Of a stretch of 39,152 nucleotides of DNA, positions 1 to 39,152 are shown piece after piece. The DNA is from Leptolyngbya sp. PCC 6406 (GTDB lineage: Bacteria; Cyanobacteriota; Cyanobacteriia; Phormidesmidales; Phormidesmidaceae). Position numbers and translations under genes: made by a program. Below the pieces are notes generated by a model. It was not told the DNA's origin. It did no database searches and saw only the letters and a program-made list of their open reading frames with translations. The stretch spans positions 3,880,605-3,919,756 of the forward strand of contig NZ_KI913949.1 of assembly GCF_000332095.2 (NCBI RefSeq), written 5' to 3'. Every line of letters begins with the position of its first letter. Within the stretch, counting starts at the first letter, position 1.

Positions 1-1
1 G

Positions 2-355
2 GCCATCAAGATCAAAGGCTCTCAAGGTGAACCCAGGGTAGAGTGGCTCAAAGTTGAGCATCCTTGGACGGCCCTCAGTGCCCTCAGCGAGGTCCACGCC
101 AATCACCTGGAAGCCTTCAACAGTGCCTTGAGGCGACGGGCAACAGCCTATCGCAGGCGGCAGAATCACTATGCCAAGCAGGTGGAGGGCTTGCAGCGAG
201 CTTTGAATGTCCAGCGTCTGATGCACAACTGGGTGCGGCCCCATTGGAGTTTGGAGAAACGGACAACGCCTGCCATGGCCATGGGATTCATTCAGCGCCC
301 CTTGAAACTCTCTGAAATCCTATTATCCAGGGGATTTGAGGCTCTCACTCTTTAA
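2..355 (+). CDS. Transposase, C-terminal part (5' end outside window)
   Basis: The reading frame is open from the window edge to a TAA at 353-355, giving 117 residues with no start. The sequence (HANHLEAFNSALRRR, then RRQNHYAK, then a RPHWSL/TPAMAMGF segment) has the look of the C-terminal part of a DDE transposase common in cyanobacterial insertion sequences, where basic residues and a W-R-PHWSL motif follow the catalytic core. The catalytic acidic residues would lie upstream, outside the window. The IS end must lie just after the stop codon, because the next bases already belong to a truncated vapC read on the other strand. I cannot assign the IS family. Confidence is good for a transposase and low for anything finer. 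Confidence 0.6.
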   Translation, partial: AIKIKGSQGEPRVEWLKVEHPWTALSALSEVHANHLEAFNSALRRRATAYRRRQNHYAKQVEGLQRALNVQRLMHNWVRPHWSLEKRTTPAMAMGFIQRPLKLSEILLSRGFEALTL

Positions 356-570
356 TAGGACAGTGCCGCTCTACAAGCCGATATAAATTCTAGATAGCGT
401 GGCAAGTTTTGTAATGGACGTGTTGAGTTTTCTGCACCAAATAACAGCTCCCCGACAACAACCATTGGCAGAGTTACTTCCGGTAAAGCTAGTATCTTTT
501 CAGTGATTGTCGCGTCTCCATTCAAAAAACGAACTGCACCAGAGGTATCAAGCGCAATCTCACCATTCAT
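352..570 (-). pseudogene. VapC-type PIN toxin, truncated by the neighbouring IS
   Basis: The 72-residue product begins MNGEIALDTSGAVRFLNGD, the usual N-terminus of a VapC ribonuclease, with the first catalytic Asp in LDTS and the second acidic residue in VVVGELLFGAE. Full VapC proteins are about 125-140 residues. The frame ends shortly after FISACRAALSY, where the sequence runs into the end of the transposase element, so the last two conserved acidic residues are missing. The start codon overlaps the end of the antitoxin gene by 11 bases, the normal VapBC arrangement. The toxin is almost certainly inactive. Confidence 0.7.
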
Positions 571-769
571 TCAAATCCACCTGCCGACATTCTGCTGTAA
601 TTGTTCGCTGTAGCTCTCCCGCCTCTGAATCACTTAAAATTCCTGCGAACTTTGCAAGAGGATGGTGCTTACGTATCGCTTTAACCCGATGTAAAAAATC
701 CAATACTATCTGTACTAGATCATCGGGAGATTGTGCGAGTTCCTGAATCAATTGCTCACGGGTTGTCAT
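560..769 (-). CDS. VapB-like antitoxin of the truncated VapC
   Basis: This is a 69-residue protein starting MTTREQLIQELAQSPDDL and ending with HPLAKFAGILSDSEAGELQ and VDLNEW. That pattern is typical of small cyanobacterial antitoxins encoded directly before PIN toxins: a predicted helical N-terminus, then a toxin-wrapping tail. The frame extends upstream to 823, but the internal ATG at 769 matches the family start, and the 18 extra residues look non-conserved. It overlaps the toxin start by 11 bases, so the two were translationally coupled. With the toxin broken, the gene is probably a relic or a solitary antitoxin. Confidence 0.65.
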   Translation of the reverse strand: MTTREQLIQELAQSPDDLVQIVLDFLHRVKAIRKHHPLAKFAGILSDSEAGELQRTITAECRQVDLNEW

Positions 770-844
770 GTGTTCAAGGTTCCCTGGCAAACTAAGATTC
801 CTAACCCTAGTATACCTAAACACTAAACTTCATAATAGAAGGCC

Positions 845-1270
845 GAGTCTCTGGGGCGAGTTGGCACAACACAACGTAGGTGCAGCCTTGCCGAAGGGTA
901 GCCTGTTGGTTCAGGGGATACGGTAAATGGCACAGAACCCTAAGGCGCTGGGGACGGCCCAAAGTTGGGCAACAAGCGTCAAAGGAGCAGAAGCCAGCGG
1001 AGGCTATAGTAGTCAAACGCTGGTCTTGCAATGGGTCAGACAAGGCAAAGGGCCGAACTATGGAAAGTAGAGAGGAGCTGCCGGGGCTCGTTCTGAGCGT
1101 TGAACCCGATCGGGGGAGCTATAGGAACGGCGCTTAAGGGTGTAGCCAGCTTTGGGAGTCGGAGTTAAAAGAGTCTTGATTTCTAAAACTTTCTGAGGAA
1201 CCGCCCGGTACGGACCCGCACGCCGGGTAATTTGGGAGGGGTAAATCGTGAGGGTTTCCCTTATTCCCAT
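845..1270 (+). mobile_element. Group II intron remnant, ORF-less, 5' end missing
   Basis: No coding frame in this stretch resembles a protein. The 3' part reads like a group II intron end: a domain V-like hairpin at about 1199-1232 (arms CCCGG/CCGGG, two-base bulge, short distal stem with one mismatch, GACC-type loop), then a G-rich joint and a short domain VI-like hairpin ending near CCCAT at 1266-1270. The stretch at about 985-1010 (GGAGCAGAAGCCAGCGGAGG) resembles the leader that precedes reverse transcriptase genes in cyanobacterial introns. The reverse transcriptase is absent, and no clear GTGYG 5' end is visible before the vapB gene. It is read on the + strand, opposite to the neighbouring cassette genes. 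This is an inference from memory of such introns; a covariance search was not run. Confidence 0.45.
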
Positions 1271-1276
1271 TAGACC

Positions 1277-1504
1277 TCATAGACTCTCAATGAACTCTTC
1301 AACTGTGATTTGCGCTTGCTTAAGAATGCCGCTCAACGTACCAATCTTCAATTCCCGATGTATAGGGACAACGCAGCCAATTTTGCCCTCTTCGGTTTCT
1401 TTCTTCATCACAACATGACTGCCTGTTTGACGAACTTGCTCGAATCCTAACTGCTCAAGTGCCCGAATCGCTTCTCTGCTTGAGAGTCGTGGCATCTTAG
1501 GCAT
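1277..1504 (-). CDS. hicA: HicA mRNA interferase toxin
   Basis: The 75-residue product has the HicA double-stranded-RNA-binding-like fold signature: SSREAIRALEQLGF near the start, the catalytic His in QTGSHVVMKK, and VPIHRELKIGTLSGILKQA in the C-terminal half. HicA toxins cleave mRNA and are neutralised by HicB. Translation may start at the first ATG or at the internal one (MPRLSS, 1495). It overlaps hicB by 8 bases, which suggests coupled translation. Five bases after its TGA comes GTCTAAT on the coding strand, close to the GTCTAAC that begins other attC sites here. The toxin looks intact. Confidence 0.85.
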   Translation of the reverse strand: MPKMPRLSSREAIRALEQLGFEQVRQTGSHVVMKKETEEGKIGCVVPIHRELKIGTLSGILKQAQITVEEFIESL

Positions 1505-1706
1505 AGCTGACCTCGATGCTGGTTACAAGTCTAGGAGAAGTTTCGGGTAGGGGAAATTCCTCTAAATAGAGCCGCGTTGCTTCTTTCAATCCCGCGATCG
1601 CTTCTTCAATTGTTTCCCCTTGATCGACTGTACCAACCTCTGGACATTCAGCGATGTACATATCATCTTCTTTATGAAGAATGACTGTGAAACTGCGACT
1701 CCTCAT
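1497..1706 (-). CDS. hicB: HicB antitoxin
   Basis: This 69-residue protein shows the partial RNase H-like HicB pattern: SFTVILHKEDDMYIAECPEVG, then QGETIEEAIAGLKEATRLYLEEF. It binds and blocks HicA. It is the short HicB form without a C-terminal DNA-binding domain, so repression may rely on another factor, perhaps the upstream antitoxin-like gene. Its ATG overlaps the end of that gene by 4 bases (ATGA), and its end overlaps hicA, so the three genes read as one operon. Confidence 0.85.
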   Translation of the reverse strand: MRSRSFTVILHKEDDMYIAECPEVGTVDQGETIEEAIAGLKEATRLYLEEFPLPETSPRLVTSIEVSYA

Positions 1707-1975
1707 CGTATGTTGTCCTCAAAACTTTCTGTGAAAAGGATAGCATTATCTTTTCTTGACAGGGTGAAATCTGTAGGTTCTTCTGTTTCTAACTGAACTA
1801 CTCCAATTAGGCTTTGAGTCCAGGGATTAAGATCAGCTAAAGAATTCACGTTTGTTTTTTGGGGACTCAATACCAGCGTTTCCTGTTGGATTGAACTCAA
1901 CAATGACTGTACTAAACGCCAGCGATCGCGAATCGGCAACTCCAATGCCTGATTTTGTATCTCTTGTAACGTCAT
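1703..1975 (-). CDS. Antitoxin-like small protein, altered C-terminus
   Basis: The 90-residue product begins MTLQEIQNQALELPIRDRWRL, followed by VQSLLSSIQQE, the usual N-terminus of a large cyanobacterial antitoxin-like family. Next comes DLNPWTQSLIGVVQLETEEPT, also typical. From there the usual short acidic, Tyr-rich tail is replaced by an unrelated one running into hicB, as if this gene had been joined to the hicBA cassette. It overlaps hicB by 4 bases. The gene start and everything upstream to 2128 are duplicated at 2513-2810. It could act as the DNA-binding or regulatory partner of hicBA, but that is a guess. Confidence 0.55.
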   Translation of the reverse strand: MTLQEIQNQALELPIRDRWRLVQSLLSSIQQETLVLSPQKTNVNSLADLNPWTQSLIGVVQLETEEPTDFTLSRKDNAILFTESFEDNIR

Positions 1976-2128
1976 CAGACCTCTCCAGCAACTCTTGTGT
2001 CTATTTTAGATGGCTGTTGTCTCTATCAACCTGGAAAGCAGCTTTAGCCAAGGATCTTGCGCCACCTAACTTCAAATGCCAACAGATAAGCTTTCGGTTA
2101 CGTCCCAACCGAGGACTTGCGGCATAAC
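1838..2128. repeat. Direct repeat copy A, shared head of two cassettes
   Basis: About 290 bases here recur at 2513-2810 with scattered substitutions. The copy covers the first half of the antitoxin-like gene at 1703-1975 and its upstream region, and ends at the attC half-site GCATAAC (2122-2128). The shared end at a recombination core means both copies occupy the same position behind an attC, as expected for a duplicated gene cassette. An inner pair, GCGTAAC/GTTAGGT on the minus strand about 40 bases apart, could be another very small attC, but its stem is weak. Confidence 0.85.
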
Positions 2129-2204
2129 GGTTCGGTTGAGCGTCTGTCAGCAACCTTTGCACGCTACCAAGATCTATCTTCAGTCCGCTCCAACCGGGTT
2201 ATGC
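2122..2204 (-). other. attC-like recombination site 1
   Basis: On the minus strand the site starts GCATAAC and ends with its exact complement GTTATGC. Inside are arms CGGTTGGAGCG and CGCTCAACCG, which pair over 10 bases and leave one extra G in the 5' arm. The two outer cores, two inner boxes and an extrahelical base in the first arm are the features of an integron attC. R' is GTTATGC rather than the strict GTTRRRY. The site lies at the end of the small gene at 2180-2416, whose stop codon falls within it. Confidence 0.7.
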
Positions 2205-2416
2205 TGCTGTCGCTGAGCAATTTGAATTAATAATCGCAGTGCCTCATTCACAGATGCATCTGTTGGAAAGGCTTGGGCGACATCAGGATCTAGGAGCACT
2301 AAGTTTGTTCCGGCTCGGTATCGCTCAACATACTTACCCCTTATGCCTCCTGCCATTTTGGAGAAGTCATATTCAGGGCGTAGTTCATCTTCCAGTTCGT
2401 CAATTTCCTTCTTCAT
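2180..2416 (-). CDS. Antitoxin-like cassette protein
   Basis: I take the start as the ATG at 2414-2416 because a good ribosome site (AGGAGA) lies about seven bases upstream. The frame is open further up, to 2494. The 78-residue product contains ELRPEYDFSKMAGGIRGKYV, then ERYRAGTNLVLLDPDVAQAFP and VNEALRLLIQIAQRQQ. This is a familiar cyanobacterial antitoxin-type sequence normally paired with a small toxin, but no toxin lies beside it. The last residues (HNPVGAD) and the TGA are encoded within attC site 1, as is usual for genes in integron cassettes. It looks like a solitary antitoxin carried as a cassette. Confidence 0.6.
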   Translation of the reverse strand: MKKEIDELEDELRPEYDFSKMAGGIRGKYVERYRAGTNLVLLDPDVAQAFPTDASVNEALRLLIQIAQRQQHNPVGAD

Positions 2417-2512
2417 AGAATCTCCTTTCTTGGGGAGTAGCTCTTCGAGCACTGATAATACGAGTGCGGTTTCCTCGGTCAGTGTGGGAGACAACTAACA
2501 ACTCGAATTTCA

Positions 2513-2810
2513 TAAAGAATTCACGTTTGTTTTTGAGGACTAAATACCAGCGTTTTCTGTTGGATTGAACTCAACAATGACTGTATTAAACGCTAGCGAT
2601 CGCCAATCGCGAATCGACAACTCCAATGCCTGATTTTGTATCTCTTGTAACGTCATCAGACTTCTCCAGCAACTTTTGTGTCTATTTTAGAGGGCTGTTG
2701 TCTCTATCAACCTGGAAAGCAGCTTTAGCCAAGGATCTTGCGCTACCTAACTTCAAATGCCAACAGATAAGCTTTTGGTTACGCCCCAACCGAGGGCTTG
2801 CGGCATAACG
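2513..2810. repeat. Direct repeat copy B
   Basis: This is the second copy of the 1838-2128 sequence, ending at the core GCATAAC (2803-2809) of attC site 2. Compared with copy A it carries a 7-base insertion near 2606 and several substitutions, so it is not a recent duplication. Confidence 0.85.
2536..2656 (-). pseudogene. Frameshifted copy of the antitoxin-like gene start
   Basis: From the ATG at 2654-2656 the frame gives MTLQEIQNQALELSIRD, matching the gene at 1703-1975. A 7-base insertion then shifts the frame, and a stop follows after about 39 codons. The homology itself continues to about 2513, after which unrelated sequence containing the cassette antitoxin gene follows. It is a broken duplicate whose promoter region may still drive the downstream gene at 2180-2416. 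Confidence 0.7.
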
Positions 2811-2891
2811 GCAAAGGTCAGCAGCGGCGGCAAACAAACTTGAACTCAGCACCAGTGGCTCTCGCCCGTCCGCTGCCGTGATATGTTAGAC
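2803..2891 (-). other. attC-like recombination site 2
   Basis: On the minus strand the site begins GTCTAAC (2891-2885) and ends GTTATGC (2809-2803). The inner arms contain GCAGCGG and its complement CCGCTGC about 50 bases apart. Pairing outside these seven bases is poorer than in the other sites, so this is the weakest of the four. It lies 52 bases after the stop of the PIN-like gene at 2944-4302 and has the same orientation as the others. Confidence 0.55.
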
Positions 2892-2943
2892 ATCCTTAAT
2901 CAATTGAAAAGATTCTTTGTACATCATTAGCTAGCATAAATAT

Positions 2944-4302
2944 TTATACTGCACCAGGATCATCTAGAGAGGATAAAAATTTTAGCGGGTCATGCACATT
3001 TATAGATTCACCTTCTAGTAACTCTGCTACAACCACCTCTATTCCTTGTCGGCTAATTCCTGTGAGCCATGAAGCGAGAGATTTAGCTGCCAAACTTGCA
3101 GATATTTCTGAATCAAAAACCAAAAATATCAGAATATTGTCAAATTCAAAGTCTTTTCGCTCATAATTTATTTCAAATTGATCAATGCTACTCTTGAGGT
3201 AAGCAACAATTTTCACATCATCAACGACATCATCAAAATATTCAATAGATATGAGTGTAGATGCCCCACCCCATTCTGACCAAACAAAATCTCCAAACTT
3301 ACCTTCACGATTGACCTCACAATAAGAAGCTTGACTACGTAACCAGTCACCAACCACTTTTTCTATATGGTGCTTCCTAACTTTTCGTTTGTAGGAATCA
3401 GGGTAAGCATAATTTGCTTTTATCTCTTCTCTACGAACCTCTCCAATTGCTTTGTCCGTAACGCCGAATAGTTCTAAAAAACTTGAAAAGGAGATTATAT
3501 GCAAGCTCTTTCCGTCAGAAACCCTCCTAATTTCATCCACCAATTCAAATCTAGGGAATAATGGCTGGTTTTCTACTCGGTAAAACCAGTCAGCTTTTGA
3601 ATCATCTGAAACTAAAACAACTGGCTGCTTACGTTCTTTAGCAACATGCACTACAACTTGCCAAACTAAATGATCACCAATTCCCTGATCATCTTTAGCA
3701 GCATCTTTATAGCCCGGAGGCAACTTGTTTTCTTTCTGATATTTCAATCTACTGACAATAACTTCTTCATCTAAATCCAGATCCAAAATAGCTGCTGGAA
3801 ATATTTCGCTATACAGTTGACTTACAGGATCATTCCAATTCCAGGATTTAATATGACTTAAAAGATCTCCAATCGCTGCTTGATATTCTTTTATCAAGGT
3901 ACCAATCTTTTCTTCTAGCTCCTGAACTTCAGGATAACCTTTAGCATCTTCTAAAAGAGGATAACGACCTTTGTTAGGACTGGCTATACTTCGCTTCCTG
4001 CTCAATGCCCGAAAAATTTCTGCTATTTTTACAGGTCTATTTTTTGCAAACTCTCTTGCCACCTGACCTGGAACTACCAATCTATTGGAATTTACTAAAT
4101 ATTTATAAGTAGCAGCAATTTGAGATAAGCTATTTTTACTAATTCCATAAGGAACGAGAAGAGCATTGGTATCTAGAACCACAGTGCATTCTTCCCGGAT
4201 TTCTTCTAGAGCTTTGTATCCTTCATAGAAAATACCCTTTGCATCAGGATAGATCTTGCTCGAAACAAATATATCTGGAGGTTCTTGTTTCTTATCGCTC
4301 AT
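2944..4302 (-). CDS. PIN-like domain protein (DUF4935 type), cassette gene
   Basis: The 452-residue protein has a PIN nuclease fold in its first half. TVVLDTNALLVPYG (residues 40-53) holds the first catalytic Asp (D44) and N46; VPGQVAREFAKNR follows at about 78-90; DQGIGDHLVWQVVVHVAKE and PVVLVSDDSKADW supply the later acidic residues. This spacing, with a long helical insert (about 95-200), matches the PIN-like DUF4935 family, which often occurs singly in defence or mobile regions. The C-terminal 170 residues are unrecognised and could be a target-sensing part. Base composition is clearly AT-richer than the housekeeping genes, a sign of transfer. It is bracketed by attC sites 2 and 3, so it appears to be a single-gene cassette. 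Confidence 0.65.
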   Translation of the reverse strand: MSDKKQEPPDIFVSSKIYPDAKGIFYEGYKALEEIREECTVVLDTNALLVPYGISKNSLSQIAATYKYLVNSNRLVVPGQVAREFAKNRPVKIAEIFRALSRKRSIASPNKGRYPLLEDAKGYPEVQELEEKIGTLIKEYQAAIGDLLSHIKSWNWNDPVSQLYSEIFPAAILDLDLDEEVIVSRLKYQKENKLPPGYKDAAKDDQGIGDHLVWQVVVHVAKERKQPVVLVSDDSKADWFYRVENQPLFPRFELVDEIRRVSDGKSLHIISFSSFLELFGVTDKAIGEVRREEIKANYAYPDSYKRKVRKHHIEKVVGDWLRSQASYCEVNREGKFGDFVWSEWGGASTLISIEYFDDVVDDVKIVAYLKSSIDQFEINYERKDFEFDNILIFLVFDSEISASLAAKSLASWLTGISRQGIEVVVAELLEGESINVHDPLKFLSSLDDPGAV

Positions 4303-4373
4303 AAAAATAAAATCGAAAATTGGCTTATGGAATCAATTGGCTCTGAGTTCAGTACATGCTCCATCAATTAGAT

Positions 4374-4464
4374 GTCTAACGACGTGTTAAGCGGCTGCGG
4401 GTCGACAGAACAGCAGGAAACACGATGGATTCTCCCCGCAGTCCGCTTGAACGCATAGTTAGAC
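4374..4464 (-). other. attC-like recombination site 3 (best match)
   Basis: On the minus strand the site runs from GTCTAAC (4464-4458) to GTTAGAC (4380-4374), perfectly complementary and fitting RYYYAAC/GTTRRRY. Inner boxes GTTCAAGCGG and CCGCTTAAC pair with one extrahelical C, as in classical attC sites, and CTGCGGG/CCCGCAG extends the stem. The extra bases in the first arm show that the cassette genes are read on the minus strand, as the ORFs are. The stop codon of the gene at 4459-5106 is the TAA inside GTCTAAC. Confidence 0.85.
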
Positions 4465-5106
4465 CGCAGCACCGGAAAGCTCGGAAGCGATCTTTTCGAG
4501 AAACGGCTTGATCCGCCAATACCCGACCTTCGATTGGGCAATCTCGACATCAATCTGCTTCTCCGCCTCGGACTCGATGTGAGCAAGGTTTCTGAGCGCG
4601 TATACGTGCTTTATGTCCTCGGCGTACGCCTCATCCACTAGTCCAATTCGCACGGCACAGTCGACTTTGTCCTTGAATGGAATGCTGTTTCGGGGTGTTT
4701 TCGAATCGCGGTAGACGCAAGTGAATACCTCCTCGTCACCGAATTGCATCTTTGTAAGGTTTCCGAACGCTGAGACCGGCTTGTAAGCCTTATGTGTTTG
4801 AAGAGCTTTAACCTCTGGGTGCTCAGCAAACGTGCTCCAGAGCAGGAATGAGATCACCGCCTCGTAGATGGCGGCGTACTGCGCGATCTGAAACTTTACG
4901 AAAGCGTGAACTTCGTCGCTTGTGGCTTGCATTGCTTCCATCAGCTTTGCCATATATCGAGCTGAATAGAACGCTCGCCCCAAGCGTTTCCTAAGCTCTT
5001 CGTTCTCAATAAATGCGAACTGAGCTACGTGCCAATGGAGGTCCCCTGGCAAGTCCCGCACACAGTAGGCGTGAATCGACTCGCGCAGATGAGGTTGAAG
5101 TGGCAT
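4459..5106 (-). CDS. Unknown cassette protein with an RN-x-x-H motif
   Basis: I choose the ATG at 5104-5106 (MPLQPHLRES) because AAGGA stands eight bases upstream. The frame can be extended to a GTG at 5133, but that would run through the attC core. The 215-residue product is mainly helical and not recognised. Two features stand out: a long central helix pair (about 45-100), and YALRNLAHIE at 169-178, which resembles the R-N-x-x-H segment of HEPN-like nucleases. The latter is suggestive only. The gene ends inside attC site 3 and starts 16 bases after the core of site 4, so it fills one cassette almost completely. Confidence 0.6.
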   Translation of the reverse strand: MPLQPHLRESIHAYCVRDLPGDLHWHVAQFAFIENEELRKRLGRAFYSARYMAKLMEAMQATSDEVHAFVKFQIAQYAAIYEAVISFLLWSTFAEHPEVKALQTHKAYKPVSAFGNLTKMQFGDEEVFTCVYRDSKTPRNSIPFKDKVDCAVRIGLVDEAYAEDIKHVYALRNLAHIESEAEKQIDVEIAQSKVGYWRIKPFLEKIASELSGAAV

Positions 5107-5121
5107 GTACTTTTCCTTGCG

Positions 5122-5177
5122 GTCTAACGTCACCGATCAGCGGGGCCGAAGGCCTCCGCTGCATCGGCTTGTTGGGA
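5122..5177 (-). other. attC-like recombination site 4 (short form)
   Basis: On the minus strand the site runs from TCCCAAC (5177-5171, one mismatch to RYYYAAC) to GTTAGAC (5128-5122). Between them CCGATGCAGCGG and CCGCTGATCGG pair completely except for one extra G in the first arm, and GGCC/GGCC with a small loop closes the hairpin. At 56 bases it is the size of the classical 59-base element. The stop codon of the gene upstream in reading direction (5130-5132) lies within it. Confidence 0.8.
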
Positions 5178-5489
5178 GCGAACTCCAATCACCCTCTTCC
5201 ATGCTTTCATCATATCAACGGCACACATGGCCTTCGTTACATCAAAAGACATTCCCATTCTATCTTCCATGACCCATCGCATCTACTTTATCAACCCAGA
5301 ATCATCGTCGCTTAATAACTTTGAATATATACCGTTTACATATCCACTATATTCATCTCGGGCTTCTGGTATCCCAGATATCCCGATTGGATCCCACTTG
5401 AAGTGTACGATTTCTTCAATTCTTGTAAAAAGCTCTGCATCCATCTTCATTAGCCAATCTGGTGGGTTTTTCATGTTGGCATTGTGCAT
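5130..5489 (-). pseudogene. Small conserved cassette gene with an in-frame TAG
   Basis: The first 68 codons give KMDAELFTRIEEIVHFKWDP followed by IGISGIPEARDEYSGYV, a small conserved hypothetical family I recognise by its W-D-P-I-G and A-R-D-E-Y motifs. A TAG at 5283-5285 then interrupts the frame. Reading on in the same frame gives MRWVMEDRMGMSFDVTKA, the expected continuation of the family (ERMGL-type segment), up to TGA at 5130 inside attC site 4. So the only visible lesion is one amber codon, giving 119 codons otherwise. Start could be 5489 or the ATG at 5474. A core-like GCTCAAC at 5494-5500 (GTTGAGC on the coding strand) lies directly upstream. Function unknown. Confidence 0.65.
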
Positions 5490-5520
5490 TGACGCTCAAC
5501 TATGTATTAAGTATCAAAAG

Positions 5521-5726
5521 TGACGGATAAGTCCGGTGTCGGTGGTGTTATCCGTCACTTTTGACAGATAAGTCCGAGATTGCGGGCATTATACGTCAAC
5601 TTTGACGGATAAGTCCGGTGTCGGTGGTGTTATCCGTCACTTTTGACAGATAAGTCCGAGATTGCGAACGTTATACGTCAACTTTGACGGATAAGATCCT
5701 GTATCGGGGTGTTATCCGTTAAACGA
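5521..5726. repeat. Tandem array of 41-bp hairpin units
   Basis: An 82-base unit starts at 5521, 5603 and (partial) 5685. Each unit is two related 41-base halves that begin TGACGGATAA or TGACAGATAA and contain, about 26 bases on, TTATCCGTCA or TTATACGTCA. Every half can therefore fold into a hairpin with a stem of about ten bases. Five half-units are visible; the last is degenerate at 5685-5726. There is no gene in it. Its edge coincides with the broken end of the RelE-type remnant. Confidence 0.9.
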
Positions 5727-5749
5727 TGATGACTCAACCACAGATGCTT

Positions 5750-5930
5750 CGGTTGCTTGAACAGGTCAGGCAAGCCATAGGGAAATTGCTTGAAGTGGCA
5801 GCGGCGAATACTCCCTTCCAGCACCTGCCAAGCTTGTGGGTTGGTCAAAATGCGCTGAATCGTGGTGTCGATTTCATCCAGAAACTCCCGACCCAGCCCA
5901 GAATGGTTGGATTTATAAAACTCAGCCCTG
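5750..5930 (-). pseudogene. RelE/ParE-type toxin fragment
   Basis: The minus strand encodes GRAEFYKSNHSGLGREFLDE, then IDTTIQRILTNPQAWQVLEG and IRRCHFKQFPYG, the middle portion of a RelE/ParE toxin. The usual N-terminal segment is replaced by unrelated residues next to the 5969 gene. The C-terminal part (the strand after FPYG, with the family's basic tail) is missing and runs into the hairpin array. No antitoxin is adjacent. I regard it as a two-sided remnant. Confidence 0.7.
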
Positions 5931-5968
5931 CCCCTTACACTGGGGCCATCGGCTGAGACAGACATCCC

Positions 5969-8506
5969 ATGGCTATGACCCCTAGCGATCGCACCATTTG
6001 GCTCCAGGAGCGCACGGCCCTCAGCGGCCTAGAGGAAGCCGTCCTAGCGGCCCTGGGCCAGCGTCTAGAGCGGCGGGTGATCCCTGCTGACCAGCCCGTG
6101 GTGGAGGCAGGGACAGATCCCAACGGCCTTTATATCCTAGAGTCCGGGCGGCTAGAACATGCCCCAGAGACCCCCCAGGCCAGTAGCTTTTTGCCGGGAA
6201 CGGTGCTGAATCTGCGCCCCCTCTTGCTCCAGCAGCCCGTCGAAAAAACCGTCCTCACCCTGAGCGAATCCGTCCTCTGGTACTTGGATCGGGATGCCTT
6301 TCAAACCCTGGTGACTGCCTATCCCACCCTAGGACAAGCCATCTCCCAGCAGATGGCAACGGAACTGCAACAGCTCACCAGCCAACTCAACTACGAGCAA
6401 GAGCGGCAGGCCATCCTGCGTCCCTACCTAGTCACCAAGGCCCGTCGTGGGGTGATTGGCAAAAGTCGCTATGCAGGACGGCTGCGGCAGCAGATTCGGG
6501 ATGCCTCTGAAAACAATCAGTCGGTGCTGGTGTTTGGGGAACCGGGGTTGGAAAAAGACAACATCGCCGCCCTGATCCACTACGGCTCCCGCCAGCGCCG
6601 GGAGCCCATTATTCAGATGGACTGCGCCAGCCTTCAGGCCAGTGGGGCAGACCTGTTTGGCCGGGAAGGGGGCAAGCCGGGACTGCTAGCAGCCCTGGGT
6701 TCAGGCACCTTGATATTGAATAATGTGCAGGAGTTACCGGAGGGGCTAGTGGCCGCGATCGCAACTCTGCTCACCCACCGCACCTACCGCCCCGTCCGCC
6801 GGGGGGACACCCCCGCCCCAGAGCAGCGCGCCACCGCCCGATTCATCCTGATTGCAGAGAAATCCATTGCCGATCTAGAGAGCGGCGTTGAGGCCCAAAT
6901 TCGGGTGCCCCCCCTGCGGGTGCGCAAAGCCGACATCGACGACTACGTCACCTACTACATCAGCCTGATTACGCGGGCACGGGGACTGCCCAAAGTTCCC
7001 GTCACCCCCGAAGCCATCCGTCGCCTGCAAGGCTACGACTTTCCCAATAATCTACGGGAGTTGGAAAGTCTGGTGTCCCGCGCCCTGGCCCAAATGGCCC
7101 CCGGTAGCGTGCTCACGGAGGAGATCCTCTGGCCCTCCCAGAGCAAAAAGAAGCAGTTTCGCCTCAACCTGCTCAATACCTACCCCGCCCTGCGCCACTT
7201 TCTCCGCAGCCCCTGGTGGCCCGATCGCATTAACTACGGCTTCACCCTCACCGCCTTTGCCTTGGTGGTGGCCATCCTCTGGTTCGGTCCCCAAACACGG
7301 GATCAAAATGGAGCCCTGAACCTGTTTTGGGCCTGGTGGTGGCCCCTGATCCTGATCAGCTTTCCCTTTGTGGGGCGAAGCTGGTGCGCCGTGTGCCCCT
7401 TCATGATCTACGGCGAGGTGATGCAGACCCTCTCCCTCAAGGTGTTTCCCCGACAGCTCAAGCCCTGGCCTCGGCAGGCGGCGGAGCGCTGGGGGGGCTG
7501 GTTTCTCTGGGGACTGTTTGCCCTGATTCTGCTGTGGGAGGAGCTGTGGGATTTGGAAAATACCGCCTACCTGTCCGCCTGTTTACTGCTGCTGATCACG
7601 GCGGGGGCGGTGATTTTTTCCCAGATCTTTGAGCGCCGATTTTGGTGTCGCTATCTGTGTCCCATTGGCGGCATGAATGGCCTCTATGCCAAGCTGGCGA
7701 TGACGGAATTGCGGGCGCAGCAGGGCACCTGTTCGGCGGAATGTACCACCTACCAGTGCTACAAGGGGGGGCCAGAAAAGGGGGAAGGCCAGGAGACCAA
7801 TGGCTGTCCCCTCTATTCCCACCCGGCCCAATTGGCGGACAACCGAGACTGTGTCCTCTGTATGACCTGTCTCAAAGCCTGTCCCCACCGCTCGGTGGCG
7901 GTGAATCTGCGTCCCCCCGGCATTGAACTGTGGACGACCCACCAGCCCCGGCTCTATGAGGTGGCGCTGTTATTGCTGCTGTTGGATGCGGTGGTCCTCC
8001 ATCACCTGCCTCGCTTGGTGACGGGTCTGGGGCTGGGGTGGGATTTAGAGAACTTCAGCGTCCATGCTGGGGTTGCGATCGCGGCCCTGAGCCTGCCCGC
8101 CCTGATTCCCCTCCTGGCCCAGGGCATCATTCGCCTGATCCACACCCTGGGCCTGACCCGCAAACCCCGCCCCTTTGTGGAGCTGGCCTATGGCTACCTG
8201 CCCCTGCTACTCCTGGGCACCCTAGCCCATTACCTACCCCTGGGTCTGACGGAGGCGGGCCAAATCCTCCCCGTCAGCGCCGTCACCGTGGGCCTCTCCC
8301 TGCCCCATCTGCCGGTTCTGGTCGCCCATCCCGCCGTCGTCACCTTTTTGCAAGGGACTGCCCTCCTAGCGGGGGCATTACTTTCAGTCATTCTGAGCCA
8401 AAAGATTGCCCGCCAACCCCTGCGACTCCTCCTGCCCCAACACCTCAGCACCGTCACCCTAATGGCGGCCTTCTGGTGGATCCTGCTGCCCCCAGTCGTG
8501 ACCTAG
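5969..8506 (+). CDS. Fusion: cNMP-binding, degenerate sigma54-type AAA+ and membrane polyferredoxin domains
   Basis: The 845-residue protein has three parts. Residues about 15-130 look like a Crp-type cyclic-nucleotide-binding domain. About 155-390 is a sigma54-activator-type AAA+ domain, but its Walker A reads GEPGLEKD, Walker B reads TLILNNVQELP without acidic residues, and the GAFTGA loop is absent (FGREGGKPGLLAAL), so ATP hydrolysis and sigma54 contact are unlikely. No C-terminal helix-turn-helix follows. From about 420 on there are several membrane helices and NapH/NosR-like cysteine motifs: SWCAVCP (about 470), FWCRYLCP (about 557), GTCSAECTTYQC, and a ferredoxin motif CVLCMTCLKACP (about 627). 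A role in sensing and passing electrons at the membrane is an inference; cyanobacteria are not known to have sigma54. Start at 5969 or the ATG two codons later. Confidence 0.8.
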   Translation: MAMTPSDRTIWLQERTALSGLEEAVLAALGQRLERRVIPADQPVVEAGTDPNGLYILESGRLEHAPETPQASSFLPGTVLNLRPLLLQQPVEKTVLTLSESVLWYLDRDAFQTLVTAYPTLGQAISQQMATELQQLTSQLNYEQERQAILRPYLVTKARRGVIGKSRYAGRLRQQIRDASENNQSVLVFGEPGLEKDNIAALIHYGSRQRREPIIQMDCASLQASGADLFGREGGKPGLLAALGSGTLILNNVQELPEGLVAAIATLLTHRTYRPVRRGDTPAPEQRATARFILIAEKSIADLESGVEAQIRVPPLRVRKADIDDYVTYYISLITRARGLPKVPVTPEAIRRLQGYDFPNNLRELESLVSRALAQMAPGSVLTEEILWPSQSKKKQFRLNLLNTYPALRHFLRSPWWPDRINYGFTLTAFALVVAILWFGPQTRDQNGALNLFWAWWWPLILISFPFVGRSWCAVCPFMIYGEVMQTLSLKVFPRQLKPWPRQAAERWGGWFLWGLFALILLWEELWDLENTAYLSACLLLLITAGAVIFSQIFERRFWCRYLCPIGGMNGLYAKLAMTELRAQQGTCSAECTTYQCYKGGPEKGEGQETNGCPLYSHPAQLADNRDCVLCMTCLKACPHRSVAVNLRPPGIELWTTHQPRLYEVALLLLLLDAVVLHHLPRLVTGLGLGWDLENFSVHAGVAIAALSLPALIPLLAQGIIRLIHTLGLTRKPRPFVELAYGYLPLLLLGTLAHYLPLGLTEAGQILPVSAVTVGLSLPHLPVLVAHPAVVTFLQGTALLAGALLSVILSQKIARQPLRLLLPQHLSTVTLMAAFWWILLPPVVT

Positions 8507-8677
8507 CCGTGACCTAGCCCTGACTCTGATGGCGATCCGCCAACCCACGGCTGCGCCAGTTCCTGCAAGGCCAAACCAAAATCAGGCTGGATGGGGGGAT
8601 ACGGATGCCTCTAGGCAGGGGAACCACTTTCGGTCATGCTAAAACCGGAGTTGTAGGCATGTTTAAGGAGATCAGCC

Positions 8678-9376
8678 ATGGATCCGGTCAAGCTCATGAA
8701 GCAGGAAGTGGGACGAGCCGCCGCCGCGCAAGTCCAGTCAGGCACCATTTTGGGCCTCGGTACCGGGTCCACCACCGCCTTCGCCATTCAGTTCATCGGT
8801 GAGCGTCTGCAATCAGGGGATCTAAAGGACATCAAAGGCGTACCCACCTCATTCCAGGCATCGGTGCTGGCTAAGCAGCATGGCATTCCCCTCACCACGC
8901 TGGATGAAGTAGACACGATCCACCTGGCCATCGATGGAGCCGATGAGGTCGATCCCCAGTTCAACCTGATCAAGGGGGGCGGTGCTGCCCATACACGGGA
9001 AAAGATTGTGGATGGCCTCGCAGAAAAGTTCATTGTGGTGGTAGACAGTTCCAAGCTGGTGGATAAGCTGGGCACCACCTTTGCGCTGCCGGTGGAGGTC
9101 CTACCCCTGGCGGTTGCCCCCGTCACCCGCGCCCTTACCGCCCTGGGGGGTACCGTGGATCTGCGTATGGGGGTGAAGAAGGATGGTCCCGTCATCACTG
9201 ACCAAGGCAATATGGTGCTGGATGTGAAGTTTGCCGCTATTGATGACCCCGCTGGCCTAGAGGCCACCATCAACAACATCCCCGGCGTGTTGGAAAATGG
9301 CCTGTTTATAGGGCTGGCCACTGAAATCCTGGTGGGTGAGGTCAAGGATGGAAAGGCAACGGTTCGCAGTCTGTAG
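8678..9376 (+). CDS. rpiA: Ribose-5-phosphate isomerase A
   Basis: The protein converts ribose 5-phosphate and ribulose 5-phosphate, serving the Calvin cycle and the pentose phosphate pathway. The 232-residue length is normal. Family motifs are all present: [10 protein letters not shown] (26-35), DGADEVD (86-92), and [11 protein letters not shown] (99-109) with the catalytic region. The ATG at 8678 is preceded by AAGGAG at a good distance. It stands alone, ending just before a strong hairpin. Confidence 0.95.
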
Positions 9377-9390
9377 CCGAGTTGTATATC

Positions 9391-9425
9391 CCCTGTAGAG
9401 GTGCACTATTTGCACCTCTACAGGG
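9391..9425. terminator. Hairpin after rpiA
   Basis: A perfect 15-base-pair stem (arms 9391-9405 and 9411-9425, CCCTGTAGAGGTGCA and its complement) with a five-base loop lies 14 bases after the rpiA stop. It is followed by only TTTAG rather than a long T run. It may end rpiA transcription, but it also lies 10 bases before the DUF2283 start codon and so could shape translation of that gene. Confidence 0.6.
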
Positions 9426-9434
9426 TTTAGAACC

Positions 9435-9650
9435 ATGAAAATTCAGTATTTTTCAGATACGGATACGCTCTCAATTCGGCTGAATAATCAGCCCAGTACA
9501 GAGTCTACAGAAATCGCTCCGGATGTCGTGATTGACTTCGATGAAGCTGGGAGCGTTGTCGGCATTGAAATTGATTTTGCCTCTACCAAAGTGGATCTAA
9601 GGAATTTGGATTTGAGAGGGCTACTGACCCCAGAACTGATTTCAAAATAG
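9435..9650 (+). CDS. DUF2283 family small protein
   Basis: The 71-residue protein starts MKIQYFSDTDTLSIRL and continues EIAPDVVIDFDEAGSVVGIE, the characteristic pattern of DUF2283 proteins (short beta-rich domains often near toxin-antitoxin genes). No toxin partner is adjacent. The start follows directly after the 9391-9425 hairpin, with no clear ribosome site between them. Function unknown. Confidence 0.8.
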   Translation: MKIQYFSDTDTLSIRLNNQPSTESTEIAPDVVIDFDEAGSVVGIEIDFASTKVDLRNLDLRGLLTPELISK

Positions 9651-9824
9651 CGTGACTAATATAGTAATCCGAAGTGATTCCTGAAAGTAAGATAGGCATC
9701 TTGCCCATGCAGACGAGACGTCTGCACTACGAATTTTCACAATTCACGGAGGATCACGCGAGATCAGCGCCACAGGGGATAATCGATGCCAAGCAACCCC
9801 GAAAAAATCAGGATTGCTTGATAT

Positions 9825-10137
9825 ACACAACTTGGAAGGTTACAGAGATCGAGCCTGTTGACTGCTGGCTGAGCGGAGTCGTAAGTCTTTCAGACAGGCT
9901 ACGCCCTAGCGCTAGCCATGCCCCTTGGGCTATACGCGCAGCGTCTCCCGAAGGGAGAAAGCCAGCCACACCACCGGGTTCTTGCCGTTCCCTAGCCCCT
10001 CTGGGGCGGCAAAGCCAACGACTCCGTTGCTCCCTAGGGGAGCCGCTAACGCGAACAGGGAACTGGATGTCTGTATGGAGACAACGACTTGTCAGGCTTT
10101 TGAGCTCGTTTCAAGACATAACCTTCCAAGTCGTGTG
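9825..10137 (-). mobile_element. Short TIR element, family R1, copy 1
   Basis: The ends read ACACAACTTGGAAGGTTA and the complement of ACACGACTTGGAAGGTTA, so about 18-base terminal inverted repeats bound a non-coding body of about 310 bases. The body has nested palindromes, such as TCTCCCTTCGGGAGA-type and CCCTAGGGGAG-type hairpins. Related copies are at 17627-17888 and 26433-26667. This copy lies in the opposite orientation to those two and fills most of the gap between the DUF2283 gene and thiC. Confidence 0.8.
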
Positions 10138-10168
10138 ACATGGCTAGGATTTCGGCTTCCACCCCAGT

Positions 10169-11704
<1,536 letters not shown>

Positions 11705-11729
11705 TCAGATAAACAGCACCGGAAACTTC

Positions 11730-11760
11730 CTGGACTGGCCCCGATGGGGAAATTGTCCAG
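11730..11760 (-). promoter_or_regulatory. Hairpin in the thiC leader
   Basis: CTGGAC (11730-11735) pairs with GTCCAG (11755-11760), and inside it CCCC pairs with GGGG. It lies between the riboswitch and the thiC start and could be part of the expression platform. There is no T run after it, so a classical terminator is not obvious. Confidence 0.35.
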
Positions 11761-11802
11761 AAAGCCAGATCGCACGTCGTTTTGGTACCCAAGACCAGAA
11801 TC

Positions 11803-11880
11803 AACGCTTTCCTCCGCTGGTATTAACCAGGTCAGGTTCTGAGGGTATGATCTCAGCCCGATTACTCGGACACCCCTAGC
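11803..11880 (-). promoter_or_regulatory. TPP (THI-element) riboswitch upstream of thiC
   Basis: Read on the minus strand, the leader has the consensus in the right order: GGGGTGTCC, GGGCTGAGA, ATACCC, GAACCTGA, CTGGTTAATACCAGCG and GGAGGAA. These are the P1-P5 parts of the thiamine pyrophosphate aptamer. A possible -10 element (TATGAT on the minus strand, 11895-11890) lies just upstream of the aptamer without a clear -35. The distance to the thiC ATG is 270 bases. Confidence 0.95.
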
Positions 11881-11930
11881 TTGCTGCTCATCATAGATCA
11901 ATACGACCGTCTACCCTCCTTAAAACTGGC

Positions 11931-12758
11931 CTACTCGTATAGGTCAATCACACCTCCCCCGGCGGAGATGCCGTACTCACCATAGACATCCTGGCCCAGT
12001 AGGCCCATGTTGCCGCCGACAGCAACGGGGACATTGCGCTTCACCAGACCGCCCACCTCAATGTCTACAAAGCCAATTGGCAGGCGGACTTGGCGACCGT
12101 CGGCCACGGTGGCGACCACTTCTCCCACATATTCCACCCCAATAGCCTGGGCCATGGCGGGGGTAATCAGCGTTCCCGTGGCTCCGGTGTCAAACAGTAG
12201 GGGAAAGGACTGGCTACCACCAGCGGCGGTGAGCTTAACAGACACCACAGGGGTGCCGCCCCGTCGCTCTGTGATCAGGATGCGAGCCACCCGACCATTA
12301 GGGGCGGTGTCGGCAGTCGTCGTACCCCCTCCAGAAGCAGGAACCTCACCCTGGGCACGGCGCTGGGCTAGGGTGAGGTTTTGCTGATATTCCTGCACCT
12401 TTTGCTGAGCAGTACCATGGTTTTCATCTGAGCTAGGTACCTGCTGCATATAGGTGATCGCTTGCTGCCAGCGACTCGCGGCCAACTGCCAATCTTCGGG
12501 AGATTGGGCGGATTGGCCAATGGAAACGGCACTTTGAGCCCGGTTCACCCCTTCTCGAAAGAAGTCTTGCTGGGGGGCGGCGGCGGGCTCTGGAGTTGCG
12601 GCGGCGGTGACGACAGGGGTCGAGGGGGTGGTATCAGCCCCCAGGATTGTGGTTTCGGGGGCTAACTCGGCGCTAGGCCCATTGGGGGCAATCAGGCTAC
12701 AGCCTGCTAGGGCGGTGGCGAGCAGAGATGCGGCGGTGAAAGTTAGACGAGTCCACAT
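11931..12758 (-). CDS. Secreted lipoprotein with retropepsin-like aspartic protease domain
   Basis: The 275-residue protein has a lipoprotein signal with lipobox LAGC (Cys19). An Ala/Pro/Thr-rich linker and a helical segment (about 70-130, TPR-like in tone) follow. The C-terminal domain has SFPLLFDTGATGTLIT, whose DTGA is the active-site motif of single-domain, retropepsin-like proteases that work as dimers. MGLLGQDVYGEYGI near the end fits the second conserved block. It probably sits on the periplasmic side of a membrane. The target is unknown. Cyanobacteria have many such predicted proteases; activity is not shown by sequence. Confidence 0.75.
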   Translation of the reverse strand: MWTRLTFTAASLLATALAGCSLIAPNGPSAELAPETTILGADTTPSTPVVTAAATPEPAAAPQQDFFREGVNRAQSAVSIGQSAQSPEDWQLAASRWQQAITYMQQVPSSDENHGTAQQKVQEYQQNLTLAQRRAQGEVPASGGGTTTADTAPNGRVARILITERRGGTPVVSVKLTAAGGSQSFPLLFDTGATGTLITPAMAQAIGVEYVGEVVATVADGRQVRLPIGFVDIEVGGLVKRNVPVAVGGNMGLLGQDVYGEYGISAGGGVIDLYE

Positions 12759-12933
12759 GGTTCTGAGGTCAGAGGGGTACAGGCGGAATTCTAGGGGCAG
12801 GTTTTAGGGAAGAAATTCTAGGGGCTGTGGACAATTAAAGCTAGACTCCTGATGGCAAGACGGTTACAGCCCCTAGCTCGATTCAATCAAGCGGGCGTGA
12901 AAGCGGGTGTGGTCATGCCTGCTCGGTAAGGGG

Positions 12934-13000
12934 TTTGCCGTTGATTGTCTACACGCTTAGACTTTGCCGTTGATTTGCTGTTGATTTGCCGTTGATTTGG
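12934..13000. repeat. Short imperfect repeats before carA
   Basis: The motif GCCGTTGATTT or close variants occurs four times in about 65 bases (around 12935-12999) directly upstream of carA. No promoter is obvious. It may simply be replication slippage. Confidence 0.5.
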
Positions 13001-13009
13001 TCTGGATAG

Positions 13010-14215
13010 TTGCCCATGTTTCCCCATTCTGACGATCTCCCCGCCCTATTAGTCCTAGCCGATGGTTCGAGTTTTCGGGGCTGGTCCTTTGGTGCAGCGG
13101 GCACCACCATGGGAGAGGTGGTGTTCAACACCGGCATGACAGGTTATCAAGAAGTGCTGACGGACCCCAGCTATTGTGGCCAAATCCTCACCTTTACCTA
13201 TCCTGAACTCGGCAACACCGGGGTCAACCCCCAGGATGAAGAATCTTCACGTCCCCAGGTGCTAGGGGCCATCGCCCGCAATATTTGCCCCCAGCCTAGC
13301 AACTGGCGGACCACCCAAACCCTACCGGAGTATCTGAAACAGCACCACATCCCCGGCATCTACGGTATCGACACCCGCGCCCTAACCCGCAAACTCCGCA
13401 GCAGCGGGGCCATGAATGGGGCAATTTCCACTGAGGTTCTGGATCCGGAGGAACTCCTGCGGCAATTGCAGGATGCCCCCACCATGGAGGGGCTGAACTT
13501 GGTGGATGCTGTCACCACTGAGAGCGCCTATGAATGGGAGGAGCCCACCGAGACGGCCTGGGAATTTTTTCCCGATTCCGAAGATAACGGTGAGCGCCTC
13601 ACCGTTGTCGCCATGGACTTTGGCATCAAGCGCAATATTCTGCGGCGATTGACCCGCTACGGCTGTCGCGTCATTGTCGTGCCTGCAACCACTGAGCCCG
13701 AGGCCATCCTGGCCTACCAGCCCGATGGCCTCTTTCTCTCCAATGGACCGGGGGATCCGGCGGCGGTGGCGACGGCCCGCCGCACTGTCCAGGCGCTCCT
13801 AGAGCAGCAATTACCCACCTTCGGTATTTGCATGGGGCACCAGATTTTGGGTCTGTCCCTAGGGGCCAAGACCTTTAAGCTCAAGTTTGGCCACCGGGGC
13901 CTTAACCAACCCTGTGGTCTGCGAGGGTCAGGGACTGGCCCAAAGGGGCCATCGCAGGTCGAAATCACCAGTCAAAACCATGGATTTGCGATCGCGGCAG
14001 ACTCCATCCCCGAGACCCTCGTCGAGGTCACCCACCTCAACCTGAACGATCTCACCATAGCGGGCCTCCGCCACCGTACCCTACCGTTATTTTCCGTCCA
14101 GTATCACCCCGAAGCCAGCCCCGGCCCCCATGACGCCGACTACCTGTTCCGCCAGTTTGTAGACTTAATGCGGCGACAGAAAAAAGTCCTATCCCCCCCC
14201 TCCCCTCAGGGGTAG
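13010..14215 (+). CDS. carA: Carbamoyl phosphate synthase small subunit
   Basis: CarA is the glutamine amidotransferase subunit that passes ammonia to CarB to make carbamoyl phosphate for arginine and pyrimidine synthesis. The N-terminal domain shows [26 protein letters not shown] and [12 protein letters not shown]. The class I glutaminase domain has nucleophile C274 in [11 protein letters not shown] and H366/E368 in YHPEASPGP. The length of about 400 residues is slightly over the family norm, because of an acidic segment near residues 175-200. The start may be the first or the second Met (13010 or 13016). No carB is in the window, which is common in cyanobacteria. Confidence 0.95.
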
Positions 14216-14337
14216 AATAGTCCTCCCACCTATCATTCACGCGATTACACAGTTGCTTGCGGTTCCCAGGGACGTGGCCTATACTTAGGGCTCGAATTCC
14301 GAGTTGGCTCATCGGGAGGTCTCCCATCGCTGAACTA

Positions 14338-14688
14338 TTGGCCCTAACTGTAAGCTTGAGAGGCACCCGCGAAGTTAGGGCGAACTGCCAAATATTTCGC
14401 CTCACTGGTCTCCTGGATGCATTTTCGGAGCCCACCTTCCGCAAGGTGCTGACCCGCTTTGTAGAGCAAGGCCCGAACAATATCATCCTGGATTTAACAG
14501 GCATTGATTTTGTCGATAGCTCTGGCTTAGGCGCACTGGTCCAGCTTGTCAAAAAGGCCAAAGATGTGGGGGGTACGGTGCAAGTCGTAGCCAACCCCCG
14601 TGTTCTTCAGACCGTAAAACTGGTTAGGCTAGAGAACTTTCTATCTCTGAGGTCATCAGTAGATGAGGCGGTTACCAATTTGGGATAG
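14338..14688 (+). CDS. STAS-domain protein (anti-sigma-factor antagonist type)
   Basis: The domain LTVSLRGTREVRANCQIFRL through FVDSSGLGALVQLVKKA is a STAS fold. The Ser in DSSGLG corresponds to the residue phosphorylated in SpoIIAA-type antagonists, which act in partner-switching with a kinase and phosphatase. Family members start just before TVSL, so I favour the TTG at 14338 (116 residues). A frame open to an ATG at 14257 would add 27 unlikely residues. GGGAGG at 14314-14319 is somewhat far from the TTG, so the true start is uncertain. Its partners are not in the window. Confidence 0.8.
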   Translation: MALTVSLRGTREVRANCQIFRLTGLLDAFSEPTFRKVLTRFVEQGPNNIILDLTGIDFVDSSGLGALVQLVKKAKDVGGTVQVVANPRVLQTVKLVRLENFLSLRSSVDEAVTNLG

Positions 14689-14739
14689 CCTGGGAACCTG
14701 CTGGCCATTGCGAAACCAGCTTGATGGGCTTCTAGGGTC

Positions 14740-15240
14740 ATGACCCTAGACCCTGATCCCACCTTCAGCATTTGGCTCCTAGAGCGTTTAGGGACAGCTT
14801 CGGCTTTTGCCGGACCTGAATCAGGCTCCGTACTAGAGCCCTTTCCAGAGTCCCAACTGCGGGAGATCTCTCCCCAAGCCTTGGCCTACATCGGCGATGC
14901 AGTTTACGAACTCTTTGTTCGGGGCTGCTATCTGCTTCCCCCTCGCCGTATCCAGACCTACCATCAGCAGGTGGTCAGTCAGGTGCGGGCAGAACAACAG
15001 GCCCTCACCCTCTCAGCTCTCCGTCCCCACCTGACCCCCCTGGAAGAATCCATCCTGAAGCGGGGTCGAAATGCCGCACCGACCCGAGGCCATCGGGCCA
15101 CAGCAGCGGTGTATGGCCAAGCCACGGGATTGGAAACCCTGCTGGGCTACCTCTATCTCGCCGATCCCCAACGATTGAAAGCCTTACTGAGCTATGGACT
15201 ATCAGCGGTTCCCGAGCCATCAACAGGGGCCAACCCCTAG
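14740..15240 (+). CDS. mrnC: Mini-ribonuclease III
   Basis: Mini-III is an RNase III catalytic domain without a double-stranded-RNA-binding domain; it trims 23S rRNA precursors. The 166-residue protein has AYIGDAVYELFVRGCYL with the catalytic acidic region, KRGRNAAPTRGHR, and ATGLETLLGYLYLADP (second acidic motif). The first 45 residues are an extension not usual in bacilli. It is followed, after a hairpin-rich gap, by an rRNA methyltransferase gene, so the neighbourhood is devoted to rRNA maturation. Confidence 0.9.
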   Translation: MTLDPDPTFSIWLLERLGTASAFAGPESGSVLEPFPESQLREISPQALAYIGDAVYELFVRGCYLLPPRRIQTYHQQVVSQVRAEQQALTLSALRPHLTPLEESILKRGRNAAPTRGHRATAAVYGQATGLETLLGYLYLADPQRLKALLSYGLSAVPEPSTGANP

Positions 15241-15420
15241 AGGATCATCGGTTTAAGGGCGGGTAAGCAGGGGGGATCCGATCCCTAGGGGTTCGTTGGG
15301 TTCATCGCTGGAATGCTCACCAAGGCAATGTCACCCCTAGACTTCCCCGTTCTTCTGACGCTAATTCCCCATCGGCAGGGCTAGCGGCTCAGCGCTTGGC
15401 CCCTATAGCGGTTCTTACTC

Positions 15421-15500
15421 GGGTTAAGGACAGGCAAGGGGCTTAAGCCCCTTGTTCGCTGGGTTAAGGATAGGCAAGGGGCTTAAGCCCCTTGTTCGCC
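15421..15500. repeat. Two tandem 40-bp units with perfect palindromes
   Basis: The unit GGGTTAAGGA..TTCGC occurs at 15421-15460 and 15461-15500. Each contains a 20-base perfect palindrome (CAAGGGGCTT and its complement, 15435-15454 and 15475-15494). There is no gene between mrnC and rlmB apart from this. It could act as a terminator or RNA-stability element, or be a REP-like repeat. Confidence 0.85.
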
Positions 15501-15653
15501 GATGTCATTAAGTTGAGGTGTACCTCATCATTAGAGAACCGCTATATAGCCCCGCTGACCGTTTCATCATCGTCTTACTTCTATCCCCCGTCATTGCGCC
15601 CTCGCCATTGCGCCCCCGGCATCCGTCGATCCAGCCACCTAACGAGTCTGTCC

Positions 15654-16997
15654 ATGACTAACAACCGCCCCTCCCGCTCCTCTAATGACAAGCCCCGTCG
15701 TCGCAGCGGTGCAGTACCGTCCCCCCGTCGCAGTAGCGGTGGACGCAGATCCCCCGATGGGGTAGTGGGCGGACGCCCCCCCCAGCGCGCTAAGTCTCGC
15801 CCTGCCCGTCCAGGGGACACTCCCCGTCCAGTCCGAGGGGACGATGCGCCCCGCGCCAGGGGCCGAGAGGATATTCCCCGTGCCAGGGGTCGGGAGGATG
15901 CGCCCCGCTTTCGAGGCCGAGAGGATGGGCCACGCTTCAAGAGTCGAGAGAGTCGAGAGGATGCGCCGCGCTTTCGAGATCGGGAGGATGCGCCCCGCGC
16001 TGGTGGCAGCGAAGCCCCCCAGCCTCGCCAGGGAGATGCCTTTCGCCCTGCCCGCAAGGAAGGGTTTCGCCCTGCCCGCAAAGAAGGGTTTCGTCCTGCC
16101 CGCCGAGAAGGCGGATTTCGACGGGATGGACAGCGGCCCGTTCGGGACGACGATCGAGAACGTCATTGGCGATCGCAATCCTCAGACTCGGAGTCTTTCT
16201 CGGAGGCCAGTTCCGAGGAAAATACCTCGGATTTGATCTACGGACGCCATGCTATCGAGGCGGCCCTAGCGGGGGAGCGCTCTGTTAACCGTCTGTGGAT
16301 TAATGCCCGCCTGCGCTATGACGGTCGCTTTACCGCCCTCATTACCGAGGCCAAGGCCAATGGGGTCGTGGTAGACGAAGTAGACATCCGCCGCTTAGAA
16401 CAGATGGCTGAGGGGCAAAACCACCAGGGGATCATCGCTCAAGTGGCTGCCTACAGCTATTGGGAATTGGAGGACTTGATTACCCACGCTAAGACCAAGA
16501 GCCCCCGTCCAGTGCTGCTGGTTGCCGATAGCATCACCGATCCCCACAATCTGGGGGCGATTATTCGCAGTGCTGAAGCCATTGGAGCCCAGGGGTTGAT
16601 TATTCCCCAGCGACGGGCAGTGGGGGTGACCTCTACCGTCAGTAAGGTGGCGGCGGGGGCGGTAGAGAATTTCCCCATTGCCCGAGTGGTGAATCTCAAT
16701 CGAGCCCTAGAGACCCTCAAGGCGGCGGAATTCTGGATCTATGGTTTGGCGTCAGAAGCCAGCCAAGCCATCCACACGGTGCAGTTCACGACGGCAACGG
16801 TTCTGGTGGTGGGGTCAGAGGGAGATGGCCTCAGCCTGTCAGTTCAACAAAGTTGCGATAGTCTGGTAGCAGTTCCGCTGGCAGGCAAGACCCCCAGCCT
16901 AAATGCTTCTGTGGCCACAGGCATGGCGCTCTACGAGATATACCGACAGCAGTGGGCCAATCGCATCCAGCTTAATACTTTGCAAAATAGAAAGTAA
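15654..16997 (+). CDS. rlmB: 23S rRNA 2'-O-ribose methyltransferase RlmB-type (SpoU family) with long Arg-rich leader
   Basis: The C-terminal 260 residues are a SpoU methyltransferase. The substrate-binding domain begins [21 protein letters not shown]. The knotted SAM domain shows [32 protein letters not shown] and [22 protein letters not shown], the three SpoU motifs. The first 180 residues are a low-complexity, highly charged leader made of GREDAPRFR- and [10 protein letters not shown]-type repeats, probably disordered and RNA-binding. I begin at the ATG at 15654 ([10 protein letters not shown]); the open frame to 15492 covers the hairpin region and is not protein-like. It is probably transcribed separately from mrnC. 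Confidence 0.9.
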
Positions 16998-17081
16998 CAG
17001 AGTATAAAACAAACGAGGAGTTTGTTGACGTCGCGCCATTTATATCCAGTCTGACGCAGCATAGATAGACAGGCATCACCT

Positions 17082-17375
17082 ATGAAGAATGTTTTTAGTC
17101 GCCTTTTTGGGTCTGTTTTCGGTTCCAGTAAGTCTTGGTGGATCGAGATCAAGACTGAAGCCCCTACCTGCACCTACTACTTTGGCCCCTTTGACATTGA
17201 GCAGGAAGCTGAGCTAGCAAAGCGAGGCTACATTGAGGATTTAGAACGGGAGAGCGCTCGAAATATCAAGGCGACGCTCTTGCACTGTACGGAGCCCAGT
17301 CCGCTGACGGTATTCGATTACTCTGGTGAATCGTCGCCCTCCATCGGGATGCCCGCTTTTAGCGGTCGTTCTTAG
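17082..17375 (+). CDS. DUF1816 domain protein
   Basis: The 97-residue protein contains WWIEIKTEAPTCTYYFGPFD followed by EAELAKRGYIEDLERE, the signature of DUF1816, a small domain found mainly in cyanobacteria and sometimes attached to phycobilisome-related proteins. The tail (LTVFDYSGESSPS) is probably flexible. It lies downstream of rlmB on the same strand with an 84-base gap. Function unknown. Confidence 0.8.
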   Translation: MKNVFSRLFGSVFGSSKSWWIEIKTEAPTCTYYFGPFDIEQEAELAKRGYIEDLERESARNIKATLLHCTEPSPLTVFDYSGESSPSIGMPAFSGRS

Positions 17376-17393
17376 GCAGCCTCCTGCTGGTCT

Positions 17394-17524
17394 CTAGTGC
17401 TGTGCGGCGTAAATACTCTGGCCGTTCATCGTGGCACACCTCGGCCCCTCACCCTAGCCCTCTCCCACGGGGAGAGGGGACCAGAAAATGTTGGGCTGGA
17501 GTGACAGAATCGTAAGCCTATTTC
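17394..17524 (-). repeat. Dispersed repeat family R2, copy 1
   Basis: This stretch carries the palindrome CCCTCTCCCACGGGGAGAGGG plus flanks that recur, in the other orientation, at 27278-27380 (partial), 27901-28035 and 28045-28180. No coding sequence. The TAAGCCTATTT and GTGCTGTGCGGCG ends are shared in diverged form with the other copies. Confidence 0.75.
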
Positions 17525-17540
17525 AGGCTAGGTGTACTAG

Positions 17541-17904
17541 TGCTCTGTCAAGCCTCAATTTGTAGGTTAGATGCAGCGCTAGCGGAACCCAACATGGCCC
17601 AGCGTTGTTGGGTTCCACCTTGTTTCACACGACTTGGAAGGTTATGTCTTGAAACGAGCTGAAAAGACTGCCACGTCGTTGTCTTCATACAAACATCCAG
17701 TTCCCTGTTCGCGTTAGCGGCTCCCCTAGGGAGCAACGGAGTCGTTGGCTTTGCCGCCCCAGAGGGGCTAGGGAACGGTCAGAACCCGATGGTGTGGCTG
17801 GCTTTCTCCCTTCGGGAGACGCAGGGCGAACGACTCCGCTCAGCCAGCAGTCAATGGGCTCGGTTCTCTGTAACCTTCCAAGTTGTGTGTTTCACCCAAT
17901 CTAG
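17541..17904 (-). repeat. Dispersed repeat family R3, copy 1, interrupted by R1
   Basis: The left part, 17541-17626 (AACCCAACA...TGTTGGGTT palindrome), and the short right part, 17889-17904 (TTTCACCCAATCTAG), together match the R3 elements at 33441-33542 and 34040-34133. The break is filled by R1 copy 2 at 17627-17888, flanked by GTTTC on both sides. Confidence 0.7.
17627..17888 (+). mobile_element. Short TIR element, family R1, copy 2, with target duplication
   Basis: The ends ACACGACTTGGAAGGTTA and the complement of ACACAACTTGGAAGGTTA form terminal inverted repeats. GTTTC is duplicated at 17622-17626 and 17889-17893. The body is non-coding and contains the same nested palindromes as copy 1. 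Having landed in an R3 repeat, it shows that R1 moved as a unit. Confidence 0.8.
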
Positions 17905-17941
17905 GAGTGCCCTGATCTTTAGTCTGGACGCTGCACTAGCA

Positions 17942-18778
17942 TCAGTGCTGATGCACCTCCTTGGCTCTGGAGACCTCGGGGTGTTGGGCTAGCCAGTGGT
18001 CAATATCTTGCTGGACCTGATGGGGGATTTCCCAGGGAAATAGGTGGGCGGTGTGGGGATAGCACCGCAGGGTGCTGTGGGATAAGTTTTGGGCCGTCTC
18101 TTGGCTGGCGGCGGCGGTGATGTGGCGATCGCAATCGCCGCATAGGACCAAGCAGGGAATGTCTAGGGTGGCCAAAGACGCTAGTCGGTTGTAGCCGGTC
18201 TGGAGGGCGCGGCTCAGGGCACCCTGGGCGACGCGGGAGGTCTGGAGATAGGCAGGGAATGCTTCCCAGGCTAGGCGACGATAGGTGTCGGCGGTGTGGC
18301 GCTGGATCAGGTGACGGTAGAGGGATCGTCGCCCCAGGGTGTCGATATTCCAGCGCCACCCTGGGGCCACCCGGTTGATCAGGGATGCGATCGCAGTATA
18401 GGCATTGTCTTGCCAGGTAATGGGGGGATGACTCCCCTGAGGACGGGCCGCTGTGGCCACTAGGATCAGTCCTGAAACGCGCTGGGGCTGCTTCAGAGCC
18501 AGTTCCAGCGCCAAGATGCCCCCGAGGGACCAGCCCAGGACTAGGCAGCGCTCAATTCCCTGGTCATCCAACAGCGCTTCCAGATCCCCGAGGTGGTCCC
18601 CCATCTCGAAGGGCTGACGGGTGCGGCTGCGGCCATAGCCGCGCAGGTCGGGGGCCAGGGTGCGAAACTTTTGGGCGAGGAAATCGGTAAATACCGCCAT
18701 CGTGTCTCCACTGCCGGGATGGCCGTGGAGACAAAGGATGGGATATCCCGCGCCCTGGATCTGAACCTGGAGTTTCAA
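17942..18778 (-). CDS. Alpha/beta hydrolase
   Basis: The 278-residue protein has the hydrolase fold motifs: oxyanion LHGHPGSGDT at 17-26, PDLRGYGRS at 43-51, the nucleophile elbow GWSLGG with S84, and a likely catalytic Asp in LCGDCDRHI and His in PHTAHLFPWE. Substrate unknown. Its ATG lies three bases after the msrB stop, so the two are probably cotranscribed. Confidence 0.85.
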   Translation of the reverse strand: MKLQVQIQGAGYPILCLHGHPGSGDTMAVFTDFLAQKFRTLAPDLRGYGRSRTRQPFEMGDHLGDLEALLDDQGIERCLVLGWSLGGILALELALKQPQRVSGLILVATAARPQGSHPPITWQDNAYTAIASLINRVAPGWRWNIDTLGRRSLYRHLIQRHTADTYRRLAWEAFPAYLQTSRVAQGALSRALQTGYNRLASLATLDIPCLVLCGDCDRHITAAASQETAQNLSHSTLRCYPHTAHLFPWEIPHQVQQDIDHWLAQHPEVSRAKEVHQH

Positions 18779-18781
18779 GAC

Positions 18782-19180
18782 CTAGGACGCTGGCTTGAAG
18801 TCCAGGGCAGCGGAGTTCATGCAGTAGCGCTTGCCTGTGGGGGCCGGACCATCGTTGAAGACATGGCCGAGGTGGGCATCACAGTTGGCACAGACCACCT
18901 CAGTGCGGATCATGAAGTGGCTGAAGTCGGTCTTGGTGGCAACATTCTGGTTTTGGGAGGGATCCCAAAAGCTAGGCCAGCCGGTGCCGGAGTCAAATTT
19001 GGTCTCAGCACTGAAGAGTTCGGTGCCACAGCAGACGCAGTAGTAGGTGCCTTTGTCCTTAAGATCGTGGTAGGGACCAGAAAAGGCTCGCTCTGTGCCC
19101 TTTTCTCGGGTGACGTGGTACTGCTCGGGGGTAAGCTGCTGCCGCCACTCTTGCTCGGTTTTTTTGATTTTTTCTACCAT
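18782..19180 (-). CDS. msrB: Peptide methionine-R-sulfoxide reductase
   Basis: MsrB repairs methionine R-sulfoxide in proteins. The 132-residue protein has the two zinc-binding pairs C48/C51 and C97/C100, the [11 protein letters not shown] substrate motif and the catalytic Cys in RYCMNSAAL (C120). I begin at [12 protein letters not shown] (19180); the frame is open to 19315, but that part overlaps the mutS 3' end on the same strand and looks unrelated. The gene lies 40 bases downstream of mutS. Confidence 0.95.
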
Positions 19181-19220
19181 GATGGGCTCTCTGACTGCGG
19201 GTTCTCTAGTTAAACGTAAC

Positions 19221-22031
19221 CTACCTACGGGGGTGTTTGAAAATGTCGAGTTGCTCCACGGGAGAGTTGGCTTCTCGGAGGCGGCGCTGGCGACCTGGGG
19301 GGCTGAACTGAGCACCCTTGCGGAGACCTACGGCGATCTTGCTGTGCTTTTCGATCTGGCCCATCACTTCTCGCGCCCGCTGGATCACCGCTGGGGGTAG
19401 CCCCGCTAGCCGCCCCGCCTCAATGCCGTAGGAGCGATCGGCTCCACCGGGACGGACTTGGTGCAGAAACACGATTTGGTCTGGCATTTCTTTGACCGTC
19501 ACCTGATAGTTGGCAACATTGTCTAGAATTGCCGCCAACTCATTCAGCTCGTGGTAATGGGTGGCGAAAATTGTGCGCGATCGCACTTCACTGGCCAGAT
19601 ATTCCGCCACGGACCAAGCGATGGAAAGACCATCAAAGGTCGCCGTTCCCCGACCAATTTCATCCAGCAGCACCAGGGAACGATCGCTGGCATGGTTCAA
19701 AATATTTGCCGTTTCATTCATCTCCACCATAAAGGTGGACTGCCCCGTGGCCAGATCATCCACTGCCCCCACACGGGTAAAAATGCGATCGCAGATCCCC
19801 AACCGCGCCGATGTAGCGGGCACAAAACTGCCCACCTGGGCCATGAGCTGAATCAGCCCCACCTGCCGTAGATAGCAGCTTTTGCCACTGGCGTTAGGGC
19901 CGGTGAGGATGATGAGGTCGGGATTTGGAGTGAGAGGGTGATGGGGTGATGGGGTGTTGGGGTGTTGGCGAAGCCTGCCCGGAGGGCTTAGGGGTGTTGG
20001 GGTGTTGGGGCTGACTCCATCACTCCCCCCCTCCCCTTCGACTCCGCTCAGGGCAGGCCCTACTCCATCACTCCCCCCCTCACTCCCCAACGCGGTGGAA
20101 TTGGGGACGAAAAAACCAGCGGGTAACAACTGCTCTACTACGGGATGGCGTCCGGCTTCCATCTGAAGCTGGCGGCTGTTGACCATCTCGGGGCAGCAGT
20201 AGCCCTGGTAGATAGCGACCTCGGCGAGTCCGGCGAGGACATCGGCGGCGGCGACGGTGCGGGCGACGCGACGAATGAGGTCGGCGTGGTGGCCCACTTG
20301 CTCCCGGAGGCGCTGGAAGATCTCGTATTCCAGGGCGTGGACCTGCTCTTGGGCGGTGAAGATGCGGGCTTCCCGTTCCTTGAGTTCCGGGGTGATGTAG
20401 CGTTCTTCGTTGGTGAGGGTTTGTTTGCGGATGTAGTTATCTGGGGCTTGGTCAGACTTGTTGCGGGAAATGCTGATGTAGTAGCCAAAGGCTTTGTTGA
20501 AGCCCACCTTCAGGGTGCTGATGCCGCTGCGTTGGCGTTCCGTGGGCTCCAGACTGGCAATCCAATCCTGGTCGGCTTGCATCTGCGATCGCAGCTCATC
20601 CAGTTCCCCATTCACCCCAGGGCGAATCAAGTTGCCCTCCGTCAGGTATAGGGGTGGACTTTCCACCAGATGGGCGCGCAGGGTATCCCCCAGCTTTTCT
20701 AACTCCGGGGGGACGGGCTGGAGCGCCTTGAGGTAGGGAGACGCCGCCGACTCCAGCAGGGCAGAGAGGATGGGCAACCGGGCAAAGGAATCCGCCAGGG
20801 CCACCAGATCCCGCCCATTGGCGGTGCCGGAGCCCGCCCGTCCCGCCAGCCGCTCTAAATCGTAGATTTGCTTGAGCTGCTGTTGCAGGGCTTGGCGCAG
20901 ATTGCCGTTACTGAGCAGTTCTTGAATTGTGGCTTGGCGGGCCTGGATGCTCTCCACCTCTAGCAGGGGTTGCAGTAACCAGCGGCGCAGGGCACGGCCT
21001 CCCATTGCGGTGACGGTGCGATCCAGTGCCCACAGTAGGGAGCCGTTATAGGTGCCATCCCGGCTGGTTTGGGTGATTTCCAAATTACGGCGGGTTTGGT
21101 GATCTAGCACCAAGAAGTCGCTGAGCACATAGGTGCTGAGCAATTGCAGTGGCACCCGCGTCGCCTTTTGGGTGTCCTCTAGATACTCCAGCAGGCCGCC
21201 CGCCGCCCGCACCGCCAGGGGGAGGTGTTCGCAGCCCACCCCCTCTAGGGAGCGCAGGCGAAAGGTTTGCAGCAATCGCTGGCGGGCCTCGGTTTGGGCA
21301 AAGGCACCTTGCGATCGCAGGGTGTAGCAAAACTGGCGCGGCAGACAATCCGGCAGATGGGTAGAGCTTTCCCCCGGTCGCAGCATGGCCCGCAGGTCCG
21401 GCGCGTCGGTGGGCACCAGGGTTTCCGAGGGTTGCAACCGCATCAGTTCTTGGCCCAGTTGCTCCAAATCGCTGGCTTGGGTGGTGAAAAATTCCCCCGT
21501 AGACACGTCGGCGTAGGCCAGCCCCCAGTGCTGTCCCGAGAACACCACCGCCGCTAGGAAATTATTGCGACGGGCGCTTAGCATCCCCTCCTCAATCACG
21601 GTGCCGGGGGTGATCACCCGCGTCACCTCCCGCTTCACCAATCCCTGGGCTTGGGCTGGATCCTCCACCTGATCGCAGATGGCGACGGCGTAGCCCTTTG
21701 TCACCAGTTGGGCGCAGTAGCGATCGAGGGCATGGTGGGGAATGCCCGCCATCGGTACCCGGCCCACGTTTTTGCCCGCGTCCTTACTGGTCAGCACCAG
21801 CTCTAACTCACGGGCGATGGTGATGCCGTCTTCAAAGAAGGTTTCAAAAAAGTCCCCCACCCGGTACAGCAACAGGGCATGGGGATAGTCCCGCTTCACC
21901 GTGACGTAGTGCAGCATCATCGGGGCTAGGTCATCCCAGTTCACGTCCTGGCAGGTGGCGTAGCGGATGGTGTGTTTGGCCAGACGTTCCGGTAAGCCGG
22001 GGTCGGGGGAGGTGCTATCGGGATCAGCCAT
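19221..22031 (-). CDS. mutS: DNA mismatch repair protein MutS
   Basis: MutS recognises mismatches and recruits MutL. The mismatch-binding N-terminus is intact ([25 protein letters not shown], with the F-x-E motif in its bacterial form). The C-terminal ATPase has Walker A GPNASGKS (about 710-717), Walker [17 protein letters not shown] and the ATHYHEL motif. The 936 residues exceed the usual 850-890, because a Pro/Gly/Ser-rich stretch at about 647-703 is inserted just before Walker A. It is encoded by intergenic-type tandem repeats. The insertion keeps the frame, so the protein may still work, with a loop added beside the nucleotide site. Confidence 0.95.
19921..20103. repeat. Repeat insertion inside mutS
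   Basis: About 180 bases consist of GGGTGATGG/GGGTGTTGG octamer-type tandem repeats, a GCGAAGCCTGCCCGGAGGGC segment and CACTCCCCC runs. The same composite sequence occurs in reverse at 37905-38033, in a non-coding region. Inside mutS it is translated in frame as a loop of roughly 57-61 residues. Confidence 0.85.
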
Positions 22032-22229
22032 GGACTTTTAGGGGATGCACAAGCGCCCCTATTGTAGACCTGCGGTAGACCTGCTATTGGTGGGGCTGAG
22101 GTCTTTACAGCAAGTCCTCTATCCAGATAACGGTGAAGTTGTGCAGCAACAAATAACCTTAAACTCTCACCGATATCTCTATGCCGTCCGCACCAACGCA
22201 GTTATGGGGAGACGGGAAGGACAACTAGA
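22032..22229. other. Intergenic region upstream of mutS
   Basis: Upstream of the mutS start I see no convincing gene. A 79-residue open frame on the + strand (22045-22284) lacks any recognisable feature and overlaps the end of the next gene. The mutS promoter should lie here but is not clear. Confidence 0.4.
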
Positions 22230-22658
22230 TTACTCTGAGGCAGCAGGTTTTGGGCTAACTGCAAACTCTAGTTGTGAACGGTAAAAACACACATCAAACT
22301 CCATGAAAAAGTTCACCTGCCCTAATATGAGCGGCACATTGGTAGCTTGTGTCCAAGCAAATACTAGTTGTACAGCCTCAAACTGCCCAACGACAGCTTG
22401 AGCAAGCACGACACGCGCCTCGTACTGAGCCAAATTCCCTGTCAAACTCAGTGCTGTTGTTTGCCGATCCCATTCGTACCCAAGTTCAACTCCTATCGAA
22501 TATGGCAGTACATTCACACTTGCTCCAGTATCCAACAAAGCTGATGATATGATGGATACTTGCTGGTGAACCAGGGCAAATGGCAAGTACGGGCGAAAAC
22601 TGGCTTCGCCTAATGCTGTATCACTAGAGACAAATGGATATCGTTCAGCGTTACGCAT
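22230..22658 (-). CDS. Small retropepsin-like aspartic protease, paired with an antitoxin-like gene
   Basis: The 142-residue protein shows ALLDTGASVNVLPYSIG (active-site motif DTGAS), LTGNLAQYEARVVLAQAVVG and VPLILGQVNFFMEFDVCFY, the layout of single-domain clan AA aspartic proteases, which need dimerisation. It has no signal peptide, unlike the 11931-12758 protein. It overlaps the upstream small gene by 8 bases. The same gene pair occurs in other cyanobacteria, to my recollection. Its role is unknown. Confidence 0.75.
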   Translation of the reverse strand: MRNAERYPFVSSDTALGEASFRPYLPFALVHQQVSIISSALLDTGASVNVLPYSIGVELGYEWDRQTTALSLTGNLAQYEARVVLAQAVVGQFEAVQLVFAWTQATNVPLILGQVNFFMEFDVCFYRSQLEFAVSPKPAASE

Positions 22659-22866
22659 GGTCTCGAGTCTTGGCAGCCTGTAGAAATTTCAACATCGTAT
22701 CTGCTGCCTCAACTGCATCATAAGGCGACCATACTGGGTACGACTGGTTAGGTTTAATTAGATCCGTTTCCTGCTGGGCCAGTTCCGAGATCAGAATCTG
22801 CATGATATAGAACTTGTCTGAACGGCTCAGTTCTCTCAATGTCGAGATTAATTCTAAGGAAACCAT
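22651..22866 (-). CDS. Antitoxin-like small protein upstream of the retropepsin
   Basis: The 71-residue protein (MVSLELISTLRELSRSDKFY, then IMQILISELAQQE, then YPVWSPYDAVEAADTMLKFL) resembles the small antitoxins that precede PIN toxins in cyanobacteria: a short helical N-terminal half and a tail with a P-x-W-S-P-Y motif. A start three codons upstream (22875) is possible. The 8-base overlap with the protease gene indicates coupled translation. It may be a dimerising regulator or inhibitor of the protease, which is inference. Confidence 0.65.
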   Translation of the reverse strand: MVSLELISTLRELSRSDKFYIMQILISELAQQETDLIKPNQSYPVWSPYDAVEAADTMLKFLQAAKTRDHA

Positions 22867-22980
22867 TTCAAGCACTCCGGTCCAGCCAGGTTTATTTTTC
22901 CATCTTAAGCGCCCAGCCCATTATCGTGAAATGCTAGATTGCTGACGCTCAAAAGTTTGTTTGAAGATCAACAAACCTAT

Positions 22981-24405
22981 TTACCGCTTCACAGTTTTCA
23001 AAATAGTTTGAAAACGAGAGCTATTGCCGATTCTATCTAGCTTTTCAGTCGGAAAATTTCCAATAAATTCTAAGGCTAGTTTCACATTGGGATGGGTAGC
23101 TTGGTCAACTAATCGGCTTGCAAGTCTCTGGCAACGTGTTTGACAGGATGGAAATTGAAGGCGTGAGGCAATCTCCGAATCACGAGTTAGGTTAATAAAC
23201 TGAGATATCTGACTGTCTTGCCAACGATTGATCAGCATACTATAAATTGGCTCTGCACCAGATGAAACTCCATAACAATTGCCAATATGACACATGGTTA
23301 AGATCTTGACATATTTCCCTGAGACGTTACCTGGAATATTGCCGCTTGCCGGAACAAAAGATTGAAGTAATCTTGCGAGAGGTGGTTCATTGTAGAAGTT
23401 ATTCCAACCATTATGGGCAGCTAATAAAGCATCCAAGGCAGAAATTATCTCAATGGCAATAGTGTTGCCTGGTAAATAAGCTAATCCATTTACAATTGTG
23501 AGGAAATCACGAGCTAAATTTGCTCTGGAAACCTCTCCATTAGCTGAAAATGAGCCATGCCTTAAGCCAATATCGTATTTTGCATCCTCTGAGCAAACTT
23601 CCCACACTTCATATGCAAGGAATCGAATATTATTTCGGATATTTGCGTCTAATCTAGGATCGGTATACATTCCAAACGCTGTTCTCAAGAGAGAATGGGC
23701 TAGATCTTCAGGTAACCGTACAATCGCTTCTGCAATAGGAGGTACGTCAGTTCCAGAAAGAATTTCCTCTCGTACACTTCGTAGAAGCCGCTTTACTTCT
23801 ATAGCTGCACCTTCAGGCTCCTTTCCAAGAACCTCTTTTATGCAAGTTTCTAGCCACGATGCCAATTGCAAGCCCGTCAACTCGTTGTGATTGGGATGAG
23901 CAGCACTAGCATGGTTCCGCATATCGCGAATGTAATCTAAATGCCGATATCCAATATCACTAATAATTCCTGTTTCCCGACAACCTCTGACGAGTACCCA
24001 GTCGTCTAGCTTTTCCAGGTCACTTTCATCTCTAAATCTAGAGCGCTGATTCGCGTCTGTTATTGCAGTGTCATAAAAATAATCTAGATCAAACTGAACG
24101 ACTTTTAGTCGGAGATTTCGAATTGTCTCGTCCCAAAGATAATTTAGAGCTGCATCAAAAAGTCCTACAACGCAGGCTGCCGAGAACTTGGAGATGTACA
24201 TTGCACTATTACGCTGTCCTTCTGTAAGGGCAGGCATAATGTAGGGCATATTATTAATGACCTTTCGGCGCTCATCAAGCTCAACCAAAACCGAATCTGT
24301 TGGCAAACCAAGATATCCAAGGTATGTAGACAGACTTGTAGATAGTGAATCCAGCGTTTTAGCAAGTTCTACTGAAGAGGCTTGTAGTTGGATTTCTGAG
24401 GTCAT
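22981..24405 (-). CDS. Unknown 474-residue protein with HEPN-like R-x4-H motif
   Basis: I do not recognise the family. The protein is mostly helical. Residues 155-170 read HLDYIRDMRNHASAAH; R160-DMRN-H165 and R163-N-H165 resemble the RX4-6H active motif of HEPN ribonucleases, with helices before it (65-105, FSAACVVGLFDAALNYLWDE) as in that fold. The C-terminal half contains repeated helix pairs. Base composition is AT-richer than the flanking mutS and pap genes, suggesting transfer. A perfect palindrome upstream (24426-24446) could be its operator. Abortive-infection-type defence is a guess consistent with these signs. Confidence 0.6.
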   Translation of the reverse strand: MTSEIQLQASSVELAKTLDSLSTSLSTYLGYLGLPTDSVLVELDERRKVINNMPYIMPALTEGQRNSAMYISKFSAACVVGLFDAALNYLWDETIRNLRLKVVQFDLDYFYDTAITDANQRSRFRDESDLEKLDDWVLVRGCRETGIISDIGYRHLDYIRDMRNHASAAHPNHNELTGLQLASWLETCIKEVLGKEPEGAAIEVKRLLRSVREEILSGTDVPPIAEAIVRLPEDLAHSLLRTAFGMYTDPRLDANIRNNIRFLAYEVWEVCSEDAKYDIGLRHGSFSANGEVSRANLARDFLTIVNGLAYLPGNTIAIEIISALDALLAAHNGWNNFYNEPPLARLLQSFVPASGNIPGNVSGKYVKILTMCHIGNCYGVSSGAEPIYSMLINRWQDSQISQFINLTRDSEIASRLQFPSCQTRCQRLASRLVDQATHPNVKLALEFIGNFPTEKLDRIGNSSRFQTILKTVKR

Positions 24406-24425
24406 ACGTCGTTGTTTAAGAGAGC

Positions 24426-24446
24426 AAATCTACCATTGGTAGATTT
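24426..24446. promoter_or_regulatory. Perfect palindrome upstream of the HEPN-like gene
   Basis: AAATCTACCA (24426-24435), one central base, then TGGTAGATTT (24437-24446), lies 20 bases upstream of the ATG at 24405 (minus strand). Position and symmetry fit a repressor operator, possibly self-regulation. A terminator is less likely since it precedes the gene. Confidence 0.5.
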
Positions 24447-24449
24447 TTG

Positions 24450-24855
24450 TCAATACTAGCAAATCAGAACCTTTAGCTGCTGCACCCTTGGCAACTATAG
24501 CGATCCTGCATGAACTTTGAGCAAGCGTCTTCGGGCGTTAATCATCGTTTCAGCCACTCCGACTGAGCAAGCCTTCTCCTCAGTAATCCGTAACCTTTGT
24601 GGGACAAGGCTTTAGAGTGTATAGTTTGTTTGAACTATCCAGCAAGTGGATGAAGGTGCCCGAAACTATGACAGAGGCCCGTCTTTGTGGGTTTCGCAGG
24701 GCTCAACCCACGCTACGACTATTTGGACATTCCAAGGCGGACTCTGCCTGAACACGAACAGGGAAGGGATTTCGGAGCCCTTTCCAACTTCCCCGAACAA
24801 CTTCGAGTCGCGCATCTAACGGATGCATAAGTGGTAGGCCATTGGTGGGCGATAA
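24450..24855. other. Gene-free stretch of about 400 bases
   Basis: I find no frame with protein-like features and no RNA gene. Segments such as GTGGGTTTCGCAGGGCTCAACCCACGC (around 24688-24715) look like remnants of dispersed repeats, with GTGGGTT/AACCCAC as a short inverted pair. Confidence 0.4.
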
Positions 24856-24861
24856 CGAGGG

Positions 24862-26337
24862 CTAAAGCTTGGCTTGGAGGGCTTTGCAGAAGGTTTTGAT
24901 CACCTGGATGCGGGCGCGGCGTTTGTCATTGGCGGGGACTAGGTGCCAGGGGGCGTAGTCGGTACTGGTGCGGCTGACCATATCTGTGACCGCCAGGGCG
25001 TAGTCATCCCAGCGATCGCGGTTGCGATAATCGTCCGTGGTGATTTTGTACTTTTTGTAGGGGGTTTGCTCCCGCGCCTCGAAGCGGCGAAGCTGCTCGT
25101 CGGGGTCAATATGGAGCCAAAACTTGAGAATCACAGTGCCATGTTCCCGCAGTTGGGCCTCAAAGTCATTGATTTCGCTGTAGGCCCAGGTCCATTCCTG
25201 GGGCTGGGCAAAGCCCTCTACCCGCTCCACTAAGACCCGTCCATACCAACTGCGATCGAAGACTACCACCCGCCCTTGGCGGGGTAACTGTTGCCAAAAG
25301 CGCCAGAGATAGTGGTGGGCGTTTTCTTCGTCGGTGGGGACGCCAATGGGTAGCACCCGGTAATCCTGGGCATCCATGGCCTGGGTCAGGCGACGGATGA
25401 CGCCTCCCTTGCCCGCTGCATCCCAGCCCTCAAAGACGAGAACGCTGCTGACCCCCGCCCGGCGGGCTTGGCGGGTGAGGTGGTTGAGGCGAGCCTGATA
25501 TTTTTCTAGTTTTTCCCGGTAGCTGCCCCAGTCAGAGTCGCCATCCATGTCGAGGGTGTCGAGGATGCTGCGATCGCTGGGGGTGATGTAGGGGGCGACG
25601 ATGGGCTCGGGATCACAGGCGGGGGGCGGAGGGGCAAGGCGAGTCTTTAGGGCCTTGAGTATGGTTTCGGCCACCATTAGATTGCGGTAGCGGGCATCGG
25701 CGGTTTCCACTAGGGTCCAGGGGGTTGCGCCGCTGCTGGTGAGGCGGATGTATTGCTCTGACAATTGAACAAAGTCGTCATATTGCTCGTAGACCTGCCA
25801 GTCTGCCTCATCAATGCGCCATGCGGTTTCGGGGTGCTGTTTGGCTGCCTTGAGTCTCTGCTTAAAGTCCGATTTGGACTGGTGAAACCAAAATTTCAGC
25901 AGAATCACCCCATCATTGGCCAGCATGTTTTCAAAGCGATAGATGTGGTGACAGCGACGGCGAAAGGCGTCGTCGGTGATATCTCCCCGCAGGCGATCTG
26001 CGATCGCACTTAAGGCCCAAGCCCCCACAAATACCCCAGTCATGCCAGTGCGGGGGAGACGATTCCAGTATCGCCAGAAGCGGGGCCGTTCCAGTTCTTC
26101 ATCCCTGGGCTCCCCAAAAAAATGGTTGTGGATATAGCGGCCATCCATCCATTCCCCCAGATGGTTGATCACCTCATTGCAGGACTGGCGATCGTCCCCC
26201 ATCAGCACAATCAAGAGAGACAAGGGGGCCTCCCGTAGCTCGTACTGGGCATTTACAAGCTCCACCCGCAGGGGATCGATGGCGGCGTTATAGTCCTTCT
26301 TTTTAACCCGATGCCCCAGTTCCACCGCTTCAAACAT
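24862..26337 (-). CDS. pap: Polyphosphate:AMP phosphotransferase (two-domain PPK2, class II)
   Basis: The enzyme makes ADP from AMP using polyphosphate. The 491-residue protein is two fused PPK2 domains. The C-terminal one keeps Walker A (GWDAAGKGG), Walker B (FDRSWYGR) and the lid (TPYKKYKITTDDYRNRDRWDDY). The N-terminal copy has MGDDRQSCNE in place of Walker A and is presumably non-catalytic, as in characterised Pap proteins. It is transcribed alone. R1 copy 3 lies upstream. Confidence 0.9.
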   Translation of the reverse strand: MFEAVELGHRVKKKDYNAAIDPLRVELVNAQYELREAPLSLLIVLMGDDRQSCNEVINHLGEWMDGRYIHNHFFGEPRDEELERPRFWRYWNRLPRTGMTGVFVGAWALSAIADRLRGDITDDAFRRRCHHIYRFENMLANDGVILLKFWFHQSKSDFKQRLKAAKQHPETAWRIDEADWQVYEQYDDFVQLSEQYIRLTSSGATPWTLVETADARYRNLMVAETILKALKTRLAPPPPACDPEPIVAPYITPSDRSILDTLDMDGDSDWGSYREKLEKYQARLNHLTRQARRAGVSSVLVFEGWDAAGKGGVIRRLTQAMDAQDYRVLPIGVPTDEENAHHYLWRFWQQLPRQGRVVVFDRSWYGRVLVERVEGFAQPQEWTWAYSEINDFEAQLREHGTVILKFWLHIDPDEQLRRFEAREQTPYKKYKITTDDYRNRDRWDDYALAVTDMVSRTSTDYAPWHLVPANDKRRARIQVIKTFCKALQAKL

Positions 26338-26432
26338 GACTCAGCCCCTCAATTTCCCCAATCTGTGGTTATCCAGATGAGGTTGCTCAGATGAGGTTTC
26401 ATTGTAGGGTCGCCCTCGTTATTCTGTTAGAG

Positions 26433-26667
26433 ACACGACTTGGAAGGTTATGTCTTGAAACGAGTTGAAAAACCTGCCACGTAGTTGTTTCCATACAGAC
26501 ACCCAGTTCCCTGAGCGGAGTCGTTGGCTTTGCCGCCCCAGAGGGGCTAGGGAACGGCAGGACCCCGGTGGCGTGGCTAGCTTTCTCCCTTCGGGAGACG
26601 CTTTGCGAACGACTCCGCTCAGCCAGCAGTCAACGGGCTCGATTCTCCGTAACCTTCCAATTCGCGT
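26433..26667 (+). mobile_element. Short TIR element, family R1, copy 3 (degenerate right end)
   Basis: The left end ACACGACTTGGAAGGTTA is intact, while the right end is eroded (GTAACCTTCCAATTCGCG). The body is about 235 bases and has the same palindromes but lacks one internal hairpin present in copies 1 and 2. TAGAG flanks both ends if the element stops at GCG. It lies just before the secreted protein gene. Confidence 0.75.
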
Positions 26668-26690
26668 AGAGACCCCTTTGGAGCATTGCT

Positions 26691-27266
26691 ATGGGACAGT
26701 TCTGGAGCCATCGATGGTGGAGCGGTGCCGCCGGAATCCTGGGCAGCGCTATCCTTTTGGGGACTGCCCCCGCCTGGGCCTGCCGTGCGGGAACCCCCGC
26801 CGCCCCTAGCCCTGATTCTCGGGAATTTAGTAGCGATCGCTATGGGCTGACCCTAGATATCCCCGCTAACTACCGGGCCATGCTACGAACGGGCGGTAGC
26901 ATCACCTTTCACGATCCGGTCAGCTTTGAGTTTATTCAGTGCTTGGTTCGCAGTGGCCGTTACGGTCGCGTGCCCCTGCACCCGGTTTTAGAAACCTATA
27001 CGGTGCCACCAAACTCGACCTTGAGTTTGGTGGATTTGGTGCGACGGCGGCGACCCTGGGTGGATTACTACAATCCCCAATTTGAGGCGGTGGAGCTAGC
27101 GGGTCAGCCCGCCCTGCGCTATGAGTACCGCCACGAAATCCATCGGGTCCAGTTTCTCAATGTGTCGTTCCTCACCCCGGATGGCCAGTCTCTCCTGACC
27201 CTATCTGGCCCCGCCACAGATCCGGTGCTCACGACTGCGATCGCAACTCTCCGCTTCTGGCCCTAG
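26691..27266 (+). CDS. Secreted protein of unknown function
   Basis: The 191-residue protein has a signal peptide (WWSGAAGILGSAILLGTAPAWA), so it is probably periplasmic. The mature part (YGLTLDIPANYRAMLR, ITFHDPVSFEFIQC, QFLNVSFLTPDGQSLLTLSG) is beta-rich and resembles general cyanobacterial secreted proteins of unknown role. No close neighbour helps. R1 copy 3 is 23 bases before the ATG, so its promoter may sit in or beside that repeat. Confidence 0.6.
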   Translation: MGQFWSHRWWSGAAGILGSAILLGTAPAWACRAGTPAAPSPDSREFSSDRYGLTLDIPANYRAMLRTGGSITFHDPVSFEFIQCLVRSGRYGRVPLHPVLETYTVPPNSTLSLVDLVRRRRPWVDYYNPQFEAVELAGQPALRYEYRHEIHRVQFLNVSFLTPDGQSLLTLSGPATDPVLTTAIATLRFWP

Positions 27267-27277
27267 AACCCTAGCCT

Positions 27278-27380
27278 GCAATAGGCTTACTATTCTGTCG
27301 CACCAGCCCACCCTTTTCTGATCCCCTCTCCCCGTGGGAGAGGGCTAGGGTGAGGGGCCGGAGTGTACCACGATAGATGG
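27278..27380 (+). repeat. Repeat R2, partial copy
   Basis: ATAGGCTTAC..CACCAGCCCA and the CCCCTCTCCCCGTGGGAGAGGG palindrome match the R2 family. The right part after about 27380 is lost against the 3' end of the rhodanese-like gene. Confidence 0.7.
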
Positions 27381-27384
27381 GAAA

Positions 27385-27816
27385 TTACTGTGAAAGTGCG
27401 ATCGCGCTTTCAATAGGAAACCCCGCCGCCTTCCAAGCCGGCGTACCACCCCGCAGCACCGAAACCCGCTGATAGCCCGCCTGCCGCAGTTGGTCCGCCA
27501 TCACCGTCGCCTCCTCATCGGTGTCAGCATAGACATAGAGATCGCGCTCAAATTCTAGGCTAGTGAGAATGCGGTTCACCGCCTCCGCCATGGGCAGGGA
27601 AATCGCCCCGGTCACATGGCTCTCATTAAAGCGTTCACGGCTACGCAGATCGATGATGGTCAATGCTGGTTGGCCCCAGTCTAGGCGGGCCTTTAGGTCA
27701 TAGATACGCGACTCAGGCCGCATGGATTTCGGGGAAGACAGGAGTCCAAAAAGCATGGTGGTGGTGGTGAGGAGAGCAAGTACCATGGCCCCTGCCATGT
27801 TCTTGCAAGTTAACAA
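27385..27816 (-). CDS. Membrane-anchored rhodanese-like protein without catalytic Cys
   Basis: The 143-residue protein has an N-terminal membrane anchor (GAMVLALLTTTTMLFGLL) and a rhodanese fold: IIDLRSRERFNESHVTGAIS, LYVYADTDEEATVMADQLRQ, VSVLRGGTPAWKAAGFP. The active loop, normally starting with Cys after the VVYC strand, reads VYADTDEEA, so sulfur transfer is not expected. It may bind a ligand or partner. An alternative start lies at the second Met. Confidence 0.75.
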   Translation of the reverse strand: MLTCKNMAGAMVLALLTTTTMLFGLLSSPKSMRPESRIYDLKARLDWGQPALTIIDLRSRERFNESHVTGAISLPMAEAVNRILTSLEFERDLYVYADTDEEATVMADQLRQAGYQRVSVLRGGTPAWKAAGFPIESAIALSQ

Positions 27817-27900
27817 AAATTTCAGATTCCCGCAAAGTTTTGTTTCAAAAGCTGGACATTGTGAAGCCTTTTCCAGCCTAGATCGCCAGACTAGTAATTC

Positions 27901-28035
27901 TTGGTGGAAATAGGCTTACGATTCTGCTGCACCAGCCCAACATTTTCCGGTCCCCTCTCCCCGTGGGAGAGGGCTAGGGTGAGGGGCCGAGGTGTGCCAC
28001 GATGGAACGGTCAGAGTATTTCCGCCGTAGAGCAC
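27901..28035 (+). repeat. Repeat R2, first of a tandem pair
   Basis: The unit begins TTGGTGGAAATAGGCTTACG, contains the CCCTCTCCCCGTGGGAGAGGG palindrome and ends at CCGCCGTAGAGCAC. It is repeated almost exactly at 28045-28180, a spacing of 144 bases. Confidence 0.85.
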
Positions 28036-28044
28036 AAGTACTAC

Positions 28045-28180
28045 TTGGTGGAAATGGGCTTACGATTCTGCTGCACCAGCCCAACATTTTCTGGTCCCCT
28101 CTCCCCGTGGGAGAGGGCTAGGGTGAGGGACCGAGGTGTACCACGATGGAACGGTCAAAGTATTTCCGCCGCAGAGCACT
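28045..28180 (+). repeat. Repeat R2, second of a tandem pair
   Basis: It is nearly identical to 27901-28035 with a handful of substitutions, so it is a recent duplication. It ends about 50 bases before the restriction-modification gene at 28230, so transcripts of that gene may begin in or after it. Confidence 0.85.
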
Positions 28181-28229
28181 AGGTTGGGGGCGAGCAGGTA
28201 GGCTGGGACATATCTCGATGGTGTAACCC

Positions 28230-31200
28230 ATGGCGACCACTGCGGAGCGGCTGCACACCTTCGTCAACTTTGTGGCTGAGCATTTGACCGGCGACGAAAA
28301 AGGCGAAGCCCAAGTTTTTCTCGACAAGTTCTTTCGGGCCTTTGGCCACGAGGGGGCGATCGAGGCGGGGGCGGTTTACGAAAAGCGCATCGAGAAGGGC
28401 AGCAAGAAGGGCCGCACGGGCTTCGCTGACCTGGTGTGGAAGCCCCGCGTCTTGATTGAGATGAAAAAGCGAGGGGCAGACCTCAGCAAGCACTATTCCC
28501 AAGCGTTTGACTATTGGCAGCGGGCGGTGCCCAATCGGCCCCGCTATGTGATGCTGTGCAATTTTGATCAGTTTTGGATCTACGACTTTGACACCCAAAT
28601 CGACACCCCCATCGACCAGGTATCCCTAGCGGCTCTGCCCGATCGCGTCAGCACCTTTGGCTTTATGGAGGTGACGGAACGCAAGTCGGTGTTTGGCAAC
28701 AACCAGGTGGAGGTGACCGAAAAGGCCGCTGGCCGCATGGGAGAACTGTTTCAAATGCTGTCGGAACGGCTGCGCCGTCAGGGTTTACCCTCATCCCCAA
28801 CCCCTTCTCCCCAAGGAGAAGGAACTTTCCGATCCCCCTCTCCCAGCGGGAGAGGGGCTAGGGGTGAGGGCTCTAGGGGTGAGGGGCAAACCGCCGAACT
28901 TGTAGCCCAGCGCTTTGTGCTGCAATGCGTCCTCGCCATGTTTGCAGAAGATCGCAACCTGCTGCCTGACAGTTTATTTGTGCAGTCAGTGCAGGACTGC
29001 CTCGGGGGCGAGAGTGCCTACGATGTGCTGGGCGGCCTATTCCGGGAGATGAATGCACCGGGCATCACCCCAGCGGGGCGTTACCGGGGGGTGGACTATT
29101 TCAACGGGGGACTGTTTTCAGAAATTTATCCGCTGGAGTTGACACCGCCGGAACTCAAGTTTCTGGAGGTCTCTGCCCTGGAGGACTGGAGCAAGGTGCG
29201 CCCCGCCATCTTTGGCAACATTTTTGAGTCAGCGATTGATCAAAATCAACGCCACGCCCACGGCATTCACTACACGGCGGAGGCGGACATCATGAAAATC
29301 GTGCGCCCCACCATTTCTCGCTATTGGGAGGAGCGCATTGACGAGGCCAACACGATTAAGCAGCTTGAGGCGCTACAGGCGGAGTTGCGAACCTATCGAG
29401 TGCTAGACCCAGCCTGCGGATCGGGAAATTTCCTTTACATTGCCTATCAGGAAATTAAGCAGATTGAGCAAGATCTGCTGGACAAGATGGCGGAGCGGCG
29501 GCGGGGTGAAAATCTGCAAATGCAGATGGGCTATGTCACACCGCTACAGTTTTTTGGGTTGGATAACAATCCGTTTGCGGTGGAGTTGGCGCGGGTAACG
29601 CTGATGATTGCCCGCAAGGTCGCGATCGACCGTTTGGGGTTGTTTGAGCCTGCGTTGCCGCTGGATACGTTGGATCAAAATATTGTCTGTGCTGATGCGC
29701 TGTTTACGGAATGGCCGCAGGCGGATGCGATTATTGGGAATCCACCATTTTTGGGTGGGAAGCACATGCGAATCGCGATCGGCGATGAATACATTGATCG
29801 GGTTTTCAAGCAATTTCCCGATGTCAAAGATTCTGTTGACTTCTGCTCATACTGGTTTCGCCTTGCCCATGATCATCTTGGCGACAATGGTAGAGCTGGG
29901 TTAGTTGGCACTAATTCAGTAAGCCAAGGAAAATCTAGAGCGGCTGCCCTCGATTACGTTACTCAAAACGATGGAGTCATTCATGAGGCGATTTCGTCTC
30001 AGCCTTGGTCGGGGGAGGCGAATGTTCATGTGAGCATTGTGAACTGGCAAAAGCCCTCATCCCCTAGCCCCTTCTCCCACGGGGAGAAGGGGGACAAGAA
30101 TGGGGAGAAGGGGAACAAGAATGCAGGGGATGATAAAAGCTCTATTTCCCATCGTTCTTCCGGTTACGATAGGCCCTCATCCCCTAGCCCCTTCTCCCAC
30201 GGGGAGAAGGGGGACAAGAACGAGGAGAATGGGGAGAATGGGAATAAGAGCGTGGAGGAAGCATCGGATATTTCGAGGTTGGCAGGGATTCGGCGACAAG
30301 TTCCCGAAACATTACTGCTTAAGGCAAGAGAACTGAGGAAGATTCAGACACCTGCGGAGGAGATTTTGTGGCAGTGTCTTCGCAGTCGTCGATTGGGAGG
30401 CTTAAAGTTCCGTCGTCAACATAACATCGGTCAATTTATCGCTGACTTTTACTGCCATGAAGCATGTTTAGTTGTTGAGGTGGACGGGGAAGTTCACAAC
30501 ACTCAAGTCGAACGCGATCAAGATCGAGACGAGTGGATGATCGCCAATGGCTTTAGGATATTAAGGTTCAAAAACGAAGCAATCCTCGATGATCTGGAAA
30601 CGGTTTTAGCCACAATTCTGGTAACTGTAAAACCCGATGCCCTCACCCCTAGCCCCTTTCCCCCAGGAGGAGCCCCCACCCCTAGCCCCTCTCCCCCAGG
30701 AGGAGCCCTCACCCCTAGCCCCTCTCCCCCAGGAGAGGGGAATCAGATCCGGCCCCCTTCTCCCCGTGGGAGAAGGGCTGGGGATGAGGGCCAGTGCTAC
30801 CTCAACAACCAACCCGTCCCCTTCATCACCTCCGCCCTCACCTCCGAAACTGACGTTTCCCAAGCGGTTCGTCTAACGACCAACCGTAACTGGTGCTTTC
30901 AAGGCATTATTCCGGTAGGCAAAGGCTTTCTAATTACTGAAGACCAAGTAAACGCATGGATCCAAGCAGATCCGAGAAATCAAGAAGTCCTCAAACGCTT
31001 TTCAATGGGTGCGAATTTAGCCAAAGAACCCAATGGACTGCCTGACAGATGGATTATTGATTTCAATGATATGAGCATTGAAGAAGCTAGTAATTATGAA
31101 TTGTCATTTGCTCATGTCAAGAATACTGTAAAGCCTGAGCGAGATAAAAATAGAAGAGAAACAACACGCATTAAATGGTGGAAATATGGAGAGAAACGTC

Positions 31201-31844
31201 CCGCCATGAGAGCTATACTTGCTCCACTCCAGCAATGCTTTGCTATTCCCCGTGTGTCAAAGTGGGCAATTTTTATCCCCTTTCCTACAGAATGGCTACC
31301 TGGCGATAAATCTGTTGTTGTTGGAACCGATGACTTTTACGTGTTCGGCATATTGACTTCTGATGTTCATCGCACATGGATGCACGCGCAGAAATCAACC
31401 CTGGAAGACAGAATAGCCTACACCCACAACACCTGCTTTGAAACCTTTCCCTTTCCGCAGCCCCTCACCGCTAGCCCCTCTCTCGCAGAAGAGGAGAATC
31501 AGTTCCGGCCCCCTTCTCCCCGTGGGAGAAGGGCTGGGGATGAGGGCATTGTCCAAGCCATCCGCGCCAAAGCCCTAGAGCTGCACCAGTACCGCAGCGA
31601 CCAAATGCAGCAAAAACAGTGGGGCATCACCAAACTCTACAACGCCTACTTCCACGAGCCCGCCAGCCAACTCCACAAACTCCACAAACAGCTCGATGCC
31701 CTCGTCCTGCAAGCCTACAGCTTCAGCCCCAACGACGACCTCCTCGAAAAACTCCTCACCCTCAACCTAGAGCTAGCCGCCAAAGAACAACGCGGCGAAC
31801 TCGTCATCGGCCCCTGGGATCCGACCACGGTATCAGAGGACTAG
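28230..31844 (+). CDS. MmeI-like type IIG restriction-modification enzyme with a nested DUF559 domain
   Basis: One 1204-residue chain seems to combine nuclease and adenine-N6 methyltransferase. The N-terminus has D67-x9-E77-M-K79 (GFADLVWKPRVLIEMKK), the spacing of the MmeI nuclease motif. Motif I is DPACGSGNF (393-401) and motif IV NPPF (504-507). After NVHVSIVNWQK (about 600-608) comes foreign sequence up to about 853. It consists of two Pro/Ser/Gly-rich repeat linkers, then a DUF559 (Vsr-like endonuclease fold) domain at about 680-801 (KFRRQHNIGQFIADFYC, VVEVDGEVHN), then more linkers. The target-recognition part resumes at QCYLNNQPVPFI. Two repeat-only insertions lie at about 190-220 and 1078-1107. 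Without insertions about 900 residues remain, close to MmeI (919). Frame and motifs are intact, so it may be functional. Confidence 0.85.
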   Translation: MATTAERLHTFVNFVAEHLTGDEKGEAQVFLDKFFRAFGHEGAIEAGAVYEKRIEKGSKKGRTGFADLVWKPRVLIEMKKRGADLSKHYSQAFDYWQRAVPNRPRYVMLCNFDQFWIYDFDTQIDTPIDQVSLAALPDRVSTFGFMEVTERKSVFGNNQVEVTEKAAGRMGELFQMLSERLRRQGLPSSPTPSPQGEGTFRSPSPSGRGARGEGSRGEGQTAELVAQRFVLQCVLAMFAEDRNLLPDSLFVQSVQDCLGGESAYDVLGGLFREMNAPGITPAGRYRGVDYFNGGLFSEIYPLELTPPELKFLEVSALEDWSKVRPAIFGNIFESAIDQNQRHAHGIHYTAEADIMKIVRPTISRYWEERIDEANTIKQLEALQAELRTYRVLDPACGSGNFLYIAYQEIKQIEQDLLDKMAERRRGENLQMQMGYVTPLQFFGLDNNPFAVELARVTLMIARKVAIDRLGLFEPALPLDTLDQNIVCADALFTEWPQADAIIGNPPFLGGKHMRIAIGDEYIDRVFKQFPDVKDSVDFCSYWFRLAHDHLGDNGRAGLVGTNSVSQGKSRAAALDYVTQNDGVIHEAISSQPWSGEANVHVSIVNWQKPSSPSPFSHGEKGDKNGEKGNKNAGDDKSSISHRSSGYDRPSSPSPFSHGEKGDKNEENGENGNKSVEEASDISRLAGIRRQVPETLLLKARELRKIQTPAEEILWQCLRSRRLGGLKFRRQHNIGQFIADFYCHEACLVVEVDGEVHNTQVERDQDRDEWMIANGFRILRFKNEAILDDLETVLATILVTVKPDALTPSPFPPGGAPTPSPSPPGGALTPSPSPPGEGNQIRPPSPRGRRAGDEGQCYLNNQPVPFITSALTSETDVSQAVRLTTNRNWCFQGIIPVGKGFLITEDQVNAWIQADPRNQEVLKRFSMGANLAKEPNGLPDRWIIDFNDMSIEEASNYELSFAHVKNTVKPERDKNRRETTRIKWWKYGEKRPAMRAILAPLQQCFAIPRVSKWAIFIPFPTEWLPGDKSVVVGTDDFYVFGILTSDVHRTWMHAQKSTLEDRIAYTHNTCFETFPFPQPLTASPSLAEEENQFRPPSPRGRRAGDEGIVQAIRAKALELHQYRSDQMQQKQWGITKLYNAYFHEPASQLHKLHKQLDALVLQAYSFSPNDDLLEKLLTLNLELAAKEQRGELVIGPWDPTTVSED
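28797..28890. repeat. In-frame palindromic repeat insertion 1 in the restriction gene
   Basis: The left edge CCCTCATCCCCAACCCCTTC pairs imperfectly with the right edge GGGGCTAGGGGTGAGGG. Translated, it gives a SPTPSPQGEGTFRSPSPSGR-type linker. It is the repeat-only form of the sequence that also borders the DUF559 domain. Confidence 0.8.
30053..30791. mobile_element. Composite insertion carrying the DUF559 domain, bordered by inverted repeats
   Basis: The left border GCCCTCATCCCCTAGCCCC.. with the CTTCTCCCACGGGGAGAAGG palindrome occurs twice, at 30053-30093 and 30173-30213. The right border at 30753-30791 is its reverse complement, with few differences. Between 30267 and 30632 is the DUF559 coding segment, and 30643-30750 holds three CCCCTAGCCCC-type repeats. 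The whole stays open in the host frame. This layout suggests a domain-sized cargo spread with a palindromic repeat. Confidence 0.65.
31460..31546. repeat. In-frame palindromic repeat insertion 2 in the restriction gene
   Basis: CCCCTCACCGCTAGCCCCTC at the left and GGGCTGGGGATGAGGGC at the right are inverted relative to each other. Translated it gives TASPSLAEEENQFRPPSPRG. The host motif FETFPFPQP precedes it and the conserved helical C-terminus follows. Confidence 0.8.
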
Positions 31845-31848
31845 CAAG

Positions 31849-32106
31849 ATGCCTACCATCAGCCGATTTTATGGAATCGTAATTTTCATGAACTACAACG
31901 ACCATCAACCACCCCACTTTCATGCCCGTTATCAAGACCAAGAAATTATCGTGGAAATTGAAAGCGGCACAGTTGAAGGGAGAATGTCAAAACGTGCTCT
32001 CAGAATGGTGCTGGAGTGGTTAGATTTGCATCAATCAGCACTCATGGAAGATTGGGAACGTGCCAGACAGCGCCAGCCTCTTAATCCAATTCAGCCTTTA
32101 CAGTAA
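31849..32106 (+). CDS. DUF4160 protein, putative toxin-antitoxin partner
   Basis: The 85-residue protein starts MPTISRFYGIVIFMNYNDHQ, then PPHFHARYQDQEIIVEIESG, the DUF4160 signature with its N-D-H-x-P-P-H-F-H motif. Genes of this family are regularly followed by a DUF2442 gene, as here with a 12-base gap. The pair is often regarded as toxin-antitoxin-like, but its biochemical action is not established to my knowledge. It starts four bases after the restriction gene stop, so it may be cotranscribed with it. Confidence 0.85.
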   Translation: MPTISRFYGIVIFMNYNDHQPPHFHARYQDQEIIVEIESGTVEGRMSKRALRMVLEWLDLHQSALMEDWERARQRQPLNPIQPLQ

Positions 32107-32118
32107 AAGGAGTCAAAA

Positions 32119-32373
32119 ATGTTTCTGCATGTCGAAGCTGGCCAATACTTAAAAGATTACAAACTGAGGCTGACCTTCAGCAATCAAGTGACTGAAGATG
32201 TTGACCTATCCGAAGAACTCCATGGAGAAATCTTTGAACCATTAAAAGACGTGCAGATATTTAAGCAGGTCTTCCTTAACTCTGAAACGAACACGATTGA
32301 GTGGCCTAACGGTGCCGACTTTGCCCCTGAATTTCTTTACGATCTTGGCAAACCCATTGCTCAAATTGCTTAA
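32119..32373 (+). CDS. DUF2442 protein, partner of the DUF4160 gene
   Basis: The 84-residue product (YLKDYKLRLTFSNQVTEDVD, EELHGEIFEPLKD, NTIEWPNGADFAPEFLYD) matches DUF2442. The W-P-N-G-A-D-F-A-P-E-F-L segment is diagnostic. An AAAGGAG ribosome site precedes the ATG. It is presumably the antitoxin-like partner of the gene before it. A shred of another such gene is seen at 35358-35395. Confidence 0.85.
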   Translation: MFLHVEAGQYLKDYKLRLTFSNQVTEDVDLSEELHGEIFEPLKDVQIFKQVFLNSETNTIEWPNGADFAPEFLYDLGKPIAQIA

Positions 32374-32392
32374 CTGTGATCACTTAACTGGA

Positions 32393-32544
32393 GTGCATCC
32401 CACTTTTGTCATCCTGTTCGCGGAGCGACTCCGAAGGAGTAACGGAACGGAGTGTAGCGAAGGATCTCAGTCCTCGCGCAAGATCGGGATTCTTCACTTC
32501 GCTATCGCTACATTCAGAATGACATTTGCAAAAGTGGGATGCAC
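32393..32544. mobile_element. Short TIR element R4 with perfect 16-bp ends
   Basis: GTGCATCCCACTTTTG (32393-32408) and its exact complement at 32529-32544 bound 152 bases of non-coding sequence with an inner inverted pair (TCATCCTG..CAGAATGA). The right end abuts a fragment of a restriction-enzyme gene (32545-32655), so the element appears inserted at, or used as, the break point. No other copy is in the window. Confidence 0.75.
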
Positions 32545-32655
32545 CCCCTCGACATCTACGACCTCGTCAACCAAGCCTACGGCCTCACCCCCGAAGAACT
32601 CAACCTCATGGGTCAGACCGCCCCACCCCGAACGCCCTTCAAGCGTCCTTCCTAA
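32545..32655 (+). pseudogene. Fragment of a restriction-modification gene C-terminus
   Basis: In one frame the sequence reads PLDIYDLVNQAYGLTPEEL, NLMGQTAPPRTPFKRPS, stop. This resembles the final residues of type IIG restriction or Eco57I-like methyltransferase proteins in cyanobacteria. It has no start and is cut at the left by the R4 element. It does not match the end of the intact gene at 28230-31844, so it comes from another such gene. Confidence 0.55.
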
Positions 32656-32686
32656 TCGCTATCTACCAGACTGTCCAGGTTAATGT

Positions 32687-33157
32687 ATGAATACCGTTTA
32701 CCGAATCTACCTTGACGTTTGCTGCCTGAATCGTCCGTTGGACAATTCACTACAAGAGCGCATTCGTTTAGAAGCCGAAGCGGTACTCTTGATTTACCGA
32801 AAGTGTCGGTTAAGGGAATGGTCTCTGATCAACAGCGAGGCGATCGAAGCTGAAATTGCTCAAGATAAAGATGCGGAGCGCCGCCTTCAGCTTCAATCTG
32901 CACTCGAAATTTGTGAGACCAAGGTGATGCTAGATGAGGTGATCGAAAACAGGGTCAGAGAACTGATAACGCTTGGCTTCAAGCCGTTTGATGCCACTCA
33001 TCTAGCCTGTGCTGAAGCCGCTGAAGCGGATATCTTTCTCACCACAGATGATCGCCTGCTTAAACGCGCCTTCAGGCTAAGTAATCTGCTCAACGTGATG
33101 GTTAGAAACCCAGCCAACTGGTTTATTGATGTCAATCAAAGTGGAGAAGAAGAATGA
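32687..33157 (+). CDS. PIN-domain toxin
   Basis: The 156-residue protein begins YRIYLDVCCLNRPLDNSLQE, a PIN variant in which the first acidic residue lies in Y-L-D-V-C. Other blocks are INSEAIEAEIAQ, FKPFDATHLACAEAAEADIF and TTDDRLLKRA with the remaining acidic residues, so the ribonuclease site looks intact. It overlaps the following small gene by four bases, in toxin-first order. Confidence 0.8.
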   Translation: MNTVYRIYLDVCCLNRPLDNSLQERIRLEAEAVLLIYRKCRLREWSLINSEAIEAEIAQDKDAERRLQLQSALEICETKVMLDEVIENRVRELITLGFKPFDATHLACAEAAEADIFLTTDDRLLKRAFRLSNLLNVMVRNPANWFIDVNQSGEEE

Positions 33158-33399
33158 TGCCCATCCTATCCCCTCTAGAACTCAATCGTGCTGGAAAACA
33201 AGCCTTGATAGAGGCATTAGGCTTTGATGGCATGATCCGATTTATTCGACAATTTGAACCCGGATCGGGAGATTACACAGAAGAACGTCATCAATGGCTT
33301 GATCAACTCACGCCAGACGAGATTTTCGCGCAAGTTAAACAGGCTAGAAAAGCACCTTCAGGGCAAGAATTAAGCGACTACGATGAGATTATTGAATAG
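33154..33399 (+). CDS. Antitoxin-like partner of the PIN protein
   Basis: The 81-residue protein (SPLELNRAGKQALIEALGFD, GMIRFIRQFEPGSGDYTEER, then a charged tail) is a recurrent neighbour of this PIN type in cyanobacteria. Start and stop overlap (ATGA) with the toxin gene. It is probably the neutralising partner, although it follows rather than precedes the toxin. Confidence 0.65.
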   Translation: MMPILSPLELNRAGKQALIEALGFDGMIRFIRQFEPGSGDYTEERHQWLDQLTPDEIFAQVKQARKAPSGQELSDYDEIIE

Positions 33400-33440
33400 A
33401 AATTTGGCAAAGTAAATTTTGAATGACTCACTCTAAAGTT

Positions 33441-33542
33441 TGTGTGGGTTGGGTGAAACGGAGTGGAACCCAACAGCACTGGGCTATGTTGGGTTCTGCT
33501 ATCGCGCCACCCAACCTACAAATTTAGGGTTGACAGAGCACT
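33441..33542 (+). repeat. Dispersed repeat R3, copy 2
   Basis: GTGGGTTGGGTGAAACGGAG through CACCCAACCTACAAATTTAG, with an inner AACCCAACA/TGTTGGGTT pair. The outer parts (GGTTGGGTG/CACCCAACC) are also inverted. No gene. It ends at the fragment of a restriction-enzyme C-terminus at 33541. Confidence 0.8.
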
Positions 33543-33615
33543 GGCCGCCAAAGAGAAAAACGGCGAAGCTGTCGTGGGGCCGTGGGATCCGACCCAATCA
33601 AATACACGAGCATGA
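33541..33615 (+). pseudogene. Fragment matching the end of an MmeI-like gene
   Basis: The frame reads LAAKEKNGEAVVGPWDPTQS, NTRA, stop, and aligns with the C-terminus of the intact enzyme at 28230-31844 (LAAKEQRGELVIGPWDPTTV). It is a broken relative rather than a simple duplication, as many codons differ. Confidence 0.75.
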
Positions 33616-33630
33616 TCAGGAGAATGGTTT

Positions 33631-33867
33631 ATGCAAGTTACTAGAGAAACCATCAAGCAGGAAATTGACCATCTTGATAATGCTCAGCTATCTCAACTGG
33701 CTGAGTACATCGCCTTTCTCAAATTTCGTAGTCGGTTTCAACAAGCAAGCCCAGACCTGGCTCAGTTTGCTCATCTCTATCAAGAGTTTGCCGAAGCAGA
33801 TCATCAGCTTGCCGAAGCTGGATTGCCTGACTACGTTAATCAGCTAGAGCAAGAGGATCAGGCATGA
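33631..33867 (+). CDS. MazE-like antitoxin
   Basis: The 78-residue protein (MQVTRETIKQEIDHLDNAQL, SQLAEYIAFLKFRSRF) resembles the cyanobacterial antitoxins that precede MazF toxins. The ATG is preceded by AGGAG (33617-33621). The stop overlaps the start of the truncated mazF (ATGA at 33864). With the toxin broken it is probably a relic or solitary regulator. Confidence 0.65.
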   Translation: MQVTRETIKQEIDHLDNAQLSQLAEYIAFLKFRSRFQQASPDLAQFAHLYQEFAEADHQLAEAGLPDYVNQLEQEDQA

Positions 33868-34016
33868 GCTTTAACCGTGGAGAGGTTTGGCTAGCTAACT
33901 TGAATCCCACGCAAGGCTCTGAGCAAGCTGGAACTCGTCCTGTCATTGTTTTTCAAGAAAGCACCTTAGCCAAATTTACGTCGATAACTTTTGATGAGAT
34001 GAGCTTACGGCTTTAG
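33864..34016 (+). pseudogene. MazF/PemK toxin, truncated
   Basis: The start MSFNRGEVWLANLNPTQGSE, then QAGTRPVIVFQ, is the conserved N-terminus of a MazF endoribonuclease. After FTSITFDEMSLRL a stop occurs at 34014-34016, leaving 50 of about 110 residues. R3 copy 3 follows shortly after, and the rest of the gene is absent. Confidence 0.8.
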
Positions 34017-34039
34017 CCCCGACGGCGACTGCCTCAGTT

Positions 34040-34133
34040 TGTGTAGGTTGGGTGAAACGAAGGGTCACCCAACAGCGGTGGGCTATGTTGGGTTCCGCTA
34101 GCGCTGCACCCAACCTGCAAATTTAGGCTTGAC
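34040..34133 (+). repeat. Dispersed repeat R3, copy 3
   Basis: TGTGTAGGTTGGGTGAAACG through CACCCAACCTGCAAATTTAG, closely related to 33441-33542. It lies between the broken mazF and the convergent hydrolase gene, whose stop codon begins at its edge (34133-34135), so it may serve as an end-of-transcript hairpin. Confidence 0.8.
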
Positions 34134-35113
34134 TAGCGAGAAGAATTGATTTTATTGAGTACAGTGCTCACAGCATCCACAATAATATCGGGTTGATCTA
34201 TCCAGACGAAATGACCACTTTCACTCGCCTCAACTTGAAGACAATTCGTCGATAACTTACATAACTCTACGTGCATCTTCTCCCGCAACCGATTAACGCC
34301 GTTCAGAGGGATAACGGTAGTCCAAAGAGAAGGTTTGAAGAATGAACCAGATTTAATGCTAACGATAGGCACCGTACCCAACTGCTTGGCTATACTAACC
34401 TGGCGCGCACTTTTGCCTAAATTCATCATCTCTCGGCTCATGGTGATCCAGTGTTTGGAGCGACAGAAAGACCGTTTTACCCAATTGAGAGAATCTTGAG
34501 AAAAGTGGCGTAGTTCAGGCTTTAGCAACTCAAATACTCCGACGACTCTGAGTAATCGGATAATCCCAAGTATTGAGCCTAGAATAGACATCAAAAAACC
34601 TGAGATAAAAAAGAGCTTTAAAGCTTGTAGCGGCATAGGCATCTTGAGCATTCCCGTCTCATGTAGCCCATCGGTGAGTACAATACCCACAACTTTTTCA
34701 GGAAACAGGTAAGCATACAGCCGTACATTGTAGCTGCCAAACGAATTGCCCACCAAAATGTAGGGTGGTTCGATCTCCGCTTGAACCAGTAGAGTATCTA
34801 ACTCCTTCACAATTTGATGGCTACTTCGAGGATGTGGACTGTGATCGCTCCATCCATATCCAGCTCGATCATAGATACATACTCGTGCTAATTTTGACAA
34901 TTCTTCAATTAGAAAATAGCCTTCTAATCCCCCTAAACTATGGTCTAAGACAATAGTTGGACTGCCTTCCCCTGCAATGTAAAGATGTAGCCGACATTGA
35001 CCCACATCAATCAATTGACCAGGCGGCGATTGTCGATCTTCTAGCCAGCTAGCGATCGCTTGATAAAGTGTTGTAGCAACTAGCAGAAGAACTTGAATTG
35101 AGTTCGGCACCAT
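34133..35113 (-). CDS. Alpha/beta hydrolase with N-terminal hydrophobic segment
   Basis: The 326-residue protein begins with a hydrophobic stretch (IQVLLLVATTLYQAIASWL), probably a membrane anchor. It carries the hydrolase elements: LDHSLGGLEGYF (oxyanion), YDRAGYGWSDHS, nucleophile elbow VGNSFGS (S124), and SGHFVWIDQPD with the likely catalytic His. A second hydrophobic patch (ISGFLMSILGSILGIIRLL, about 177-195) is a probable lid. Substrate unknown. Base composition is AT-richer than the core genes. Confidence 0.85.
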   Translation of the reverse strand: MVPNSIQVLLLVATTLYQAIASWLEDRQSPPGQLIDVGQCRLHLYIAGEGSPTIVLDHSLGGLEGYFLIEELSKLARVCIYDRAGYGWSDHSPHPRSSHQIVKELDTLLVQAEIEPPYILVGNSFGSYNVRLYAYLFPEKVVGIVLTDGLHETGMLKMPMPLQALKLFFISGFLMSILGSILGIIRLLRVVGVFELLKPELRHFSQDSLNWVKRSFCRSKHWITMSREMMNLGKSARQVSIAKQLGTVPIVSIKSGSFFKPSLWTTVIPLNGVNRLREKMHVELCKLSTNCLQVEASESGHFVWIDQPDIIVDAVSTVLNKINSSR

Positions 35114-35396
35114 TCCCCCTTTTGCTAGCTTCTAAGTCACTGGCTTTAATTGCTAAGTACATGTACTCACCAATAAAGTCATTGACTTTCACCCTGAAGG
35201 TGCGACAGCGCTGGTTAGACAGCCTTGGCTCAACATTGCACCTTTTCTTCTCTTCCACTGCCTATCCCGCTCTCGTTCCATTCGGCACTTCTTTCTCAGG
35301 CATCGCAAGCACCGGCTTCAGACCATCTGCATACCCTCTGTCGAACATCATCCCTGCCGATACTTAGAAGATTACAAACTGAGGCGGGCTTTCGGC
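35114..35396. other. Gene-poor stretch with a DUF2442 shred
   Basis: I see no intact gene. CGATACTTAGAAGATTACAA, ACTGAGGCGGGCTTTC (35358-35395) matches the start of the DUF2442 gene at 32144-32185, a fragment of 12-13 codons. On the minus strand MMFDRGYADGLKPVLAMPEK, then EVPNGTRAG, stop (from about 35350) looks protein-like but is interrupted and not recognised. Confidence 0.5.
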
Positions 35397-35726
35397 TTAC
35401 GAGAGTGATTCTCGTAACATTGCTAACTTCTCTGGCAGAATCCGGTAGTAGATCCATGTCCCTCGTCGCTCACGCTCCAGTAAACCTGCCTCATACATCA
35501 CCTTGAGATGATGACTCACGGTTGGTTGCGACAGTCCTAATGGCTCTGCCAACTCACAGGCACAAACCTCACCACTTGGCTGCGCTGCAATCAGACTTAG
35601 CATTTGCAACCGTGCGGGTTCGCCTAAGACGCGAAAAGCCGCAGCGAGATGAGTCGCCTCATCGGGCGTCAGGCGACCCGCCAGCAAAGAGGAGCAGCAA
35701 GATACAGCAGGTTTAGATAACTTCAT
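35397..35726 (-). CDS. arsR: ArsR-family metalloregulator
   Basis: The 109-residue protein is a winged-helix repressor of the ArsR/SmtB family: ALFRVLGEP-like AAAFRVLGEPARLQMLSLIA, recognition helix LGLSQPTVSHHLKVMYEAGL, wing RERRGTWIYYRI. The Cys in EVCACEL just before the recognition helices is the typical As(III) ligand site, and SCCSSL near the N-terminus adds two more. I take the ATG at 35726 (MKLSKPAVSCC) rather than 35750. It is divergent from arsI, with two palindromes between them, so it probably represses both until arsenic binds. Confidence 0.85.
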   Translation of the reverse strand: MKLSKPAVSCCSSLLAGRLTPDEATHLAAAFRVLGEPARLQMLSLIAAQPSGEVCACELAEPLGLSQPTVSHHLKVMYEAGLLERERRGTWIYYRILPEKLAMLRESLS

Positions 35727-35732
35727 GCCCTT

Positions 35733-35754
35733 TATATTGACACACGTCAATATA
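35733..35754. promoter_or_regulatory. Operator candidate 1 for ArsR
   Basis: TATATTGAC and GTCAATATA are separated by four bases, a 9+9 inverted repeat just upstream of the arsR ATG. Size and AT-rich symmetry suit an ArsR-type dimer. Confidence 0.6.
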
Positions 35755-35764
35755 GTTTGCCAGA

Positions 35765-35800
35765 ATATCGATGAGCTGAAATATTGACGCTCATCGATAT
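35765..35800. promoter_or_regulatory. Operator candidate 2 between arsR and arsI
   Basis: ATATCGATGAGC and GCTCATCGATAT are separated by 12 bases, within which ATATTGAC repeats half of the first palindrome. The right arm ends 16 bases before the arsI ATG and just ahead of its AGAGGATC ribosome-site region, so binding would block arsI. Confidence 0.6.
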
Positions 35801-35815
35801 AAAGAGGATCTAACT

Positions 35816-36229
35816 ATGTCCCGTGTTCAATTGGCTCTCAACGTGAGTGATATCGACTCTGCTGTTGATTTCTACAGCAAGCTGTTTGCGACTGAGCCCG
35901 CAAAACGTCGTCCCGGCTATGCTAACTTCGCCATCGCCGAACCATCCTTGAAGCTGGTGCTGATTGAAAACCCTGAAGCAGCAGGCCAGTTAAATCACCT
36001 GGGAATTGAGATGGAGTCGTCTGAACAGGTTGCACAAGTCAGCGATCGCCTTCAGCAAGCTGACTTAGCCGTGACGCCTAGTACCCAGTCCACTTGCTGC
36101 TACGCTTTGCAAGACAAATTTTGGGTGAAAGAACCAAACGGTGCCGACTGGGAGGTTTATGCAGTTTTAGAGGATTCGGCAACCTTTGGGGTGTCTCAGA
36201 AAACTGCATCTCCAGTTTGTTGCTCGTAG
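35816..36229 (+). CDS. arsI: ArsI-type C-As lyase (vicinal oxygen chelate family)
   Basis: The 137-residue protein belongs to the glyoxalase/dioxygenase superfamily. Predicted iron ligands are Q5, H61 (LNHLG) and E113 (DWEVYAV). The vicinal cysteine pair C94-C95 in STCCYALQD is the arsenical-binding signature that separates ArsI from other members. Such enzymes cleave the carbon-arsenic bond of trivalent organoarsenicals such as methylarsenite. The C-terminus has another Cys pair (PVCCS). The neighbouring arsR supports the call. A cadmium-induced CadI-like protein is the alternative. Confidence 0.8.
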   Translation: MSRVQLALNVSDIDSAVDFYSKLFATEPAKRRPGYANFAIAEPSLKLVLIENPEAAGQLNHLGIEMESSEQVAQVSDRLQQADLAVTPSTQSTCCYALQDKFWVKEPNGADWEVYAVLEDSATFGVSQKTASPVCCS

Positions 36230-36267
36230 CGTGCTGATTGCGTGGTTTGGAGTGCGAGAGACTGGCC

Positions 36268-37716
36268 TCAACTCTGCGCGATCGCAAGTGCCGCTTCCAA
36301 TCGGCCCTGGTCAAAGCCCCGCTGGTGCAGAATCAGCCAAGACTCCATCAAGTCTGGTCCCTGCATATCCCCCATCAGCGCCGCCCGTAAAGACTTCATC
36401 ATCAAGCCCTTCTTGATGCCCTGGGCCTTGACCACCTGATTCACCAGCGTCTTCCCGGCCTCCAGGGAATCTAAGTTAGCCTCTGGCAATGCCTCCAGAG
36501 TGGCCTTCAGCACCTCAGCTACACCGGGCTGAGTAAGGTGAGCCTTAGCCGCCTCCGCATAGTCCACCGTTGCCGTGAAGAAAAAGCGGCTCAGATCCAC
36601 CGCATCTCCCAAGCGCGTCAGACTGGGACCCACCAGGGTAGCCAAGAGCGTCAGCCAGGGGCGATCGCCCACGGGATCAAACCCATAGCCCGCCCCCTGC
36701 CAATAGGGCACGAGCTGATCCAGCAGCGCTTCAGTAGGCAGGTGATGGAGATACTGGCTGCTAATCCAGTCCAGTTTGTCCCAATCAAACTTAGCCCCTG
36801 CTTTGTTCACCCGGTCAAAGCTGAACTGTGCCGCTGCCGTCTCCAGGGTGAACAACTCTTCCCCATCAGGGGAAGACCACCCCAGCAGCGTCATGTAGTT
36901 AGCCAGCGCCGCCGCCGTGAACCCCATTTTTTGAAAGTCCGAAATTGAGGTCACCCCATCCCGCTTCGAGAGCTTCTGGCCCGACGTGTTCAGAATCAGC
37001 GGCGTATGGGCAAATTCGGGCACCGTGCCCCCCAGGGCTTCATACAGCAGGATTTGCTTCGCCGTATTGGCAATGTGGTCTTCTCCGCGAATGACGTGGG
37101 TAATGGCCATATCCAGGTCATCCACCACCACCGCCAGGTTATAGAGGGGCTGACCAATGGTATCCACAGAGGAAGCGCGGGCAATCACCATATCGCCCCC
37201 CAAGTCGCTGCCCCGCCAAGTCATCGGACCCCGCACCATATCCGTCCACTGGATCGTGCGGCCATCGTCGATTTTGAAGCGAATTACCGCCTGCCGCCCT
37301 TCGGCTTCAAAATCCCGCTGCTGCTCCTCCGTCAAGTTCCGGTGGCGATTGTCATAGCGGGGAGCCTGGTTTTGGGCCTTTTGCCGCGATCGCATTTCCT
37401 CCAGTTCCTCTGAAGTGTCATAGGCACGGTAGGCCAAACCCTGGTCTAGAAGGGTTTGAATCGCCTGCCGATACAGGTCCAGCCGCTGGGATTGAAAGAA
37501 CGGTCCCTCATCCCAAGTCAGCCCCAGCCAAGTCAGCCCCTCAGTAATATTTTGGGTAAATTCAGGCCGCGATCGCTCCGTGTCCGTATCCTCCACCCGC
37601 AGGATGAAGGTTCCCCCATGGTGGCGGGCAAACAACCAGTTAAAGACAGCGGTCCGGGCCGTGCCAATGTGCAGATTTCCGGTAGGGCTAGGGGCAATGC
37701 GGACACGAACGGTCAT
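36268..37716 (-). CDS. gltX: Glutamyl-tRNA synthetase
   Basis: The class I synthetase charges tRNA-Glu, and usually tRNA-Gln for the amidotransferase route in cyanobacteria; Glu-tRNA also feeds tetrapyrrole synthesis. The 482-residue protein has [14 protein letters not shown] (HIGH-type motif, 9-22), the catalytic-domain [25 protein letters not shown] and the KMSKS-type loop [10 protein letters not shown]. The anticodon-binding C-terminal part is complete. Length is standard. Confidence 0.97.
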
Positions 37717-37799
37717 GGAGGACTCTGCACTAACGACAAGTGATCATTCTATGCAAAATATCTCCCCTTCCCCCAATCATTAGACTTTATCGGTTATTA

Positions 37800-38033
37800 A
37801 GAGAGTCGCGCTATCAGGGCGCGGCATCTCTGCGGTGCATTGCTTCGCGAATGCACCCTACGGGAAATTCAAAATTCAAAACTCAAAACTCAAAACTCTC
37901 TCTCACCTCCCCCCATCACCCCATCACCCCTAAGCCCTCCGGGCAGGCTAACTCTCAGGGAGTGGCTTCGCCAACGCCAACACCCCATCACCCCATCACC
38001 CCATCACCCCATCACCCCATCACCCCATCACTC
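37800..38033. repeat. Gene-free repeat tract after the hydrolase gene
   Basis: It contains a CGAATGCACCCTACG-type piece, AAAACTCAAAACTC tandem repeats (about 37866-37896), a GCCCTCCGGGCAGGC palindrome and six copies of the octamer CACCCCAT (37981-38028). The same composite, in reverse, is found inside mutS (19921-20103). The tract overlaps the last codons of the hydrolase gene at 38020. Confidence 0.85.
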
Positions 38034-38982
38034 CCCTCACCCACTCCCGCATCAACGCATTCACCTGCTGCGGTACCTCATCGTGGGGACAGTGGCCCGC
38101 CTGGACAAAGACCTCCTGGGCCTGGGGATAATACTGGCGAAACAGGGCACTGCGCTGTCGCGCCTTCATCCAGGGATCGCCCTCCCCCCAAATCAGATAG
38201 AGAGGAACCGTCAAACGCTGGAGCAAGCTGTCCACAGTATCGCCCTGGGGAGATTTGAACACAGCGGCAAACACTTGCACCGCCCCCGGATCACTGGCAG
38301 GACGGCGGATATCGGCGACTAACTGGTCGGTGATGGCAGAGCGATCCACATACACCTTTTCCAAAGTTTTGCGAATAGTGCGGGGCTGGCGCAGGTATTG
38401 AAACAGCAGCCAACTGGGCACAGGTTGTAGCATCACCGTGCGAATGGTTTCCGCGATCGCCTGTTGAAAGGGAGAGGGTTTGGGCGCATCCGCCACTGGA
38501 GTAAAGGGGCCAGCGCTGTTGAGCAAGATCACCCCGGCTACAGCCTCGGGATAATCCGCCGCTACGCACAAACTGGCGTATCCCCCCAGGGAATTACCCG
38601 CTATCACCACAGGTTTTCCAATTTTCTCTTGGATAAAAGCATGCAGTTGGTCCCGCCAAAGCTGACCGCTGTAGGTGAGATCGGGCTTCGCCGATCGCCC
38701 AAAACCCAGCAGGTCAATAGCCCACACCTCAAAGTCCCGCTGCAACTCATGAATATTCTTGCGCCAGTGATCCGTCGAAGCTCCGAACCCGTGGATCAAC
38801 AGCAGGGGCGGGGAATCTCGCCGAGATTCCCCAGCTTTGACATAGTAAATAGAATGGCCCTGCCACTGCCAATAGTCACCGGGCATAGTTGGAACAGTAG
38901 GGGCATGAGGCGCGATGGCCCCTTTGGGCTGGTTCTTAAGCATCGCAATGGCCATGGAGGGGAAAACGTAAAGAAATATCAA
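38020..38982 (-). CDS. Alpha/beta hydrolase, C-terminus entering a repeat tract
   Basis: The 320-residue protein contains LLLIHGFGASTDHWRKNI (oxyanion), IDLLGFGRSAKPD, nucleophile S131 in AGNSLGGYAS, IWGEGDPWM with the likely Asp and QAGHCPHDEVPQQVN with the His. It resembles the cyanobacterial hydrolases often labelled haloalkane dehalogenase-like or esterase; substrate unknown. The last residues (RGVMG) and the stop are set in the octamer repeats, so the original terminus may have been slightly different. The start could also be one of the Met codons at residues 10 or 14. Confidence 0.85.
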   Translation of the reverse strand: MIFLYVFPSMAIAMLKNQPKGAIAPHAPTVPTMPGDYWQWQGHSIYYVKAGESRRDSPPLLLIHGFGASTDHWRKNIHELQRDFEVWAIDLLGFGRSAKPDLTYSGQLWRDQLHAFIQEKIGKPVVIAGNSLGGYASLCVAADYPEAVAGVILLNSAGPFTPVADAPKPSPFQQAIAETIRTVMLQPVPSWLLFQYLRQPRTIRKTLEKVYVDRSAITDQLVADIRRPASDPGAVQVFAAVFKSPQGDTVDSLLQRLTVPLYLIWGEGDPWMKARQRSALFRQYYPQAQEVFVQAGHCPHDEVPQQVNALMREWVRGVMG

Positions 38983-39152
38983 CCTTGAGCATAACGAAAT
39001 TCAGCCCGATAAAAGGGTCTTGCAACAGATGACAATGCTGCCCAAAAACGGCATGGTGCTCATAACCCCTCCCACTCCCCAATCCGGGTCACCCAGCGAC
39101 AGCAGGGCGGGTTTTGAGCCTCCCATCCCGGATTCCCCATTAGATCCGAGCT
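38983..39152. other. Window end, no gene seen
   Basis: This is upstream of the hydrolase. It has no recognised gene, RNA or repeat; an inverted CGGGTCACCC piece is present but weak. Confidence 0.4.

Follow-up and report, generated by a model that had tools for sequence, protein, structure and literature searches.

The attI sites of integrons are known mainly from class 1 integrons and from Vibrio cholerae; in the available parts of PMC8946536, two accessory direct repeats are assigned to the attI1 of the former and no such repeats to the attIA of the latter. Published surveys already list Cyanobacteria among the carriers of integrons (PMC8618304, PMC8352920 and PMC2426708, in the sections available), clusters of attC sites lacking an integrase (CALINs in IntegronFinder terminology) appear as common in the accessible text of PMC9668308 and PMC9024848, and integron-associated group II introns are found as well in the accessible text of PMC7923331. 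An earlier note on the DNA analysed here, a 39,152-nt stretch of the cyanobacterium Leptolyngbya sp. PCC 6406 (the window), had regarded integrons as unusual for cyanobacteria, a view contradicted by these surveys and by our own counts. Among 386 sampled cyanobacterial genomes the integrase IntI was found over the curated cut-off in 22 and attC (E 1e-5) in at least 87, while 30 had IntI at E 1e-40 and 25 had both; 11 candidates per genome were scored in this attC search, so the attC figures are minimum values. Within the same family, each of the 17 genomes searched contained attC, with 2 to 46 matches, and IntI was present in 11 of the 17 at E 1e-30 (nine over the cut-off), with a full-length match without stop in five same-family genomes (G400, G399, G391, G396, G389). 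Less expected than cyanobacterial integrons themselves is an attI that is iterated. The integron history of the window locus is well supported, and we consider that it is probably a decayed sedentary chromosomal integron with such an iterated attI.

attC sites and cassettes

The attC sites of the window are genuine. The evidence comes from a covariance model (R1) trained on 18 attC from other cyanobacterial genomes, that of the window being excluded. The training sites were chosen beside intI genes with our own palindrome detector, one candidate (L056) being dropped for its poor alignment, and 15 of the 21 base pairs of the model had changes on both sides, with a covariation score of 0.492 against 0.144 for shuffles and at most 0.107 for slid controls. 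The earlier note had read four palindromes as attC and had proposed such a model, together with folding of the bottom strands, as checks. R1 matched the four of them, with E values from 2e-14 to 5e-7, and one further site, all on the minus strand: A (2122-2204, 83 nt; 62.6 bits, E 2.3e-14), B (2803-2891, 89 nt; 47.3 bits, E 2.7e-10), C (4374-4464, 91 nt; 34.8 bits, E 5.4e-7), D (5122-5177, 56 nt; 38.1 bits, E 7.1e-8) and the solitary site E (22125-22207; 40.5 bits, E 1.7e-8). Folding with DNA parameters was favourable for A, C and D, which did better than dinucleotide shuffles (z -2.7 to -4.3), and unfavourable for B (z -0.1 and 0.3), whose outer arms are partly mispaired. The palindrome detector scored A 13.9, B 12.5, C 17.9 and D 14.8, while base-shuffled sequence reached scores of at least 12, 13 and 14 with frequencies of 2.98, 0.81 and 0 per 100 kb, respectively; by this detector taken by itself C and D exceed chance, A does so marginally and B does not, and a first, strict detector had matched site C only. 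B is therefore the weakest site by folding and by the simple detector, yet it is well matched by R1. The Rfam scan of the window gave no attC family and no intron, the latter because the intron copy of the window (see below) lacks its 5' part. There is also a TPP riboswitch at 11792-11887 on the minus strand (69.6 bits, over gathering).

Sites of this type are spread over the source genome (5.78 Mb in three contigs). R1 gave 34 attC at E < 1e-3, or 35 with site C of the window, which went unscored in that search; 150 of 1781 candidates were scored, so the counts are lower bounds. These at least 35 sites lie in 25 places when those less than 4 kb apart are joined, the four of the window forming the largest cluster. 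The same palindromes might have recurred genome-wide between ordinary genes, unrelated to cassettes. They are indeed genome-wide, yet 27 of the 35 had an ORF of 60 aa or more on their own strand that ended within -120 to +40 of the edge of the attC, compared with 1079 of 4000 random positions (27%); opposite-strand ORFs ended there at 11 of the 35.

The cluster of the window comprises five cassettes that all point the same way; four have an attC and the fifth an attC scrap interrupted by an intron. The genes between the attC sites are all on the minus strand, as described before, but of the three said to stop inside an attC only those whose stops lie at 2180 and 4459 do so. The third, in cassette 1 (5128-5499, limits deduced from the cores of attI and attC), is the gene 5130-5489, broken by an in-frame TAG at 5283-5285, and to judge by this stop it is a pseudogene. 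Cassette 2 (4380-5127) carries a gene (4459-5106/5133) for which neither family profiles nor PADLOC gave a family, cassette 3 (2809-4379) a PIN_8-domain gene (2944-4302; PF18476, E 2.6e-31) and cassette 4 (2128-2808) the gene 2180-2416. In cassette 5 (1270-2127) the toxin-antitoxin genes suspected earlier are borne out by a HicA (1277-1504; PF07927, E 8.3e-20), accompanied by a weak HicB-like gene (1497-1706) and a weak antitoxin-like one (1703-1975). The possible defence genes fared worse, a PADLOC scan of seven proteins giving one weak match (E 0.0028). The leader of cassette 4 (2513-2811) is 93% identical to 1838-2130, the start of cassette 5, and these shared ca. 300 bp suggest a cassette duplication in which one gene may have been replaced later.

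The attC of cassette 5 has been cut down to TTAGAC, at the 3' junction of a group II intron whose 3' part alone remains (ca. 825-1269, plus strand). The scrap at about 1269 means that the array once had a fifth attC, which the intron had entered. This intron has 16 similar stretches in 11 places of the genome, and at five of these places an attC match lies no more than 0.5 kb away. A full copy (L148, 10895 to ca. 11634) starts inside an attC and ends before TTAGAC, just as the window copy ends before TTAGAC at the HicA stop, and it matches RF02001, RF01998 and RF00029 over gathering, families that do not settle its class. Other copies are at L154 (7178 to ca. 6460), L157 (14967), L158 (6248) and L219 (2497 to ca. 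1785). Four of five 5' ends abut an attC match (that of L219 does not), most of the scanned loci having been chosen for attC. Where both ends were found the intron measures about 710-740 nt, too short for a reverse transcriptase, and being multicopy it was probably served in trans.

Site E ends a probable solitary cassette (22208-22875, minus strand) that adjoins mutS and holds a retropepsin-like gene (22230-22658; PF13650, E 2.4e-7) and a small gene (22651-22875), with an ORF end 22 nt before the attC. On the mutS side, a comparison looking for an empty site showed similarity starting within about 5 nt of mutS in 11 relatives; the flanking gene opposite mutS is present in only one other of 29 relatives searched and yielded no empty site. 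The 474-aa gene at 22981-24405, of no known family, is 92% identical to a copy in G406, a genome of another family, and the 27 remaining relatives searched lack it, which looks like a recent transfer.

The attI of the window and the half-site pairs of other integrons

In the sense of the cassettes, the window presents a divergent intI scrap, five palindromes, TAA-TACATA-GTTGAGC and cassette 1. The crossover region (5494-5506, minus strand) is made up of an R box, GTTGAGC (5494-5500), and a 6-bp spacer (5501-5506) followed by the first palindrome. The array (5507-5694) consists of five 24-bp inverted half-site pairs (5507-5530, 5548-5571, 5589-5612, 5630-5653 and 5671-5694) at a pitch of 41 bp with 17-bp linkers, four of them near perfect. 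The TAA-N6-GTT spacing is that of attI1, the site being set by sequence and geometry alone. The half-site, TTATCCGTCA, differs from the motif common elsewhere, TTAKRCRGA, and falls below the threshold of that motif.

Repeats at attI were first noticed in the intact loci L008-L017, and the motif was counted in 80 named IntI loci plus six of these, with at least 180 nt upstream. In cyanobacteria inverted half-site pairs recur at 40-42 bp upstream of intI: there were 68 pairs in 24 loci against 2.2 expected, with at least one pair in all 24 and at least two in 19, and 29 of 44 gaps measured 39-41 bp. The seed loci from which the motif was taken are six of these 24, L069 and L082 are themselves contigs of two other seeds, and L113 is similar to L063. 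The 14 Chloroflexi loci had 11 pairs against 1.3 expected, and the 40 Proteobacterial and other loci showed no enrichment (3 pairs, 3.4 expected). A dyad count leaning lightly on the consensus gave 30 against 7.1 expected in cyanobacteria, 10 against 5.4 in Chloroflexi and 24 against 15.7 in the others; a consensus-free scan for 9-bp dyads gave a weak and mixed picture over many phyla. The periodicity also appears without any motif, the autocorrelation of 14 non-seed cyanobacterial loci peaking at lags 40 (z 7.7), 41 (z 7.3) and 82 (z 4.5). At lags 40 and 41 there was no peak in 11 upstream control regions (z 0.6 and -0.4) or in the body of intI (z -2.5 and -0.1, with codon-related peaks at other lags), nor were these lags enriched in Chloroflexi (z 0.1 and 0.8) despite the motif enrichment there; other phyla had their own peaks at lags 15 and 39. 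We found no account of tandem palindromes at attI in the open-access literature on attI and cyanobacterial integrons, for example in the available text of PMC9176274 and PMC4792948, subscription papers and preprints lying outside this scope.

We propose that IntI once inserted cassettes at the G^TT of the window attI and folded the attC bottom strands. The palindromes would be additional half-sites for IntI that repeat the L/DR1 pair of attI1 several times over and served to load or position the integrase. With the later loss of intI the cassettes would have become frozen, save for any integrase supplied in trans. Binding of IntI to the palindromes is suggested by their position, their geometry and a weak correlation between IntI distance and half-site distance (r 0.30 over 23 loci, 45 of 5000 permutations being as high, host phylogeny not separated out). 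A different reading, which we hold to be rather unlikely, takes them for an operator array of a host or integron-encoded regulator that controls Pint/Pc and goes unused by IntI. Their place, with intI on one side and the first cassette on the other, is indeed one expected of promoters, their near-integral helical spacing is typical of operators, and LexA motifs are reported upstream of other intI genes, diverging in cyanobacteria (PMC3108266, in the part available). However, in 14 of the 24 cyanobacterial loci, with 1.3 expected, the outermost unit is tied to the crossover (RYYYAAC-N6-unit); when seeds and seed contigs are left out, the figure is 8 of 16. The outer arm of this unit is the L box. 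The pair geometry is the same in attI1, and half-site divergence tracks IntI divergence, with the same proviso on host phylogeny.

Extending the integrase half-site reading to the phylum, we lean slightly towards the view that cyanobacterial integrons have an iterated attI of one to six inverted half-site pairs at intervals of 40-42 bp (close to four turns of the helix), tied to the crossover and serving a phased assembly of the integrase, and that these landing pads outlive the integrase, several of them persisting in some genomes. Integrons in general can function without such an array, given the absence of the motif at Proteobacterial and other loci and an attIA without repeats. With phased, paired half-sites at the attI of cyanobacteria, the part played by accessory integrase sites would become accessible to testing, and the array would serve as a sequence signature of attI where intI has been lost and would show the number of decayed integron platforms in the phylum.

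Remains of intI and attI-like copies

The intI of the window is a divergent N-terminal scrap (MMTQPQMLRLLEQVRQA, 5726 to ca. 5775, plus strand, right end approximate), truncated to about its first 16 codons. With a matrix built from 21 IntI proteins, the N-terminus LLEQVRQAI at 5753 scored 29.2 bits, the next best of 78246 window positions reaching 11.3, and no position in 14 other stretches of the genome (377216 positions) attained that score. It is joined to a possible ParE-type toxin fragment (5775-5962, minus strand; PF05016, E 0.061, below the cut-off). No intact IntI was found in the genome: TIGR02249, at E up to 10, gave no match over the cut-off and only three stretches, two IntI fragments and one of a generic recombinase. 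A functional intI with the IntI-specific domain is missing from the window, where only the N-terminal scrap stands. TBLASTN on genome stretches added an IntI N-terminal scrap on contig C3 (L158), and other scraps are found at L038 and L040. Those of L040 (8986-9135, chromosome) and L158 (7324-7422, contig C3) are N-terminal and have a TGA at the same codon, which could reflect either copying after the stop arose or parallel change. The description of the array as lacking an integrase thus holds for an intact enzyme detectable in the genome and fails for the locus itself, which has an attI and an intI scrap at the head of the array and is for this reason not a bare attC cluster. At such loci the label "integrase-less" can hide a truncated platform.

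Allowing two mismatches, 17 window-type palindromes were found in eight places of the genome, against none for a reversed-pattern control, and seven of the eight places lie within 4.5 kb of an attC. At L038 window-type repeats and TTAATACATAGTT follow an internal IntI fragment. Among relatives the palindrome pattern matched seven genomes, although G062 and G400 had unrelated-looking single matches and G388 a match to the control. Window-type arrays with five units at exactly 42 bp are found in same-family genomes (L201, L202 and L203 of G394; L210 of G387), and of 13 stretches around such arrays and an IntI fragment, nine carried attC (L199-L206, L208). We considered whether these palindromes (YGTCA) belong to some other integrase and rejected it; decayed IntI of the ordinary type is among their neighbours in relatives (L205, L206, L209) and was also seen in L199 and L201-L203 by reading translations. 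In the same-family genome G394, where IntI gave no match at 1e-30, there are six attI-array places (L199-L204), each stretch with attC and at least four with a common decayed intI start, as if an integrase-less platform had multiplied.

The number of these copies raises the alternative, which seems to us improbable, that they are still in use, an undetected or occasional integrase acting in trans on many attI-like sites. The near-perfect window palindromes, the closeness of attC to seven of the eight places and the situation of G394 speak for it. Against it, the search for IntI at E 10 yielded only fragments and a generic recombinase stretch, the broken gene lies in cassette 1, and the GTT core has been lost in some copies (L059 from 9331 onward, L201). 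That an attC cluster arrived without any platform, scrap and palindromes being coincidental, is very improbable and largely refuted, common as CALINs are and although 62 of the 87 attC-bearing genomes in the phylum sample lack IntI at E 1e-40, by the joint presence of IntI N-terminus, attI spacing and array in canonical divergent order and by the same palindromes beside the IntI fragment of L038.

Comparison with described systems

The introns resemble most closely group IIC-attC introns, which we take to be the closest known ones, in lying within attC in the opposite orientation to the cassette, and differ in having copies of about 740 nt, which leaves no room for a reverse transcriptase. With CALINs the locus shares at least two attC (four within 3.1 kb) and no intact intI nearby; unlike them it keeps attI and an intI scrap, which makes it an eroded platform. 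With the sedentary chromosomal integrons of cyanobacteria it has in common an attI, cassettes in one orientation, attC with conserved inner boxes and a divergent intI, and it departs from them in that intI is only a scrap, in having several attI-like copies and in the iteration of attI. The attI1 sequence used for this comparison agrees with 4897 of the 5000 best plasmid records at 99% or more. The window sequence contains the elements of attI1, namely the TAA-N6-GTT simple site with its 6-bp spacer and an inverted accessory half-site corresponding to the L/DR1 pair (25 bp in attI1). However, attI1 has a single pair plus DR2 among its L, R, DR1 and DR2 elements, whereas the window has five pairs at a 41-bp pitch.
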